Part shown: positions 1 through 64,000 of the stretch, in pieces | Layout: each line of letters opens with the position of its first letter | How positions within the stretch are numbered: position 1 is the first letter of the stretch | Source: Halovulum marinum | GTDB lineage: Bacteria; Pseudomonadota; Alphaproteobacteria; Rhodobacterales; Rhodobacteraceae | Assembly (NCBI RefSeq): GCF_009697225.1 | Contig: NZ_WIND01000001.1 | Coordinates: forward strand, 310,001-374,000 | DNA length: 64,000 nucleotides | Reading direction: 5' to 3' | Program-made: the position numbers and the translations under genes | Notes under the pieces: model-generated | Databases searched by the model: none | Told to the model about the DNA's origin: nothing | What the model saw: only the letters and a program-made list of their open reading frames with translations

Positions 1-396
1 CTGGGCGCGCTGGCGGCCGCGGCGCTGGTGATCGCGCTGCCCGCGCCGCTGCCCGGCCGGGTGCCGCGCGCCAGCCTGGTCTCGGCTGGGCTGGGCGTGG
101 CGCTGACGCTGGTGGTGGCGCTGTCGCGCAACTGGCCGGTCACCGTCGCCGCGGTGGCGGCGCTGGGCGGCGCCGGCACGGTGCTGGGCGTGTCGGTGCA
201 GTCCGCGCTGCAGCAGGCGCTGGCCGACGGCTATCGCGGCCGGGTGATGAGCCTGTGGGTGATGACCGGCATCGGCGGCTCGGCGCTGGGCGCGCTGCTG
301 CTGGGCGGGCTGGCCGACGCGCTGGGCCTGGCCTGGGCGGCGGCGATCGTGCTGGCGCTGGCGGCGCTGCCGCTGTCGATGGCGCGGGCGCGCTGA
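1..396 (+). CDS. MFS transporter, C-terminal part (truncated by window edge)
   Basis: An open frame enters from the left edge and ends at a TGA at 394-396. The 131 visible residues are almost all hydrophobic Leu/Ala/Val segments separated by short basic loops. The loop YRGRVMSLW followed by GIGGSALGALLLGGLADALG is typical of the second half of major facilitator exporters of the EntS/MFS_3 type. About four membrane segments are visible. The substrate cannot be inferred. It is followed by a 149-bp gap and the binding-protein gene, so it is probably the end of a separate transcription unit. Confidence 0.75.
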   Translation: MGALAAAALVIALPAPLPGRVPRASLVSAGLGVALTLVVALSRNWPVTVAAVAALGGAGTVLGVSVQSALQQALADGYRGRVMSLWVMTGIGGSALGALLLGGLADALGLAWAAAIVLALAALPLSMARAR

Positions 397-545
397 TCGC
401 CCTGACCCGGCCGCCGCCGGACCGCGGCCGACCTGACGTGGCGGCCGCCCGCCATGGCCTTGCGTGGCAAGTGCAAAGCGATATTGTTTCGGCAGAGGAA
501 TCCGGCCGGACGCTCGAACCGCCGGCCACACAGGGAGAGCACTAC

Positions 546-1730
546 ATGCGGAAATTTCTTCTCGCTTCCGCCGCCAGCGCGCTGGTCGGCACCGGCGCCC
601 TCGCGCAGGAGGCGAATATCGGCATCATCTTCGGCTTCACCGGGCCGATCGAATCGCTGACCCCGAACATGGCGGCCAGCGCCGAACTTGCCCTGAAGGA
701 GGTATCGGACAGCGGCAAGCTGCTGGACGGGCTGACCCTGACCCCGGTGCGCGCCGACTCGACCTGCGTCGACAGCGCCGCCGCCACCGCCGCGGCCGAG
801 CGGCTGGTGACCTCGGACAACGTCGTCGCCATCGTCGGCGCCGACTGCTCGGGCGTGACCACCGCCGTCGCCAACAACGTCGCGGTGCCCAACGGCGTGG
901 TGATGGTGTCGCCCTCGGCGACCTCGCCGGCGCTGTCCAGCATCGACGACAACGACCTGTTCTTCCGCGTCGCCCCGTCGGACGCCCGCCAGGGCGAGGT
1001 GCTGGCGAACATCGTCAAGGACAACGGCCATGACGAAGTGGCCGTGACCTACACCAACAACGACTACGGCAAGGGCCTGTCGGACAGCTTCATCCAGAAC
1101 TACGAGGCGCTCGGCGGCACCGTCACCATCAACGCCGCACACGAGGACGGCAAGGGCGACTACTCGGCCGAGGTGGGCGCGCTGGCGTCGGCCGGCGGCA
1201 GCGCGCTGGTGGTGCTGGGCTACGCCGATCAGGGCGGTGTCGGCGTCGTCCGCGCGGCGCTGGACACCGGCGCCTTCGACACCTTCGCCTTCGGCGACGG
1301 CATGTTCGCCGACACCCTGCTGGACGCGCTGGGCGACAGCCTGGAAGGCTCGATCGGCTCGGTGCCCTGGTCCGAGGGCGAGGGCGCCGACACCTTCGCC
1401 GAGGTCGCCGAGGCCGCTGGCGTCGACCCGTCCTCGACCTTCACCCGCGAAAGCTACGACTCGGCGGCGCTGATCGCGCTGGCGATCCAGAAGGGCGGCG
1501 AGGCCAGCCGCGAGGCGGTCGCCGCCAACCTGCTGGACGTGGCCAACGAGCCGGGCGAGAAGATCATGCCGGGCGAGCTGGCCAAGGCGCTGGAAATTCT
1601 TGCCGAGGGCGGCGACGTCGATTATGTCGGCGCCACCAACGTCGAGCTGATCGGCCCCGGCGAGGCCGCCGGCACCTATCGCGACTACGTCATCGAGGGT
1701 GGCGAGTACAAGACCGTCCAGTTCCGCTGA
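546..1730 (+). CDS. Branched-chain amino acid type ABC transporter substrate-binding protein
   Basis: This is a periplasmic binding protein of the LivJ/LivK (Peripla_BP_6) family, 394 residues, the usual length. The ATG at 546 is chosen because a GGGAGAG ribosome site lies just upstream and it opens a clean signal peptide (MRKFLLASAASALVGTGALAQ). The mature protein begins with the family pattern IGIIFGFTGPIESLTP and carries a VGADCSG loop and a TYTNNDYGKG segment. It heads a livG-livF-livH-livM set and should deliver the ligand to that permease. Leucine-type, amide or other small ligands are all possible; the family alone does not decide. Confidence 0.9.
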   Translation: MRKFLLASAASALVGTGALAQEANIGIIFGFTGPIESLTPNMAASAELALKEVSDSGKLLDGLTLTPVRADSTCVDSAAATAAAERLVTSDNVVAIVGADCSGVTTAVANNVAVPNGVVMVSPSATSPALSSIDDNDLFFRVAPSDARQGEVLANIVKDNGHDEVAVTYTNNDYGKGLSDSFIQNYEALGGTVTINAAHEDGKGDYSAEVGALASAGGSALVVLGYADQGGVGVVRAALDTGAFDTFAFGDGMFADTLLDALGDSLEGSIGSVPWSEGEGADTFAEVAEAAGVDPSSTFTRESYDSAALIALAIQKGGEASREAVAANLLDVANEPGEKIMPGELAKALEILAEGGDVDYVGATNVELIGPGEAAGTYRDYVIEGGEYKTVQFR

Positions 1731-1754
1731 CGGCCGCGACGATCCAACCTGGGG

Positions 1755-1782
1755 GACCCGAGGCGCGGCCGCGCCTTGGGTC
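1755..1782 (+). terminator. GC-rich hairpin, probable attenuator between the binding protein gene and livG
   Basis: GACCC at 1755-1759 pairs with GGGTC at 1778-1782, and AGGCGCGG at 1761-1768 pairs with CCGCGCCT at 1769-1776, with one G-T pair between the two stems. The result is a 14-bp near-perfect palindrome followed directly by TTTCC. It lies in the 76-bp gap between the two genes. Partial terminators of this kind commonly let the binding protein be made in excess over the other transporter subunits. The short T tract suggests incomplete termination. Confidence 0.6.
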
Positions 1783-1806
1783 TTTCCATAACTGGAAGAG
1801 CCTGGC

Positions 1807-2601
<795 letters not shown>

Positions 2602-2824
2602 TCCCCGCCGCCGCGGCGCGGCCCGCGCTTCGGGCCGCCGAAGGTCAGGGGCATGGCCCCCGGCGGGCTGGATTGGCTGCGGCAGGAGGCGTGATGACTC
2701 CGGCATCGCGCCCCGCGCGAGAACGCGCTTACGAAGTCTTCATGAACAGTCTGCCTTTCCGATCAACAGATTACTTGGGTTTTCACGGTGAAATCCCCGC
2801 ATTTTCACGAAACGGGGGCGCGCC
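2602..2824. other. Unusually long livG-livF spacer with hairpin and lower-GC segment
   Basis: The spacer is 223 bp in an operon whose other junctions are mostly only a few bases. GCGGCCCG at 2618-2625 and CGGGCCGC at 2631-2638 form an 8-bp stem with a 5-nt loop and no T run. From about 2700 to 2820 the sequence is clearly less GC-rich than the genes. No open frame here looks like a protein. It could hold an attenuator plus a secondary promoter for livFHM. Confidence 0.5.
2781..2793. promoter_or_regulatory. Inverted repeat TTTCAC-G-GTGAAA upstream of livF, candidate operator
   Basis: TTTCAC at 2781-2786 and GTGAAA at 2788-2793 form a perfect 13-bp inverted repeat 32 bp before the livF start. 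A further TTTCAC half-site follows at 2803-2808. The regulator is unknown. Confidence 0.4.
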
Positions 2825-3529
2825 ATGGCTTTCCTGATCGGCGAGGCCATGACCGGTGGCTACGGCGGCGCCGACATCCTTCACGACTGCACGATCTCGG
2901 TCGAGAAGGGGCAGATCGCAGTGATCGTCGGGCCCAACGGCGCCGGCAAGTCGACCGCGATGAAGGCGGTGTTCGGCATGCTCGGGCTGCGCCAGGGCCG
3001 GGTGCTGCTGGACGGGCGCGACATCACCGCGCTCAGCCCGCAGGACCGGGTCGCGGCGGGCATGGGCTTCGTGCCGCAGAACGCGAACGTCTTCACCTCG
3101 CTGACGGTGCGCGAGAACCTCGAGATGGGCGCCTACCTGCGCCAGGACGACTATTCCATCACGATGGAGCAGGTGTTCGACCTGTTCCCGATCCTGCAGG
3201 AAAAGGCCGCCCAGCCGGCGGGCGAGCTGTCCGGCGGCCAGCGCCAGCAGGTCGCCGTCGGCCGCGCGCTGATGACCCAGCCCTCGGTGCTGATGCTGGA
3301 CGAGCCCACCGCCGGCGTCTCGCCGATCGTGATGGACGAGCTGTTCGACCGCATCCTCGAGGTCGCCGCCACCGGCATCGCCATCCTGATGGTCGAGCAG
3401 AACGCCAAGCAGGCGCTGAACATCGCCGACCGCGGCTTCGTGCTGGTGCAGGGCCGCAACCGCTTCACCGACACCGGGCAGGCCCTGCTGGCCGACCCCG
3501 AGGTCCGCGCCAGCTTCCTGGGGGGTTGA
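2825..3529 (+). CDS. livF: ABC transporter ATP-binding protein LivF
   Basis: This is the second ATPase of the importer, 234 residues, typical of LivF. Walker A is GPNGAGKST, the Q-loop segment is VPQNANVFTSLTVRENLEMGAY, the signature is LSGGQRQQVAVGRALM and Walker B is VLMLDEPTAGVSP. The ending (EQNAKQALNIADRGFVLVQGR) is the LivF type. The ATG at 2825 is preceded by GGGGGCG. It is separated from livH by one base, so the two are translated as a unit. Confidence 0.92.
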   Translation: MAFLIGEAMTGGYGGADILHDCTISVEKGQIAVIVGPNGAGKSTAMKAVFGMLGLRQGRVLLDGRDITALSPQDRVAAGMGFVPQNANVFTSLTVRENLEMGAYLRQDDYSITMEQVFDLFPILQEKAAQPAGELSGGQRQQVAVGRALMTQPSVLMLDEPTAGVSPIVMDELFDRILEVAATGIAILMVEQNAKQALNIADRGFVLVQGRNRFTDTGQALLADPEVRASFLGG

Positions 3530-3530
3530 G

Positions 3531-4544
3531 ATGACCGACGTGCTGAACGCCCTGGTCCTGTTCGCAAACTTCGTGCTGGTTCCCGGCGTCGCCTACGGCG
3601 CGCAGCTCGCGCTCGGTGCGCTCGGGCTGACGATGATCTACGCAGTGCTGCGCTTCACCAACATCGCCTACGGCGACACCATGGCGTTCGGCGCGATGTG
3701 CACCGTGTTCGCGACCTGGTGGCTGCAGGCGGCCGGGATCACCATCGGCCCGCTGCCCACCGCGCTGCTGGCGCTGCCCGCGGGCATCGTCGGCGCGGTG
3801 CTGCTGTGCCTGCTGTTCGACCGCACGGTGTATCGCTTCTATCGCAGGCAGAAGGCGCCGCCGGTGGTGTTCCTGATCGCCTCGATCGGAGTGATGTTCA
3901 TGACCAACGGGCTGGTGCGGCTGATCATCGGCCCCGACGACCGGCGCTTCGCGGACGGCGGGCGTTTCATCGTGCAGGCCCGCGAGTTCAAGGAGATGAC
4001 CGGCCTGGCCGAGGGTCTCGCCGTCCGCTCGACGCAGGCGCTGACGCTGGCGGTGGCGGTCGTGGTGGTGATCGCGCTGTTCTGGTTCCTCAACCGCACC
4101 CGCATGGGCAAGGCGATGCGCGCCTATTCCGACAACGAGGACCTGGCGCTGCTGTCCGGCATCAACCCCGACCGGGTGGTGTTCTGGGCCTGGGTGATCG
4201 CCGCCGGGCTGGCGACCGTCGCCGGGGTGCTCTACGGGCTCGACAAGTCGTTCAAGCCTTTCACCTACTTCCAGCTGCTGCTGCCGATCTTCGCCGCCGC
4301 GATCGTCGGCGGCATCGGCAACCCGGTCGGGGCGATCGCCGGCGGCTTCCTGATCGCCTTCTCCGAGGTGACGGTGACCTATGCCTACAAGCGCTTCCTG
4401 AGCTACCTCGCGCCCGACGGCTGGGCACCGGACGGGCTCGTGCAGCTGCTGTCGACGGACTACAAGTTCGCCGTCAGCTTCGTGATCCTTGTGGTGGTGC
4501 TGCTGTTCCGGCCCACCGGCCTGTTCCGGGGGCGCGTGATATGA
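3531..4544 (+). CDS. livH: Branched-chain amino acid type ABC permease LivH
   Basis: This is an integral membrane permease of 337 residues with about eight hydrophobic segments. Family features visible are the N-terminal GAQLALGALGLTMIYAVLRFTNIAYGD stretch and the coupling segment LFWFLNRTRMGKAMRAYSDNEDLALLSGIN, which contacts the ATPases. It continues with IVGGIGNPVGAIAGG. The start is one base after livF and the stop overlaps the livM start by four bases. It is somewhat longer than E. coli LivH (about 308) because of extra loop sequence around residues 105-170. Confidence 0.9.
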   Translation: MTDVLNALVLFANFVLVPGVAYGAQLALGALGLTMIYAVLRFTNIAYGDTMAFGAMCTVFATWWLQAAGITIGPLPTALLALPAGIVGAVLLCLLFDRTVYRFYRRQKAPPVVFLIASIGVMFMTNGLVRLIIGPDDRRFADGGRFIVQAREFKEMTGLAEGLAVRSTQALTLAVAVVVVIALFWFLNRTRMGKAMRAYSDNEDLALLSGINPDRVVFWAWVIAAGLATVAGVLYGLDKSFKPFTYFQLLLPIFAAAIVGGIGNPVGAIAGGFLIAFSEVTVTYAYKRFLSYLAPDGWAPDGLVQLLSTDYKFAVSFVILVVVLLFRPTGLFRGRVI

Positions 4545-5839
4545 TCCGCAACGGCTTGCTGTTCGCCGCCATGGCCGCGGCGCTGATCCTGGTCGGCCTG
4601 TTCCAGAGCTGGAACGTCGCGCTGGCGATCCTGAACCTGCAGCTGATCTCGGCGGTAATGGCGCTGGGCACCAACATGCAATGGGGCTACGCCGGGCTGA
4701 TCAACGTCGGCATCATGGGCTTCGCCGCGGTGGGGGGGATTGCCGCGGTGCTGGTCTCGATGCCGCCGGTGCCCGAGGCCTGGCGCGCGGGCGGCGCCGG
4801 CGTGCTGCTGGCGGGGCTGGCGCTGGCCGCGACGGTCGCCGTCACGGTGCTGGCGCGGTCCCGGCTTGAGGGCCGGGCGAAGATGCTGGCCACGCTGCTG
4901 GTCGTCGCCGTCGGCTATTTCGTCATCCGCCGCTTCTACGATCCGGCGGTGGACGCGATCGAGGCGGTGGATTCGGCCCGAACCGGCTATCTGGGCGGTC
5001 TCGGCCTGCCGATCCTGCTGGGCTGGCTGGCCGGCGGCGTCGCCGCCGCGGGCGTCGCCTGGGTGATCGGCAAGGTGGCGCTGGGGCTGCGCTCGGACTA
5101 TCTGGCGATCGCCACGCTGGGGATCTCGGAGATCATCATCGCGATCCTGAAGAACGAGGACTGGCTGAGCCGCGGCGTCAAGAACGTCACCGGCCTGCCC
5201 CGGCCCGTGCCCTACGAGGTGCAGCTGCAGCGCGAGGCCTGGTTCCAGGACCTGGCGGCGCGTTGGGGGCAACAGCCCGAGCTGTTCTCGGGGGTGACGG
5301 TCAAGGCGCTGTACGCGGTGCTGTTCCTCATCGTGCTGCTGGCGGTCTACGCGCTGGCGCAGCGCGCGCTGGCCTCGCCCTGGGGGCGGATGATGCGGGC
5401 GATCCGCGACAACCGCGACGCGGCCGCGGCGATGGGCAAGAACGTCAAGCGGCGGCACCTGCAGGTGTTCGTGCTGGGCTCGGCCGTGGTCGGCATCGGC
5501 GGCGCCATGCTGACCACGCTGGACGGGCAGTTCACACCCGGCAGCTACCAGCCGCTGCGCTACACCTTCCTGATCTGGGTGATGGTGATCGTCGGCGGGT
5601 CGGGCAACAACACCGGCTCGATCCTCGGCGCGTTCGTGGTCTGGTTCGTCTGGGTCGAGGCCGAACCCGCCGGCATCCTGCTGATGGAGGCGGTGTCCGC
5701 GGTTCTGCCGCGCGGCTCGGCGCTGTCGGCGCAGTTGATGGACGCGGCGCCGCACCTGCGGCTGTTCCTGATGGGCCTGATCCTGCTGGTGGTGCTGCGC
5801 TTCAGCCCGCGCGGCCTGATCCCCGAGCCGCGCCGCTGA
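4541..5839 (+). CDS. livM: Branched-chain amino acid type ABC permease LivM
   Basis: This is the second permease subunit, 432 residues. The ATG at 4541 overlaps the livH stop (ATGA), which fixes the start. Hydrophobic segments run throughout; SDYLAIATLGISEII and the coupling region SPWGRMMRAIRDNRDAAAAMGKNV are LivM hallmarks. It ends with LRFSPRGLIPEPRR, the common LivM terminus. The last 38 bases overlap the 3' end of the convergent exporter gene, so the two transcripts meet tail to tail. Confidence 0.9.
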   Translation: MIRNGLLFAAMAAALILVGLFQSWNVALAILNLQLISAVMALGTNMQWGYAGLINVGIMGFAAVGGIAAVLVSMPPVPEAWRAGGAGVLLAGLALAATVAVTVLARSRLEGRAKMLATLLVVAVGYFVIRRFYDPAVDAIEAVDSARTGYLGGLGLPILLGWLAGGVAAAGVAWVIGKVALGLRSDYLAIATLGISEIIIAILKNEDWLSRGVKNVTGLPRPVPYEVQLQREAWFQDLAARWGQQPELFSGVTVKALYAVLFLIVLLAVYALAQRALASPWGRMMRAIRDNRDAAAAMGKNVKRRHLQVFVLGSAVVGIGGAMLTTLDGQFTPGSYQPLRYTFLIWVMVIVGGSGNNTGSILGAFVVWFVWVEAEPAGILLMEAVSAVLPRGSALSAQLMDAAPHLRLFLMGLILLVVLRFSPRGLIPEPRR

Positions 5840-7010
5840 GCGGCGCGACCAGGATCAGCGCCGCGCCCAGCCCCACGCACAGCGCCATCACCAGCGCCAT
5901 CGGCAGCGCCGTGCCGTCGTAGAACTGCGCCGACAGATACCCCGCCGCCGCCGACAGCCCGAGCTGGAGCGAGCCCAGCAGCGCCGCCGCCGGACCCTGC
6001 GGCGCGTCGGCCACCACCCCCAGCACCTCGAGCGGGCCGGCGGCCAGCACCAGCGCCAGGCTGCCGGCGTAAAGGCCGACCGGCACCAGCATCGTCACCA
6101 CGCCCAGTTGCCCCGCCGCCAGCGGCAGCACCAGCAGCACGCTGGCCGCCAGCGTCACCAGCGCGCCCAGCCGCAGCAGCCGTGCCGCCGTCACCCGCCG
6201 CCCCAGCCGCGAGGCGATCGCGTTGCCGGCGACGAAGGCCGCGACCACCGCCAGGTTGGTCAAGCCATAGCGCTCGGTCGGCAGGCCGATCAGGTCGATG
6301 AACACCACCGGCGCGGTGGTGACATAGGCATAGAGCGCCGCGAAGATCAGCGACACGCCCACCGCCGGCTGCAGGAAGCGCCTGTTCGACAGCAGCGCGC
6401 CATAGCCGCGCAGCGTGCCGCGCAGATGCAGGCGGTGCGATACCGACAGCGATTCCGGCACCTGATGCCACAGCGCCGCGGCCACCAGCAGCGCCAGCGC
6501 GGCGACGAACCAGAACCCCGCCTGCCAGCCGAACCAGACGTGGAGATAGCCGCCGATCAGCGGCCCCACCGCCGGCGCCATGCCCAGCGCGGCGCCGTAG
6601 ATCGCCATCACCGCCAGCGCCCGCGACGGTCCGTACAGCTCGCGGATCATCAGCACGATCACCACCGAAGGCACGCTGGAGAACAGCCCCTGCATGAACC
6701 GTCCCGACAGCAGCCAGCCGATGTCCGGCGCCAGCGCGCTGGCCGCCGAGGTCAGCGCGAAGGCGACGAACGCCCCCAACAGCAGACGGCGGCGGCCGAT
6801 CGCGTCGGCCACCGGCCCGTGCACCAGCTGCGCCAGTGCATAGGCGGCCAGGTTGATGCTGACGGTCAGCTGAGCGGCGGTGATCGAGGTTCCGAACGCG
6901 TCGGGCAGGTCGGGGATCGACGGCGTGATCAGGTCGGTGGACAGGATGCTGACCGCGGTGCACGCGGCCAGGATGTAGGGCACGGTGCGGCCCGGCGCGG
7001 GCCGCGTCAT
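5802..7010 (-). CDS. Bcr/CflA-family multidrug efflux MFS transporter
   Basis: This is a twelve-segment major facilitator exporter of about 402 residues. DLITPSIPDLPDAFG in segment 1 and QLVHGPVADAIGRRRLLLGAF in loop 2-3 are the Bcr/CflA (drug:proton antiporter) pattern. The ATG at 7010 is used; an upstream in-frame TTG at 7022 has a GAGG motif 8 nt before it and would add four residues. It lies convergent to livM and 26 bp or more downstream of the LysR gene on the same strand, so the regulator may control it. The substrate is unknown. Confidence 0.85.
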   Translation of the reverse strand: MTRPAPGRTVPYILAACTAVSILSTDLITPSIPDLPDAFGTSITAAQLTVSINLAAYALAQLVHGPVADAIGRRRLLLGAFVAFALTSAASALAPDIGWLLSGRFMQGLFSSVPSVVIVLMIRELYGPSRALAVMAIYGAALGMAPAVGPLIGGYLHVWFGWQAGFWFVAALALLVAAALWHQVPESLSVSHRLHLRGTLRGYGALLSNRRFLQPAVGVSLIFAALYAYVTTAPVVFIDLIGLPTERYGLTNLAVVAAFVAGNAIASRLGRRVTAARLLRLGALVTLAASVLLVLPLAAGQLGVVTMLVPVGLYAGSLALVLAAGPLEVLGVVADAPQGPAAALLGSLQLGLSAAAGYLSAQFYDGTALPMALVMALCVGLGAALILVAPLSGAARGSGRAG

Positions 7011-7048
7011 CGTTGTGGACAAGACAGCGGCCTCACAAGACAGGGGCC

Positions 7049-8062
7049 TCAGCCGATTTCCCGAAGGTTTCCGGTGGCGGCGAACCCGCGAGCCGTGCTG
7101 TCCTGCCAGTGCCGGCTGTCGAACTCGCCGAAGGCGCTGGGGTGGATGAACTCATCGCGGAACCAGGGATACTTGCTGGCATCGAAGGCGCCGATCAGCC
7201 AGTCGATGATGGTGGCGATCCGCGGCGTCCTGCGCGCGTCCGGGTGATAGGTCATCCAGATGTCGATGCGGTGGTGGACGCCGATGTCGATCGGCACCAG
7301 GTCCGCGCCCAGCGCCGAGGCGAAGGTCGGCAGGCCGCCGATGCCGGCGCCGCGCTCGACCGCGTAGAAGTGCGCCGCGGACGAGTTGGTGCGGATGCCG
7401 ACCACGCCCTCGATGTCCTCGATCCCGAGGTAGCGCGGCCAGGCGCCCTGGTCCAGCTGCGGGCCGACCTGGTCGACCAGCCGATGGTCCAGCATCTCGG
7501 CGCGGCTTTGCGGCACGCCGTAGACGTCGATGTAACGGCGCGAGGCGTAGGGATAGACGTGCAGCGAGGCCAGCCGGCGGCGCATCACGTGCGGGTTCTG
7601 CGGTTCGGCGAACTGGATCGCGACGTCGGCCTCCATCCGGCTGACGTCGACCGGCACTTCTGCGGCCTTCAGGTCGATCACCATCATCGGGTTGCCGCGC
7701 TGGAACTCGATCAGCCGCGGCATCAGCCAGTACGAGCCGATGCCCTCGGTCGCGGCGATGCGAACGATGCCGCGCTTGTTCGGATCGAAGGTCTCGATCC
7801 GGCGCTGGAAATCGAACGCGCCCTGTTCGATCTGGTTCGCTGACGACACCAGCCGCGACGCCTCGCGCGTCAACTGCACGCCGTTGGGCAGCCGGTCGAA
7901 CAGCTGGAATCCCAGCTCTTCTTCGAGGGCGCTGATTCTCCGCACAACTGTAGAGCTGGTCAGGCCCAGTTTCTTTGCGGCCGCCCTGAAGCTCAGAGCA
8001 CGCGCACAGGCCAGAAATACCTTCAAATCATCCCAGGAAGGGTCCGGAGTCGCGTGTTTCAT
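7049..8062 (-). CDS. LysR-family transcriptional regulator
   Basis: The protein is 337 residues. The N-terminal winged helix-turn-helix is clear (WDDLKVFLACARALSFRAAAKKLGLTSSTVVRRISALEEELG, with the LFDRLPNGVQLT wing). It is followed by a LysR substrate-binding domain that starts VRIAATEGIGSYWLMPRL. The ATG at 8062 has GGGGCGAC just upstream; an earlier in-frame TTG at 8098 is less likely. It is divergent from the 8210 cluster and co-directional with the exporter at 5802-7010. By LysR habit it may regulate the divergent genes, the exporter, or both. Confidence 0.9.
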   Translation of the reverse strand: MKHATPDPSWDDLKVFLACARALSFRAAAKKLGLTSSTVVRRISALEEELGFQLFDRLPNGVQLTREASRLVSSANQIEQGAFDFQRRIETFDPNKRGIVRIAATEGIGSYWLMPRLIEFQRGNPMMVIDLKAAEVPVDVSRMEADVAIQFAEPQNPHVMRRRLASLHVYPYASRRYIDVYGVPQSRAEMLDHRLVDQVGPQLDQGAWPRYLGIEDIEGVVGIRTNSSAAHFYAVERGAGIGGLPTFASALGADLVPIDIGVHHRIDIWMTYHPDARRTPRIATIIDWLIGAFDASKYPWFRDEFIHPSAFGEFDSRHWQDSTARGFAATGNLREIG

Positions 8063-8167
8063 GTCGCCCCGCTGCAATTCCGCATCAGTCCGTTGCAAAC
8101 ACTATGCGCTGCAAAGGCGAATTCGGCAAGCTAATTTTCAACCGTAAATACTCGTGTGCGGCAGAAT

Positions 8168-8200
8168 TAAGGAGGAATTTTGGTCTTTTTGGCCGAATAG
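8168..8200 (+). promoter_or_regulatory. Strong ribosome site followed by a six-codon leader frame
   Basis: AAGGAGGAA at 8169-8177 is the best Shine-Dalgarno match in the neighbourhood, but no long frame starts beside it. A TTG at 8180 opens six codons ending in TAG at 8198-8200, in the same frame as the next gene at 8210. This could be a leader peptide coupling translation, or a nonsense mutation that cut off a longer N-terminus. Confidence 0.35.
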
Positions 8201-8209
8201 ATTGAGCCG

Positions 8210-8776
8210 ATGATGCACCTCGCCAAGGAATTCGACACTCTGGACCCGGAACCGGCAAGACGCCGCGTTCTCGTGACACGGGCCCGTCACGTCGAATTAC
8301 GCGCAATCTATCCCCGGGCGGCTGCCGCGCTGATGCAGCGCATGGCCAGCCTGGATACCTGCGAGAGTATACGAAAACGGCATCTGGACAACCTCTGGTC
8401 GATCTTCGACCGGCGGAGCGGCGATCTGATCGGCATGTACGCGATGGCGATGCTGACCGAGGAAGGGCGCGCCGCCCTTCTGGACGGAAGCTTCGAGGCG
8501 CACGATCCGCGACTGTCGCACGTGGCGGCCACCGGCGAGCCGGTGTCGGCGATCTACAAGTGGGGCGTGTTCGCACCGGCGATGGCCGCGGCGGCGATCC
8601 CGCTGATCGCGGAACGGCTGTCGACGCCCGACTATCGCGATCTGGACCTCTACGGCAACGGCTCCACCCCCGCCGGGCGCCGCATCATGCGGTCGGTCGG
8701 CTTCAAGCCGGTCGACGATCCGCGCTCACCCAACCTGTATCTGTACCCGCGCCTGTCCAGACGTCCGCGCGGCTGA
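8210..8776 (+). CDS. Unrecognised protein, possibly GNAT-like
   Basis: The protein is 188 residues with no signal peptide or membrane segment. I do not recognise the family. The C-terminal half (IYKWGVFAPAMAAAAIPLIAERL, then LDLYGNGSTPAGRRIMRSVGFKPV) resembles the acetyl-CoA-binding and last-strand part of GNAT acetyltransferases, where a residue moves from a helix to a 'grr...vGFkpv' ending. ATG codons lie at 8210 and 8213, neither with a good ribosome site; the strong site at 8169 is 33 bp away. It is the first gene of a short co-directional cluster divergent from lysR. Confidence 0.6.
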   Translation: MMHLAKEFDTLDPEPARRRVLVTRARHVELRAIYPRAAAALMQRMASLDTCESIRKRHLDNLWSIFDRRSGDLIGMYAMAMLTEEGRAALLDGSFEAHDPRLSHVAATGEPVSAIYKWGVFAPAMAAAAIPLIAERLSTPDYRDLDLYGNGSTPAGRRIMRSVGFKPVDDPRSPNLYLYPRLSRRPRG

Positions 8777-8843
8777 GTAAACCGTCACCCCTGTTCGGGG
8801 ACACATCTGCAATCGAAAACCGCCTGCTCCAGGAGACTCCCCA

Positions 8844-9482
8844 ATGCCCGACGGTCAAATCGCATTCGGCGCCGACCCGCACTCCGCCGCCCCCGCTCGC
8901 CCGCGCCCGAAACTTGCCGTGACCACGGCCAAGACCATCGAGGACATCATGCGCGTCACCACGATCCGCGCCGCCGTCTACATGGCCGAGCAGGACTGCC
9001 CCTACGAGGAAGAGTTCGACGGCAACGACTTCTGCGCCACCCACATGATCGGCTGGGTCGACGGCGAGCCGGTGGCCTGCGTGCGCATCCGCTATTTCGG
9101 AGGCTTCGCCAAGATCGAGCGGCTGGCGGTGCGTCCGCGCTATCGCAAGTCGCGCATCGCCTTCAAGATGATCCGCGCCGCGTTCGACCACTGCCTGCGC
9201 AAGGGGTTCACCAAGATCCTCGGCCACGCGCGAAACGAGCTGATCCCGCTTTACAAGATGTTCGGATGTCGCGTGGCAGACACGGGCCGTAGCCTGGTGT
9301 TCTCCGATTACTCCTACACCGAAATGATCTGGGAGGGCGAATTGCCCGAGAACGCCATCACGCTGGAAAGCGATCCCTACGAGCTGCTGCGCCCCGAGGG
9401 CGAGTGGGACCGGCGCGGCGTGCTGGAGGACTCGGTCGACCGCAGCGCCGAGCAGGGCAGCTATGCGATCGCGGCGGAATAG
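8844..9482 (+). CDS. GNAT-family N-acyltransferase
   Basis: The protein is 212 residues. The GNAT core is visible from about residue 45 to 150: RAAVYMAEQDCPYEEEFDGND, then GWVDGEPVACVRIRYFGGFAKIERLAVRPRYRKSRIAFKMIRAAFDH. This is motif A, with R-x-x-Y-R-K-S-R in the acyl-CoA loop position. An 'ARNELIPLYKMFGCRV' motif B follows. The arrangement 'VYxxE ... D ... ERLAV' recalls N-acyl amino acid synthases of the GNAT fold, but that is only a resemblance. AGGAGA lies just before the ATG. Substrate unknown; cytoplasmic. Confidence 0.75.
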   Translation: MPDGQIAFGADPHSAAPARPRPKLAVTTAKTIEDIMRVTTIRAAVYMAEQDCPYEEEFDGNDFCATHMIGWVDGEPVACVRIRYFGGFAKIERLAVRPRYRKSRIAFKMIRAAFDHCLRKGFTKILGHARNELIPLYKMFGCRVADTGRSLVFSDYSYTEMIWEGELPENAITLESDPYELLRPEGEWDRRGVLEDSVDRSAEQGSYAIAAE

Positions 9483-9494
9483 GGAGCGCGCGCC

Positions 9495-10049
9495 ATGAGC
9501 ATCATCATCAGGCCGTCCGACAGCGTCTTCAAGCGCACCACGCCGCTTGTCCTGATCTTTGGCGCCTACCGGCGATTCGAGCTGGACCCGCCGCTGTCGC
9601 AGGAGGAACTGGACACGATCACCCAGGTCGTCGCGCTGTCGCGGCGCCTGCGGGCACCGCTGGCGTTCTCGCGCCTGGTGCCCGAGGATCGCGCACCGGA
9701 AGCGGGTGTCTGGCTGCCGGACTGCCGCCCGAAGATCACCGACCGGGTGTTCGACCACGCCCCGGGCTCGATGTTCCAGAACCGGGAATTCGCCAACGCG
9801 TTCAGAAGCATAACCCGGCGCGACCTGGTCCTGACCGGACCCCGGAGCGATTCGTCGCTGATGGCCACCGCCCGCGATTCCCGCCCCTATGGCCGCGACG
9901 CGCAGGTGGTTTTGCCCGATGGCGCGCTGCATATACGCAGCACGGCGACACGGGCCGTTCGCGAGGTCGCCGCGGTGATGCCACAATCTGGGCGAATTTC
10001 CACAGTCAACTTCAGCGAGTGGGAGCAATCCGTCTGTGTCTTTGAGTAG
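9495..10049 (+). CDS. Isochorismatase-fold protein lacking the catalytic cysteine
   Basis: The protein is 184 residues. The order of elements fits cysteine hydrolases of the isochorismatase family: an N-terminal strand, a helix, 'KITDRVFDHAPGSMFQNREFANAFRS', a 'DLVLTGPRSDSSLMATARDSRPYG' stretch and 'DAQVVLPDG'. In active members the fourth contains a T/S-D-x-C-V motif; here the cysteine position is Ser121. The usual Asp in the first strand is also absent (LVLIFGAYRRF). It is therefore probably a non-catalytic or altered homologue. It starts 12 bp after the acyltransferase gene and is likely co-translated. Confidence 0.5.
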   Translation: MSIIIRPSDSVFKRTTPLVLIFGAYRRFELDPPLSQEELDTITQVVALSRRLRAPLAFSRLVPEDRAPEAGVWLPDCRPKITDRVFDHAPGSMFQNREFANAFRSITRRDLVLTGPRSDSSLMATARDSRPYGRDAQVVLPDGALHIRSTATRAVREVAAVMPQSGRISTVNFSEWEQSVCVFE

Positions 10050-10060
10050 CGAGGCCCTCG

Positions 10061-10234
10061 TTGGATCAGACGCCAAGAAGAAACAAAGAGCATGAGGCCA
10101 TCCTGAGAATGATGGTCTATATGCAGGGCGAACTATTCAGGTGCGGCCTCGACAAAGAGGCCGGTATTATTTCTGAAGTCATAGCAAGTATTGAAGAATT
10201 GCGCGGCGCCAGAACTGTCGCCGCCGACGCCTAA
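10061..10234 (+). CDS. Small 57-residue protein, unrecognised
   Basis: A TTG at 10061 (GAGG 5-10 bp upstream) opens 57 codons ending in TAA at 10232-10234, 11 bp after the previous gene. An in-frame ATG at 10109 is an alternative start. The peptide looks like a real helical protein (HEAILRMMVYMQGELFRCG, then EAGIISEVIASIEELR), not a chance frame. It has one Cys and no membrane segment. Codon use is much more A/T-ending than in neighbouring operons, suggesting recent acquisition. It could be a partner or regulator of the upstream proteins. Confidence 0.5.
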   Translation: MDQTPRRNKEHEAILRMMVYMQGELFRCGLDKEAGIISEVIASIEELRGARTVAADA

Positions 10235-10349
10235 GCCGAATCGTGCACTTTCTCACACTCGGCATTATCGCTGCCGATGCAAAAATGCACATTCTGGCGC
10301 GCTGCGAGATTATCCCTATAATTTGAATCGTCGCCTGAACGGGCGGATC

Positions 10350-10731
10350 GGCAGGGCCCCCTCATCTTACCAAGGGGGATGCGTAATTGGGCCCTGCCAG
10401 GGATCCGGACGTGCAGCGACCGGTGGGCCGGGTGTGTCGGACCGCTGGTGTAGCGAGTGCTTGGTCGGGCCCCTTTTCGGGGTCGGCAGGGTCGTTTGCT
10501 TTGGTGACGATCTGCCCGTGACCGGCCGCTTGGACGGTTCCGTGCCCGGCAGTGGGGGCTGCCGGCGATGCGGAACGGACGGAGCACTGTGGCTCCGTCC
10601 CGCCCTTAGTAGTTGCTTTCGGAGCGTAGGTTGCGTTGCTCCTTGTACAGGGCGAAGCCGCTCAGGCGCGGACACGCTGACGCGTAGAGAATTGCCCGGG
10701 CTCGCGGGGGTGGGCCCGGGCATCCTGATTC
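10350..10731. ncRNA. Hairpin-rich gene-free region, candidate structured RNA
   Basis: The 552 bp between 10234 and 10787 hold no convincing protein. Successive perfect stems are present: GGCAGGGCCC 10350-10359 with 10389-10398; GTTCCG 10537-10542 with 10571-10576, enclosing CCGGCAG 10546-10552 with 10559-10565; GGACGGAG 10577-10584 with 10593-10600; CGCCCT 10601-10606 with 10649-10654, enclosing GGAGC 10621-10625 with 10638-10642; and GCCCGGGC near 10694-10701 with its copy near 10714-10721. The abutting and nested stems resemble a folded RNA more than independent terminators. No match to RNase P, tmRNA, SRP or 6S signatures was recognised, and the strand is undetermined. Confidence 0.35.
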
Positions 10732-10786
10732 CAGCCCGCGCCGCGATCGACGCCCAGCCGCGCGTCGCAGCAGGGGGGCTGCCCGC

Positions 10787-12811
10787 TCAGGGCCGCTGCA
10801 CCAGCACCGTGGCCCGGGCCGAGGTTCCCGCCGCATCCAGCACCGTTACGGTCACGAACCCCGGGTCCGCCACCGGCCACACCAGGCTGCGCGCCTGCCG
10901 GTCCCACGCGATCACCCGCTGGTCGATCATCCAGGTGAAGGGCGGCGTGCCGCGCTCCAGCTTGGCCACCAGATGCGCCGCGTCGCCGCCGGCGGGCGCG
11001 GCCAGCTGCAGCGTCGCACCGGCGGGCGGGTAGGCCAGCGCCACCCCCAGGCCTTCGTCGGCGCCGCCGCCGAGGACACGCAGCGGCGCCGGCAGGTCGG
11101 CGAGCCCGCCGGTCAGCGCGGCGGGCGGCGGGCCGGGCAACGCCGCCCGCCGCGGCCCCAGCCGCCCGAACGCCTGGAACAGCAGCGGTGCGGCGGTGCC
11201 CTGCCCGGACAGGCCCGGCACACTGCCGCCGTCCGGTCGACCGACCCAGATCCCGACCACATGCGCGCCGTCGTAGCCCACCGCCCAGGCGTCGCGGTAG
11301 CCGTAGGAGGTGCCGGTCTTGAAGGCGATGTCGCCCCCCGCGCCGGCCTCGGGCGGGGGCGCACCGCGCAGGATGTCGGTGACGTACCAGGCCGCCGCCG
11401 GATCCAGCAGCCGGCGGCCCTCGGCGTCCTGCCCGCCCCGCGCCAGCACCGCATACAGCGACACCAGGTCCTGCAGGCTCAGGCCCAGTCCGCCCAGCGC
11501 CGCGGCCAGCCCCGGCGCCGCCCCGTCGGGGGTGTGCGGCGACGCGCCCGCCCGGTTCAGGAACGCCACCAGCCGGCGCGGGCCCAGCGCGTCCAGCAGC
11601 GCGACCGCCGGCACGTTCAGCGACGCCTGCAGCGCCTGCCGCGCCGACACCGGCCCGCGAAACCCGCCGTCGAAATTGCGCGGCGCATAGCCGCCGAAAT
11701 CGGTCGGCCGGTCGTTCAGCCGCGTCTCGGGGTGGGCGAGACCATCGGCGAAGGCCAGCGCGTAGACGAAGGGCTTCAGCGCCGAGCCCGGCGAGCGCAC
11801 CGCCCGCGTCATGTCGATATAGCCGCCGCGCGCGGCCCGCCCGGCGCGCGCCGCGCCGACCTGCGCCAGCATCTGGCCCGCGCGGTGGTCGTAGACGGTC
11901 GCCGCCGCGGCCACCCCCGGCGGCAGGCCCTCGACGGCGCGCGCCAGCAGATCCTCGATCGCGCCCTGGGCGCCGGCCTCGACCGGCAGCCGGTGCACCG
12001 GGGCGGCGGGCGCGTCGGCGCGGGCGCGGTCGGCCAGGTGCCAGGCGCGGTCGGGAAAGGCGCGGCGCCGGCTGGGGACCGGCGCGGCGCGGGCACGGTC
12101 CAGCAGCGCGGGATCGAGCGCGCCGGCGGCGGCGGCGCGGCGCAGCACCGCGTTGCGGGCGGCGCGGGCGACGCCGGGCGCGCGGTCCGGACGCCGCGCC
12201 TCGGGGGCCTGCGGCAGCGCCACCAGCAGCGCCGCCTCGGCGGGCGCCAGCCGCCGGGCGTCCTTGCCGAACCAGCTGAAGGCGCCGGCGCGCACGCCCT
12301 CGATGTTGCCGCCGAACGGCGCGCGGGAAAGGTAGATCTCGAGAATCTCGCGCTTCGACAGCACCCGCTCCAGCGCCAGCGCCAGCCGGATCTGCCGCAG
12401 CTTGCCCGTCCAGCGCCCGGTGGTGCCGTCGTCCAGCAGCCGCGCGACCTGCATGGTCAGCGTCGAGCCGCCCGAGACGATCCGTCCGGCCAGCAGGCTG
12501 TCGCGGGCGGCGCGGGCCAGCGCCAGCGGATCGACGCCCGCGTGACGGTAAAAGCGCTTGTCCTCGTAGGCGATCAGCATCTCCAGATAGGCCGGATCGA
12601 CCGTGTCCAGCGCCACCGGCAGCCGCCAGCGGTCGTCGGCGGCGAGGAACACGCGCAGCGGCACGCCGTGCCGGTCGGCGGCCAGCACCGAGGTCGGCGC
12701 GGCCAGCGGCGGCAGCGGCGTGGCCGCGACCCAGCGGTCGGCCGCCAGCGCCGCGCCCGCCGTCAGCGCAGCACCGGCCAGCGCCGCGCGCAGCGCGCGG
12801 CGGCGGCTCAT
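10787..12811 (-). CDS. pbpC: Penicillin-binding protein 1C (peptidoglycan glycosyltransferase/transpeptidase)
   Basis: This is a bifunctional class A-like PBP of 674 residues, somewhat shorter than E. coli PbpC (770). An N-terminal membrane anchor is followed by a GT51 domain with EDKRFYRHAGVDP and GGSTLTMQVARLL. The transpeptidase domain has the SxxK box SALK near residue 340 and KTGTSYGYRDAW near residue 498. A C-terminal BiPBP_C beta domain ends the protein. Its start overlaps the alpha-2-macroglobulin stop by four bases, the same pairing as yfhM-pbpC in enterobacteria. It polymerises and cross-links murein in the periplasm. Confidence 0.93.
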   Translation of the reverse strand: MSRRRALRAALAGAALTAGAALAADRWVAATPLPPLAAPTSVLAADRHGVPLRVFLAADDRWRLPVALDTVDPAYLEMLIAYEDKRFYRHAGVDPLALARAARDSLLAGRIVSGGSTLTMQVARLLDDGTTGRWTGKLRQIRLALALERVLSKREILEIYLSRAPFGGNIEGVRAGAFSWFGKDARRLAPAEAALLVALPQAPEARRPDRAPGVARAARNAVLRRAAAAGALDPALLDRARAAPVPSRRRAFPDRAWHLADRARADAPAAPVHRLPVEAGAQGAIEDLLARAVEGLPPGVAAAATVYDHRAGQMLAQVGAARAGRAARGGYIDMTRAVRSPGSALKPFVYALAFADGLAHPETRLNDRPTDFGGYAPRNFDGGFRGPVSARQALQASLNVPAVALLDALGPRRLVAFLNRAGASPHTPDGAAPGLAAALGGLGLSLQDLVSLYAVLARGGQDAEGRRLLDPAAAWYVTDILRGAPPPEAGAGGDIAFKTGTSYGYRDAWAVGYDGAHVVGIWVGRPDGGSVPGLSGQGTAAPLLFQAFGRLGPRRAALPGPPPAALTGGLADLPAPLRVLGGGADEGLGVALAYPPAGATLQLAAPAGGDAAHLVAKLERGTPPFTWMIDQRVIAWDRQARSLVWPVADPGFVTVTVLDAAGTSARATVLVQRP

Positions 12812-15800
12812 CCGCCCGCCGTCACCGTCACCCGCCCGGTGCCGGTGCGGGCGCGGTAGGCGGGGCGGTACATGTCCTCGACCGAAGCCGCGGGCTGGCG
12901 GAAGCTGCCGGGCGAGACGGCCCGGACCACGTAGGCCAGCCGGAACGGCCGGGTGCCGCGCCAGTCCACCGCCGCGGTGAAGCGGTCGGTCTGCGCCGAG
13001 CGGTAGTGCGCGACATCGTCCAGATCCAGCCAGCCCAGCGCCGCGGTCCCGCCGCTGGAGACGAGGTTCGGGTTCTCGATCTCGAACCCCGCCGGCACCG
13101 GATCCTCGACCATCAGCCGCGCCTGCGCCGGGCGTTCTGGGGCGATGCGCAGCACGACCACCAGCCGGTCGTTGCGGGCGATCTGCCCGTCCTCGACCGG
13201 CGTGCCGTCAAGCCGGTAGAGCGCCCGCTCGATGCGATAGCCGTTGCCCTGCGCCGGTGCGTCCGTGGCCGGGGTGCCGAACACCGACAGCACCACCGGC
13301 ACCGCGGCGGCGCCGTCGTTGCGCAGCTCGACCGGCGCGGCAAGCTGCGCCGCGTCCAGCTGCCGCGCGGCAACGGCGCCGAGGTCCTGCCCGCCGAGCG
13401 TCAGCCCGGGCATGCCGGCCTCGGCGCCCAGCGCGTGCGCGGCCAGCACGGTCCACAGCTTCTCCTGGGTGGAGGACGCGGCGCGGGCCGGGCCGGCGGC
13501 GTTCGCCACCGCCTGCGACAGGCGGGCACGGTCGACGGCCTCGGTTCCGGCCTCGACCGCAAGCGTCAGCACCGCCGCCCGGTCGCGGGCGACGCTGCCG
13601 TAGTCGGCACGCCAGCCGGTGTCCGCCGCCGCGTTCCCGTCCAGCCGGCCGGCGGCGGCGCGGAACATCGCGTCGGCCCGGCCCGGATCGCCATAGGCGG
13701 CCAGCGCCGCGCCCAGCTGCGCCAGCGCCAGCGGCGTGGCGAAGGCGTCGGCGCGGGCGTCGGCGTAGTAGCGCAGATCTCCGATCGACGCCGCCCCCTC
13801 GCGCGCCAGCACCAGCAACGCATAGGCGATGCCCTCGCCGCCCGCCTCGAAATCGGGCGCGGCGTTGACCTGGTTCGACAGGTTGTCGAGCGCCGCGCGG
13901 AACGCCCGCTCCGGCACCGCGTGCCCGGCGGCACGGGCGCGCGACAGGAAGTCGGTGACGTAGGCGTCCAGCCACAGCGTCTCGGAGCCGGCGGACCACA
14001 TGCCGAACCCGCCGTTGCGCGCCTGCCGGCCCAGCACCGCCTCGATCGCCTCGGCCAGCCGCTGGCGCAGCGCGTCGCGCCCGCCGAGGTCCAGCGCCCC
14101 GGCCAGCCGGTCGTAGTAGACCAGCGGCAGCGCGCGCGAGGTGATCTGCTCGGTGCAGCCGTAGGGATAGGTGTCGAGCGCGGTCAGCAGCCCCGGCACG
14201 TCGAACCGCGCCAGCGGCCCGGCCGACAGCAGCACCCGCCCGGTGCCCGGCACCAGCCCGGCGAACAGCTCGGGGCCCAGCGACAGCCCGCCGCCCGCGG
14301 CCAGTTCCAGCCGGGTCTGGCGCGCGATCTCGGGATCGTTGGCGCGGATCCCCAGCGTCAGCGTCTTGGTCAGCACCCGGCCGTCCGGCGTGGTCACCGC
14401 CAGGTGCAGGCGGTTGTCGCCGACGGCGCCCGCCTGCAGCGGCACCGAGATGTCCGCGCGCGCGCCCGCGTCCAGCGTCACGGATTGCGGCTGCTGCGGC
14501 AGCGGCACGTCCTCGGTGCCGGTGAAGGCCACCTGCATCTCGCCGGCGGGCCCCGAGACATGCGCCAGCGCAAGGCTCAGCGTTGCCCGGTCGCCGGGGG
14601 CGAGAAAGCGCGGCAGGCTGGCGCTGAGCACGACCGGGTCGCGCACCAGCAGGTCCTGCGCCGCCTGCCCCACGCCGCTGTCCGACCAGACCACCGCCGC
14701 CAGCCGCACGGTGCCGTTGAAGTCCGGCAGGTCGACCGGGACCGTCACCCGGCCGTCGGCGCCGACCTGCAGCGGGCCGGAGAACTGCGCCACCGGCGTT
14801 TCTGTCGGCGGCGGCGACTGCCGCCCCATGGCGCCGCCATCGCCGCCCTGTCGCAGCGCGCCCGGCGTGCCGCCGAACCCGTCGATCAGCCGGCCGTAGA
14901 CGTCTCGCAGTTCCACCCCCAGCCGCCGCTGGCCCAGGTAATGGCCCTGCGGGTCGGGATCCCGGTGGCCGGTGACGTTCAGGATGCCCACGTCGACCGC
15001 CGAGACGGTGGCCCAGACGGTCTGGCCCGGCTGTACGCCATCGACCTGCAGCACCGCCCGGTGGACGCCGCGCGGGTCGGCCTCGGCCGCCGAGACGAAG
15101 CGGGCGGCCAGTGCCCGCGGCCCCGGATCGACGCCGACCCAGCCGAGCCCGAGCGCCCGCGCCGGGTTCTGCCCGGCGGCCGGATCCAGCGGCCGGACAT
15201 GGCTGGCCAGCACATAGGCGCCCGGCCCCCAGGCGTCGGTGACAGGCAACGCCAGCTCCAGCGGCCCGGCCTTCGTCGCGGTGACGCTGCGCCGGTCGAT
15301 CAGCCCGCCGGCCAGCACCGTGACCTGGATCTCGCCCGGCGCGCGCGGCTCCAGCCGCAGGGTGGCGGTGTCGCCCGGCGCATAGCGGTCGCGGTCGAGC
15401 GACAGCTCCAGCAGGTCGGGCGTTTCGGTACCGGCACCGGCGGCATACCAGCCGGCGTCGAAGGTCAGCAGTGTGCGGGCGTAGCCGCCCTGCCCGCCGG
15501 CGATCTGCAACTCGTAGTGGCCCCAGTCCACCGGCGCCTGCAGCCGTGCGGGCGCCTGCGCCGGGATGTCGAGCGTGCCGTCGGCGACCCGCTCGCGCGT
15601 GGTGATCGGCTCGTAGTTCCAGTTGCCGCCGACCTCGTACCACTGGTGGTCGGTGCGGACGCGGAACAGCTCCCACCGCAGGCCGTCGCGCGCGGTGCGC
15701 GCACCGCCGGCGGCCAGCGCGATCACCTCGAAGCCGGCGGCGGCGCCCTGCTGCGCCGCGCCGTCGAACAGCGGCCGGATCCCGATCAGCGGCGCGGGCG

Positions 15801-18258
15801 GCGCGACCGGCCGGGTCTCGCGCCGCTCGACCGGGCGGCCCGATGCGTCGCTCAGGCGCACCGTCAGCCACGCCTCCAGCGGGCCGGTGACGGTGCCGGG
15901 CATCGGCAGGGTCAGATCCAGCCGGGCGCTGCCGTCGGCGCCGGTGGTGCCGCCCGGCAGCAGCGTCTCCAGCGGCTCGGCCGGCGCGTCCGGCGCGCCG
16001 AAGCGAAAACCGGTCCAATCCGGCAACGTGTCGGCCGGGCCGACGCGCAGCTCGCCCTCGATGCCCAGATCCGCGCCCGGCGCGCCGTAAAGGTAGCGCG
16101 CCGAAATCGTCAGCGGCAGCGGCGCCGCGGGGTCGAGCGCGCCCGGCGGCAGGCCCAGGTCGAAGTCGATCCGCTCGGGCACGAAATCCTCGACCAGCAC
16201 CGCGGCACGGGCCAGCGCCGGGGCTTCGGGGTCGGCGTACACCGCCAGCGTCCAGGTGCCGCGCTGCGCGCCCGGCGGCAGCTCCAGCGCCAGCGCGCGG
16301 CCCCCCGCGCCGGCATCGGGCAAGACGCGGCGGTCATGCTCGACCCCGTCGGGGCGGGTGGTGATCACGGTCAGCGGCAGGCCCGGGATCGCCCGCGCGT
16401 CGGTATCGCGCGCCAGGATCGTGGCGTGGAGCGTGTCGCCGGGGCGGTAAATGCCGCGCTCGGTGGCCAGGAACACGTCCACCGGCGGCGGCGCGGCGCG
16501 GCCGTCAACACCGCGGTCCGACAGGTCCAGCCCGGCCTCGGTCAGGTCCAGGTAGGCGTAATCGCCCTGCGGGCCGGTCGCCGTCAGCAGCGCCGGCGAA
16601 TCGCCCCCGGTGCCGCGGGTCAGCGCGGCGGGGAAGGCGGCATAGCCCTCGGCGTCGGTCGTCGCGGTGCCCAGCGTCGCGCCCGAGCGCGCTGCCAGCG
16701 TCAGCTCGACACCGGCCAGCGGCGCGGCGCTGCCCAGCGCGCGGACGAAGGCATGCAGTCCGTCCTCGCCCTGCATCGTCGCCAGGCCGAGGTCGGTGAC
16801 GATGAACCACTGCGTCGCGACGCTCTGCCATTCGCCGGTGCCGGGCAGGCTGGCGGTCATCGCGTAGACGCCCGGCTCGAAACCGGCGACCGCCTCGCCC
16901 ACCGGCAGCGTGGCGGTGACGTCGAGGTTGAGCCGCGTCTCGACGCGCGCGGTGCCGGTCCAGACCGCCGCGCCCAGGCTGTCGGCGATGCGGCGCTGGT
17001 CGTTGGCCGAGATCTGGCTGCCGACCAACTGCTCGCGCAGCGCGGCACGCAGCCCGGCGTCGGGGATGCGGTGGATCGAGACCTGCACCTCGGGCGCGTT
17101 GACGCTGACCAGCGGGATCGCGGCGCTGTCGGTGCGCGGCAGCACGTAGGCGCGGCCGGGAAACCGGGCCGAGGGCGCGCGGTCGCGGACATAGACCGAC
17201 TGCTCGACGCTGCGGCCGAGGCTCTCGCCGCTGATCGCGGGCAGGCCGGCGCGCAGGGTGAAGGACAGCCGCGCGCCGTGCGCCACGCCCTCGACGCACA
17301 GCTGCCGGTCGCGGGCGCTGACCGTCAGGTCGGCGTCGGGCAGCTGCACGTAGTCGGCGTAGTCCACCGCGCCCGCGACCAGCGGCTCCGAGAAGGTCAG
17401 GCACACGCGCGGGCTGGCGGCGTCGCTGTCCACGGTGGTGTCGATGACGCGAAAGCCGAACAGCCGCCGGGCGCGCTCCAGCGCCGCCTCCAGGTCGCGG
17501 CGCGGGCCGCTCTCCAGCGCCAGCCGCAGCGCATCGATCGCGCGGCGGCCGTCGTCCGCCGCCTCCAGCGCCTCGGCCAGGCGCTGCGCCGCGGCGGCCT
17601 GCGCCGGGCCGTCGGGGGCGCGCAGCCAGCCGTTGACCGCGGCCAGCAGCGCCTCCTCGCGCAGGCGGCGTTGCTCGGCGTAGTCGTCGGTCTCGACCGC
17701 GCTGGCGTATTCCGAATAGGCCAGCCACATGTCATGCCGGTCGACCAGCGCCACGGCGACGGCGGCCTGCTGCATCGCCCCGGCCGGATCGCCGGCCTGT
17801 GCCAGCGACCGCGCCTGCGCCAGCCGCGCCGCGGCGTCCGAGCCGCCGCGGAAGTCGAAGGCCAGCCGCTCGGCCTGCGCGCGGGCGGCATCGATCCGCC
17901 CCGACGGCAGGAAGTCCAGCCGCTCGCCCTGCGCCTGCGCGCGGGACAGCGCGTCCGGCGCCGCCGGCACCATCATCGCCGAGACCGCGCCCAGGTACGG
18001 ATCGCGCCGGCTGACGTCGGTCTTCAGGAAACAGGCCGCGGCGCGGGTGTTGTAGGTGAACGCCCGGCAGTCGCCCTCGGCCGCGCAGGCGGTGCGGCAC
18101 AGCCCCAGCGTGGTGTCGAAGATCGCCCGCAGATCGCCGCCGTAGAAGTCCACGTCCCATTCGAACACCGGGCGCTTGGCCGGCACCGGCGCGGTCTGCG
18201 CGATCGCTCCGCCGGCGACGGCACCAAGCAGCAACAGGATCAGGACGAGACGAGGCAT
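12808..18258 (-). CDS. PAN-domain alpha-2-macroglobulin family protein
   Basis: The protein is 1816 residues. The ATG at 18258 is preceded by GGAGGG and opens a cleavable signal peptide ([21 protein letters not shown]) with no lipobox cysteine. Unlike E. coli YfhM, it is therefore probably soluble in the periplasm. Residues about 30-85 form a PAN/apple-like domain with paired cysteines. MG domains, a macroglobulin core and the thioester motif C-T-E-Q (Cys1368) in YPYGCTEQ follow, then an alpha/alpha toroid. Such proteins are thought to trap invading proteases; linkage with PBP1C suggests protection and repair of the wall together. Confidence 0.9.
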
Positions 18259-18434
18259 CGGTGTTCCCTCCGGGCATGAGCCTACCCGGAGACTGTCCCA
18301 CCGCCCGATTCCCCACAAGGCCGACGCGGGGCCCCGGCAGCGCGGTTGCGCGGTGGACCGTCGCATGCGCGTCGCCAGCCTTGGCTTCCGCCCGCCGGGT
18401 GCTACCGTCGCCGGTGAACCCGAGGGACCGGCCG

Positions 18435-19076
18435 ATGCTCGACGTCCAGAACCTGACCAAGCGGTACGGCGCGCTGACCATCCTCGACGGGGTGAGCCTG
18501 ACGCTGGGCGCCGGCGAGACCATGGCGCTGGTGGGCGAATCGGGCAGCGGCAAAAGCACCCTGCTGCACCTGATCGCGGGGCTGGACGCGCCCGATGCCG
18601 GGCGGGTGGTGCTGGACGGGCGCGAACTGGCCGCGCTGGACGACGCCGGCCGCGCCGCCGCCCGCCGCGACCTGGTCGGCCTGGTGTTCCAGCAGTTCAA
18701 CCTGGTGCAGAGCCTGACGGTGGCGCAGAACATCGCGCTGCAGGCCCGGCTGGCCGGGCGCCACGACGCCGGGCGTGCCGCCCGGCTGAGCGAGCGGCTG
18801 GGCCTGACCGGGCTGGAGGCGCGCTTTCCCGAGCAGCTGTCCGGCGGCCAGCAGCAGCGCGTCGCCATCGCCCGCGCGCTGGCCGCGGCGCCGCCCCTGC
18901 TGCTGGCCGACGAGCCGACCGGCAACCTGGACGAGGCCACCGGCGACCGGGTCATGGACCTGCTGCTTGAACTGGTCGCCGAGGCCGGCATGGCGCTGAT
19001 CCTGGTGACGCACTCGCCGCGGCTGGCCGGCCGCCTGCGCCGGGTCGAGCGGCTGCACGCCGGGCGGCTGGAATGA
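18435..19076 (+). CDS. ABC transporter ATP-binding protein (LolD/YbbA type)
   Basis: The ATPase is 213 residues. Walker A is [12 protein letters not shown], the signature is [16 protein letters not shown], Walker B is [16 protein letters not shown], and the H-loop is VTHSPRLA. Short length and the DEPTGNLD motif place it with the MacB/LolD/FtsE group that works with FtsX-like permeases. The ATG at 18435 has GAGGGA 7-12 bp upstream. It overlaps the permease start by four bases (ATGA). It is divergent from the alpha-2-macroglobulin gene, with about 175 bp of shared promoter space. Confidence 0.92.
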
Positions 19077-21505
19077 CCGGCTTCGGCACGCTTCTGGCGA
19101 CGCTGCTCAGCCACTGGCGCCGGCGACCGTGGCAACTGCTGGCGCTGGTCGTCGGGCTGGCGGCGGCGACCGCCCTGTGGAGCGGGGTGCAGGCGCTGAA
19201 CGCGCAGGCGCGCGCCTCGTACGATCGCGCCGCCGCGGTTCTGGGCGGCGACCGGTTCGCCGCGATCACCGGCCCCGGCGGGCAAGCGGTGTCGGTTGCG
19301 GACTACGCCGCGCTGCGCCGCGCGGGCTGGCGGGTCTCGCCGGTGCTGGACGGCAGCTGGCAGGCCGGCGGCGACCGGTTCCGCCTGCTCGGGGTCGAGC
19401 CACTGACGCTTCCTGCCGGCGCACCGGGCGGCGGGCGGATCGGAACCGAGGCCGACCTGGTCGCCTTCGTCACCCCGCCCTACCGGCTGATCGGCAGCCC
19501 CGAGACGCTGGCGCGCCTGCCCGCGGGCGCATGGGCCACGCGGGCCGATCCGGAACTGCCGCCGGGCGTGCTGATCGCCGACATCGCGCTGGCCGACCGC
19601 CTGCTGGCCCGCGACGGGCGCATCGACCGGCTGCTGGTGGCACCGGAGCAGCCCGGGGGCCTGCCGCCGCCGGACACGCTGACCGGCACCGGGCTGACGC
19701 TGACGCCGCCGGACGAGAGTTCCGACCTAGCGCAGCTGACCGACAGCTTTCATCTGAACCTGACCGCGTTCGGCTTCCTGTCGTTCGTCGTCGGCCTGTT
19801 CATCGTGCATTCCACCATCGGCCTTGCGTTCGAGCAGCGCCGGCCGATGGTGCGCACGCTGCGCGCGCTGGGCGTCGGGCGCTGGCGGCTGACCGGCGCG
19901 CTGCTGGCCGAGCTTCTGGTGCTGGCCACGGTCGCGGCCGCGCTGGGCATGGCGCTGGGCTATGGCATCGCCGGGGCGCTGCTGCCCGATGTCGCCGCCA
20001 GCCTGCGCGGGCTCTACGGCGCGGAGCTGCCGGGCGAACTTGGACTGAGGGCCGGCTGGTGGCTGACGGGCTTCGCGATGGCGCTGGCCGGCACGCTGGT
20101 CGCGGCGCTGTCGGCGCTGTGGCGGCTGCACCGGCTGCCGGTGCTGGCCGCGGCGCAGACCGAGGCGTGGTACGGCGCGCAGCTGCGCACGCTGCGGCTG
20201 CAGGCGGCGCTGGCCGCGGCGCTGGCGCTGGCCGCCGCCGCGCTGGCGTGGCGCGGCGAGGGGCTGGGCGCGGGCTTTGCGCTGATGGCGGCGGTGATGC
20301 TGGCGGCGGTGCTGGCGCTGCCGCCGGTGCTGGCGCTGGTGCTGACGCTGGCGCGGCGCCGGGCGCGGACGCCGGTGGCCGAATGGTTCGTGGCCGAAAG
20401 CCGCGCGCAGATCGGCGGCGTCAGCCTGGCGCTGATGGCGCTGCTGCTGGCGCTGTCGGTGAACATCGGCGTCGGGGCGATGGTGTCCAGCTTCCGCGCG
20501 ACGTTCCTCGACTGGCTCGACCAGCGGCTGGCGGCCGAGCTGTACGTCCGCGGCGCCGACGCCGGGCAGGCCGCCGCGATGACCGCCTGGCTGCAGGACC
20601 GCCCCGAGGTGCTGGCGGTGCTGCCGATCCAGAGCGTGGAGCTGTCCCGCGGCGGCTATCCCTATTTCCTGCACGGCATTCGCGACGACGCCATGTACCG
20701 CGAATCCTGGCCGCTGCTGCAGGCGGCGGAGGCACCCTGGGACCGGGTTGCGGACGGCAGCGGCGTGCTGGTCAGCGAGCAGTTCGCCCGCGCCGCCGGG
20801 CTGGCCCTGGGCGACCGGCTGACCCCCGGCGGCGCCGGCCCCGCCTGGACCCCCGAGGTGGTGGGCATCTACCCCGACTACGGCAATCCCACCGGGCAGG
20901 CGATCACCTCGCACGCGCGGCTGACCGCGCGCTGGGCGCTGCCGCCGCCGACCCGCTTCGCGGTGCGGCTGACGGACGGGGCCACGCCACAAGTGGTGGC
21001 GGCGCTGAACCAGCGGTTCGCGCTGGGGCCGGAACAGGCGGTGGACCAGGCGGCGCTGAAGGCGGTGTCGCGGCAGGTGTTCGAGCGCACCTTCGCGGTG
21101 ACGCTGGCGCTGAACGTGCTGACCTTCGCGGTGGCGGGGCTGGCGCTGCTGATCAGCCTGCTGACGCTGGCCGGGATGCGCCTGCCGCAGCTGGCGCCGC
21201 TGTGGGCGCTGGGGCTGACACGCGCGCGGCTGGCGCGGCTGGAGCTGGTCCGGGCGTTGCTGCTGGCGCTGGTGACCGCGGCGCTGGCGGTGCCGCTGGG
21301 CGTGCTGGTCGCGTGGATCCTGCTGGCGGTGGTCAACGTCGAGGCGTTCGGCTGGCGCATCCCGCTGCGTCATTATCCGGGCCAGTGGCTGCAGCTTGGT
21401 GCGCTGGCGATGGTGACCGCGAGCCTGGCCGCCGCGCTGCCGGCCCGGCGGCTGGGGCGCACCCCGCCGGCGCTGCTGCTGAGGGTGTTTTCCGATGCGC
21501 GCTAG
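19073..21505 (+). CDS. FtsX-like ABC transporter permease
   Basis: The protein is 810 residues. An N-terminal membrane segment is followed by a large periplasmic domain (about 35-215) and three membrane segments. A tandem second half then carries another periplasmic domain (about 480-660) and three more segments, the duplicated FtsX arrangement typical of MacB/LolCE-like exporters. It is coupled to the upstream ATPase and overlaps the downstream AttH-like gene. Such systems use mechanotransmission or extrude lipids, lipoproteins or peptides rather than importing solutes. The substrate is unknown. Confidence 0.88.
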
Positions 21506-22562
21506 GCTGCTTCCGATGCTGGCGGGGGTGCTGTTCGCCGCCGCCGCCCACGCGCAGGGCTATGCCGGGCTGGGCACCGATGCCGAGGGTTACGGCGTCG
21601 TCTCGCCCGACTACCGGCTGACGTTCCCGCGCGACCACCAGCCGCATCCGGAGTTCCGGATCGAGTGGTGGTACGTGACCGCGAACCTGAGCGGCCCGGA
21701 CGGCGCCCCGCTGGGCCTGCAATGGACGCTGTTCCGCCAGGCGGTGCGCCCGCCCGGCGATACCGACGCGGACGGCTGGGCCTCGCCGCAGGTCTGGATG
21801 GGGCACGCAGCGGTGACCACGGCGCGAGAACACCGCGTCGCCGAGACCTTCGCGCGCGGCGGTGTCGGTCAGGCCGGCGTCACCGCCGGGCCGTTCGAGG
21901 CCTGGATCGACGACTGGGCGATGACCGCCGCCGATGACAGCCTCGACCGGCTGCGGCTGCGGGCGCGAGGCGCGGATTTCTCCTACGACCTGACGCTGCG
22001 CGCCGAGGGGCCGCTGGTGCCGCAGGGACAGGACGGCTATTCGGTCAAGTCCGCGGCCGGGCAGGCCTCGCACTATTACAGCCAGCCGTTCTACAGCGCC
22101 CGGGGCACGGTGACGCTGGATGGCCGCGGCATCGACGTCTCCGGCCGCGCCTGGCTCGACCGGGAATGGTCCAGCCAGCCGCTGACCGGCGCGCAGACCG
22201 GCTGGGACTGGTTCGCGCTGCACCTGCCGGACGGCGCGAAGCTGATGGCCTATCGCCTGCGCAGCGCCGACGGCAGCGCCTATGTCCCCGGCACCTGGAT
22301 CGCCGCCGACGGCACGCCGACGCCGCTGGCCGACGGCGTGCTGGAGATCGAGCCGCTGGCCTGGCATCGCGCCGAGGGCGGCGAGATCCCGGTGCGCTGG
22401 CGCGTGCGCTATCCCGACCGGGGCCTCGACCTCACCGTCGCGGCGCTCAATCCCGACAGTTTCATGACCACCGCTTTTCCGTACTGGGAAGGCCCTGTAA
22501 GCTATACCGGCACCCACCGGGGCGAGGGCTATCTGGAGATGACCGGGTACCGCGATGACTGA
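21495..22562 (+). CDS. AttH/CrtC-like lipocalin-family periplasmic protein
   Basis: The protein is 355 residues with a signal peptide ([21 protein letters not shown]). It shows the family landmarks FPRDHQPHPEFRIEWWYVTANL, HYYSQPFY, the second-domain motif WLDREWSSQ and WDWFALHL. The AttH family shares a double lipocalin-like fold with carotenoid 1,2-hydratase CrtC, but here it belongs to an ABC exporter operon (11-bp overlap with the permease), as in attEFGH-like loci. It probably binds or carries a lipophilic substrate handed over by the exporter. Confidence 0.85.
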   Translation: MRARLLPMLAGVLFAAAAHAQGYAGLGTDAEGYGVVSPDYRLTFPRDHQPHPEFRIEWWYVTANLSGPDGAPLGLQWTLFRQAVRPPGDTDADGWASPQVWMGHAAVTTAREHRVAETFARGGVGQAGVTAGPFEAWIDDWAMTAADDSLDRLRLRARGADFSYDLTLRAEGPLVPQGQDGYSVKSAAGQASHYYSQPFYSARGTVTLDGRGIDVSGRAWLDREWSSQPLTGAQTGWDWFALHLPDGAKLMAYRLRSADGSAYVPGTWIAADGTPTPLADGVLEIEPLAWHRAEGGEIPVRWRVRYPDRGLDLTVAALNPDSFMTTAFPYWEGPVSYTGTHRGEGYLEMTGYRDD

Positions 22563-22950
22563 GCGCCGCGAAGGCCAGGACGCGCCGCTGAACGTGCTGG
22601 GCGGGCGGCTGCAGGAATGCTCCGCCGCGCCCGTGACCGGCTTCTGGCGCGACGGCTGCTGCAACACCGGCCCGCAGGACGTCGGCCGGCACACGGTGTG
22701 CGCGGTGATGACCGCGGCGTTCCTCGCGTTCTCGCGCAGCCGCGGCAACGATCTGAGCACGCCTGCCCCCGAGGCCGGCTTTCCGGGGCTGAAACCCGGC
22801 GACCGCTGGTGCCTGTGCGCCGCGCGCTGGGCCGAGGCGCTGGAAGCGGGAATCGCCCCGCCGGTGATGCTGGACGCCACCCACGCGGCCACCCTGCGCG
22901 TCGTCGGCCTGGCCGATCTGCGCCGGCACGCGGTGGTCTCGCGCGCCTGA
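22555..22950 (+). CDS. DUF2237 family protein
   Basis: The protein is 131 residues. The strongly conserved DUF2237 string is present: NVLGGRLQECS, then GFWRDGCCNTGPQDVGRHTVCAVMT, FLAFSRSRGNDLSTP, and FPGLKPGDRWCLCAARW with APPVMLDATH. Six cysteines, including a CC pair and a CLC, suggest metal binding or redox chemistry, but the function is not established. There is no signal peptide. The start overlaps the preceding gene by eight bases. Confidence 0.9.
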   Translation: MTERREGQDAPLNVLGGRLQECSAAPVTGFWRDGCCNTGPQDVGRHTVCAVMTAAFLAFSRSRGNDLSTPAPEAGFPGLKPGDRWCLCAARWAEALEAGIAPPVMLDATHAATLRVVGLADLRRHAVVSRA

Positions 22951-22974
22951 CGCGGCCGGCCGGCGCCGCGGCGG

Positions 22975-23739
22975 CTAACGCTCCAGGAAGGCCGCGATCC
23001 GCTCTGCCGCCTCGGGCCGCTCCCAGCAATCGGCAAGCGCGGCGATGGTCTGCTCGATCGCCGCATCGTCGATCACCGGCCCCAGCCGGCGCGCCAGCCG
23101 CTTGGCCTCCGCCACCGCGCCGGGAACCGCCGCGCGATAGGGCGCGACCTCGTCCGTGACGGCGGCGTCCAGCGCCTCGGGCGGAACCACCCGCGCCGCC
23201 AGCCCCAGCGCGGGCAGCTCGTCTGCCCCGAAGACGCGGCCGCTCATGAACACCCGGCGGGCGCGGCCCTCGCCGATCCGCGCCAGCACGTAGGGCGCGA
23301 TCGTGGCCGGGATCAGCCCCAGCCGGGTCTCGGTGAAGCCGAACCGGCCGCCCGATGCGGCCACCGCCACGTCGCAGACCGCCATCAGCCCCAGACCGCC
23401 GCCCATCGCGGTGCCGTTGATCCGCCCGATCAGCGGCTTCGACAGCGTGTTCAGATCGCGCAGCATGTGCGCCAGCGCCCGGGCCTCGGCCAGCCGCGTC
23501 GCGCGGTCGGCGGCGAACTGCGCACGCATCCAGCCCAGGTCGGCCCCGGCGCAGAACGATCGCCCCGCGCCGGTCAGCACCACCGCGCGCACGTCCGCGT
23601 CGCCGTCCAGCCGCGCGGCGGCGTCGCGCAGCGCCGCGATCATCCCGGCGGACATGGCATTGTGCCGGTCCGGGCGGTTCAGCGTCAGCCGTGCGACGCC
23701 GTCTTCGCCGGTCTCGATCCGCAGGGTTTGCTCGCTCAT
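22975..23739 (-). CDS. Enoyl-CoA hydratase/isomerase, probable methylglutaconyl-CoA hydratase
   Basis: This is a crotonase-fold enzyme of 254 residues. The ATG at 23739 overlaps the HMG-CoA lyase stop (ATGA) and has GGAGCGGAAGC upstream. Crotonase features are RPDRHNAMSAGMI, GAGRSFCAGADLGWM (oxyanion loop) and NGTAMGGGLGLMAVCDVAVA, followed by FGFTETRLGLIPATI. Within this operon it should hydrate 3-methylglutaconyl-CoA to HMG-CoA (the LiuC step). Specificity is inferred from context only. It is the last gene of the operon. Confidence 0.88.
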   Translation of the reverse strand: MSEQTLRIETGEDGVARLTLNRPDRHNAMSAGMIAALRDAAARLDGDADVRAVVLTGAGRSFCAGADLGWMRAQFAADRATRLAEARALAHMLRDLNTLSKPLIGRINGTAMGGGLGLMAVCDVAVAASGGRFGFTETRLGLIPATIAPYVLARIGEGRARRVFMSGRVFGADELPALGLAARVVPPEALDAAVTDEVAPYRAAVPGAVAEAKRLARRLGPVIDDAAIEQTIAALADCWERPEAAERIAAFLER

Positions 23740-24599
23740 GCTTCCGCTCCGCGTTTCAGGCTGCGCGCGAAGCGCGCGGCGCCGGCCAGCAGGCCCGCGT
23801 CGACGCCGGTGGCGTGGCCCAGCCGGTGCAGATGCGCCACCAGCGCCTCGGTTGCCAGGTTGCCGGCGGCGCCGGGCGCATAGGGGCACCCGCCAAGCCC
23901 GCCCAGCGCGGCGTCGAAAACGCGCAGCCCGCGCGCCAGCGCCACGTCGACATTGGCAAGCGCGCCGCCGCCGGTGTCGTGAAAATGCCCCGCCAGCCGC
24001 GCCGCCGGCACCACCTTCAGGACCGCGTCCAGCATCGCCGCGACCTGGTCCGGCGTGCCGCGTCCAAGGGTTTCGCCCAGGCTGACCTCGGCCGCGCCCT
24101 CGGCCAGCAGCCGCCCGGCCACCGCGGCGACCGCCGCGGTCGCGACCCGGCCCTCGTAGGGGCAGTCGGTGACGCAGGACACATAGCCGCGCACCGGAAT
24201 GCCGTCGGCCCGCGCGGCGCGGAACACCGGCGCGAAGCGCGCGAAGCTCTCGTCGATCGAACAGTTGATGTTGGCCCGCGAGAAGCCCTCGGTGGCCGAA
24301 GCGAACACCGCCACCCGGTCCACCCCGGCGGCGCGGGCCCGTGCATAGCCGGTCTCGTTCGGCACCAGCGCGGTGATGGCCACCCCCGGCACGCGGCCGA
24401 CGCCGGCCATCACCTCGGCCGCGTCGGCCAGCTGCGGCACCGCGCGCGGCGAGACGAAGCTGGTGACCTCGATCTGCCGCAGCCCCGCGGCCACCGCCCG
24501 CGCCACCAGCGCGATCTTGTCGGCGGTCGGGATCGTGCCCGGCTCGTTCTGCAGCCCGTCGCGGGGCCCGACCTCGCAGATCGTCACCGGCTCAGTCAT
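23736..24599 (-). CDS. mvaB: Hydroxymethylglutaryl-CoA lyase
   Basis: The protein is 287 residues, a TIM-barrel of the HMGL-like family. It cleaves HMG-CoA to acetoacetate and acetyl-CoA, the last step of leucine breakdown. N-terminal EVGPRDGLQNEPG carries the conserved Arg/Asp pair. SVSLGETLG-like (EVSLGETLGRGTPDQV) and HFHDTGGGALAN supply metal ligands, and GLGGCPYAPGAAGN includes the catalytic Cys238. It overlaps the carboxylase alpha gene upstream by eight bases and the hydratase downstream by four. Confidence 0.93.
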   Translation of the reverse strand: MTEPVTICEVGPRDGLQNEPGTIPTADKIALVARAVAAGLRQIEVTSFVSPRAVPQLADAAEVMAGVGRVPGVAITALVPNETGYARARAAGVDRVAVFASATEGFSRANINCSIDESFARFAPVFRAARADGIPVRGYVSCVTDCPYEGRVATAAVAAVAGRLLAEGAAEVSLGETLGRGTPDQVAAMLDAVLKVVPAARLAGHFHDTGGGALANVDVALARGLRVFDAALGGLGGCPYAPGAAGNLATEALVAHLHRLGHATGVDAGLLAGAARFARSLKRGAEA

Positions 24600-26553
24600 C
24601 GCCGTCGTCCTCGGCGCGCAGCGTGATCAGCAGCGCACCGCGCGCCACCTGGTCGCCCTCGGCGACGTCGACCCGCGCGACCGAGCCGCGGCGCGGCGCG
24701 CGCAGCGTGTGTTCCATCTTCATCGCCTCGAGCACCAGCAGCGGATCGCCCTCCTCGACGTGGGCTTCGGCCACCACCGCCACCCTGCGCACGAAGCCGG
24801 GCATCGGCGCGGTCAGCGTGTCGGTGGCGTCCGCGGCCTCGGCGGCGCGCACCGGATCGGCGCGGCTTACGGTCAGTGGCTGGCCGTCGGGTGCCAGCGT
24901 CACCGCGGCGCCGTGGAGCGTCACCGGCATCGCCCGCCGCCGGTCGCCCCAGGTCCAGCGCCAGTGCGGCGTACCCGGCTCGATCGCGCAAAGTTCGGTG
25001 ACCCCCTGCGGCAGCGCGACCTCGAACAGCCCGGGCCTAGGCTGCCGGATCATGGCGGTGATCGTGCCGCCGTCCAGCACCATCCGCACCGGCTGCCGCA
25101 GCGGCGTCCAGAGGTGGAAGCCGTCGGCGCCCTCGCGCGGCAGCCCGGCCAGCGCCACGGCGGCCAGCGCCAGGATCTCGGGCTCCGGCGCCGGCTCGGC
25201 GGTCAGCGCGGCGCCGCGCCGGTCGATCAGGCCGGTGTCCAGCCGCCCGGCGGCGAAATCCGCATCGTCCAACAGCCGCACCAGAAAGCCCATGTTGGTG
25301 ACCGAGCCGGCCAGCCGCGCCCCCGCCAGCCCGCGGCGCAGCGCCGCGATCGCCGCGGGCCGGTCGGCGCCGTGCGCGATCACCTTGGCGATCATCGGAT
25401 CGTAGTGCGGGCTGATCTCGTCGCCCGCCCGCACGCCGCTGTCCACCCGCACGCCGGGCCCGAAGTCGACCTCGGCCAGCCGGCCGGTCGCGGGCAGGAA
25501 GCCGTTCGCCGGGTCCTCGGCGTAGACCCGCGCCTCGATGGCGTGGCCGCGGGCGCGGATCCCGTCCTGGCGCGCGGTCAGCGCCTCGCCGGCGGCGATG
25601 CGCAGCTGCCACTCGACCAGATCGATGCCGGTGACGGCCTCGGTGACCGGATGCTCGACCTGCAGCCGGGTGTTCATCTCCATGAACCAGAACCCGTCCT
25701 CGCGCAGCGGCCCCGAGCCGTCGGCGATGAACTCCACCGTGCCGGCGCCGGCATAGCCGATGGCCTCGGCGGCGCGCACCGCCGCCGCGCCCATCGCCGC
25801 GCGGACCGCGTCGGTCATGCCCGGCGCGGGGGCTTCCTCGATCACCTTCTGGTGCCGCCGTTGCATCGAGCAGTCGCGCTCCCAAAGGTGCAGCGCGCGG
25901 CTGCCGTCGCCCACCACCTGGATCTCGATGTGCCGGGGCCGGGCGACGAACTTCTCGATCAGCACGTCGGCGTTGCCGAACGCCTGCCGCGCCTCGCGCC
26001 GCGCGCCCGCCAGCGCGTCGGCGAAATCCCCGGCGCGGTCGACGCGGCGCATGCCCTTGCCGCCGCCGCCGGCCACCGCCTTGATCAGCACCGGCCAGCC
26101 GATCGCCTCGGCCTGCGCCGCCAGCAGCGCGTCGTCCTGGTCGCGGCCGTGATAGCCCGGCACCACCGGCACCCCGGCTTCGGCCATCAGCGCCTTGGCG
26201 CGGTCCTTCAGCCCCATCGCCCGGATCGCCGCCGCCGAGGGGCCGACGAACACCAGCCCGGCGGCGACGACCGCCTCGACGAACTCGGGGTTTTCGGACA
26301 GGAAGCCATAGCCCGGATGAATCGCCTGCGCGCCGGTGGCGCGGGCGGCTGCCACAATGGCGGCGCCGTCCAGATAGCTGCGGGTTGCCTCGGCCGGGCC
26401 GATGCGCACCGCCTCGTCGGCCATCTCGACGTGCAGCGCGTCCGCGTCGGCGTCCGAATACACGGCGATGCAGCGGAGACCCATCCGCCGCGCGGTGCGG
26501 ATCACGCGGCAGGCGATCTCGCCGCGGTTGGCGATCAGCAGGCTCTCGAACAT
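24592..26553 (-). CDS. mccA: Methylcrotonyl-CoA carboxylase, biotin carboxylase/biotin carrier subunit
   Basis: The protein is 653 residues. The biotin carboxylase half begins MFESLLIANRGEIACRVIRTARRMG and includes HPGYGFLSEN, the glycine-rich KAVAGGGGKGMR loop and EMNTRLQVEHPVTE. The C-terminus carries the biotinyl domain EAMKMEH with Lys612 as the biotin site. The ATG at 26553 is eight bases after the stop of the carboxyltransferase gene. Paired with the product of 26562-28136, it makes 3-methylglutaconyl-CoA. A related geranyl- or propionyl-CoA carboxylase is possible by sequence but unlikely in this operon. Confidence 0.92.
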   Translation of the reverse strand: MFESLLIANRGEIACRVIRTARRMGLRCIAVYSDADADALHVEMADEAVRIGPAEATRSYLDGAAIVAAARATGAQAIHPGYGFLSENPEFVEAVVAAGLVFVGPSAAAIRAMGLKDRAKALMAEAGVPVVPGYHGRDQDDALLAAQAEAIGWPVLIKAVAGGGGKGMRRVDRAGDFADALAGARREARQAFGNADVLIEKFVARPRHIEIQVVGDGSRALHLWERDCSMQRRHQKVIEEAPAPGMTDAVRAAMGAAAVRAAEAIGYAGAGTVEFIADGSGPLREDGFWFMEMNTRLQVEHPVTEAVTGIDLVEWQLRIAAGEALTARQDGIRARGHAIEARVYAEDPANGFLPATGRLAEVDFGPGVRVDSGVRAGDEISPHYDPMIAKVIAHGADRPAAIAALRRGLAGARLAGSVTNMGFLVRLLDDADFAAGRLDTGLIDRRGAALTAEPAPEPEILALAAVALAGLPREGADGFHLWTPLRQPVRMVLDGGTITAMIRQPRPGLFEVALPQGVTELCAIEPGTPHWRWTWGDRRRAMPVTLHGAAVTLAPDGQPLTVSRADPVRAAEAADATDTLTAPMPGFVRRVAVVAEAHVEEGDPLLVLEAMKMEHTLRAPRRGSVARVDVAEGDQVARGALLITLRAEDDGDD

Positions 26554-26561
26554 CGCGGGCC

Positions 26562-28136
26562 TCACATCCGGAACACGCCAAAGCGCGTGGGCGGCACCGG
26601 CGCGCCGTCGCAGGCCGCCAGCGACAGGGACACGACGCGGCGGGTGTCGCGCGGGTCGATCACCCCGTCGTCCCACAACCGCGCCGAGGCGAACAGCGGG
26701 TTCGACTGCAGCTCGAACTGGTCGAGGACCGGCTGCCTGAACGCTGCCTCCTCCTCGGCACTCCAGCTGCCGCCGCGCCGCTCGATCCCCTCGCGGCGCA
26801 CGGTGGCCAGCACGCCCGCGGCCTGCGCCCCGCCCATCACCGAGATGCGCGAGTTCGGCCAGGACCACAGGAACCGCGGCTGATAGGCGCGGCCCGCCAT
26901 GCCGTAGTTGCCGGCGCCGAACGAGCCGCCGATCAGCACGGTGATCTTCGGCACCGCGACGGTGGCGACAGCGGTGACCAGCTTGGCGCCGGCGCGGGCG
27001 ATACCGCCATGCTCGGCGTCCCGGCCGACCATGAAGCCGGTGATGTTCTGCAGGAACAGCAGCGGCGTGCCGCGCTGCGCGCAAAGCTGGACGAAATGCG
27101 CGCCCTTCTCGGCGCTTTCCGAGAACAGCACGCCGTTGTTGGCCAGGATGCCCACCGCCCAGCCGTCGATATGCGCGAAGCCGGTGACCAGGGTCTCGCC
27201 GTACCGTGCCTTGAACGCGTCGAACGCGCCGCCGTCCACCAGCCGGGCGATCGCCGCGTGCACGTCGTAGGGCTGCCGCAGGTCCGCCGGCACGATGTCC
27301 AGCAGACCGTCCGGATCCGCCGCCGGCGCAGCCGGCGGTCGCCGGGCGAGCGCCCCCGCCTGCGGGGGCCCGAGCCCGGCGACGGCCTGGCGGGCCAGCG
27401 CCAGCGCATGGGCGTCGTCCTCCGCCAGGTAGTCCGCCACGCCCGACAGCCGGGTGTGCACGTCGCCGCCGCCCAGCGCCTCGGCGCTGATCTGCTCGCC
27501 GGTCGCGGCCTTGACCAGCGGCGGACCGGCCAGAAAGATCGTGCCCTGCTCGCGCACGATGATCGACACGTCCGACATCGCCGGCACATAGGCCCCGCCG
27601 GCGGTGCACGAGCCCATCACCACGGCGATCTGCGCGATGCCCCGCGCGCTCATGTTGGCCTGGTTGTAGAAGATCCGCCCGAAATGGTCGCGATCCGGGA
27701 ACACCTCGTCCTGGTTCGGCAGGTTCGCCCCGCCCGAATCCACCAGATAGACGCAGGGCAACCGGTTCTCGGCGGCGATCTCCTGCGCCCGCAGGTGCTT
27801 TTTCACCGTCATCGGATAATAGGTGCCGCCCTTCGCGGTGGCATCGTTGCACACCACCATCACCTGCCGGCCGGCGACCGTGCCGATGCCGGCGATCACC
27901 CCGGCGCAGGGCGCCGCGCCGTCGTACATGCCGTGCGCCGCCAGCGCGCCGACTTCCAGGAACGGGCTGCCCGGATCGAGCAGCGCGCCGATCCGGTCGC
28001 GCGGCAGCATCTTGCCGCGGCTTTCGTGCCTGGCCTGCGCCTCGGCGCCGCCGCCGACCGCCGCCGTGCGCGCTGCCGCGGCGACCTCGTCCAGCATCCG
28101 CAGATGTTCGGCCCGGTTCGCCGCCGCGTCGATCAT
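26562..28136 (-). CDS. mccB: Methylcrotonyl-CoA carboxylase, carboxyltransferase subunit
   Basis: The protein is 524 residues, the usual MccB length. It starts [20 protein letters not shown] at 28136. Acyl-CoA carboxyltransferase motifs are seen: [76 protein letters not shown], and [19 protein letters not shown] with [16 protein letters not shown]. It is co-translated with the small periplasmic protein gene upstream (4-bp overlap) and lies eight bases before mccA. Confidence 0.93.
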
Positions 28137-28576
28137 GTCTCGTGCTCCGTTTCGATCAGGGCGCGCCGCAGGTGACAGACCTCGAGATGCGCGCGCATCA
28201 GCGCGCAGCGCGCGGCATGGCCGGCAGGTCGTCCGGACGGCGCGCTGCAGAACCGGGCCGCCGTCCGGTCCGCCCCGGCGCGCAGCCCGGTCGCGGTCGG
28301 CCCCGCGCCCAGGGCGCGCAGGCGGGCGGCCAGCGCCGCCGCCTGCGCTTCGAGCCCAGCCGCCAGCGCGGCCCGGCAGGCGGTGAGGCCGCGCAGGTCC
28401 TCCGCGATGTCCAGGCGATGCCCCGCCAGGATGCCGGCGCAGACGGCGCTGTCGCCGCCCGCGTCGGCGCACTGCGCATGGCGGCGCAGCGGATCCGCCA
28501 GGCCCGCGTCCTGTGCCGCGGCCGGACCGGCCGGGGCGGACAGCATGGCCAGCAGAACCGCCGCGCGCGCGTTCAC
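28133..28576 (-). CDS. Small exported Cys/Ala-rich protein, unrecognised
   Basis: The protein is 147 residues starting at GTG 28576, which overlaps the flavodoxin-like gene stop (GTGA); its own stop overlaps mccB. A signal peptide is clear (about 22 residues ending GPAAAQ). The mature part has six or seven cysteines spaced through helices ([46 protein letters not shown]), suggesting a disulphide-bonded periplasmic helical protein. No family recognised. Its place inside a cytosolic leucine catabolic operon is unexpected. Confidence 0.65.
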
Positions 28577-29334
28577 GCCCGATGCTCCGGGTTCTCGTAG
28601 TCGAACCGGCAGCCGGCCTTCCACGCGTTGCGGTCGTTGCCGTGGTTCGGCAGCCCGCCGGCATCCTTCAGCATCCGCGCCAGATGCAGCAGGTTCCACG
28701 TCATGATCGTGGTGTTGCGCTGGGTGAAGTCGTTGCCGAACCCCGCGCGCGTGCCGTCGTCCATCTCGTCGCCATAGCTGGGCCCCGGCCCGGCCTCGCC
28801 GATCCAGCCGCAGTCGGCCTGCGGCGGGACGGTATAGCCCAGATGCCCCAGCGCATAGAGCAGCGTCATCGACGCGTGCTTGATCCCGTCCTCGTTGCCG
28901 GTGATCACGCAGCCGCCGACCTTGCCGTAGAACAGGGACTGCCCCTTGTCGTTGAGCATGCCCGACATGCCGTAGAGCCGCTCGATCAGCACCCGGCAGA
29001 CCGAACTTTCCTCGCCCAGCCACAGCGGCGAGCCGATGATCAGGATCTCGGCCGCCTTCACCTTCTCCCACAGCGCCGGCCAGTCGTCTCGGTCCCAGCC
29101 CTGTTCGGTCATGTCAGGGTAGACCCCCGGCGGCACCTGGTGCGAAAGCATGTGCACATGCTCCACCATGACGCCGTTCCGTTCCATGATCTCGCCGGCC
29201 ACGTTCAGCAGCAGCTTGGTGTGGCTCTCGGACGGTTGGCGCTTCAGCGAGGTGTTCACGATCACCGCCTTCAGATCGGAGAAGTCGGTGGTGTTGTCGT
29301 CGCACAGCTTCTTCTGCTGGTCAGTCAGGGTCAT
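28573..29334 (-). CDS. Flavodoxin-fold NAD(P)H-dependent oxidoreductase
   Basis: The protein is 253 residues. A flavodoxin-like/NADPH-dependent FMN reductase fold is read from [29 protein letters not shown] (phosphate-binding loop) and [29 protein letters not shown]. The segment [33 protein letters not shown] also fits. It probably binds FMN. Its stop overlaps the next gene and its start overlaps the DUF1622 gene by 14 bp, so it is firmly inside the operon. The substrate is unknown; an electron-transfer role with isovaleryl-CoA dehydrogenase is a guess. Confidence 0.8.
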
Positions 29335-29725
29335 GGGCCAGTTCCTTTCGGATGTCCTTGATCTCGCGGTCCAGGAAGAAGCTGATCACCGAACGGATCA
29401 GCACCAGAAGGCCGAGGAACAGCAGATCCTCGAGCCGCAGGCTGAGGGCCGTGTGGATGATGTCCGACACGATCAGCAGCTCCAACCCTGCAAGAATGTA
29501 ACGCCCCAGCTCCATCCGCGCAGCGCCGATGCCGTGCACGCGGCTCAAGCCTGCGTGAGCGAACTCGGCGCGCAGGTAGCCGATCAGGAACCGCGCGGTG
29601 CCCACCAGCATCAGCAGGATCGCGATGATGTCGATCCCCGCCGCGACCCACTCCAGCAGATACACCATGCCGGGCAGCTCGGCATGGAGGATGTCCGTCT
29701 GCGCGCCGTCCCCACCGTCTTCCAT
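29321..29725 (-). CDS. DUF1622 family membrane protein
   Basis: The protein is 134 residues with three hydrophobic segments (about 18-45, 73-92, 97-115). A conserved polar stretch lies between the first two (RFLIGYLRAEF, then GRYILAGLELLIVSDIIHT). This is the DUF1622 pattern: small inner-membrane proteins of unknown function. It starts six bases downstream of the dehydrogenase stop and overlaps the following gene by 14 bases. Confidence 0.85.
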   Translation of the reverse strand: MEDGGDGAQTDILHAELPGMVYLLEWVAAGIDIIAILLMLVGTARFLIGYLRAEFAHAGLSRVHGIGAARMELGRYILAGLELLIVSDIIHTALSLRLEDLLFLGLLVLIRSVISFFLDREIKDIRKELAHDPD

Positions 29726-29731
29726 GCCGGC

Positions 29732-30895
29732 CTATTCCGTCGCCTTCATCAGCTCGCGCCCGATCAGCATCCGGCGGATCTCGGAGGTGCCGGCGCCGAT
29801 CTCCATCAGCTTGGCGTCGCGCATGATCCGCGCCAGCGGCGAGTCGTTCATGTAGCCTGCGCCGCCCATTGCCTGGACGCCCTGCACCGCCATCTCCATC
29901 GCCTTTTCCGAGGCGTAGAGCACGCAGCCCGCCGCATCCTGCCGCGTCACCTGGCCCCGGTCGCAGGCCTTGGCGACCTCGTAGACATAGGCCCGGCAGG
30001 CGTTCATCGTCGAGTAGATGTCGGCGATCTTGCCCTGCATCAGCTGGAACTCCCCGATCTTCTGCCCGAACTGCTTGCGCTCGTGCATGTAGGGCATGAT
30101 GTGATCGAGGATCGCGTGCATCAGGCCGATGCCGATGCCCGACAGCACCACGCGCTCGTAGTCGAGGCCCGACATCAGCACCCGCACGCCCTGCCCTTCC
30201 TGCCCCAGCACGTTCCCGAACGGCACCTCGACGTTGTCGAAGGTGATCTCGGCGGTGTTCGATCCGCGCATGCCCAGCTTGTCGAAATGCGGCCCGACCG
30301 AGAATCCGGTCATCTCGCGCTCGATCAGGAAGGCGGTGATGCCCTGCGCGCCCGCGTCCGGGTCGGTCTTGGCGTAGACCACCAGCACGCCGGCGTCCGG
30401 GCTGTTGGTGATCCAGTATTTCGAGCCGTTCAGCACATAGCGGTCGTTGCGTTTCTCGGCGCGCAGCCTCATCGACACCACGTCCGAGCCGGCCCCGGCC
30501 TCGGACATCGCCAGGCTGCCGACCGTCCGCCCCGAGATCAGCCCCGGAAGGAAGGCCGCCTTCTGCTCCGGCGTGCCGTTCAGCGCGATCTGGTTGACGC
30601 ACAGGTTGGAATGCGCGCCGTAGCTGAGACTGACCGAGGCCGAGGCGCGGGCGATCTCCTCGACCGCGACGACATGCGCCAGATAGCCCATGCCCGCGCC
30701 GCCGTCGGCCTCGGGAACGGTGATGCCCAGCAGGCCGAGCTCGCCCATCTCGGACCAGAGCGCGTTCGGAAACCGGTTGTCGCGGTCGATCTGCACCGCA
30801 AGCGGCGCCACCCGCTCCTGCGCCCAGCGGTGTACCATGTCGCGCAGCGCCTCGACATCCTCGCCGCAGTCGAATCGCATCGACGCCGTGAACAT
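29732..30895 (-). CDS. ivd: Isovaleryl-CoA dehydrogenase
   Basis: This is an acyl-CoA dehydrogenase of 387 residues, the normal IVD length. SLAMSEAGAGSDVVSMRLRAE is the first acyl-CoA dehydrogenase signature, and QLMQGKIADIYSTMNACRAYVYE lies in the C-terminal helical domain. The catalytic-base region GLDYERVVLSGIGIGLM matches isovaleryl-CoA dehydrogenases, where the glutamate sits in this helix rather than near the C-terminus. It oxidises isovaleryl-CoA with FAD and feeds electrons to ETF. It is the first gene of the leucine operon; an AGGGGAGGA-like site precedes the ATG, and a palindromic operator candidate lies 27 bp further up. Confidence 0.93.
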   Translation of the reverse strand: MFTASMRFDCGEDVEALRDMVHRWAQERVAPLAVQIDRDNRFPNALWSEMGELGLLGITVPEADGGAGMGYLAHVVAVEEIARASASVSLSYGAHSNLCVNQIALNGTPEQKAAFLPGLISGRTVGSLAMSEAGAGSDVVSMRLRAEKRNDRYVLNGSKYWITNSPDAGVLVVYAKTDPDAGAQGITAFLIEREMTGFSVGPHFDKLGMRGSNTAEITFDNVEVPFGNVLGQEGQGVRVLMSGLDYERVVLSGIGIGLMHAILDHIMPYMHERKQFGQKIGEFQLMQGKIADIYSTMNACRAYVYEVAKACDRGQVTRQDAAGCVLYASEKAMEMAVQGVQAMGGAGYMNDSPLARIMRDAKLMEIGAGTSEIRRMLIGRELMKATE

Positions 30896-30921
30896 GCGCC
30901 GTCCTCCCCTTTTTCTAGAAC

Positions 30922-30935
30922 TGAACAGATGTTCA
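30922..30935. promoter_or_regulatory. Perfect palindrome TGAACAGATGTTCA, candidate operator of the leucine operon
   Basis: TGAACA at 30922-30927 and TGTTCA at 30930-30935 form a perfect inverted repeat with a 2-bp centre. It sits just upstream of the isovaleryl-CoA dehydrogenase start, in the AT-rich core of the divergent gap. Fatty-acyl catabolic operons are often controlled by TetR- or MerR-type repressors binding such sites. No such regulator gene lies in this window. Confidence 0.5.
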
Positions 30936-31078
30936 TATAGATTTCAAGCCCGCTGTTGGCGCGCTGCCCGATCCCGGCCGCGCGCACCGTCGGCAGCCGT
31001 CCAGCCGGAGGGGCGGAAAACGTGGTATCCTGCAGGCCCCGACGGTCCGTCGGGATCAGTAACGAGGGAGCGATCGTC

Positions 31079-31411
31079 ATGACCAGATACCTGACCCAGT
31101 TCCGGTATTCGTCCAACTCCGTCGCAGCGATGGTGAAGAAGCCGCAGGACCGCCGCGCCGCCGCCGAAAAGCTGTTCGGCGCCGCGGGCGGCGAGATCGA
31201 ATGCATGTACTTCTGCTTCGGCGAGTACGATGGCCTGGTAATCACCGAGTTCCCGACCGACGTGGCGGCGGCCTCGGCGCTGCTGGCGGCGGGGTCGAGC
31301 GGAGCGTTCTCGGCGCTGAAGACCACGGTGCTGATCCCGAACGAGCGCGGGATCGAGGCGATGGAGGCCGCAGGCAAGGTTGCGCGCGAGTACACGCCCC
31401 CCACCGGCTGA
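31079..31411 (+). CDS. GYD domain protein
   Basis: The protein is 110 residues. MTRYLTQFRYSSNSVAAMVKKPQDRRAAAEKL followed by MYFCFGEYDGLVITEFPTDVAAASALLA is the GYD-domain pattern (ferredoxin-like fold), with the family tripeptide appearing here as E-Y-D. The ATG at 31079 has GAGGGA 10-15 bp upstream. It is a small cytosolic protein of unknown function, transcribed away from the leucine operon and followed by the his genes. Confidence 0.85.
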   Translation: MTRYLTQFRYSSNSVAAMVKKPQDRRAAAEKLFGAAGGEIECMYFCFGEYDGLVITEFPTDVAAASALLAAGSSGAFSALKTTVLIPNERGIEAMEAAGKVAREYTPPTG

Positions 31412-31554
31412 GCCGGCACCGGCCAGGCGCGGCGGTCGGCAACCCGCCGCCCGCCGCGTGGCCCGCAGACGGGATTCTGGCAAGGTGATCGAAGCCGGGC
31501 TTCCCCCCGCTCCGGCGCCCCGCTACAACGCGGTGCGACCAAAGCGAGGGCCCC

Positions 31555-32148
31555 ATGCGCAAAGCGACGGTAGAACGGAACACGGCAGAGACGAAGATCC
31601 GCGTCGAAATCGACCTGGACGGGACCGGGCACTTTGAAAACGCGACCGGCGTGGGGTTCTTCGACCACATGCTCGACCAGCTGGCCCGGCACGCGCTGAT
31701 CGACCTGAAGGTCGCGGCCGAGGGCGACACCCACATCGACGACCACCACACCGTCGAGGACGTCGGCATCGCCATCGGCAAGGCCCTGTCGCAGGCGGTC
31801 GGCGACAAGCGCGGCATCCGGCGCTACGGCGCGTGCCTGCTGCCGATGGACGACACGCTTGTGCGCGCCGCGCTGGACCTGAGCGGGCGGCCGTTCCTGG
31901 TGTGGAAGGTGGCGTTCACCGCCCCCACCATCGGCGCCTTCGACACCGAGCTGGTGCGCGAGTTCTTCCAGGCGCTCAGCACCCACGGCGGCATCACCCT
32001 GCACGTCGAGCGGATCGACGGCGTCAACAGCCACCACATCGCCGAGGCCGCGTTCAAGGCGGTGGCGCGCGCGCTGCGCGACGCGCTGGAGACCGATCCG
32101 CGCACCGCGACATCGGTGCCGTCCACGAAGGGCACGCTGAGCGAATGA
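31555..32148 (+). CDS. hisB: Imidazoleglycerol-phosphate dehydratase HisB
   Basis: The protein is 197 residues, the monofunctional bacterial length. Metal-binding motifs are [36 protein letters not shown] and the second half-repeat [20 protein letters not shown] with [19 protein letters not shown]. It dehydrates imidazoleglycerol phosphate in histidine synthesis. GCGAGGG lies just upstream of the ATG. The stop overlaps the hisH start (ATGA). Confidence 0.95.
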
Positions 32149-32786
32149 GCACGGTCATCATCGACTACGAATCCGGCAACCTGCACTCGGCCGAGAAAAG
32201 CTTTCAGCGGATGGCGGCGGAAACCGGCGCCGGCGCGGTGGTGGTGACCTCGGACCCGGACACCGTGCGCGGCGCGGACCGCATCGTGCTGCCCGGCGTC
32301 GGCGCCTTCGCCGACTGCCGCGCCGGGCTGGACGCGATCCCCGGCATGGTCGATGCGCTGGAGGAACGGGTTCTCGCCGGCGGCGTGCCGTTCATGGGCA
32401 TCTGCGTCGGCCAGCAGCTGATGACCACCATCGGCCGCGAGCATGGCGCCGACGCCCCCGGCTTCGGCTGGATCCCGGGCGAGTGCGTGCGCATCGCCCC
32501 CGAGGACCCGGCGCTGAAGATCCCGCACATGGGCTGGAACGCGCTGGAGAACCTTGCCCCGCACCCGGTGTTCGCCGGGCTGGCCGAGGGCGATCACGCC
32601 TATTTCGTGCACTCCTATCACGTGAAGCCGACGAACGCGGACGACGTGCTGGCGGTGACCGATTACGGCGGGCCGATCACCGCCGCGATCGGCCGCGACA
32701 ACATGATCGGCACCCAGTTCCACCCCGAGAAAAGCCAGCGCACCGGCCTGCTGCTGATCGCGAACTTCCTGATCTGGAAGCCCTGA
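32145..32786 (+). CDS. hisH: Imidazole glycerol phosphate synthase glutaminase subunit HisH
   Basis: The protein is 213 residues. It is a class I glutamine amidotransferase with the nucleophile elbow GICVGQQL (Cys87) and the HPEKSQ pair (His193, Glu195) completing the triad. The start overlaps the hisB stop. HisH supplies ammonia to HisF; hisA and hisF, which usually follow in related genomes, are not in the window, because the next gene is a convergent multicopper oxidase. Confidence 0.95.
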
Positions 32787-32813
32787 GCACTGCCGCCGGC
32801 GATGCCGCGCCGT

Positions 32814-34187
32814 CTAGACGACGCGGATCCAGGTGCCCATGCCGGCGGCATGGTGCGACAGCATGTGGCAGTGGAACAGCCAGTCGCCCGGGTTGTCCAG
32901 CAGCACCGCGATCTCGCGCACGCTGCCCGGATCGACCAGGAACGTGTCCCGCGCCGGGCCCATGCCGCCGGTGGGCAGCACCTCGCGGACGTGATGGCCG
33001 TGCAGGTGCATGGCGTGCGGAAACGCGGTCTGGTTGACGATCGGGATGCGCAGCGTCTCGCCGCGGGCCACCTCGGCCATGGGATCGGGGGGCGCGCCGG
33101 CCTGCCCGTTCAGCGCCCAGAAGATGCCCTGCTGCGCCAGCGCCTGACCGTCGAGCGTCTCGCCCCGGAACACCGCCTCGCGCAGGCCGCGCATCGCGCC
33201 GCCGTCTATCCGCAGCGGCACGCTGCGCGCCTCGCCCGGTTGCGGCAGCGCCAGCTGCGCCGGGTTCGGCGGCAATGCCGCCAGCGCACCGCGCCGCGCG
33301 CCACCGCCGTCCTCGATCGGGAACGCGGCCAGCGCGAAGCCCTCGCCCTGGAAGATCTCCAGCACGAACGCCTCCTGCCCGACCTCGCCGGTGACGTCGG
33401 CGATCAGGTCGACACGGCCGCCGGGGGCGACGAACATCTGCCCGATCGGCAGCGGCTGCTCCAGCGGCATGCCGTCGACCGCCGCGATCCAGCCGCTGAG
33501 CCCCTGCACCGACAGCTCGAAGATGCGGCCCGGCGCGGTGTTGATCAGCCGCAGCCGCAGCCGCTCGTGCCGGCGCACCGGCTGGCTGTAGGCGGCTTCG
33601 CCGTTGGTGGTGACGAAATTGCCGATCCGGCCGGCGTGCGCGGCGTCGTGCATGTTGTCGAAATCGCCGCTGATCGCGGCCGGATCGATCAGCCGCCAGT
33701 CGGACAGCGTCAGCACCAGGTCGCGGTCGACCTCGGGCGGTTCCGGCTCGTCGACGATCAGCGGCCCGGCCAGCCCGCGCGACACCTGCTCGATCGCCTT
33801 GAAGTGCGAGTGGTACCAGTAGGTGCCCGCGTCCGGCACGGCGAAATCGTAGGCGAAGCGCCCGCCGGGCGCGACCGCCTCCTGCGTCAGGCCGGGCACG
33901 CCGTCCATCGCGTTCTCCAGCCGGATGCCGTGCCAGTGCACGGTGGTCGGCCGCGGCAGGTCGTTGACCAGCTCGCGCGACACGCGCCCGCCCTGTGCCG
34001 CCCGGATCAGCGGGCCGGGCGCGGACCCGCCGTAGACCCACATCTCGGTCGCCGGGTATTCGGCCGGCGCCAGCTGCACCTGGCCGACCGCGGCCCGCAG
34101 CTCCTGGGTTCCTGCCCGCAGCGGGCCCCGCGGCAGGACAACCCCCGCCGCGATGCCGCCCAGCATCGCGCGTCGCGTCAGCTTCAC
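32814..34187 (-). CDS. Tat-exported multicopper oxidase
   Basis: The protein is 457 residues. The N-terminus has a twin-arginine motif (TRRAMLGG) and hydrophobic stretch. Three cupredoxin domains carry the copper-site motifs HWHG, WYHSHF, HAMHLHGHH and near the C-terminus HCHMLSHHAAGM, with all type 1, 2 and 3 ligands present. It is related to CueO/laccase-like oxidases and lacks the long Met-rich insert of CueO. It probably oxidises Cu(I), other metals or phenolics in the periplasm. It starts 12 bp downstream of the phaC stop, so it may be cotranscribed with phaC, an unusual pairing. Confidence 0.9.
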   Translation of the reverse strand: MKLTRRAMLGGIAAGVVLPRGPLRAGTQELRAAVGQVQLAPAEYPATEMWVYGGSAPGPLIRAAQGGRVSRELVNDLPRPTTVHWHGIRLENAMDGVPGLTQEAVAPGGRFAYDFAVPDAGTYWYHSHFKAIEQVSRGLAGPLIVDEPEPPEVDRDLVLTLSDWRLIDPAAISGDFDNMHDAAHAGRIGNFVTTNGEAAYSQPVRRHERLRLRLINTAPGRIFELSVQGLSGWIAAVDGMPLEQPLPIGQMFVAPGGRVDLIADVTGEVGQEAFVLEIFQGEGFALAAFPIEDGGGARRGALAALPPNPAQLALPQPGEARSVPLRIDGGAMRGLREAVFRGETLDGQALAQQGIFWALNGQAGAPPDPMAEVARGETLRIPIVNQTAFPHAMHLHGHHVREVLPTGGMGPARDTFLVDPGSVREIAVLLDNPGDWLFHCHMLSHHAAGMGTWIRVV

Positions 34188-34199
34188 CTTGACCTCATC

Positions 34200-36005
34200 T
34201 CAGCGCTTGTCGAAGCGCACCCTGACATATTCGCCCGGCGCATCGGCGAGCGCGCCCAGCGTCTTGCCCGGCTCGCGGGCGTTCACCTTCCGCCCCGAGC
34301 GCGCGGCCAGCCACTTGTCCCAGTCCGGCCACCAGCTGCCCGGCGTTTCCTCGGCCGCGGCCATCCACTCGGCGATGTCGGCGTGGGACATGTCCTCGTT
34401 GGTCCAGTACTGGTACTTCTGCGCCGCCGGCGGGTTCACCACTCCGGCGATGTGCCCCGAGCCCGACAGCACGAAGCGCACCTTGGCCTTGGTCATCAGC
34501 CGCGCGCCGCGATAGACCGACGCCGCCGGCGCGATGTGATCCTCGCGGGTGGCGACGTGATAGACCGGCCCCTTGATGTCGGCCAGCGTCACCGGCGTGC
34601 CCAGCACCCGGGTCCGCCCCGAGGCGAAGTCGTTGTCGTCGTAGAAATGGTCCAGGTAGAAATGATGGACCTTGGCCGGCATCGCGGTGGAATCGGCGTT
34701 CCAGTACAGCAGGTCGAACGGGAACGGGTCTTTGCCCAGCATGTAGTTGTTGACGACGTAGGACCAGATCAGGTCGTTCGACCGCAGCATGTTGAACGCC
34801 TGCGCCATCTTGTTGGCGGGCAGGTACCCTTTCTCCATCTCCTCGCCGACGGCGCGGATCGTCTGGTCGTCGACGAACACCTGCAACTCGCCCGCGTCGG
34901 CGAAATCCAGCTGCGCGGTGAAGAATGTGGCCGACGACACGCGCTTGTCGCCGGTCTTGCCGAAATAGGCCATCAGCGTGCCGGCCAGCGTGCCGCCGAT
35001 GCAGTACGACGCCAGGTTCAGCGACGTCTGCCCGGTCTCTTCCAGCGCCTTGTCGATCGCGGTGATCGCGCCCTTGGTGATGTAGCTGTCCCAGGTCTCG
35101 TCGCGCTGGCGCTCGTCCGGGTTGACCCACGAGATCATGAACACGGTGTGGCCCTGCGCCACCAGCCACTTCACCATCGACTTCTTCTCGTTCAGGTCCA
35201 GCACGTAGTACTTGTTGATCCACGGCGGGATGATCAGCAGCGGCCTGGCATGCACCTTCTCGGTCGTCGGGGTGTACTGGATCAGCTCCAGCAGATCGTT
35301 GCGGAACACCACCTTGCCCGGGCTGATCGCCATGTCGCGGCCGACCTCGAACGCGTCCATGTCGGTCTGCCGGATCAGCAACTGGCCCTTGCCGCGCTCC
35401 AGGTCCGCCAGCATCATCTTCAGCCCGCGCACCAGGTTCGCGCCCTTCTCCTCGGCGGTGGCCTCGAGGACCTCGGGGTTGAGGGCGAAGAAATTCGCCG
35501 GGTTCATCGCCTCGACGAAGTTGCGGGTGTAGAACTCGGCCTTCCTGCGCTCGCGCGGGTCCATGTCGCCCAGGTTGTGGACCGTGTGGTTGATCCAGCC
35601 GGCGGTCAGCAGGTAGTTCTCCTTCAGATAGTCGAACAGCGCGTTCTCGGACCATTCCTTGTGCTGGAAGCGCTTGCCGGGGTCGGCCCTGCGCGGCAGG
35701 TCCGGGGTTTCGGCGTCCTTCGCGCCCAGCCATTTCAGCGTCGCCGCCTGCCACAGCGCGGCCTGGTCGGCCCACAGGTCCAGCGTCGCGTCGGCGACGT
35801 ATTTCGGATTCTCGTACATGGCGCGGGCCAGTGCGATCCAGGCCGGCATCGTGTTCAGCGGGTCGGCGTTGCGCGGCATCCCCTCGCCGGCCTGCGCCTC
35901 GATGAAGCGTTTCCAGATCTTGTGCGAGATATCCATGACCTCGGTCATGTTCGCCGCGGTCTCGGCGCTCTGCCCCAGCAGCGTCTGGTCGGTATCGCTG
36001 GTCAT
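34200..36005 (-). CDS. phaC: Class I poly(3-hydroxyalkanoate) synthase
   Basis: The protein is 601 residues. The N-terminal PhaC domain includes NPANFFALNPEVLEAT and RQTDMDAFEVGRDMA. The alpha/beta-hydrolase core has PLLIIPPWINKYYVLDL and the lipase-like box SYCIGG with catalytic Cys335. Conserved WNADSTAMPAKVHHFYL and GSGHIAGVVNPP (catalytic His region) follow. The ATG at 36005 has GGAAGCGACCGGAAC upstream. It polymerises (R)-3-hydroxyacyl-CoA into storage granules. It is divergent from the lipoprotein gene with a 68-bp gap; no phaZ, phaP or phaR is present in the window. Confidence 0.94.
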   Translation of the reverse strand: MTSDTDQTLLGQSAETAANMTEVMDISHKIWKRFIEAQAGEGMPRNADPLNTMPAWIALARAMYENPKYVADATLDLWADQAALWQAATLKWLGAKDAETPDLPRRADPGKRFQHKEWSENALFDYLKENYLLTAGWINHTVHNLGDMDPRERRKAEFYTRNFVEAMNPANFFALNPEVLEATAEEKGANLVRGLKMMLADLERGKGQLLIRQTDMDAFEVGRDMAISPGKVVFRNDLLELIQYTPTTEKVHARPLLIIPPWINKYYVLDLNEKKSMVKWLVAQGHTVFMISWVNPDERQRDETWDSYITKGAITAIDKALEETGQTSLNLASYCIGGTLAGTLMAYFGKTGDKRVSSATFFTAQLDFADAGELQVFVDDQTIRAVGEEMEKGYLPANKMAQAFNMLRSNDLIWSYVVNNYMLGKDPFPFDLLYWNADSTAMPAKVHHFYLDHFYDDNDFASGRTRVLGTPVTLADIKGPVYHVATREDHIAPAASVYRGARLMTKAKVRFVLSGSGHIAGVVNPPAAQKYQYWTNEDMSHADIAEWMAAAEETPGSWWPDWDKWLAARSGRKVNAREPGKTLGALADAPGEYVRVRFDKR

Positions 36006-36073
36006 GTTCCGGTCGCTTCCTTGCAGGTCATTTCCCCCGGCCCTATCCTCGCCGCAGTTTCGGAGACGCGGAC

Positions 36074-36403
36074 ATGGGCTCACTGACATCGTTTGTACCG
36101 CAACTGCGCGGACGCGTCACCAACGCGGCGTGGCTGATCCTGTGCGGCATGATCGCCGGCTGCGGCCTGCAGGCGCCCGACACCGGCTATGCGCCATCGG
36201 CGCAGGCGCGGGCGGCGGCGTTCCCGGCGCTGCTGCCGCAGCCGCAGGTCGAGTCGGCGATGGCGCCGGCGCCGCCCGCGGCCGACCTCGGCCCGCTGGC
36301 GGGCCGGGCCGAGGCGCTGCGGGCGCGCGCGCAAAGCCTGTCCGCGCCGGTACTGGACCCGGCGGCGCGGGCGCGCCTGCAATCGGCCGGCGGCGCCGGC
36401 TGA
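36074..36403 (+). CDS. Small putative lipoprotein
   Basis: The protein is 109 residues. A hydrophobic N-terminal segment ends in a lipobox-like MIAGC (Cys about 30), followed by a Pro/Ala-rich low-complexity linker and a short Ala/Arg helix. The N-region is long for a signal peptide, so a later start is possible; GGAGACGCGGAC precedes the ATG at 36074. No family is recognised. It is divergent from phaC and 77 bp before alaC. Confidence 0.55.
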   Translation: MGSLTSFVPQLRGRVTNAAWLILCGMIAGCGLQAPDTGYAPSAQARAAAFPALLPQPQVESAMAPAPPAADLGPLAGRAEALRARAQSLSAPVLDPAARARLQSAGGAG

Positions 36404-36480
36404 GCCGCGAAAACCGCTGGCGTTGATTGCGCCGCGGTCCTAAAACCCGCACACTTCACCCGCATCAAGAGGCCTGTCCG

Positions 36481-37719
36481 ATGCCCGAGGAATTCTACCG
36501 CATCAAGCGTCTGCCCCCCTACGTGTTCGCCGAGGTGAACCGGCTGAAGGCAGAGTACCGCGCGGCAGGCATGGACATCATCGATTTCGGCATGGGCAAT
36601 CCGGACATGGATACCCCCAGCCACATCGTCGACAAGCTGTGCGAGACGGTGCGCCGGCCGCGCACCCACCGCTATTCCGCCTCGAAGGGCATCCCCGGCC
36701 TGCGCCGCGCCCAGGCCGGCTATTACCAGCGCCGGTTCGGCGTCAAGCTGGACCCGGAATCCGAGGTGATCGCCACCCTCGGCTCGAAGGAAGGGCTGGC
36801 GAACCTGGCGATGGCGATCACCGCGCCGGGCGACGTGATGCTGGTGCCGAACCCCAGCTACCCGATCCACCCCTACGGCTTCATGATCGCCGGCGGCACC
36901 CTGCGCCACATCCAGACGCTGGAAGCCGACGGCAGGTTCCGCCCGGACGCCTACCTGCGCGCGCTGGAGCGGGCGGTGATGCACTCGGTGCCGAAGCCGG
37001 TGGCGGTGGTGGTCAGCTTCCCGTCGAACCCGACCGCACAGCTGGCCGACCTCGACTTCTATGCCGAGCTGGTGCGCTTCGCCCGCAAGCACGATCTGTG
37101 GGTGCTGAGCGATCTGGCCTATGCCGAAATCTATTTCGACGGCAACCCGCCGCCCTCGATCCTGCAGATCGACGGCGCCAAGGAGGTGGCGGTCGAGTTC
37201 ACCTCGCTGTCCAAGACCTATGCCATGCCGGGCTGGCGCATGGGCTTCGCCGTCGGCAACAGCCGCCTGATCGGCGCGCTGACCCGGATCAAGAGCTATC
37301 TCGACTACGGCGCCTTCACGCCGGTGCAGGTCGCCGCCGCCGCGGCGCTGAACGGCCCGCAGGACTGCGTCGAGGAGATCCGCGGCATCTACCGCTCGCG
37401 CCGCGACGTGCTGGTCGAGTCGATGGCCCGCGCCGGCTGGGACATTCCCGCCCCGCCCGCGACCATGTTCGCCTGGGCGCCGATTCCGCCGGCCTTCGCC
37501 GACATGGGCTCGATGGCGTTCTCGAAAATGCTGCTGAAGGAGGCCGAGGTCGCGGTCTCGCCCGGCATCGGCTTCGGCGAATACGGCGAGGGCTACGTCC
37601 GCATCGGCCTGGTCGAGAACGAGCAGCGCATACGCCAGGCCGCCCGCAACATCCGCCAGGTGCTGAACGATCCGGAAAGGATGCTGGCCCGGCACGCGCC
37701 GGTCGAGGCCGCGGAATGA
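36481..37719 (+). CDS. alaC: Pyridoxal-phosphate aminotransferase, AlaC-like alanine transaminase
   Basis: This is a class I/II aminotransferase of 412 residues. Landmarks are FGMGNPDMDTPSHIVDKL, HRYSASKGIPGLRRAQAGYY, SFPSNPTAQ, LSDLAYAEIYFDG and the PLP-lysine segment SLSKTYAMPGWRMGFAVGN. The FGMGNPD beginning and overall length match AlaC/YfdZ. Alanine-pyruvate transamination is the likely reaction; LL-diaminopimelate-type activity is the alternative. The ATG at 36481 has AAGAGG upstream. The stop overlaps the RraB-like gene start by four bases. Confidence 0.87.
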   Translation: MPEEFYRIKRLPPYVFAEVNRLKAEYRAAGMDIIDFGMGNPDMDTPSHIVDKLCETVRRPRTHRYSASKGIPGLRRAQAGYYQRRFGVKLDPESEVIATLGSKEGLANLAMAITAPGDVMLVPNPSYPIHPYGFMIAGGTLRHIQTLEADGRFRPDAYLRALERAVMHSVPKPVAVVVSFPSNPTAQLADLDFYAELVRFARKHDLWVLSDLAYAEIYFDGNPPPSILQIDGAKEVAVEFTSLSKTYAMPGWRMGFAVGNSRLIGALTRIKSYLDYGAFTPVQVAAAAALNGPQDCVEEIRGIYRSRRDVLVESMARAGWDIPAPPATMFAWAPIPPAFADMGSMAFSKMLLKEAEVAVSPGIGFGEYGEGYVRIGLVENEQRIRQAARNIRQVLNDPERMLARHAPVEAAE

Positions 37720-38054
37720 CCGCGGCCGAGGACGCCTGGGACTGGGAGCATCAGCAGGCCGTCACCCGGTTGACCGTGCAGCGCATCCTGTCCGAATCCG
37801 GCCTGGCCGAGGGGGTCGCGGTCGAGCTCGACCTCGACTTCGTGCCCACCGACGCCGCGGACCGCGCCGCGGCGGTGCGCAAGCTGGGCATGTTCGGCTA
37901 CGGCGTCGAGGCCGCCGAGGACGGTGCCCTGCGCGTCGCGGCCGGTTCGGTGCCGCTGGAGGCGGACGCCATCTGGCAGCACGAGGAACGCACCAGCCGG
38001 ATCGCACTGATCCACGGCTACGAACCCGACGGCTGGGGCTTCGCCGAGCCCTGA
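37716..38054 (+). CDS. RraB-like ribonuclease E inhibitor family protein
   Basis: The protein is 112 residues, soluble and acidic. The pattern of an N-terminal helix, a 'vaveldLDFVPTDAADRAAAVRKLGMFGYGVEA' alpha-beta unit, and a terminal HGYEPDGWGFAEP matches the RraB (regulator of RNase E B) family. E. coli RraB is slightly longer. Translationally coupled to alaC. Whether it acts on RNase E here is inferred from the family only. Confidence 0.65.
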   Translation: MTAAEDAWDWEHQQAVTRLTVQRILSESGLAEGVAVELDLDFVPTDAADRAAAVRKLGMFGYGVEAAEDGALRVAAGSVPLEADAIWQHEERTSRIALIHGYEPDGWGFAEP

Positions 38055-38129
38055 GGCCGCCCCGGGCCTTGGGCTTGCGGGAGGGGCCGCCCTCGACTAA
38101 GGGAACGCGCGGGCAAACAGGGGACTTCC

Positions 38130-39419
38130 ATGACCGCACCGCTGCGCATCGCGATCGCCGGACTCGGGACCGTCGGCAGCGGGCTGATCCGCATTCTGCA
38201 GACCCATCCGGACCTGCTGGCGCGCCGGGCCGGCCGCCCGATCGAGATCGTCGCCGTCACCGCCCGCTCGCGCGGCAAGGACCGCGGCGTCGAGCTGTCG
38301 GGCTACGGCTGGGAGGACGACCCGGTGGTGCTGGCCCGGCGCGACGACATCGAGCTGTTCGTCGAGGTGATGGGCGGCGAGGACGGCCCCGCCAAGGCCG
38401 CGACCGAGGCCGCGCTGGCCGCCGGCAAGCACGTCGTCACCGCCAACAAGGCGATGCTGGCGCGGCATGGCTTCGCGCTGGCCCGGCAGGCGGAAGACAG
38501 CAACGTCGCGCTGCGCTTCGAGGCCGCCGTCGCCGGCGGCATCCCCTGCGTCAAGGCGCTGACCGAGGGGCTGGCCGGCAACGCCGTCTCGCGCGTGCTG
38601 GGGGTGATGAACGGCACCTGCAACTACATCCTGACCGAGATGGAGCGCACCGGCGGCGACTACGACAACATCCTCGCCGACGCGCAGCGGCTGGGCTACG
38701 CCGAGGCCGACCCGTCGTTCGACGTCGGCGGCCAGGACGCGGCGCAGAAGCTGGCGCTGCTGTCCGCGACCGCCTTCGGCACCCAGGTCGACTACGACGG
38801 GATCAAGATCGAGGGTATCGAGCGCATCACCCTGACCGACATCCGCTACGCCCGCGATCTGGGCTACCGGATCAAGCTGCTCGGCGTCGCCGCGCAGACC
38901 GGCGAGGGGGTCGAGCAGCGGATGCAGCCCTGCCTGGTGCCGATGTCCTCGCCGCTGGGCCAGCTCGAGGGCGTGGCCAACATGGTGGTGCTGGAGGGCG
39001 ACGCCGTCGGGCAGACCGTCTACCAGGGGCCGGGCGCCGGCGCCGGTCCGACCGCCTCGGCGGTGATGGCCGACATCATCGACATCGCCCGCGGCCTGGT
39101 GATCCCGGCGTTCGGCGTGCCCACCGCCGATCTGGCCGCGCCGGTGCGCAGCGGCAGCTCGGCCGGCGCGCCGTACTACCTGCGGCTGGAGCTTGCCGAC
39201 CGGCCGGGAACGCTGGCACAGGTCGCCGACGCGCTGGGACAGGCCGGCATCTCGATCGACCGCATGCGCCAGATCCAGCACGAATCGGACGCCGCGGCGC
39301 CGGTGCTGATCGTCACGCACGGCTGCACCCGCGCCGCGCTCGACGGGGCGCTGCGCCGGATCGGCGCGCTGGACGTCGCCACCGCCGCGCCCGTCGCCTA
39401 CCGCATCGAGCCGGTTTGA
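38130..39419 (+). CDS. hom: Homoserine dehydrogenase
   Basis: The protein is 429 residues, standard length. The Rossmann motif is GLGTVGSGLI, catalytic-domain motifs are VTANKAMLARHG, FEAAVAGGIPCVKALTEGLAGN and MNGTCNYILTEME, and EADPSFDVGGQDAAQKLALL is also conserved. A C-terminal ACT domain (YYLRLELADRPGTLAQVADALG) suggests feedback control by threonine. It reduces aspartate semialdehyde to homoserine. AGGGGACTTCC precedes the ATG. Confidence 0.96.
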   Translation: MTAPLRIAIAGLGTVGSGLIRILQTHPDLLARRAGRPIEIVAVTARSRGKDRGVELSGYGWEDDPVVLARRDDIELFVEVMGGEDGPAKAATEAALAAGKHVVTANKAMLARHGFALARQAEDSNVALRFEAAVAGGIPCVKALTEGLAGNAVSRVLGVMNGTCNYILTEMERTGGDYDNILADAQRLGYAEADPSFDVGGQDAAQKLALLSATAFGTQVDYDGIKIEGIERITLTDIRYARDLGYRIKLLGVAAQTGEGVEQRMQPCLVPMSSPLGQLEGVANMVVLEGDAVGQTVYQGPGAGAGPTASAVMADIIDIARGLVIPAFGVPTADLAAPVRSGSSAGAPYYLRLELADRPGTLAQVADALGQAGISIDRMRQIQHESDAAAPVLIVTHGCTRAALDGALRRIGALDVATAAPVAYRIEPV

Positions 39420-39427
39420 AGCCGGCG

Positions 39428-39456
39428 CGCCGCGCTGCGGCCTTCCCCGCGCGGCG
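39428..39456 (+). terminator. Hairpin downstream of hom, possible terminator
   Basis: CGCCGCGC at 39428-39435 pairs perfectly with GCGCGGCG at 39449-39456 around a 13-nt loop, nine bases after the hom stop. There is no T run, so termination is uncertain. Confidence 0.35.
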
Positions 39457-39505
39457 ACACCCGTGTAGACCCGGTAGCTGAACGGTCCGCATCAGGAGGA
39501 ACTCA

Positions 39506-40468
39506 ATGGCCGACGAACTCTTCGCCGACAGGATGCTGTCGCTGGGCCTTGCCCGCGTCTCGGAAGCCGCGGCGATCGCAAGCGCCAAGCTGATCGGCAC
39601 CGGTGACGAGAAGGCGGCCGACCAGGCGGCCGTGGACGCCATGCGCAAGCAGCTGAACATGCTGGACATTTCCGGCGTCGTCGTCATCGGCGAGGGCGAG
39701 CGCGACGAGGCGCCGATGCTGTACATCGGCGAAGAGGTCGGCACCGGCGACGGGCCGGGTGTGGACATCGCGCTGGACCCGCTGGAGGGCACCACGCTGA
39801 CCGCCAAGGACATGCCGAACGCGCTGGCGGTGATTGCCATGGGGCCGCGCAACTCGATGCTGCACGCGCCCGACGTCTACATGGACAAGCTGGCGATCGG
39901 CCCGGGCTATCCCGAGGGCCTGCTGCACCTGGACATGAGCCCGTCGGAGCGGGTGGCGGCGCTGGCCAGGCACCGCGGCTGCAGCCCGCGCGACATCATG
40001 GTCTGCGTGCTGGAGCGCCCGCGCCACACCGACCTGATCGCCGAGCTGCGCGACACCGGCGCCCGCATCCGCCTGATCACCGACGGCGACGTGGCCGGCG
40101 TGATCCACACCGCCGAGGCTCGCAAGACCGGCATCGACATGTACATGGGCGCCGGCGGCGCCCCCGAGGGCGTGCTGGCGGCCGCGGCGATGAAGTGCAT
40201 GGGCGGCCAGATCCAGGGCCGGCTCATGTTCCGCAACGACGACGAGCGCGGCCGCGCGACCAAGGCCGGGATCACCGATTTCGACCGGGTCTACTCGCGC
40301 GACGACATGGTTACCCAGGACGTGATCTTCGCCGCCACCGGCGTCACCGACGGCAGCCTGGTGTCGGGCGCGCGCCGCGACGGCGACTACCTGGAGACCG
40401 AGACCATCCTGATGCGCTCCAAGACCGGCTCGGTCCGCCGGCTGTTCTACCGTCAGAAGAACCAGTGA
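39506..40468 (+). CDS. glpX: Class II fructose-1,6-bisphosphatase GlpX
   Basis: The protein is 320 residues. The Li-sensitive phosphatase metal site is visible as GEGERDEAPMLYIGEEVGTG and DIALDPLEGTTLTA. AAMKCMGGQIQGRLMF and ATGVTDGSLVSGARR are conserved in GlpX. The enzyme works in gluconeogenesis and the Calvin-type pathway. A strong AGGAGGA lies five bases or so before the ATG. The stop overlaps a GTG start downstream. Confidence 0.95.
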   Translation: MADELFADRMLSLGLARVSEAAAIASAKLIGTGDEKAADQAAVDAMRKQLNMLDISGVVVIGEGERDEAPMLYIGEEVGTGDGPGVDIALDPLEGTTLTAKDMPNALAVIAMGPRNSMLHAPDVYMDKLAIGPGYPEGLLHLDMSPSERVAALARHRGCSPRDIMVCVLERPRHTDLIAELRDTGARIRLITDGDVAGVIHTAEARKTGIDMYMGAGGAPEGVLAAAAMKCMGGQIQGRLMFRNDDERGRATKAGITDFDRVYSRDDMVTQDVIFAATGVTDGSLVSGARRDGDYLETETILMRSKTGSVRRLFYRQKNQ

Positions 40469-40770
40469 CCCGCAAGGTCGGATACGGCGACAGCACCGAC
40501 CCCGCGGCCGCCCGCGCGGCGGCCGGGCCGGACGCGCCCGCGGAGCGCGGCCCCCGCTTCCCGCGCGGCGCCGTGATCGCGGCGCTGGCCTTCGCGGCCG
40601 GCGGCGCGGTCTGCCTGTTCCTGGCCCTGCGCGCGCTCGACGACGGCACCGTCGAACGCTTCGCCCTGTTCGCCGTCCTGGGCATCGGCCTGCTGGTCAC
40701 CGGGCTGTCCCGGCTGCTGAAGATGGCGCTGGGGCTGGCCCCGGGCGGAGGCCCGCGAGGCCGCCGGTGA
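40465..40770 (+). CDS. Small two-segment membrane protein, unrecognised
   Basis: The protein is 101 residues from GTG 40465, overlapping the glpX stop (GTGA). An Ala/Pro-rich N-terminus is followed by two hydrophobic segments (about 36-55 and 64-82) and a basic tail. No family recognised. Its own stop overlaps the recJ GTG start, so glpX, this gene and recJ form a continuously coupled string. Confidence 0.65.
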   Translation: MTRKVGYGDSTDPAAARAAAGPDAPAERGPRFPRGAVIAALAFAAGGAVCLFLALRALDDGTVERFALFAVLGIGLLVTGLSRLLKMALGLAPGGGPRGRR

Positions 40771-42518
40771 GCGATCCCTTCCTCGGTGTCGCGCGCTCCC
40801 TGACCGGCCGGCGCTGGACCGGCCCGCCGGCCGACCACATGCGCCTGGCGCAGGCGCTGGCGCAGCAGACCGGTCTGGCCGAGTCGATCTGCCTGATCCT
40901 CGCCCGCAGCGGCGTCTCCGCGCCCGAGGCCGAGGCCTATCTGGCCCCGACCCTGCGGGCGCTGATGCCCGATCCGTCGACGCTGAAGGACATGGACCGG
41001 GCGACCGAGATCGCTGCCGACCATCTGCAGCGGGGCAGCCGGGTCGCGATCTTCGCCGACTACGATGTCGACGGCGCCGCCTCGGCCGCGCTGCTGCACG
41101 ACTGGCTGGGCCGGGTGGGGGTGCAGCCGACGATCTATGTCCCCGACCGCGTCGACGAGGGCTACGGGCCGAACACCCCCGCCATGCAGCAACTGGCCGC
41201 CGATCACGCGCTGATCCTCTGCGTCGATTGCGGAACGCTGTCGCACGCGCCGATCGCCGCCGCCCGCGCGGCCGGCGCCGAGGTGATCGTGCTGGACCAC
41301 CACCTGGGCGGCGAGACCCTTCCGGACGCCGGCGCGGTGGTGAACCCGAATCGCCAGGACGAAGACGGCGAACTGGGCCATCTGTGTGCGGCCGGCGTCG
41401 TGTTCATGTTCCTGGTGTCGCTGAACCGCGCGCGCCGCGACGCGGGCGCCGCGACCCCCGACCTGATGGCGATGCTGGACCTGGTGGCGCTGGCCACCGT
41501 CGCCGACGTGGCGCCGCTGGTCGGCCTGAACCGGGCGCTGGTGCGGCAGGGGCTGGCGGTGATGGCGCGCCGGGCGCGGCCGGGGCTGGCCGCGCTTGCC
41601 GACACGGCCGGGCTGTCCGCGCCGCCCGCGCCCTACCACCTGGGCTATGTGCTGGGCCCGCGCATCAACGCCGGGGGCCGGGTCGGGCAGGCCGATCTGG
41701 GCACGCGGCTGCTGACCGAGACCGACCCGCAGCGCGCGGCGGCGCTGGCCGCCCGGCTCGACGCCTTCAACGTCGAGCGCCGCGCGATCGAGGCCGAGGT
41801 GCAGGCCCGGGCCATCGCCCAGGCCGAGGCGCGCGGCACCGACGCGCCGCTGGTCTGGGCCGCCGGCGAGGGCTGGCATCCGGGTGTCGTCGGCATCGTC
41901 GCCGCCCGCCTGAAAGAGGCGTTCAACCGGCCGGCGGTGGTGATCGGGCTGGACCGGGGCATCGGCAAGGGCTCCGGCCGGTCGGTGCCGGGCGTGGACC
42001 TGGGCGCCGCGGTCGCGGCCTGCACCGCCGAGGGCCTGCTGATGCGCGGCGGCGGCCACCGCATGGCGGCCGGCCTTACGGTCGCCGAGGCGCAATTGCC
42101 CGAGGCGATGGCGCGCCTGTCGGCGCTGCTGGCGCGGCAGGGCGCCGGAACCGCCGGGCCGGCGGACCTGCAGATCGGCGGCGTGCTCAGCGCCACGGCC
42201 GCCAGCGCCGACTTCGTCGAACTGCTGGAGCGCGCCGGCCCGTTCGGCGCGGGCGCGCCGCAGCCGCGCTTCGCCCTGCCCGACGTCCGGATCCGCAACG
42301 CCCGCCGCGTCGGCGAGACGCATCTGAGCCTGCGCGTGGGCGACGGCGCGGCGCAGATCCAAGCGATGGCGTTCGGCGCGTTCGACGGCCCGCTCGGCGC
42401 CGCGCTGTGCGCCGGCGACGGCACCGGCTGGCACCTGGCCGGGCGGCTGGAGATCGACGACTGGGGCGGGCGACGCAAGGCGCGGCTGCGGCTCGAGGAT
42501 GCCGCTCCGGCAAACTGA
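40767..42518 (+). CDS. recJ: Single-stranded-DNA-specific exonuclease RecJ
   Basis: The protein is 583 residues, near E. coli RecJ (577). DHH-family motifs are ADYDVDGAASAALL (I), CVDCGT (II), LDHHLGGE (III, DHH) and LATVADVAPL (IV). The DHHA1 motif is GGGHRMAAG. A C-terminal OB-fold region completes the RecJ plan. It acts 5' to 3' on single-stranded DNA in recombination and mismatch repair. The GTG at 40767 overlaps the preceding stop. Confidence 0.95.
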   Translation: MSDPFLGVARSLTGRRWTGPPADHMRLAQALAQQTGLAESICLILARSGVSAPEAEAYLAPTLRALMPDPSTLKDMDRATEIAADHLQRGSRVAIFADYDVDGAASAALLHDWLGRVGVQPTIYVPDRVDEGYGPNTPAMQQLAADHALILCVDCGTLSHAPIAAARAAGAEVIVLDHHLGGETLPDAGAVVNPNRQDEDGELGHLCAAGVVFMFLVSLNRARRDAGAATPDLMAMLDLVALATVADVAPLVGLNRALVRQGLAVMARRARPGLAALADTAGLSAPPAPYHLGYVLGPRINAGGRVGQADLGTRLLTETDPQRAAALAARLDAFNVERRAIEAEVQARAIAQAEARGTDAPLVWAAGEGWHPGVVGIVAARLKEAFNRPAVVIGLDRGIGKGSGRSVPGVDLGAAVAACTAEGLLMRGGGHRMAAGLTVAEAQLPEAMARLSALLARQGAGTAGPADLQIGGVLSATAASADFVELLERAGPFGAGAPQPRFALPDVRIRNARRVGETHLSLRVGDGAAQIQAMAFGAFDGPLGAALCAGDGTGWHLAGRLEIDDWGGRRKARLRLEDAAPAN

Positions 42519-42547
42519 AAAAAACGGATCGACCTGCAAAAATGCGC

Positions 42548-42576
42548 TTGAACCCCATCGGCTAAGACAGTAGCTA
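42548..42576 (+). promoter_or_regulatory. Sigma-70-type promoter of the tRNA-Glu gene
   Basis: TTGAAC at 42548-42553 and TAGCTA at 42571-42576 are spaced by 17 bp and lie 18 bp before the mature tRNA start, in a locally AT-rich stretch after recJ. Confidence 0.6.
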
Positions 42577-42594
42577 GAGCGCCACGAAAGCGGA

Positions 42595-42670
42595 GCGCCC
42601 ATCGTCTAGTGGTCTAGGACGCCGCCCTTTCACGGCGGAAACACGGGTTCGAGTCCCGTTGGGCGTGCCA
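42595..42670 (+). tRNA. tRNA-Glu (anticodon TTC)
   Basis: The cloverleaf can be drawn fully. Acceptor GCGCCCA at 42595-42601 pairs with TGGGCGT. The D arm contains TCTAGTGGTCTAGGA. The anticodon stem CCGCC/GGCGG has loop CTTTCAC with TTC at 42629-42631. The T arm is CGGGTTCGAGTCCCG, the discriminator is G and CCA is encoded. It reads glutamate codons. Confidence 0.97.
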
Positions 42671-42714
42671 CTTTCGTATTCGACCCCTGGAATCGTCGGG
42701 TTTCCCGAAAAAAC

Positions 42715-42742
42715 GTGGCCCACGAATTCGGCGTGGGGCCAC
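42715..42742 (+). terminator. Strong hairpin downstream of tRNA-Glu
   Basis: GTGGCCCACG at 42715-42724 pairs with CGTGGGGCCAC at 42732-42742 (one bulged G) around a 7-nt loop. It lies 44 bp after the tRNA. It is likely the end of the tRNA transcript, though no T run follows. Confidence 0.45.
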
Positions 42743-42836
42743 CTTCGCCACGCATGATTCCGCATCACGTTCATCGCCAGTTCCGCCATCCGGCGGCGTC
42801 CTTCGTGTAGACTGCGGCGGTCTCGGCCTTGGTACA

Positions 42837-43007
42837 TGCGAGTACCGGCGGCCCTCGGTGGTGGCGCCCGTCGCCGCCGGCCTGTGGCCCGAATTGGCGG
42901 GACCGCTCAACGTTGCAGCGGGGCTTGGCTGGATGGCGGTCTTCGCGGGGGGCACCGTCCTCTACGGTTCCCTGTTGCTACGGTTGCCTGCAGCGAGGCG
43001 GATCTGA
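42837..43007 (+). pseudogene. C-terminal remnant resembling NnrS
   Basis: In the frame ending at TGA 43005-43007 the last 49 codons read as a membrane-protein terminus. VVAPVAAGLWPELAGPLN is followed by AAGLGWMAVFAGGTVLYGSLLLR. Its W-x3-F-x5-Y-G-x2-L spacing is that of the last segment of NnrS, the haem/copper membrane protein of denitrifiers. The frame upstream is not membrane-like and has no good start, so only the 3' end survives. A second membrane-like snippet (TGWLAFILGYAVHV) follows in another frame near 43018-43060. This fits decay of a nitric-oxide-related gene beside the nar locus; the family match was made by eye. Confidence 0.35.
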
Positions 43008-43147
43008 CGGTTCAAGGCGACGGGTTGGCTCGCGTTCATCCTGGGTTATGCGGTTCACGTTCGATCGGCCTAGTCAGCACGGCGACGGCCTTGCAAACAT
43101 CGGGATGCGCCCCGGCGATGCCGGGCATGGGTTTCGTTGTCAGGCCA

Positions 43148-43846
43148 TCAGCTTGAATGATCGTCGATCAGCGGATTGGGTTTGGCGAAGTGCTCAAGAT
43201 CCGCCTGATTGCCGATGGTGATGCGGGTTCCGTTCACAGCTACACCGTAAGGTTGCAGGCTCTTGAAGGCACGAGAGAGGTTTTCCGGGGTCATGCCCAA
43301 CACCGACGCGAGCCGGCGCTTCTCGAAATCGAGCTCGAAAACAGCCCCGCCGCCAGCGTGCTTCTGTTGTCTGAGCAGGTAATTCGCAAGCCGCTCGAGC
43401 GACGTTCGGAGCTTCAGGTCCTTCTGGGCCCTGATGACGGAGCGATAGCCCTGCGCCAGTTCCGTGACGATCGCGCGGGCAAAGTTGCCGTCGGCGTCGA
43501 AAACCGCACGCACGTCCTGGCTGGGGATCAGGGCGATCCGGCTTTTTTCCAGCGTGCGCGCCGACATCAGATAAGGCGCGTCCTTGATCGTTGCGGCAAG
43601 GATGAAGGTCGAAACGGGGCGAACGGTCGCCATGCTCGTTTCCCGGCCGTTCCACGAAGAGAACAGATCGACCGAACCCGATATCACGATGTGGAAAAAG
43701 TCGCTGGGATCCCCTTCAGTGATCAATTCCATCTGTGCAGGAAAGTTCTGCACATAGGCGCCACGCATCAGGGATGCGAAATTCTCATCCGCCATCCGCG
43801 AGAAGAGGTTCAGCTTTCGCACATCCTGGTATTCTGAACCGGGCAT
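43148..43846 (-). CDS. narR: Crp/Fnr-family nitrate-responsive regulator NarR
   Basis: The protein is 232 residues from ATG 43846 (AGGGGAT upstream; a TTG at 43876 is an alternative). The N-terminal cyclic-nucleotide-binding-like domain (MELITEGDPSDFFHIVISGSVDLFS) lacks the N-terminal cysteines of FNR, so it does not carry an FNR-type iron-sulphur cluster. The C-terminal helix-turn-helix is KRRLASVLGMTPENLSRAFKSL. A cysteine-free CRP/FNR protein divergent from a fused narK is exactly the Paracoccus narR arrangement, where NarR activates nar expression with nitrate or nitrite. Dnr/Nnr-type NO sensing is the alternative. Confidence 0.82.
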   Translation of the reverse strand: MPGSEYQDVRKLNLFSRMADENFASLMRGAYVQNFPAQMELITEGDPSDFFHIVISGSVDLFSSWNGRETSMATVRPVSTFILAATIKDAPYLMSARTLEKSRIALIPSQDVRAVFDADGNFARAIVTELAQGYRSVIRAQKDLKLRTSLERLANYLLRQQKHAGGGAVFELDFEKRRLASVLGMTPENLSRAFKSLQPYGVAVNGTRITIGNQADLEHFAKPNPLIDDHSS

Positions 43847-43891
43847 GTCATCCCCTGCGCCTCGATTGATTAACAATCGTCATAAAGATGA

Positions 43892-43905
43892 TTGATTAAT
43901 ATCAA
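43892..43905. promoter_or_regulatory. Perfect FNR-type box between narR and narK
   Basis: TTGAT-TAAT-ATCAA matches the FNR consensus TTGAT-N4-ATCAA in all ten positions. It lies 46 bp upstream of the narR start and about 200 bp before narK. It would give oxygen control of narR, narK or both. Confidence 0.75.
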
Positions 43906-44006
43906 CCCATAAGCCGGCCTGTGCAGCTTGAACACTTGATCCGCATCGCGTGCCGGGCGGCAAATTTATGCCATCCATTTTTTTTCGCCATCGTTTTCGT
44001 CATTTC

Positions 44007-44020
44007 ATGATCCAGATCAA
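44007..44020. promoter_or_regulatory. Second FNR/NarR-type box upstream of narK
   Basis: ATGAT-CCAG-ATCAA matches nine of ten consensus positions and is centred about 88 bp before the narK ATG, so a start site 40 bp downstream of it would be well placed. It is a candidate activator site for FNR or NarR at the narK promoter. Confidence 0.6.
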
Positions 44021-44101
44021 GTCGTCCGCGCCGCTCCGGCCTCAGGTCTGTCGCCAAGCCCCGTGCAGGGGTGACAGCGTCCTTCTTGCCGGAGCCCTGC
44101 C

Positions 44102-46825
44102 ATGCAGACCGCAGCCACAGCTACCCGCGCCGATCAGACGCGCGCCCTTGGCCTGAGCACGATTTCCTTCACCGCCTGTTTCGCGGTGTGGACGATCTTT
44201 TCAATCATCGGTGTCGCCATCAAGGCCGAGCTGGGACTGAGCGAATCCGAGTTCGGTCTGCTGGTGGCAACGCCGATCCTGACCGGGTCCATCACCCGGT
44301 TGTTCCTGGGCGTCTGGACCGAGAAATACGGCGGACGTCTGGTGTTCTCGGCGCAGATGATCCTGACGGCGATCGCCACCTGGGCGCTCACGCTGGCGGA
44401 CAGCTACGTCATGTACCTGGTCGCGGCCCTCGGGATCGGCCTGGCGGGCGGGTCCTTCATCATCGGCGTGGCCTATGTCAGCCGCTGGTACGACGCCGGC
44501 CACCAGGGCACGGCGCTGGGTATCTTCGGCGCGGGCAATGTCGGCGCGGCCGTCACCAAGTTCGTCGCCCCCTTCGTCATGGTCGCCTATGGCTGGCACG
44601 GCGTGGCCTATGTGTGGGCCGCGGGACTTGCCGTCATCGGTGTGCTGTTCTTCCTGCTGGCCAAGGACGATCCGGAACTGGTGGAACGGCGCAAGACCGG
44701 GGCAAGGGCGCCCTCGCTCGCCCAGCAGTTCGCGCCGCTGAGGAACCTGCAGGTCTGGCGGTTCTCGCTCTACTACTTCTTCGTCTTCGGCGCGTTCGTG
44801 GCGTTGGCGCTGTGGATGCCGCACTACCTGATCGGCGTCTACGGCGTGGACGTGAAGACGGCGGGCATGGCCGCGGCCTCGTTCAGCCTGTCGGCTTCGC
44901 TTTTCCGCGCCTATGGCGGACATCTGAGCGACAAGTTCGGCGCGCGCCAGGTCATGTACTGGACCTTTGGCTTCGCGCTGGTCCTGCTGTTCATGCTGTC
45001 CTACCCGCCGACCGACTACGTGATTCAGGGCAAGGACGGCACGATCACCTTCTCCACCTCGATGGGATTCTGGCCGTTCATCGCTGTCCTGTTCACGCTC
45101 GGGTTCTTCATGAGCCTCGGCAAGGCAGCGGTGTTCAAGCACATCCCCGTCTACTATCCGAACCATGTCGGCGCGGTCGGTGGCCTTGTCGGCATGATCG
45201 GTGGGCTTGGCGGCTTCGTCCTGCCGATCATCTTCGGCGCGGCGCTGGATCTGACCGGCATCTACACCTCGGCCTTCGCGATCCTGTTCGGCCTTGTCGC
45301 CCTTGCGCTTGCCTGGATGCACCTGTCCATCCGCGCCATGGAACGCGCGGCCCAGGGCCGGGCGCTCGACGACCTGCCGAGCCTGCCCGAATTGCAGGAC
45401 ATCCACGTTCCGGGCAAGACGGTCATGCCACGGGTGCTGCAGGACTGGTGGCCGGAAGATCCCGAGTTCTGGAATGAAAGGGGCCGGGCGGTCGCCCGCC
45501 GCAACCTCTGGATCTCGATCCCCGCGCTGCTGCTGGCGTTCTCGGTCTGGATGGTGTGGTCGGTCGTCGTCGCGCGCCTGCCCGCCATCGGGTTCGACTT
45601 CACGCCGGGCCAGCTGTTCTGGCTGGCGGCGCTGCCGGGGCTTTCGGGCGCGACGCTGCGGATCTTCTACAGCTTCATGGTGCCGGTTTTCGGCGGGCGG
45701 CTGTGGACGACGCTTTCGACCGCCTCGCTGCTGCTGCCCGCCATGGGCATCGGATACGCGGTGCAGAATCCCGACACGCCTTACCTGATCTTCCTCGTCC
45801 TTGCCCTTCTGTGCGGTTTCGGCGGCGGCAATTTCGCCTCCAGCATGGCCAATATCGGTTACTTCTTCCCGAAGGCCGAAAAGGGCAATGCGCTGGCGCT
45901 GAATGCAGGCCTGGGCAACCTGGGCGTGTCGGTGATGCAGTTCCTCGTGCCCATCGTCATCACGGCGGGTGTGTTCGGTGCGCTCGGCGGACAGCCGCAA
46001 ACCATGTCCGACGGTGGACAACTGTGGATGCAGAACGCCGGTTTCGTCTGGGTGCCCTTCATCCTTGCCGCCACCATCGCCGCCTGGCTGGGCATGAACG
46101 ACATCGCCGACGCGCGCGCCAGCTTCGCCGACCAGGCGGTGATCTTCGGCCGCAAGCACAACTGGCTGATGTGCGTCCTCTACACCGGCACCTTCGGCAG
46201 CTTCATCGGCTACTCGGCTGGCTTCCCGCTGCTGACCCGGCTTGCCTTTCCGGATGTGAACGCGCTCAACTACGTTTTTCTCGGGCCGCTGGTGGGCGCG
46301 CTCAGCCGCGCCGGAACCGGCTGGGTCAGCGATCGCTTCGGCGGGGGCCGGGTGACGTTCTGGACCTTTGGCGCGATGATCGCGGCCACCTTCGGCGTGA
46401 TCTTCTTCCTCGGCGTCGGCTCGTTCATCGGCTTCTTCGCCTGCTTCATCGCGCTGTTCTTCCTGACCGGTGTCGGCAACGCATCGACCTTCCAGATGAT
46501 CCCGGTGATCATGGGCCGCGAAGTGCCGCGCCTGATGCCGCATCTGGGTCTCGACGAACGCAAGCGCCAGATCGCCATGGAGTCGGGCGCGATCACGGCC
46601 TTCACGTCGGCGATCGCGGCCTACGGCGCCTTCTTCATTCCCAAGGCCTACGGCACCTCCATCGCGATGACCGGCTCGGCCGTCGGGGCGCTGTGGGCCT
46701 TCCTGGCCTTCTATGTGATCTGCATCGCGATCACCTGGGCCGTCTACACGCGTCCCGGCGGCCTGCTGCACGACATCGAACACGGGCGCGGCACCACCGG
46801 CGCCACCGCCCAGCCCGCGCAATGA
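44102..46825 (+). CDS. narK: Fused NarK1-NarK2 nitrate/nitrite transporter
   Basis: The protein is 907 residues, twice the size of a normal NarK, with two complete major facilitator halves joined around residues 415-470. The first (RADQTRALGLSTISFTACFAVW, then FGAGNVGAAVTKFVAPFV) is NarK1-like, the proton-linked nitrate importer. The second (NLWISIPALLLAFSVWMVWSVVV, then NAGLGNLGVSVMQFLVP) is NarK2-like, the nitrate/nitrite antiporter. This fusion is known from Paracoccus. GGAG lies seven bases before the ATG. It is first in the operon, 64 bp before narG. Confidence 0.95.
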   Translation: MQTAATATRADQTRALGLSTISFTACFAVWTIFSIIGVAIKAELGLSESEFGLLVATPILTGSITRLFLGVWTEKYGGRLVFSAQMILTAIATWALTLADSYVMYLVAALGIGLAGGSFIIGVAYVSRWYDAGHQGTALGIFGAGNVGAAVTKFVAPFVMVAYGWHGVAYVWAAGLAVIGVLFFLLAKDDPELVERRKTGARAPSLAQQFAPLRNLQVWRFSLYYFFVFGAFVALALWMPHYLIGVYGVDVKTAGMAAASFSLSASLFRAYGGHLSDKFGARQVMYWTFGFALVLLFMLSYPPTDYVIQGKDGTITFSTSMGFWPFIAVLFTLGFFMSLGKAAVFKHIPVYYPNHVGAVGGLVGMIGGLGGFVLPIIFGAALDLTGIYTSAFAILFGLVALALAWMHLSIRAMERAAQGRALDDLPSLPELQDIHVPGKTVMPRVLQDWWPEDPEFWNERGRAVARRNLWISIPALLLAFSVWMVWSVVVARLPAIGFDFTPGQLFWLAALPGLSGATLRIFYSFMVPVFGGRLWTTLSTASLLLPAMGIGYAVQNPDTPYLIFLVLALLCGFGGGNFASSMANIGYFFPKAEKGNALALNAGLGNLGVSVMQFLVPIVITAGVFGALGGQPQTMSDGGQLWMQNAGFVWVPFILAATIAAWLGMNDIADARASFADQAVIFGRKHNWLMCVLYTGTFGSFIGYSAGFPLLTRLAFPDVNALNYVFLGPLVGALSRAGTGWVSDRFGGGRVTFWTFGAMIAATFGVIFFLGVGSFIGFFACFIALFFLTGVGNASTFQMIPVIMGREVPRLMPHLGLDERKRQIAMESGAITAFTSAIAAYGAFFIPKAYGTSIAMTGSAVGALWAFLAFYVICIAITWAVYTRPGGLLHDIEHGRGTTGATAQPAQ

Positions 46826-46889
46826 TCCGACAGAACGGACGCGCGCCGTTCGCCGTCACCCGGACCCGGATACCCGAAAGGACTGCAAG

Positions 46890-49800
46890 ATGAGCCATCT
46901 GCTCGACAGGCTGAACTTCTTCCAGAGCAAGGAACTGGAGCAATTCTCGGACGGCTGGGGTCAGACCACCCGCGAGAACCGCGACTGGGAGGACACCTAC
47001 AGAAACCGCTGGCGCCACGACAAGATCGTGCGTTCCACCCACGGCGTGAACTGCACCGGGTCATGCTCGTGGAAGATCTACGTCAAGTCAGGCATCGTGA
47101 CCTGGGAGACGCAGCAGACCGACTATCCGCGCACCCGCGCCGGCCTGCCCAACCACGAGCCGCGCGGCTGTGCGCGCGGCGCCTCCTACAGCTGGTATCT
47201 CTATTCCGCCAACCGGGTGAAGAACCCGCTGATCCGGGGCACGTTGATGCGTGCCTGGCGCAAGATGCGCGAGACGATGACGCCGGTGGCCGCGTGGGCC
47301 GCGATCCAGAACGACCCCGCCCTGCGCAACGCGATCAACAAGACCCGCGGCAAGGGCGGGTTCGTGCGGGCAAGCTGGGACGAGGCGACCGAGATCATCG
47401 CCGCCGCCAACGCCCATACCGCGAATACCTACGGCCCCGACCGGGTGTTCGGCTTCTCGCCGATCCCGGCCATGTCGATGGTAAGCTACGCCGCCGGGTC
47501 GCGCTATCTGAGCCTGCTGGGCGGAACCTGCATGTCGTTCTACGACTGGTACTGCGACCTGCCGCCGGCCAGCCCGCAAACCTGGGGCGAGCAGACCGAC
47601 GTGCCGGAATCGGCTGACTGGTACAATGCCGGCTTCCTGATGCTCTGGGGCTCGAACGTGCCCCAGACCCGGACCCCCGACGCGCATTTCTACACCGAGG
47701 TCCGCTATCGCGGCACCAAGTCCGCCGTGGTCAGCCCGGACTATTCCGAGGCCGCCAAGTTCGGCGACATCTGGCTGAACCCGCAGGCCGGCACCGATGC
47801 GGCGCTGGCGATGGCCATGGGCCATGTGATCCTGCGCGAATACCACCTGGACCGGCAGGCCGACTATTTCGAGGACTACGCGCGCAAATACACCGACATG
47901 CCGATGCTGGTCCGGCTGGACGGCAAGGACGGCCGCCTGGTGCCGGGCCGGATGCTGCGGGCCGAGGACTTCGATGACAAGCTGGGAGAGGCCAACAATC
48001 CCGACTGGAAGACCGTGGCCTTTGACGAGACGTCCAGTCAGATCGTGGCCCCCAACGGCTCGATCGGTTTCCGTTGGGGCGAGACAGGCGAGTGGAACCT
48101 TGAAGAGCGCGCCGGGGATGCCGAGACCCGTCTGCGCCTGAGCCAGATCATGGACGGCGACCACGATGAGGTCGTGGGTGTCGATTTCCCCTATTTCGGC
48201 GGTGCCGCGACGGGCGACTTCGTCAAATGCGACCACCCCGAGGTGCTGACCCGGAACGTTCCCGCGCGTCGCGTCAGGCTGGCCGACGGCAACGAGGCGC
48301 TGGTCGCCACCGTGTTCGACCTGTTCTGCGCGAACTACGGTCTTGATCGCGGTCTGGGCGGCGACTGGGCGTCGAAGGATTTCAACGACGACAGCCCCTA
48401 CACCCCCGCCTGGGCGGAAAGGATCACCGGCGTCGATCGCGAGAAGATCATCGCGGTCGCGCGCGAGTTCGCATCCAATGCCGAAAAGACGCATGGCAAG
48501 TCCATGGTCATCCTCGGGGCCGGTCTGAACCACTGGTACCACATGGACATGAACTATCGCGGCATCATCAACATGCTGGTGATGTGCGGCTGTATCGGCC
48601 AGGAAGGCGGCGGCTGGTCGCATTACGTCGGCCAGGAGAAACTCCGCCCGCAGACCGGCTGGCAGCCGCTGGCCTTCGCACTGGACTGGAACCGCCCGCC
48701 GCGGCACATGAACTCGACCTCCTGCTGGTATGCCCATACCGACCAGTGGCGCTATGAGACACTCCGGGCTGGCGAGATCCTGTCGCCGACGGCCCCCGAG
48801 GGCGACTGGGACATTTCCCTGATCGACTACAACATCCGGGCCGAACGCATGGGCTGGCTGCCGTCCGCGCCGCAGCTGAAGACCAACCCGCTGGAAGTGT
48901 CGAAGGCCGCGAAGACGGCCGGCAAGGAGATCAGGGATTACGTCGCCGAACAGCTGAAATCGGGCGAGCTGGAAATGTCCTGCCAGGACCCGGACGCGCC
49001 GGAGAACTGGCCGCGCAACCTGTTCGTCTGGCGCTCGAACCTGCTGGGCTCCTCGGGCAAGGGGCACGAGTACTTCCTCAAGCACCTTCTGGGCACCGAT
49101 CACGGCGTGATGGGCAAGGACCTGGGCGAGGAAGGCGGGGTGATGCCGAAAGAGGCCGTCTGGCACGAGCAGGCGCCGAAGGGCAAGCTCGACCTGCTGG
49201 TCTGCATCGACTTCCGCATGTCCACGACGGCGGTCTATTCCGACATCGTTCTGCCAACCGCCAGCTGGTACGAGAAGGACGACCTGAACACGTCCGACAT
49301 GCACCCGTTCATCCACCCGCTGCAGGCGGCCGTGGACCCGGCCTATGAAAGCAGGTCGGACTGGGAGATCTTCAAGTCGATCGCGGCCAAGTTCTCGGAG
49401 ATCGCGCCCGAGGTGCTGGGCGTCGAGACCGACATCGTCCAGCTTCCGCTGCTGCATGACACTGCCGCCGAACTGGCGCAGGCCCATGTGAAGGACTGGA
49501 AGAAGGGCGAGTGCGAGCTGATCCCCGGCAGGACAGCGCCGAACTACATCGCGGTCGAACGGGATTACCCGAACCTCTACAAGAAGTTCACCTCGGTCGG
49601 ACCGCTGCTGGAAAAGCTCGGCAACGGCGGCAAGGGGATCACCTGGGACACGAAGACCGAGGTCAGGCATCTGCGCGACCTGAACGGCGCGGTACAGGAC
49701 GAAGGCGTGTCGCAGGGCCAGCCAAGGCTCGAAACCGCGATCGACGCGGCCGAGATGATCCTGATGCTGGCGCCCGAGACCAACGGCGAGGTCGCCGTCA

Positions 49801-50636
49801 AGGCCTGGGAACAGCTGGAAAAGCCCACGGGCCGGCACCACGCGCACCTGGCCGAAGGCGCGCATCATACCAAGATCCGCTTCCGCGACATCGCGGCGCA
49901 GCCGCGCAAGATCATCTCCAGCCCGACCTGGTCGGGGATCGAGAGCGAGGAGGTCTGCTACAACGCCGGCTACACCAACGTCCACGAACTGATCCCCTGG
50001 CGTACCCTGACGGGCCGCCAGCAGCTCTATCAGGATCACGAATGGATGCGGGCCTTCGGCGAAGGCTTCGTCAGCTACCGCCCGCCCGTGGATCTCAAGA
50101 CCATCACCGCCGCCGTCAACAACGACGCCGCCGAGGGCAGCCCGCATGTCGTGCTGAACTTCATCACGCCGCACCAGAAATGGGGCATCCACAGCACCTA
50201 TACCGACAACCTGCTGATGCTCACGCTCAACAGGGGCGGGCCGGTGGTCTGGATGTCCGAGGTGGACGCGCGGAAGGCGGGGCTGGTCGATAACGACTGG
50301 GTCGAGGCCTACAACACCAACGGCGCGCTGACCGCGCGCGTGGTCGTCAGCCAGCGGATCAAGCAGGGCACGCTGTTCATGTACCACGCGCAGGAAAAGA
50401 TCGTGAACACGCCCGGTTCCGAGAAAACCGGCAATCGCGGTGGCATCCACAATTCGGTCACCCGCGCCACGCTCAAGCCCACGCACATGATCGGCGGCTA
50501 CGCGCAATTGTCCTACGGCTTCAACTACTACGGCACCGTGGGCAGCAATCGCGACGAGTTCGTGATCGTGCGGAAAATGAAGAAGATTGATTGGCTGGAT
50601 CAGCCCGCAACCCGGAACGTGGAGGCAGCGGAATGA
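46890..50636 (+). CDS. narG: Respiratory nitrate reductase alpha subunit NarG
   Basis: The protein is 1248 residues, as in E. coli (1247). FS0 [4Fe-4S] ligands are His51, Cys55, Cys59 and Cys94 (HGVNCTGSC, GCARG). The molybdenum ligand is Asp219 in SFYDWYCDLPP. The rest follows the bis-MGD oxidoreductase plan. It has no Tat signal but a NarG-type vestigial N-terminus, so the active site faces the cytoplasm. It reduces nitrate to nitrite with electrons from NarH. AAGGACTGCAAG precedes the ATG; the stop overlaps narH (ATGA). Confidence 0.98.
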   Translation: MSHLLDRLNFFQSKELEQFSDGWGQTTRENRDWEDTYRNRWRHDKIVRSTHGVNCTGSCSWKIYVKSGIVTWETQQTDYPRTRAGLPNHEPRGCARGASYSWYLYSANRVKNPLIRGTLMRAWRKMRETMTPVAAWAAIQNDPALRNAINKTRGKGGFVRASWDEATEIIAAANAHTANTYGPDRVFGFSPIPAMSMVSYAAGSRYLSLLGGTCMSFYDWYCDLPPASPQTWGEQTDVPESADWYNAGFLMLWGSNVPQTRTPDAHFYTEVRYRGTKSAVVSPDYSEAAKFGDIWLNPQAGTDAALAMAMGHVILREYHLDRQADYFEDYARKYTDMPMLVRLDGKDGRLVPGRMLRAEDFDDKLGEANNPDWKTVAFDETSSQIVAPNGSIGFRWGETGEWNLEERAGDAETRLRLSQIMDGDHDEVVGVDFPYFGGAATGDFVKCDHPEVLTRNVPARRVRLADGNEALVATVFDLFCANYGLDRGLGGDWASKDFNDDSPYTPAWAERITGVDREKIIAVAREFASNAEKTHGKSMVILGAGLNHWYHMDMNYRGIINMLVMCGCIGQEGGGWSHYVGQEKLRPQTGWQPLAFALDWNRPPRHMNSTSCWYAHTDQWRYETLRAGEILSPTAPEGDWDISLIDYNIRAERMGWLPSAPQLKTNPLEVSKAAKTAGKEIRDYVAEQLKSGELEMSCQDPDAPENWPRNLFVWRSNLLGSSGKGHEYFLKHLLGTDHGVMGKDLGEEGGVMPKEAVWHEQAPKGKLDLLVCIDFRMSTTAVYSDIVLPTASWYEKDDLNTSDMHPFIHPLQAAVDPAYESRSDWEIFKSIAAKFSEIAPEVLGVETDIVQLPLLHDTAAELAQAHVKDWKKGECELIPGRTAPNYIAVERDYPNLYKKFTSVGPLLEKLGNGGKGITWDTKTEVRHLRDLNGAVQDEGVSQGQPRLETAIDAAEMILMLAPETNGEVAVKAWEQLEKPTGRHHAHLAEGAHHTKIRFRDIAAQPRKIISSPTWSGIESEEVCYNAGYTNVHELIPWRTLTGRQQLYQDHEWMRAFGEGFVSYRPPVDLKTITAAVNNDAAEGSPHVVLNFITPHQKWGIHSTYTDNLLMLTLNRGGPVVWMSEVDARKAGLVDNDWVEAYNTNGALTARVVVSQRIKQGTLFMYHAQEKIVNTPGSEKTGNRGGIHNSVTRATLKPTHMIGGYAQLSYGFNYYGTVGSNRDEFVIVRKMKKIDWLDQPATRNVEAAE

Positions 50637-52159
50637 GAGTTCGCGCGCAAATCGGCAAGGTCCTGAACCTCGACAAATGCATCGGCTGTCACACCTGCTC
50701 GGTCACCTGCAAGAACGTTTGGACCACGCGCGAAGGCGTCGAATACGCATGGTTCAACAACGTCGAAACCAAGCCCGGCACCGGCTATCCCACGGATTGG
50801 GAAAACCAGAAACGCTGGAACGGGGGCTGGGTGCGGTCGGCCAGCGGCAAGCTGCACCCCAAGCAGGGGTCGAAGTGGCGGATTCTGGCGAACATCTTCG
50901 CCAACCCCTCGATGCCCGAGATCGACGACTATTACGAGCCGTTCGATTTCGACTACGACCACCTGAAATCCGCGCCCGACATGAACGCCTTTCCCACCGC
51001 GCGGCCCCGGTCCAAGGTCTCCGGCGAGCGGATGGAGAAGATCGAGAAGGGCCCGAACTGGGAAGAGATACTCGGCGGCGAATTCGCAAAGCGGTCGGCC
51101 GACTACAACTTCGAGGATGTGCAGAAGGAGATCTATGGCGAGTACGAAAACACCTTCATGATGTACCTGCCGCGCCTGTGCGAGCACTGCCTCAACCCGA
51201 CCTGCTCGGCCTCCTGCCCCTCGGGCGCGATCTACAAGCGCGAGGAGGACGGCATCGTCCTCATCGACCAGGAGAAATGCCGCGGCTGGCGGATGTGCAT
51301 CTCGGGCTGCCCGTACAAGAAGGTCTATTACAACTGGGACACCGGAAAATCCGAAAAGTGTACCTTCTGCTATCCGCGCATCGAAAGCGGCCAGCCGACG
51401 GTCTGTTCGGAAACCTGCGTCGGCCGCATCCGCTATCTGGGCGTGATCCTCTATGACGCCGACAAGATCGAGGCGGCGGCAAGCAGCGAACGCGAGACCG
51501 ATCTCTACGGCGCGCAGCTGGACGTGTTCCTCGACCCCGATGACCCCGAGGTGATCGCCGCGGCGCGCCGCGACGGCGTGCCCGAGGACTGGATCGAGGC
51601 GGCGAAGGTCAGCCCGGTCTGGAAGATGGCGATGGACTGGAAGGTCGCGTTCCCGCTGCATCCCGAATACCGGACGCTGCCGATGGTCTGGTACATCCCG
51701 CCGCTGTCGCCGATCCAGAACGCGGCCCAGGCCGGCCAGATCGCGATGAGCGACCAGATGCCCGACGTGCGCAGCCTGCGCATCCCGGTGAAATACCTCG
51801 CCAACATGCTGACGGCGGGCGACGAGGAGCCGATCGTTCACGCACTGGAACGCATGTCGGCAATGCGCCTCTACATGCGGGCGCTCAGCGTGGACGGCGT
51901 GCGCGACGAGGCGATCGCCACCCGGGTCGGCATGTCCGGCCGGGTGATCGAGGACATGTACAAGATCATGGCCATCGCCGATTACGAGGACCGTTTCGCG
52001 ATCCCCACGGCACACCGCGAACAGAACGAGGATGGCGCCGACATCCGCGGTGGCTGCGGCTTCACCGACGGCAACGGATGCTCCACCGGCGACGCGGGCA
52101 AGACCACCCTGTTCGGCGGCAAGAAGAAAAGCTTCGCCCTTCCGCAGGAGACCTTCTGA
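50633..52159 (+). CDS. narH: Respiratory nitrate reductase beta subunit NarH
   Basis: The protein is 508 residues. Four iron-sulphur clusters are encoded by CIGCHTCSVTC, CEHCLNPTCSASC, CRGWRMCISGC and CTFCYPRIESGQPTVCSETC. The Trp replacing one cysteine in CRGWRMC is the NarH signature giving a [3Fe-4S] cluster. It carries electrons from NarI haems to NarG. The start overlaps narG and the stop shares one base with the narJ start (TGATG). Confidence 0.98.
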   Translation: MRVRAQIGKVLNLDKCIGCHTCSVTCKNVWTTREGVEYAWFNNVETKPGTGYPTDWENQKRWNGGWVRSASGKLHPKQGSKWRILANIFANPSMPEIDDYYEPFDFDYDHLKSAPDMNAFPTARPRSKVSGERMEKIEKGPNWEEILGGEFAKRSADYNFEDVQKEIYGEYENTFMMYLPRLCEHCLNPTCSASCPSGAIYKREEDGIVLIDQEKCRGWRMCISGCPYKKVYYNWDTGKSEKCTFCYPRIESGQPTVCSETCVGRIRYLGVILYDADKIEAAASSERETDLYGAQLDVFLDPDDPEVIAAARRDGVPEDWIEAAKVSPVWKMAMDWKVAFPLHPEYRTLPMVWYIPPLSPIQNAAQAGQIAMSDQMPDVRSLRIPVKYLANMLTAGDEEPIVHALERMSAMRLYMRALSVDGVRDEAIATRVGMSGRVIEDMYKIMAIADYEDRFAIPTAHREQNEDGADIRGGCGFTDGNGCSTGDAGKTTLFGGKKKSFALPQETF

Positions 52160-52881
52160 TGCTGGACCGCTCACTCAAGGCCCTGTCGCTGATCCTGAGC
52201 TATCCCTCGCGGGAGCTGCAGCAAGCCATGCCCGAGATCGGGGCCGTCCTCGACGCCGACGCCCGCATCGCCGGCGACACGCGGGCTGCGCTGCGGTCGT
52301 TGGCCGGTGACTTCGCGAAAGCTGACATTTACGATCTGCAAGAGCGCTTCGTGATGCTCTTCGACCGGTCGCGCACGCTGTCCCTGAACCTGTTCGAGCA
52401 TGTCCACGGCGAAAGCCGTGACCGCGGCGGCGCGATGGTCGACCTGATCGAAACCTACCGGAAGGGCGGGTTCGAACCCGCGAGCTCGGAACTGCCGGAC
52501 CATCTGCCGGTGCTGCTGGAATTCCTGTCGCTGCGTCCCGTCGCCGAAGCGCAGGAAACCCTGGCGGACGCGGCGCATATCCTGGATGCAATCGGCGCGC
52601 GGCTCGTCCGCCGCGAAAGCGAATATGCCGCTGCGTTCGCCGCCCTCGTGCAGCTGTCCGGGGTCAAGGCCGACGCCGAAGCGGTGGCCGCCATGCTGGC
52701 CCGGCCCGATGACGACCCGACCGACCTCACGGCGCTCGACGCCGTCTGGGAGGAAACCGAGGTCACCTTCGGGCCGGATCCGAACGCCGGCTGTCCGCAG
52801 GTCCGCGACATGCTTGCGGCGATGGACCAACCCGCTTTCGGTGCGCCCCCCGCCCCCAACCCATTGAACAGGAGCGCATGA
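52159..52881 (+). CDS. narJ: Nitrate reductase assembly chaperone NarJ
   Basis: The protein is 240 residues, an all-helical TorD/NarJ-family chaperone. It begins LKALSLILSYPSRELQQAMPEIG and includes YDLQERFVMLFDRSRTLSLNLFEHVHGESRDRG, the most conserved NarJ segment. It binds the NarG N-terminus and delays membrane docking until the cofactor is inserted. It is coupled to narH by a one-base overlap and ends two bases before the narI ATG. Confidence 0.95.
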   Translation: MLDRSLKALSLILSYPSRELQQAMPEIGAVLDADARIAGDTRAALRSLAGDFAKADIYDLQERFVMLFDRSRTLSLNLFEHVHGESRDRGGAMVDLIETYRKGGFEPASSELPDHLPVLLEFLSLRPVAEAQETLADAAHILDAIGARLVRRESEYAAAFAALVQLSGVKADAEAVAAMLARPDDDPTDLTALDAVWEETEVTFGPDPNAGCPQVRDMLAAMDQPAFGAPPAPNPLNRSA

Positions 52882-52882
52882 A

Positions 52883-53668
52883 ATGTTCGGCGACTTCGAC
52901 ATCAACTTCGTCATCTTCGGGGTCATGCCCTATGTCGCGCTGACGATTTTCCTCGTGGGATCGGTCGTGCGCTACGAACGCGACCCTTTCACCTGGAAAA
53001 GCTCTTCCAGCCAGCTGCTGCGCCGCAAACAGCTGATCTGGGGCTCGGTCCTGTTCCATGTCGGAATACTGACGGTTTTCTTCGGACACCTCATCGGCCT
53101 GTTCACACCGGTCTGGGTGCTGGATGCCCTCGGCATCCCCTATTGGCTGAAGCAATGGATGGCCGTCCTAATCGGTGGCCCGGCAGGGATCGCGGCCCTG
53201 ATCGGCTCGACCATGCTGCTGCACCGTCGCCTCGTCGATCCGCGCATTCGTGTGACGTCGACGTTTCCCGATGTCCTGATCATGGTTCTGATCTGGCTTC
53301 AGCTGGCGATCGGCCTTCTGACCATCACCCAGACCCTGCAGCACATGGACGGCGCCGAAATGGTCCGCTTCATGACCTGGTCGCAAAGCGTCGTGACGTG
53401 GAACATCAACGCCTGGGTCACGGTGGTTGACGTGCATTGGCTCTACAAGCTGCACATCTTCCTGGGCCTGATCATCACCATGCTGTTTCCGTTCACCCGG
53501 CTCGTGCACATCTGGTCCGGCTTTGCCGCACCGTTCCGCTACCTGCTGACGCGGCCGGGCTACCAGATCGTTCGCTCGCGCCGGACCCGTCCGCTGGAAG
53601 AACGACGCCGCGCCTATGATCGCCTGCAAGCCAAGCGTGGCCCCTCGGCCACGACCCCGGCGGAGTGA
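52883..53668 (+). CDS. narI: Respiratory nitrate reductase gamma subunit NarI
   Basis: The protein is 261 residues, longer than E. coli NarI (225), with an extra basic C-terminal tail. It is a di-haem cytochrome b with five membrane segments. Haem ligand histidines are in LFHVGILTVFFGHLIGLF and in HWLYKLHIFLGLIITMLFPFTRLVHIWS. It oxidises quinol at the periplasmic face and anchors NarGH. An AGGAGCG site lies within the end of narJ. Confidence 0.96.
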   Translation: MFGDFDINFVIFGVMPYVALTIFLVGSVVRYERDPFTWKSSSSQLLRRKQLIWGSVLFHVGILTVFFGHLIGLFTPVWVLDALGIPYWLKQWMAVLIGGPAGIAALIGSTMLLHRRLVDPRIRVTSTFPDVLIMVLIWLQLAIGLLTITQTLQHMDGAEMVRFMTWSQSVVTWNINAWVTVVDVHWLYKLHIFLGLIITMLFPFTRLVHIWSGFAAPFRYLLTRPGYQIVRSRRTRPLEERRRAYDRLQAKRGPSATTPAE

Positions 53669-53673
53669 CGGCG

Positions 53674-54468
53674 ATGAATGTCGCGCTTTTCCCGGATGTC
53701 GTCGTCAACGGCGAAACGATCCCCTCGGCGGCCATCGCCGCCGAGGCCCAGAACCACAGCGCGCCCAGGAACAAACCCGGTATCGCCTGGCGCAAGGCGG
53801 CGCAGGCGCTGGCGATCCGCGCCCTGCTGCTGCAGGAGGCGCGGGCGCGCGGGCTGGTGCCCGACCCACTGGAATTGGCCCCCGGGCGTTTCGAGACCGA
53901 AGACGAGGCGCTGATCCGCGCCCTTCTGGACGACGCGCTGACCATCGCGCCCGTCACAGATGAGGCGGTGCGTGCCGAATGGGCGAAGGATCCCGCCCGC
54001 TACCGGTCCGCGCCGCTTTGGGATGTCTCGCACATCCTGTGCGCCTGCGACCCGCGCAACGAGCAAGAGCGTATGGCGGCCGAGGAACGGGCCGCTGCCC
54101 TGCTGGCGCGACTTGACGGCGACGCCAAGGGCTTCGCCGCCGCCGCGCGTGAAAGCGATTGCGGCTCCAGGGCATCCGGCGGTCATCTGGGTCAGCTTGG
54201 CCCGGGCGACACCGTGCCCGAGTTCGAGGCGGCGCTGCGCAGCCTGCCCGAGGGCGCCATCAGCCCCGCACCCGTTCTCTCGCGGCACGGCTGGCACATC
54301 ATCCGACTGAACGCCACGGCGCCGGGGCAGGTGCTGCCCTATGAAACCGTCCGCCCCAAGATCGCTCAGGCGCTCGAAAAGGCGGCCTGGGCCAGGGCGT
54401 CGCGGGACTTCGTGGAGCATCTGGCACACGGCGCACGGATCAGCGGCGCAAGCCTTGCGCCGATCTGA
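53674..54468 (+). CDS. PpiC-type peptidyl-prolyl isomerase of the nar operon
   Basis: The protein is 264 residues from ATG 53674 (CGGAG nine bases upstream); a GTG at 53665 overlapping the narI stop would add three residues. The parvulin domain is clear: APLWDVSHILCACDPRNEQERMAAEERA, then KGFAAAARESDCGSRASGGHLGQLGPGDTVPEFEAAL and SRHGWHIIRLNA. It lacks a signal peptide, so it acts in the cytoplasm, and resembles NifM-like isomerases. Position after narI suggests help in folding or maturing NarGHI. Confidence 0.88.
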   Translation: MNVALFPDVVVNGETIPSAAIAAEAQNHSAPRNKPGIAWRKAAQALAIRALLLQEARARGLVPDPLELAPGRFETEDEALIRALLDDALTIAPVTDEAVRAEWAKDPARYRSAPLWDVSHILCACDPRNEQERMAAEERAAALLARLDGDAKGFAAAARESDCGSRASGGHLGQLGPGDTVPEFEAALRSLPEGAISPAPVLSRHGWHIIRLNATAPGQVLPYETVRPKIAQALEKAAWARASRDFVEHLAHGARISGASLAPI

Positions 54469-54488
54469 ACCACGCGAAAGGACATGTC

Positions 54489-54626
54489 ATGCACCCGTCA
54501 GCGCCAGTGCAGCGTGGAAGCGGTGACAGACCGACACGCCCGCGCCTGCTTGCAGATCCTCCGGATCTCATCCGCGAGGACCACCTTTTCCGGACCGGGC
54601 TTTCCATACAGAAGGCGGCAAGATGA
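54489..54626 (+). CDS. Possible 45-residue reading frame coupled to moeA
   Basis: ATG 54489, with AAAGGA about seven bases upstream, opens 45 codons whose TGA overlaps the moeA ATG (ATGA). This is the same junction used by other genes in the locus. The peptide (ends RLLADPPDLIREDHLFRTGLSIQKAAR) is not recognised. A competing frame from ATG 54484 encodes 49 other residues. Third-position GC is modest in both, so this may be untranslated spacer. Confidence 0.25.
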   Translation: MHPSAPVQRGSGDRPTRPRLLADPPDLIREDHLFRTGLSIQKAAR

Positions 54627-55903
54627 CGGTTCATGAATCTGTCGCGTCGCCGGGGTGCGGCTGCGACCGGCGGGACATGCTCCCTTCCCTGATCAGCATC
54701 GACGAGGCCCTTGCCCGGATTGCGGCGCATGCAGCACCTGCCGGCCAAACCGGGACCGTGGCGCTCGACAGCGCCGTCGGTCGCGTTCTCGCCCGGCCGG
54801 TCCGGTCCCGTTCCATGGCACCGGCCTTCGACAACGCGGCGATGGATGGCTACGCGGTCGCAACATCGGCCCTCAGGGGCCCCGGTCCCTGGTTGCTGCA
54901 GGTGGTTGCGCGCGTGCCTGCCGGGCAGCCGGCGACGACATCGGTCGCGGGGGCTGTGGCCGCCCGCATCTTCACGGGTGCACCGATCCCGGCTGGCGCG
55001 GACGCCGTCGTGATGCAGGAGGACGTCGTGCGCGACGGGGAGGTGATTCACCTGTCCCGCCGTCCCGCACCTGGCCTGAACATCCGCCCCGCGGGCAGCG
55101 ACATGGCCAAGGGCGCGACCGTGCTGGACAAGGGCCACAGGCTCGGCCCAGGGGAAATTGCCGCTTGTGCCGCAGCCGGTGCCGGGTTCCTGCAGGTCCA
55201 GCGCAGACTTCGCGTGGCGCTGCTGGTCACCGGCGACGAGGTACGGCACGCCGGCGACGCGCGCAAGCCGGCCCAGATTTGGGACGTGAACACGCCGATG
55301 CTGACAGCAAGCCTGGCCGCCGCCGGGGTAGAGATTGTCGCGTCCGCACATGGCGGGGATGATCCTTCGGGCCTTGTCAGCCAGCTGAGCGGCATGGCGG
55401 CGCGGGCCGACCTTGTCATCACCACGGGCGGCATCTCGGTGGGGGAAGAGGATCATGTGAAGCCCGCCCTGGCGGCGCTGGGGGGCGAAATCCTGTTCAG
55501 CGGCGTGGCGATCAAGCCGGGCAAGCCGGTATCGTTCGGGCGCATCGGGAAAGCGAGCTGGCTCGGTCTGCCCGGCAACCCGCTTGCGGCGTTCGTCACC
55601 TGGCAGATCTTCGGCATCGCGCTGATCCGTGGTTTGAGTGGTGAGGTGGCCCATGCCCGCACCAGACGCCACGTCGTCACGGCGACCGAACTTCGCCGCA
55701 AGCCGGGGCGCTGCGAACTCAGACCGGCAACGATCGCCGGGTTTGACGCCCATGGCCGCGAGATCGTACGGTTCGAAGATGCCACGCATTCGGCTCGTGT
55801 CGGACGCCTTCCGCTGGCGGACGGGCTCGTGTTCCTGCCCGCCGATGCGGAGAGCCTGCCCATTGGGGCGCTTGTTGAATTCCAGCCCTTCTGCCGATCC
55901 TGA
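54623..55903 (+). CDS. moeA: Molybdopterin molybdenumtransferase MoeA
   Basis: The protein is 426 residues. MoeA landmarks are AMAPAFDNAAMDGYAVA, RIFTGAPIPAGADAVVMQED, IRPAGSDMAKGATVLDKG, the MoCF-domain core TGDEV and DVNTPML, TTGGISVGEEDHVK, and GLPGNPLAAFVTWQIF. It inserts molybdenum into molybdopterin-AMP. Its place in the nar operon fits local supply of Mo-cofactor for NarG. The N-terminal 20 residues with a CGC motif are extra compared with E. coli MoeA. Confidence 0.95.
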   Translation: MTVHESVASPGCGCDRRDMLPSLISIDEALARIAAHAAPAGQTGTVALDSAVGRVLARPVRSRSMAPAFDNAAMDGYAVATSALRGPGPWLLQVVARVPAGQPATTSVAGAVAARIFTGAPIPAGADAVVMQEDVVRDGEVIHLSRRPAPGLNIRPAGSDMAKGATVLDKGHRLGPGEIAACAAAGAGFLQVQRRLRVALLVTGDEVRHAGDARKPAQIWDVNTPMLTASLAAAGVEIVASAHGGDDPSGLVSQLSGMAARADLVITTGGISVGEEDHVKPALAALGGEILFSGVAIKPGKPVSFGRIGKASWLGLPGNPLAAFVTWQIFGIALIRGLSGEVAHARTRRHVVTATELRRKPGRCELRPATIAGFDAHGREIVRFEDATHSARVGRLPLADGLVFLPADAESLPIGALVEFQPFCRS

Positions 55904-55914
55904 GGAGGCCAGAG

Positions 55915-56427
55915 ATGAAACTTGCCTGCACCATGGCGCCGGGACGCGGCGACACGGACCTGCTGCTCGAGCGGTTGGCAACCGAACTCGGTGGCCGGGG
56001 CCTTGGCTGCTGTGGAGTTGTCCAGATCAACAGCGAACGCGCTGATGCAGGTCCCTGCGATATGGATGTCCGGGTGTTGCCGGATGGTCCGGTTCTGCGC
56101 ATCAGCCAGGACCTTGGTCCGCAGGCCAGAGGCTGTCGCCTTGACCCGGCCGCGCTGGAGACGGCGGCCGGGCTCGTCGCGACCAGTCTGTTGTCAGGCG
56201 CGGACCTTCTGATCATCAACAAGTTCGGCAAACATGAAGCCGAGGGGCGGGGGTTTCGCAATGTGATCGCCAAGGCTGTCGCCATGAATGTGCCCGTACT
56301 GGTCGGCCTCAACGAGTTGAACCGAGACGCTTTCGAGGCCTTTGCGGGGGACATGCCCGTCCGGCTCTCGTCGGATATCGAGGTCCTCATGGAATGGGCG
56401 AGCAGCGTGACGGTTCTGGCTGCGTAG
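55915..56427 (+). CDS. DUF2478 family protein
   Basis: The protein is 170 residues, soluble. DUF2478 features are the opening LACTMAPGRGDTDLLLERLA (a P-loop-like turn without a full Walker A), GCCGVVQINS, RISQDLGPQARGCRLDP and the strongly conserved SGADLLIINKFGKHEAEGRGFRNVIAKAV. These small putative nucleotide-binding proteins are commonly found beside molybdenum-cofactor and molybdate genes. AGGAGG lies seven bases or so before the ATG. It is the last gene of the nar-moe string. Confidence 0.88.
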   Translation: MKLACTMAPGRGDTDLLLERLATELGGRGLGCCGVVQINSERADAGPCDMDVRVLPDGPVLRISQDLGPQARGCRLDPAALETAAGLVATSLLSGADLLIINKFGKHEAEGRGFRNVIAKAVAMNVPVLVGLNELNRDAFEAFAGDMPVRLSSDIEVLMEWASSVTVLAA

Positions 56428-56791
56428 GAAACCGCGCCCACCGGATTTCGCCGGTCGAGCGGCAACACCGGCGTGCATCTGCACAACGGAACGCCGGCGC
56501 AAAACGCAAGCACTGCGTGTGGTCGGTTTCGCATCGGCAGCAAAGGGGTGGGAGGGGCGGCGCAAGAGCGCCGGCGGCTATCCGGCGATGAGACAAGAAG
56601 TCGCGCTGTGGGGGACAACTTTTCCGGGCGCTTCCGGTATCGGGCCCGGAATCGGCCCTTGCCTTAACAAAGCCTTAATTCGTCTCGCCTTCCGCCTGTG
56701 GATAAGTTTGGGGAAAAACTTTCCCCGGATCCGGGCGGCTTCCGTTTCGGCACGGGGGCTGGCTGTCGGGCCGTCCGCGTCCGTCGCTCAA
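56428..56791. other. Intergenic region with DnaA-box-like site and palindrome
   Basis: No protein is credible in these 364 bp. ACCGG 56440-56444 and CCGGT 56451-56455 form a weak hairpin after the DUF2478 stop. TGTGGATAA at 56697-56705 is a perfect DnaA box (reverse orientation). GGGGAAA at 56710-56716 and TTTCCCC at 56720-56726 form a perfect inverted repeat five bases later. An AT-richer patch precedes them (56664-56690). No replication genes are nearby, so an origin is not claimed. Confidence 0.5.
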
Positions 56792-56953
56792 TCAGCCGTA
56801 GAGAGTACGTATACCTTCGGCGATACTCTGACTTTCCGGCGCCCGGTGGCGACGATCCGAGGTTCGCGGCGTCCGAACGTCGGCCGGTGAATACGACCGA
56901 CCGGTGTTGTCCGTCGGCTCGTGTGGATCCGGTGGCTTCTTGTTGCCGGTCAT
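56792..56953 (-). CDS. Small 53-residue basic protein, unrecognised
   Basis: An ATG at 56953 with a textbook AAGGAG eight bases upstream opens 53 codons ending in TGA at 56792-56794. The peptide is hydrophilic and Pro/Arg-rich with no membrane segment (MTGNKKPPDPHEP at the start, ESQSIAEGIRTLYG at the end). Third-position GC is lower than in neighbouring genes. The good ribosome site and compact end favour a real gene; the function is unknown. It stands alone in the 890-bp gap. Confidence 0.45.
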   Translation of the reverse strand: MTGNKKPPDPHEPTDNTGRSYSPADVRTPRTSDRRHRAPESQSIAEGIRTLYG

Positions 56954-57083
56954 GTCCTGCTCTCCTTCCGTTCACGCATGACTATTAACGCATGCAAATG
57001 TGGCGAAACCCGAGGCCTTGGCCGCCATGATGTGACAATGATGTAGAATGGTTATTACCTCGTTGCCGGATCGCCACTACTCC

Positions 57084-57099
57084 GTGACCGCGCGGTCAC
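57084..57099. promoter_or_regulatory. Perfect 16-bp palindrome GTGACCGCGCGGTCAC
   Basis: The two 8-bp halves are exact reverse complements. It lies in the otherwise gene-free 56954-57317 segment, 131 bp upstream of the small gene's start. It could be an operator for a dimeric regulator or a short terminator stem for the convergent-side transcript. Nothing else was recognised in this segment. Confidence 0.4.
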
Positions 57100-57317
57100 C
57101 ATTGCTCATCTTTCTGGCGAAACTCCTGGCGGAGATTCGCGTTTGACGCTTGCCCGCCGGCACCTTGTCCCGCCGCCCGGCCCGGAGATGCGAATCATCA
57201 TCGCCGCTCCGGTTCGGCGCCTCGTCAGCAAATCAAACGCATGAAAAGAGAATAGGTTGCAGCGGCGGACCGTTGCCGGTCATCGGCGCGCGCGTCCCGC
57301 GATGTGCTCGGCGCCTG

Positions 57318-58385
57318 TCAGCCGCGCATCATGTACTCGGACAGATGGCGCCGCACGATCTCGAACCACTCGCCACTGTCCTTGATCTCGTCGATTCCCT
57401 CGTTCAGCAGCGTCAGGTACTCCTGGGCCTTCGGATTGTTCTTCGAGATCACCACGTGCAGCGTCGCGACGGTGTCCAGCGCATCCTGCTTTACCACCCG
57501 GTCGGCGGCGTCGAGATCGGAGATGACGTCGCGCGCGACATCTTCGGCCAGGGCCACGACGTCTGCCTCCCCCGCCAGCAGCGCCTCGAAGCAGTCCGAG
57601 GGCGTCACCGGCTGCAGCAGGGTCACGTTCGGTTCGACCAGGTCGCGTTCCTCGAGCATGAACGACGAGTACCCGGCCGGCCGGCACAGGCGCGCGCCGA
57701 ACAGATCGCCATGCGACAGCGGCGTGGCGAAGTCGTCGGTGGTGTAGAACCCGATGATCTGCTCGTAGATCGGTTCGGACCAGAACAGGTTGTTGCAGCG
57801 GAACTGCGAGCCCTCGCCCAGCTTCTCGATCACGTCGCAGTTCGGTCGGAACCACGGGAAGCCGAAATCATAGGCGTTGTCGGTCAGCAGCGGCTGAAGA
57901 TGCGCGCCCCAGTCGTTGATGAAGTCGATCTGGTAGTCCTCTGCCGGCCGGACCTTCGACATCGCGGTGTTGACCACCTCGGTCATCATCCCGCCCTGCG
58001 CCTGCTCCTCGTCCGAGAACGGCGCCCAGTCGCTGGCGGTCACGAACCGGATGCCGCCCTTCAGCGGCGGGGGCAGCGGCGCGCTGGTCTCCTCGCGGCG
58101 GATCGGCTCGACGCTCGCCGTCGGCTCGGCGGCGTCCTGCTCCAGGCACGGAATGGTCAGCGGCTGGCCGATCTCGATCGCGCTGGGATTGCGGCCGATC
58201 AGGTCGCGGTTGACGCTGTAGATCAGCCGCCAGCCGTCGTCGTCGCCATAGGCGCGGCGCGAGATCCGGTGCAGCGTGTCGCCGCGCTGCACGCTGTAGA
58301 CCTCGCCGCAGGTGATGTCCTGCGCTGCGGCCGCATCCGCGACGCCGGACAGGATTGCCGCCACGGCCAGGATGGTGAGTTTCAT
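57318..58385 (-). CDS. LysM domain plus SBP3-type periplasmic binding protein
   Basis: The protein is 355 residues from ATG 58385 (GGAGCGAC upstream) with a signal peptide ending DAAAAQ. Residues about 30-85 are a LysM domain (EVYSVQRGDTLHRISRRAYGDDDGWRLIYSVNRDLI, then GQPLTIPC). After a Pro-rich linker comes an amino-acid-type solute-binding domain (GIRFVTASDWAPFSDEEQAQGGMMTEVVNTAM, ending GEWFEIVRRHLSEY). LysM would tether the binding domain to peptidoglycan. No ABC permease is adjacent, so it may sense or scavenge rather than import. Confidence 0.82.
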   Translation of the reverse strand: MKLTILAVAAILSGVADAAAAQDITCGEVYSVQRGDTLHRISRRAYGDDDGWRLIYSVNRDLIGRNPSAIEIGQPLTIPCLEQDAAEPTASVEPIRREETSAPLPPPLKGGIRFVTASDWAPFSDEEQAQGGMMTEVVNTAMSKVRPAEDYQIDFINDWGAHLQPLLTDNAYDFGFPWFRPNCDVIEKLGEGSQFRCNNLFWSEPIYEQIIGFYTTDDFATPLSHGDLFGARLCRPAGYSSFMLEERDLVEPNVTLLQPVTPSDCFEALLAGEADVVALAEDVARDVISDLDAADRVVKQDALDTVATLHVVISKNNPKAQEYLTLLNEGIDEIKDSGEWFEIVRRHLSEYMMRG

Positions 58386-58470
58386 GTGTCGCTCCGTTGC
58401 TGCCTGCTGCCGGTATGAGAGGATCATACCGGACCGTGGCGCCGGCAGCCATGCCGGACCGAACCCCGGT

Positions 58471-59934
58471 TCAGCCCTCGGCCAGCGGCCGCGACCAGAT
58501 CTGCACGGTGATGCCGGCATCCGCGCCGCAGGGCGCCGTCGCCGCGGCATCGGCGGGTAACGCGCGGAAGCCGACGGTCAGACGTTCCTCGATGTCCGGG
58601 TACGAGGCGAACAGCAGCGACAGCAGCTCGCGCGCGGCGGCCGGGCCGTCCTCGCCGTGGCTGACGAACAGCAGTTCCTCGCCCTCGGCGCGCCCGGACC
58701 GGACGTAATCGGCAAGGAATTCCAGTTCCAGCCGGTCGCGCGCGTCGAGCGGCTCCGTCCCCTCGCGCAGGCGGAACGTCGTGCTCAGCCGCCGCGCCTC
58801 GTCGCCGGCCCAATCCGGAGCGGGAAGCCGGTCCGGTCCGGCTTCGGGTCGCAGGTCGATGTAACCGGCCAGCGCCAGGATTTCCTGACCGGCCGATGTC
58901 TGGGCGAAATCCACCATCCCGCGCGCATGGACCGAGATGTCGCCCTTCGCCGCGTAGACGTAGACGGCGCTGCCCAGCGGGTATTCCCCGGTCTTCACCG
59001 TAAAGGCGGTCGGCGGCACCGCGGTGCCGCAGGCGTCGAGGATCGGCAGCGGGTCGCGGTCGACGATCGCGCCAAGATCGGTGAAGCCGATGCTGTTGGG
59101 GAAGGTCGCAACCGCGGCGTTGAGGCTTTCGTCCGAATCGAGGGCGATGACATCGTCGCGGAACGCGGCGTCGCGCGGACGCAGAAGCAGCGTGTCGATG
59201 ATCTCGCGCAGGTCCGCGCCCTCTTCGCGGGTGAACACGCTGATCGGCAGGTCGCTGCCGCCAACCTCGGACCAGTTCCGGATGTCGCCGGACAGGATCG
59301 CCGCCAGCTGGTCCGGCGACAGCGCGTCGACCCCGGCCTGCGCCCCGGTGGTGACCGCGATGGCGTCGAGCGCCAGGATCCGCTCGAGCTTCAGGCGGTG
59401 CAGCGCGGCCGCGTCGCGGCCGGTGATCTCCGCGGCCTCTTCCGCGCTCGCCTGGCGGTGGCTGAACACGAGGCTGGCCTCGCCGCGGGCCAGGTCGGCG
59501 AAGGCGGCCGCGCCGTCGCGTTCCACCAGTTCCACGTCGACGATCGATTCGCCCTGGTACGAGAGCAGTTCGTACAGCGCGTTGCCGTCGGCGGTGGTGC
59601 CCCGGCTGATATCGGTGTCGACGCCCAGGCTGTAGGCATCCAGAAGCTCCGGCACCAGCAGGCGCTGAACCAGCGGGCCGCCGGCGATCTTGAATGCCGA
59701 CGCCACCTCGTTCACGTCGGGACAGGCCGCCCCGACGCAGGTCACCTCGTCCGCCGGAAAGGTCAGCGTGCCCAGGCTGCTGCGCAGCGTGTAGCGCGCG
59801 CCGTCGAAGGCCAGCAACTCGCCCCGGAAGTCGAACAGGCCGTTGGTGGTGACAAGCTGAACCTCCTCCGCGGCCGCCGGCGCGGACGCCATCGCTCCGA
59901 GGACCAGCAGCACAAACATTCTCGCCGTGCGCAT
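58471..59934 (-). CDS. PstS-like binding protein with C-terminal OmpA-like region
   Basis: The protein is 487 residues from ATG 59934 with a signal peptide (MRTARMFVLLVLGAMASAPAAAE). A short N-terminal module (LVTTNGLFDFRGELLAFDG, then CVGAACP) precedes a PBP-like-2 domain of the phosphate-binding type (FKIAGGPLVQRLLVPELL, then LSPDQLAAILSGDIRNWSEVGG). The C-terminal 110 residues (LREGTEPLDARDRLELEFLADYV) look like a divergent OmpA/peptidoglycan-binding domain. Like its downstream neighbour, it joins a ligand domain to a wall-binding one; no transporter genes accompany it. Confidence 0.75.
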   Translation of the reverse strand: MRTARMFVLLVLGAMASAPAAAEEVQLVTTNGLFDFRGELLAFDGARYTLRSSLGTLTFPADEVTCVGAACPDVNEVASAFKIAGGPLVQRLLVPELLDAYSLGVDTDISRGTTADGNALYELLSYQGESIVDVELVERDGAAAFADLARGEASLVFSHRQASAEEAAEITGRDAAALHRLKLERILALDAIAVTTGAQAGVDALSPDQLAAILSGDIRNWSEVGGSDLPISVFTREEGADLREIIDTLLLRPRDAAFRDDVIALDSDESLNAAVATFPNSIGFTDLGAIVDRDPLPILDACGTAVPPTAFTVKTGEYPLGSAVYVYAAKGDISVHARGMVDFAQTSAGQEILALAGYIDLRPEAGPDRLPAPDWAGDEARRLSTTFRLREGTEPLDARDRLELEFLADYVRSGRAEGEELLFVSHGEDGPAAARELLSLLFASYPDIEERLTVGFRALPADAAATAPCGADAGITVQIWSRPLAEG

Positions 59935-60155
59935 GTACCCCAACTCCCCCTCATCCGCGCCGGTCGTTCCCGCAGTATGCGCGATTTCCGGCACCGGCTA
60001 CCGACCAAACATATCGCGTTCTTCGAATTCTAGGTCCGTCTAGTTGGCAAAACTTTGGCAACAAAGCGGTGCGCCCGCCTCGTTCCGCATATCCTGCCGC
60101 GGCCGGGTTAATTTTTTCATGCCCGAGCCGCGCGATTCTGCGCGCAGCCGCCGCG

Positions 60156-60659
60156 TCAGCAGCCCTCGTCCGGCAGGTGCGGCCCGTCGACCAGCGGCCA
60201 GACCCGGTCGCCGACCTCGATTCGGCCGGGACGAATCACTTCGGCGATCATGCCGCCGTGGCCGCGCACCGCGGCGTAGCCGCCGTGGCCCAGGGCCTCC
60301 TCCATCCGCGAGCACGGCGCGCAGGGGCCGGTTATGGCGAGGACGAGTTCGCCGATCCTGATCCGGCGGTCGCGCAGCGCCAGCAGGTTGATCCCGGCGA
60401 CCGCCAGGTTCCGGCGCAGATCGGCATAGACGACGCGGTCGTTCGCCGCCAGCGCCCGGATCACCGGCAGATGTTCGGCCTGGATCAAGGTGATGGCGCG
60501 CTTGCCGGGGCGCTGGCGGTGATCGCCCGCCAGCCCGCTCTCGGTCACCTCCACCGCCGAGGGGCACTGCACCGGCGCCCGGCGCGCCGGTCTGACGCCG
60601 ATCCAGACCAGAAGACCGGGGCGCGCGGCGCGGGAGGTAAGCTCGGTCACCGTCAGCAT
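60156..60659 (-). CDS. MOSC domain protein
   Basis: The protein is 167 residues, essentially one MOSC domain. [13 protein letters not shown] begins the barrel, followed by [26 protein letters not shown], a [16 protein letters not shown] strand and [14 protein letters not shown], which carries the cysteine that MOSC proteins use for sulphur or cofactor binding. MOSC proteins bind or use molybdenum cofactor; the specific reaction is unknown. It is divergent from rimO. Confidence 0.88.
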
Positions 60660-60733
60660 GGCACCCGGCTATCGCCCGCCGCGCCGCGAGGCAATGCTTT
60701 TCAACCGCGCGCAAAGCGGATACTGCGCGCGGG

Positions 60734-62125
60734 ATGAGCACCAACCCGCCCGATCTGCGCCCCGACCTGGCCGCCGCCCGCCTGACCGAGCCCGCCCCGC
60801 GGCAGGGTCAGCCGCGCATCGGCATGGTCAGCCTGGGCTGCCCGAAGGCGCTGGTCGACAGCGAGCGGATCCTGACCCGGCTGCGCGCCGAGGGCTATGC
60901 GATCTCGCCCGACTACGCCGGCGCCGAGGCCGTGATCGTGAACACCTGCGGCTTTCTCGACAGCGCCAAGGCCGAGAGCTTGGAGGCGATCGGCGAGGCG
61001 CTGAGCGAGAATGGCCGCGTCATCGTCACCGGCTGCCTGGGCGCCGAGCCGGACTACATCACCGGCGCGCACCCGTCGGTGCTGGCGGTCACCGGGCCGC
61101 AGCAGTACGAGCAGGTGCTGGACGCGGTCCACGCCGCGGTGCCGCCGGCGCCCGACCCGTTCATCGACCTGCTGCCCGCGCGCGGCGTGTCGCTGACGCC
61201 CCGGCACTACAGCTATGTGAAGATCTCGGAGGGCTGTAACCACAAGTGCAGGTTCTGCATCATCCCCGACATGCGCGGCCGGCTGGTCTCGCGCCCCGCG
61301 CACGCGGTGCTGCGCGAGGCCGAGAAGCTGGTCGCGGCCGGGGTGAAGGAGCTGCTGGTGATCAGCCAGGACACCTCGGCCTACGGCGTGGACCGCAAGC
61401 ACGACGCGCATCCGTGGAAGGACGGCGAGGTGCGCAGCCACGTCACCGACCTGGCGCGCGAGCTGGGCCGGCTGGGCGCCTGGGTGCGGCTGCACTACGT
61501 CTATCCCTACCCGCATGTGCGCCAGCTGATCCCGCTGATGGCCGATCCGGCGAACGGCGTGCTGCCCTACCTGGACATCCCGTTCCAGCACGCCCACCCG
61601 GATGTGCTGCGGCGCATGGCCCGCCCGGCGAAAAGCGCCGACACCCTGGCCGAGATCGCCCGCTGGCGCGCCGATTGCCCGGACATCACCCTGCGCTCGA
61701 CCTTCATCGTCGGCTATCCCGGCGAGACCGAGGAAGAGTTCCGGTACCTGCTGGACTGGCTGGGCGAGGCGCGGCTCGATCGGGTCGGCTGCTTCCAGTA
61801 CGAGAACGTCGCCGGCGCCCGCTCGAACGATCTGCCCGGCCATGTGCCGGCCGAGGTCAGGCAGGACCGCTGGAACCGGTTCATGGAGGTCGCGCAGGCG
61901 ATCTCGGCCGAGAAGCTGGCGGCCAGGGTCGGCCGGCGCATGACCGTGATCGTCGACGAGGTCGACGCCGAGGCCGCGACCTGCCGCACCATGGCCGACG
62001 CGCCCGAGATCGACGGCAACCTGTTCATCGACGAGGGCTTCGAGGCCCTCGCCCCCGGCGACATGGTCGAGGTCGTGGTGGACGAGTCCGGCGACTACGA
62101 CCTCTGGGGCCGGCTGGCCGGCTGA
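60734..62125 (+). CDS. rimO: Ribosomal protein S12 methylthiotransferase RimO
   Basis: The protein is 463 residues. The N-terminal UPF0004 domain has [27 protein letters not shown] and TGCLGAEPD, which give one cluster. The radical-SAM motif GCNHKCRFC (Cys168, Cys172, Cys175) binds the second cluster. A C-terminal TRAM domain follows. [13 protein letters not shown] and YVYPYPHV favour RimO over MiaB. It methylthiolates an aspartate of S12. Confidence 0.96.
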
Positions 62126-62129
62126 GGGT

Positions 62130-62837
62130 TCAGCGCCCCACCGACCGCCGCACGGCATCCATCCGGTCCGCGTTGGGCGGGTGGCTGCCCAGGAAGCGGT
62201 TGCCGGGGTCGGGGATGCGGGTGAAGTATTCGGCGCCGCGGATCGGATTGAAACCCGCCCGCTGCGCGATCTGCGCGCCCAGCGAATCCGCCTGCAGCTC
62301 GAAATCCTTCGAGAACCGCCGCGAGCCGACGAAGCCGCCCAGCTGGCCGGCGGTGTCGACGCCGGAGGTGTCCGCGCCGACGACGGTGGCCAGGATCGCG
62401 CCGATCGCGGCGCCCGCGGTCGCGGTGGCCTGCGCCCGCGGAATGTGGCCGCGGATGTGGTGCGCGGCCTCGTGGCCCATGATGAACGCCAGCTCGTCCG
62501 AGTTCTGCGCGTCGACGATCAGCGGCAGGGTGAAGATCAGCACCGGCCGGCCGTTCTCGACCGTCTGGTAGGCGTTGGGCGGGGCGTTGCGGCTTTGATC
62601 GACGACGATCCTGAAATCGCAGTTCATCCGCGGGTTGCGCGCGCGGCAGGTCGACTCGGCGACCGGCTCGACCCGGCGCACGACGCCGGAAAAGCTGTCG
62701 AGCCTGCGCTGCACCTCGGCGGCGGTGGCCGTGCGGCTGGTCTGCTGCGGACGCACGGTCTGCGGCCCGCCGGTCTGCACCACCACCGGGGCGCAGCCTG
62801 CCAGCAGCAGGGTCAGGACGGCGAATATCCGGGTCAT
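62130..62837 (-). CDS. M48-family metalloprotease, lipoprotein
   Basis: The protein is 235 residues from ATG 62837 (AGGAA upstream). The signal sequence ends in a lipobox LLAGC, so it should be lipid-anchored. The zinc motif HEAAH appears in ELAFIMGHEAAHHIRGHIPRA. The third ligand is probably the Glu in FSKDFELQADSLGAQIAQRAGF, followed by FTRIPDPGNRFLGSHPPNADRM, where PPNADR is typical of M48 periplasmic proteases (BepA/LoiP-like). Likely role: quality control of envelope proteins. Confidence 0.9.
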   Translation of the reverse strand: MTRIFAVLTLLLAGCAPVVVQTGGPQTVRPQQTSRTATAAEVQRRLDSFSGVVRRVEPVAESTCRARNPRMNCDFRIVVDQSRNAPPNAYQTVENGRPVLIFTLPLIVDAQNSDELAFIMGHEAAHHIRGHIPRAQATATAGAAIGAILATVVGADTSGVDTAGQLGGFVGSRRFSKDFELQADSLGAQIAQRAGFNPIRGAEYFTRIPDPGNRFLGSHPPNADRMDAVRRSVGR

Positions 62838-62954
62838 TCTCGATTCCTGTTCATTGGCCTTATCCCCATCAGATATTCCGTGGCGCCGCGCTGGCAAAGA
62901 TGCTGCGTGATGTGCGGGCTTGCAAAGCGCGGATCAGCGCATAGGCTCGGCCGC

Positions 62955-63194
62955 ATGTTTACCATCGAGCACGAATTCGACGCGTCGGTCATCACCCTGG
63001 TCGACGACAACGCGACCCCGGGCGCCGAGGACGTCACCATCACCTGCTTCGACGATTCGGTGACGCTCGAGCAGCTGGACGTGCAGAGCGGCGAGGTGAT
63101 GCGCGTGGTGCTGACCATGGCGCAGGTCGAGGACCTGCGCGCCGCGCTCGACCTGCCCGAGGGCGCCTATGTGCGCCGCCCGGCGGGGGGCTGA
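62955..63194 (+). CDS. Small acidic protein, unrecognised
   Basis: The protein is 79 residues, acidic, no signal peptide. MFTIEHEFDASVITLVDDN is followed by EDVTITCFDDSVTLEQLD and VVLTMAQVEDLRAALDLPEGAYV, which reads as a compact beta-rich domain with a helix. I do not recognise a named family. The last 28 bases overlap the convergent DUF167 gene. Confidence 0.65.
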   Translation: MFTIEHEFDASVITLVDDNATPGAEDVTITCFDDSVTLEQLDVQSGEVMRVVLTMAQVEDLRAALDLPEGAYVRRPAGG

Positions 63195-63463
63195 TCCCGC
63201 ACCCGGAAGACCTTGTCGCGGGCGGCCGCGCCGCGCACCAGCTCCAGCGCCGACTTCGGGCATCCCAGGGCCCGCGCGATCAGCCGGATCACCGCCGCGT
63301 TCGCCCTGCCGCCCTCGGCCGGGGCGGTGACCCGCACCGCCAGGCGATCGCCGCAGGCCGCCACCGCGTCGCGCCCGGCGCCGGCGCTCACCCGCACCTG
63401 CAGCAGCCCAGTGCCGTCCAGCAGCGCGCCGATCTCGGCAGCCATCGCGCCTCGCGTTGACAT
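63167..63463 (-). CDS. DUF167 family protein (YggU-like)
   Basis: The protein is 98 residues. LLQVRVSAGAGRDAVAACGDRLAVRVTAPAEGGRANAAVIRLIARALGCPKSALELVRGAAARDKVFRV contains the DUF167 pattern, with its 'vtApp.eGkAN..li..la..l' core. GGAGCGGGGA lies directly before the ATG at 63463. Small cytosolic protein of unknown function; divergent from cobS with a 116-bp gap. Confidence 0.9.
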   Translation of the reverse strand: MSTRGAMAAEIGALLDGTGLLQVRVSAGAGRDAVAACGDRLAVRVTAPAEGGRANAAVIRLIARALGCPKSALELVRGAAARDKVFRVRDQPPAGRRT

Positions 63464-63579
63464 TCCCCGCTCCGCTGCCTTCAGTGATCCCTCGCCCGGC
63501 CGATGCTGCCGTGCCGCCCGCCCGTGTCGCGACTGTATCGCGCAGCCCGTCCAAGTCGATCCCCAAGGACCGCCCGCCG

Positions 63580-64000
63580 ATGCCTCCCGCCGGAACCGAG
63601 TTCCACCACGCCCTCAACGCGCTCCGTTTCCTGACCCGGCTGCCGGTGCCGGCGGGCGGGATCGGCGACTGGAGCCTGGCGCGCGCCGCGCGCTGGTTCC
63701 CGCTGGCCGGGCTGGTGGTGGGGGTGCTGGCGGGCGCGGCCTGGTGGCTGGCAAGCGCCATCGGCCTGCCGCCGCTGGCCGCCGCCGGACTGGCGCTGAC
63801 GGTGCAGGCGCTGCTGACCGGCGGTCTGCACGAGGACGGGCTGGCCGACCTCGCCGACGGGCTGGGCAGCGGCGCCGGGCGCGCGCGCGCGCTGGAGATC
63901 ATGCGCGACAGCCGGATCGGCGCGCACGGGGCGCTGGCGCTGGGCCTGTCGCTGCTGCTGCGCACGGCGGCGCTGGCGGCGCTGGCGCCCGCGGCCGGCC
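63580..64000 (+). CDS. cobS: Adenosylcobinamide-GDP ribazoletransferase CobS (truncated by window edge)
   Basis: The first 140 residues are visible. FLTRLPVPAGG near the start, the metal-binding motif GGLHEDGLADLADGLGSG and EIMRDSRIGAHGALALGLSLLLR are diagnostic for CobS/CobV. Several membrane segments begin after residue 30. It joins alpha-ribazole phosphate to adenosylcobinamide-GDP in the last steps of B12 synthesis. No cobalamin riboswitch is seen in the 116-bp upstream gap. Confidence 0.93.
   Translation, partial: MPPAGTEFHHALNALRFLTRLPVPAGGIGDWSLARAARWFPLAGLVVGVLAGAAWWLASAIGLPPLAAAGLALTVQALLTGGLHEDGLADLADGLGSGAGRARALEIMRDSRIGAHGALALGLSLLLRTAALAALAPAAG

Follow-up and report, generated by a model that had tools for sequence, protein, structure and literature searches.

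We analyzed a 64,000-nucleotide stretch of Halovulum marinum DNA (hereafter, the window), in which four co-directional genes lie divergent from a gene for a LysR-family regulator (Table 1). The four genes encode proteins of 188, 212, 184, and 57 amino acids (aa); the first is called the 8210 protein after its start position and the second simply GNAT. They are separated by gaps of 67, 12, and 11 bp, which would be compatible with a single transcript. A preliminary description had reported this arrangement, and the open reading frames were confirmed. All four genes are real, because other genera have homologs arranged in this same order, and none is a chance open reading frame. The 57-aa gene starts with TTG, and the likely start of the LysR gene is the ATG at 8062 (MKHATPDPSW), not the TTG at 8098 of a longer open reading frame. 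A promoter scan of the locus returned no sigma-70-like site, and terminator-like sites occurred at chance level.

Table 1. Genes and sequence features of the module, in window coordinates.
Feature	Position	Strand	Evidence
LysR-family regulator	7049..8062	-	Pfam HTH_1 and LysR_substrate; GNAT-adjacent orthologs; own lineage; co-occurrence in genomes
Conserved intergenic footprint, candidate LysR-binding region	8069..8123	.	Column conservation among relatives
8210 protein, GNAT fold, probable non-catalytic GNAT partner	8210..8776	+	AlphaFold2 model, structure matches, alignment, fusions
GNAT acyltransferase with private C-terminal RPEGxWDxPGxL	8844..9482	+	Pfam Acetyltransf_1, invariant columns, model, tail motif scan
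Isochorismatase-fold pseudo-enzyme	9495..10049	+	PF00857; residues aligned to 26st and 3eef
Small protein of 57 aa, probable two-helix hairpin	10061..10234	+	Same-place homologs; profile matches in distant loci

We investigated how widely this gene set is distributed. A scan for GNAT with one genome per species yielded 35 named genome loci, whose flanks were read. The divergent LysR was found in 28 of the 35 loci, the 8210 family in 33 (in one of them fused to GNAT), and the isochorismatase-like gene in 25; a small helical protein is encoded in 16 loci. Profiles of the latter two families were built partly on the same 35 loci, and those counts therefore lean on position. The isochorismatase-like gene also lies 3' of GNAT in loci outside the profile-building set (L067, L070–L072, and L094–L099). 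The full order, with LysR divergent from 8210, GNAT, isochorismatase-like, and small-protein genes, recurs in loci of Rhodobacteraceae, Rhizobiales, Caulobacterales, Maricaulales, and Rhodospirillaceae. The 8210 gene is absent from Alsobacter (L034) and L045, and Hyphomonas-type loci keep 8210 and GNAT alone, without LysR. GNAT was carried by 24 of 385 alphaproteobacterial genomes in a class sample and by 15 of 398 genomes in a phylum sample, with every match of the latter in Alphaproteobacteria. Pairwise identities of the LysR, 8210, GNAT, and isochorismatase-like proteins correlated at 0.83–0.92, as expected under co-inheritance, although common ancestry alone would give the same values. Co-occurrence of the four genes in other genomes, a check that the preliminary description had proposed, is thus widespread, and the four genes together with LysR are an old co-inherited unit of Alphaproteobacteria, not a random grouping. 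A literature search on combinations of LysR, GNAT, and isochorismatase, or on ElaA/YjcF, found no description of such a module; it is apparently undescribed and combines familiar kinds of components in a new way.

The window LysR, which has both a DNA-binding HTH_1 and a substrate domain, is matched by GNAT-adjacent orthologs at 79–86% within Rhodobacteraceae, falling to about 29% in other groups. Maximum-likelihood phylogeny separated the LysRs encoded next to GNAT from all but one of 18 other LysRs, and the one that did not separate was a very long branch. The paralogs in this tree came mostly from the window’s own genome; hence, the 385 alphaproteobacterial genomes were scanned with a profile built from the GNAT-adjacent LysRs. 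Fourteen LysRs scored 258–497 bits, whereas the next best reached at most 245 bits. These 14 came from 13 genomes, all of which carry GNAT (13/13, against a base rate of 24/385), and 12 of the 14 LysRs lay no more than 2 kb from GNAT. This LysR thus forms a dedicated lineage co-inherited with GNAT, and the pairing of the two is deep and almost confined to the class.

Sequence conservation in the LysR–8210 intergenic region was uneven. Within the footprint listed in Table 1, 26 of 55 columns were conserved in at least 6 of 7 Rhodobacteraceae sequences, compared with 1 of 44 columns at 8166–8209, nearer the 8210 start. The footprint holds a near-inverted repeat, GCATC-N5-GTTGC (8082–8096), which takes the perfect form GCATC-N5-GATGC in L003 and L031. 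The natural reading of this block is a putative LysR operator. The predicted DNA fold of the intergenic region showed nothing unusual (z = 0.57).

Several loci differ in their surroundings or state. The two high-scoring LysRs away from GNAT (L159 3082–4545 in G556; L160 3060–4555 in G379) directly adjoin an XRE regulator, and both genomes carry the full module elsewhere. An XRE (HTH_3) regulator also lies within 5 kb of the module in L036, L037, L041, L045, L047, L050–L056, L065, L108, and L109, with weaker HTH_3 matches near it in L004 and L033. The Hyphomonas-type modules (L057, L058, L059, and L061–L064) come after a pair of genes for acyl-CoA dehydrogenases and one for an enoyl-CoA hydratase, and L049 has an acyl-CoA dehydrogenase pair downstream of the module (6059–8222); these neighbors hint at acyl-CoA chemistry. 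In one genus (G553, G476, and G263; L077/L092, L078/L091, and L080/L093), GNAT is present as a tandem pair whose second copy is the more divergent. L156 (G267), at 1474–3221, is a decayed module: a stop splits its LysR, only the RPEG tail is left of GNAT, and an isochorismatase-like gene is present. L062 and L063, from records titled Acidobacteria or Sulfopaludibacter, are near-identical in layout to the Hyphomonas locus L064 and are probably binning errors.

Profile searches of each protein and structure prediction had both been suggested in the preliminary description. Pfam identified GNAT, LysR, and a marginal isochorismatase domain, and assigned no family to the 8210 and 57-aa proteins; structure prediction covered GNAT (core pLDDT 84) and the 8210 protein (AlphaFold2, pLDDT 93), and both models are GNAT folds. 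For GNAT, Acetyltransf_1 scored 46 bits (cut-off 20.7), and the core superposed on SACOL1063 (5jph) with Z = 22.6 and rmsd 1.4 over 141 aligned residues, which bears out the earlier assignment of the second gene. The alignment of 28 homologs has 27 invariant columns, including R42, Q50, C52, E56, E57, D59, N61, H67, R81, R83, R93, R101, S154, Y158, and R183-P184-E185-G186. The last four residues open a private tail, RPEGxWDxPGxL (residues 183–194), which was present in the GNATs of every named locus where the C-terminus could be read (a frameshift affects this part of L033), in fused 8210–GNAT proteins, and on phage-like contigs. A motif scan gave no match among the generic ElaA-like GNATs L006–L030. 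The tail is a signature by which the module can be recognized anywhere, and its strict pattern goes unmatched in more divergent family members, e.g., L076–L093.

The usual GNAT pyrophosphate loop reads R/Q-x-x-G-x-G/A. This loop is not kept in the window GNAT, which reads YRKSRIA, and only R101 is invariant among the 28 homologs. Because the loop glycines are not conserved, the use of acetyl-CoA cannot be assumed, and GNAT could itself be a binding protein. The NCBIfam profile TIGR04045 (Nit1C-type GNAT) scored 17.7 bits against a cut-off of 68.45. Apparently, GNAT represents a distinctive, undescribed subfamily with an ElaA/YjcF-like core.

The 8210 protein had been described as unrecognized, with a GNAT-like C-terminal half. 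The former part stands, but the model is a complete GNAT fold rather than half of one, and its best PDB matches are all GNAT-fold (Z = 11–14). A sequence search for solved relatives of the family returned nothing significant (best, GphF, E = 0.04). Among 25 divergent 8210 sequences, only G75, G86, P100, and G156 are invariant, with no polar residue among them, a count to be read in light of the much greater divergence of these sequences compared with the GNATs. The 8210 and GNAT sequences form one open reading frame in L037, in L068/L162, and on the contig behind L105/L168; since the LysR tree places L037 and L105 as sisters, the fusion events may be two, not three. Such fusion argues for physical partnership, and the 8210 protein is probably a non-catalytic partner of GNAT, as judged from its model and alignment.

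The isochorismatase-like protein matched PF00857 marginally (28.9 bits, cut-off 27), and 21 of its 22 homologs matched the same family. When aligned to the active relatives 26st and 3eef, the Asp-Lys-Cys triad reads Gly, His, and Ser in the window protein, and only one of the 22 aligned homologs (L045) keeps all three residues. The isochorismatase fold without its nucleophile, as first described, is confirmed, and all three catalytic residues are lost; on these alignments, the protein is a conserved, predicted pseudo-enzyme lineage. The 57-aa protein matches L033 (E = 5e-6) and L031 (E = 3e-5) at the same position. Its homologs occupy the same place in L003, L004, L031, and L033, and profile matches occur in more distant loci. 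It is therefore a real protein.

Lower GC in the 3' part of the locus had been taken to suggest transfer. The GC content is indeed low in the 57-aa gene (0.51), and it is 0.49 in the LysR–8210 intergenic region, but the remaining genes are at 0.66–0.67 (window mean, 0.70), and relatives share the low-GC small gene or 3' region. Moreover, the module occupies the same slot in L031, L032, and L033 (Oceanibium and two Rhodobacteraceae metagenome-assembled genomes), with LivM-MFS on one side and, where contigs reach, PbpC on the other. On account of this synteny across genera, recent horizontal transfer into this genome was rejected, and the suggestion of such transfer is not supported.

Outside the window’s lineage, the module is mobile: it occurs on plasmids and, within GTA-tailed phage contigs, in several different places. 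Divergent versions lie on plasmids of Aureimonas, Agrobacterium, Rhizobium, and Sinorhizobium, and six IMG/VR contigs (predicted viral) carry the module; in four of them, the structural genes are related and one tail protein is of the GTA_TIM type. The module is downstream of the tape-measure gene in G935 (L104), and upstream of it in G937 (L106) and G938 (L107), whereas in G934 (L103) it lies at the opposite end, close to a gene resembling a head protease. On G936 (L105/L168 14348–15889), which has unrelated tail-fibre and endolysin genes, LysR and a fused 8210–GNAT follow the lysis gene. In the related GTA_TIM contigs, 8210–GNAT (plus LysR in L106) takes at least three positions, which resembles the behavior of a moron cassette that inserts independently. 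None of the deposited phages searched for GNAT carries it. The presence of the module on predicted phage contigs suggests an advantage to lysogens.

We interpret the locus, with a probability of about 0.5, as one working unit in which a dedicated LysR and a divergent operon of an acyltransferase and accessory proteins would act on a small molecule that LysR senses. The computational observations behind this reading are LysR–GNAT co-inheritance, gene order, the GNAT folds, 8210–GNAT fusion, and triad loss. GNAT would be the only active enzyme and may form a heteromer with the 8210 protein as its inactive copy, and the RPEGxWDxPGxL tail may serve substrate or partner binding. Judging from the protein families and a loose precedent in OatA and CysB, GNAT would move an acyl group onto a small amine-bearing metabolite, whose acylated or unacylated form LysR would sense, setting transcription from the putative operator. 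The pseudo-isochorismatase and the small protein would be optional modulators, as both are missing in several lineages. The earlier suggestion of a role in making or sensing an acylated small molecule remains reasonable, now with a dedicated LysR co-inherited with GNAT. With two degenerate enzyme-fold proteins kept next to a single conserved enzyme, the module is a compact and testable example of pseudo-enzymes as partners, and the identity of the substrate would reveal what both phages and hosts gain.

Alternatively, the module could confer detoxification or resistance, with LysR sensing a toxic amine (an antibiotic or a plant or microbial metabolite) and inducing GNAT, which would inactivate the amine by acylation. 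A LysR divergent from an enzyme gene is typical of inducible responses, and the patchy distribution (24/385 genomes) and cargo-like carriage on plasmids and phage-like contigs would suit this role. However, GNAT and its tail are strongly conserved over deep divergence and have a dedicated LysR, which suggests one constant endogenous substrate; in addition, nothing in the PADLOC defence library matched the five window proteins, and Pfam and NCBIfam gave no hit to a GNAT family of the resistance type. We regard detoxification as unlikely.

Signaling of the LuxI/LuxR type, in which GNAT would make a diffusible acylated signal, LysR would be its receptor, and prophages would listen in or signal, appears less likely still. 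It would fit the strict LysR–GNAT pairing, the GNAT fold shared by LuxI enzymes (LasI, 1ro5, ranked 45 in the fold list), the occurrence on at least two unrelated phage-like contig types, and the acyl-CoA dehydrogenases adjoining the Hyphomonas and L049 loci, but no LuxI or FeeM profile matched at cut-off, and in fold GNAT is nearest to ElaA/YjcF rather than to synthases of AHLs or N-acyl amino acids. An equally doubtful extension is that GNAT synthase, pseudo-GNAT partner, and LysR receptor constitute an unrecognized small-molecule signaling or sensing system repeatedly picked up by temperate phages.

Protein modification, with GNAT acylating a protein (its partner, the LysR, or some protein of phage or host) and its C-terminal tail acting as a docking peptide, is improbable: a conserved tail and a pseudo-GNAT partner would suit a protein–protein complex, and on G935 translational coupling links GNAT to a phage tail gene, but this linkage is inconstant between related phages, and no RHH/DUF1778-type antitoxin was found among the profile-scanned neighbor genes. 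Finally, although single genes are missing in some loci, chance neighborhood without a common role is ruled out by a gene order recurring in many families, the fusions, and LysR–GNAT co-occurrence across 385 genomes.

Compared with known systems, the working unit proposed here shares a GNAT fold in a small operon with type II toxin–antitoxin systems (TacT/AtaT), but it lacks an adjacent RHH antitoxin and is controlled by a full-length LysR; toxin–antitoxin identity was rejected, as no antitoxin-type neighbor occurred among the profile-scanned genes. A known anti-phage defence system was likewise rejected (zero PADLOC model matches for the five window proteins). FeeM and LuxI have the GNAT fold in common with the module GNAT, and LuxI is also a synthase encoded beside a regulator, but that regulator is LuxR, not LysR, and the LuxI autoinducer synthase profile had no Pfam or NCBIfam match at E up to 1. 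The FeeM profile scored 24.0 bits (Pfam cut-off 27), and the FeeM structure (Z = 16.2) was no nearer than dozens of generic GNATs. Neither profiles nor structure comparison supports FeeM/LuxI membership, and the N-acyl-synthase-like layout proposed in the preliminary description gives way to a core closest to SACOL1063, YjcF, and ElaA.

The top VIA matches of the 8210 model were the GNAT-like decarboxylase or loading domains SxtA, CurA GNATL, and GphF (Z = 13.0–14.0), tied with serotonin N-acetyltransferase (Z = 13.2), and a function assignment from these matches is unsupported. The nearest solved relatives of the isochorismatase-like protein, 4h17 and 8cib (E = 1e-27 and 2e-22), also have Ser at the Cys position but keep Asp and Lys, both of which the window protein has lost. 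In Salmonella, OatA, also a GNAT, forms N,O-diacetylserine, and its overexpression raises expression of the LysR-type CysB regulon; the OatA product is reported to have left CysB DNA-binding patterns in vitro unchanged, which makes OatA–CysB a loose parallel only (PMC6277577). Unlike the module, OatA–CysB is not reported as a co-inherited divergent pair and has no pseudo-enzyme partners. The closest likeness is to ElaA, YjcF, and SACOL1063 (5z6n, 1q2y, and 5jph), which have the same GNAT core (Z = 19.2–22.6, rmsd 1.4–1.8); the vF-x-EQ-x-CPY-x-E-x-DG motif region of ElaA and PA0115 is also common to the module GNAT. In the CoA loop, SACOL1063 keeps RGQGMG and ElaA is degenerate too (RGEKVG), whereas the loop of the module GNAT is altered to the sequence given above. 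The module GNAT further differs from these three proteins in its extra N- and C-terminal segments, with RPEGxWDxPGxL in the latter, and in having a dedicated LysR and a pseudo-GNAT partner.
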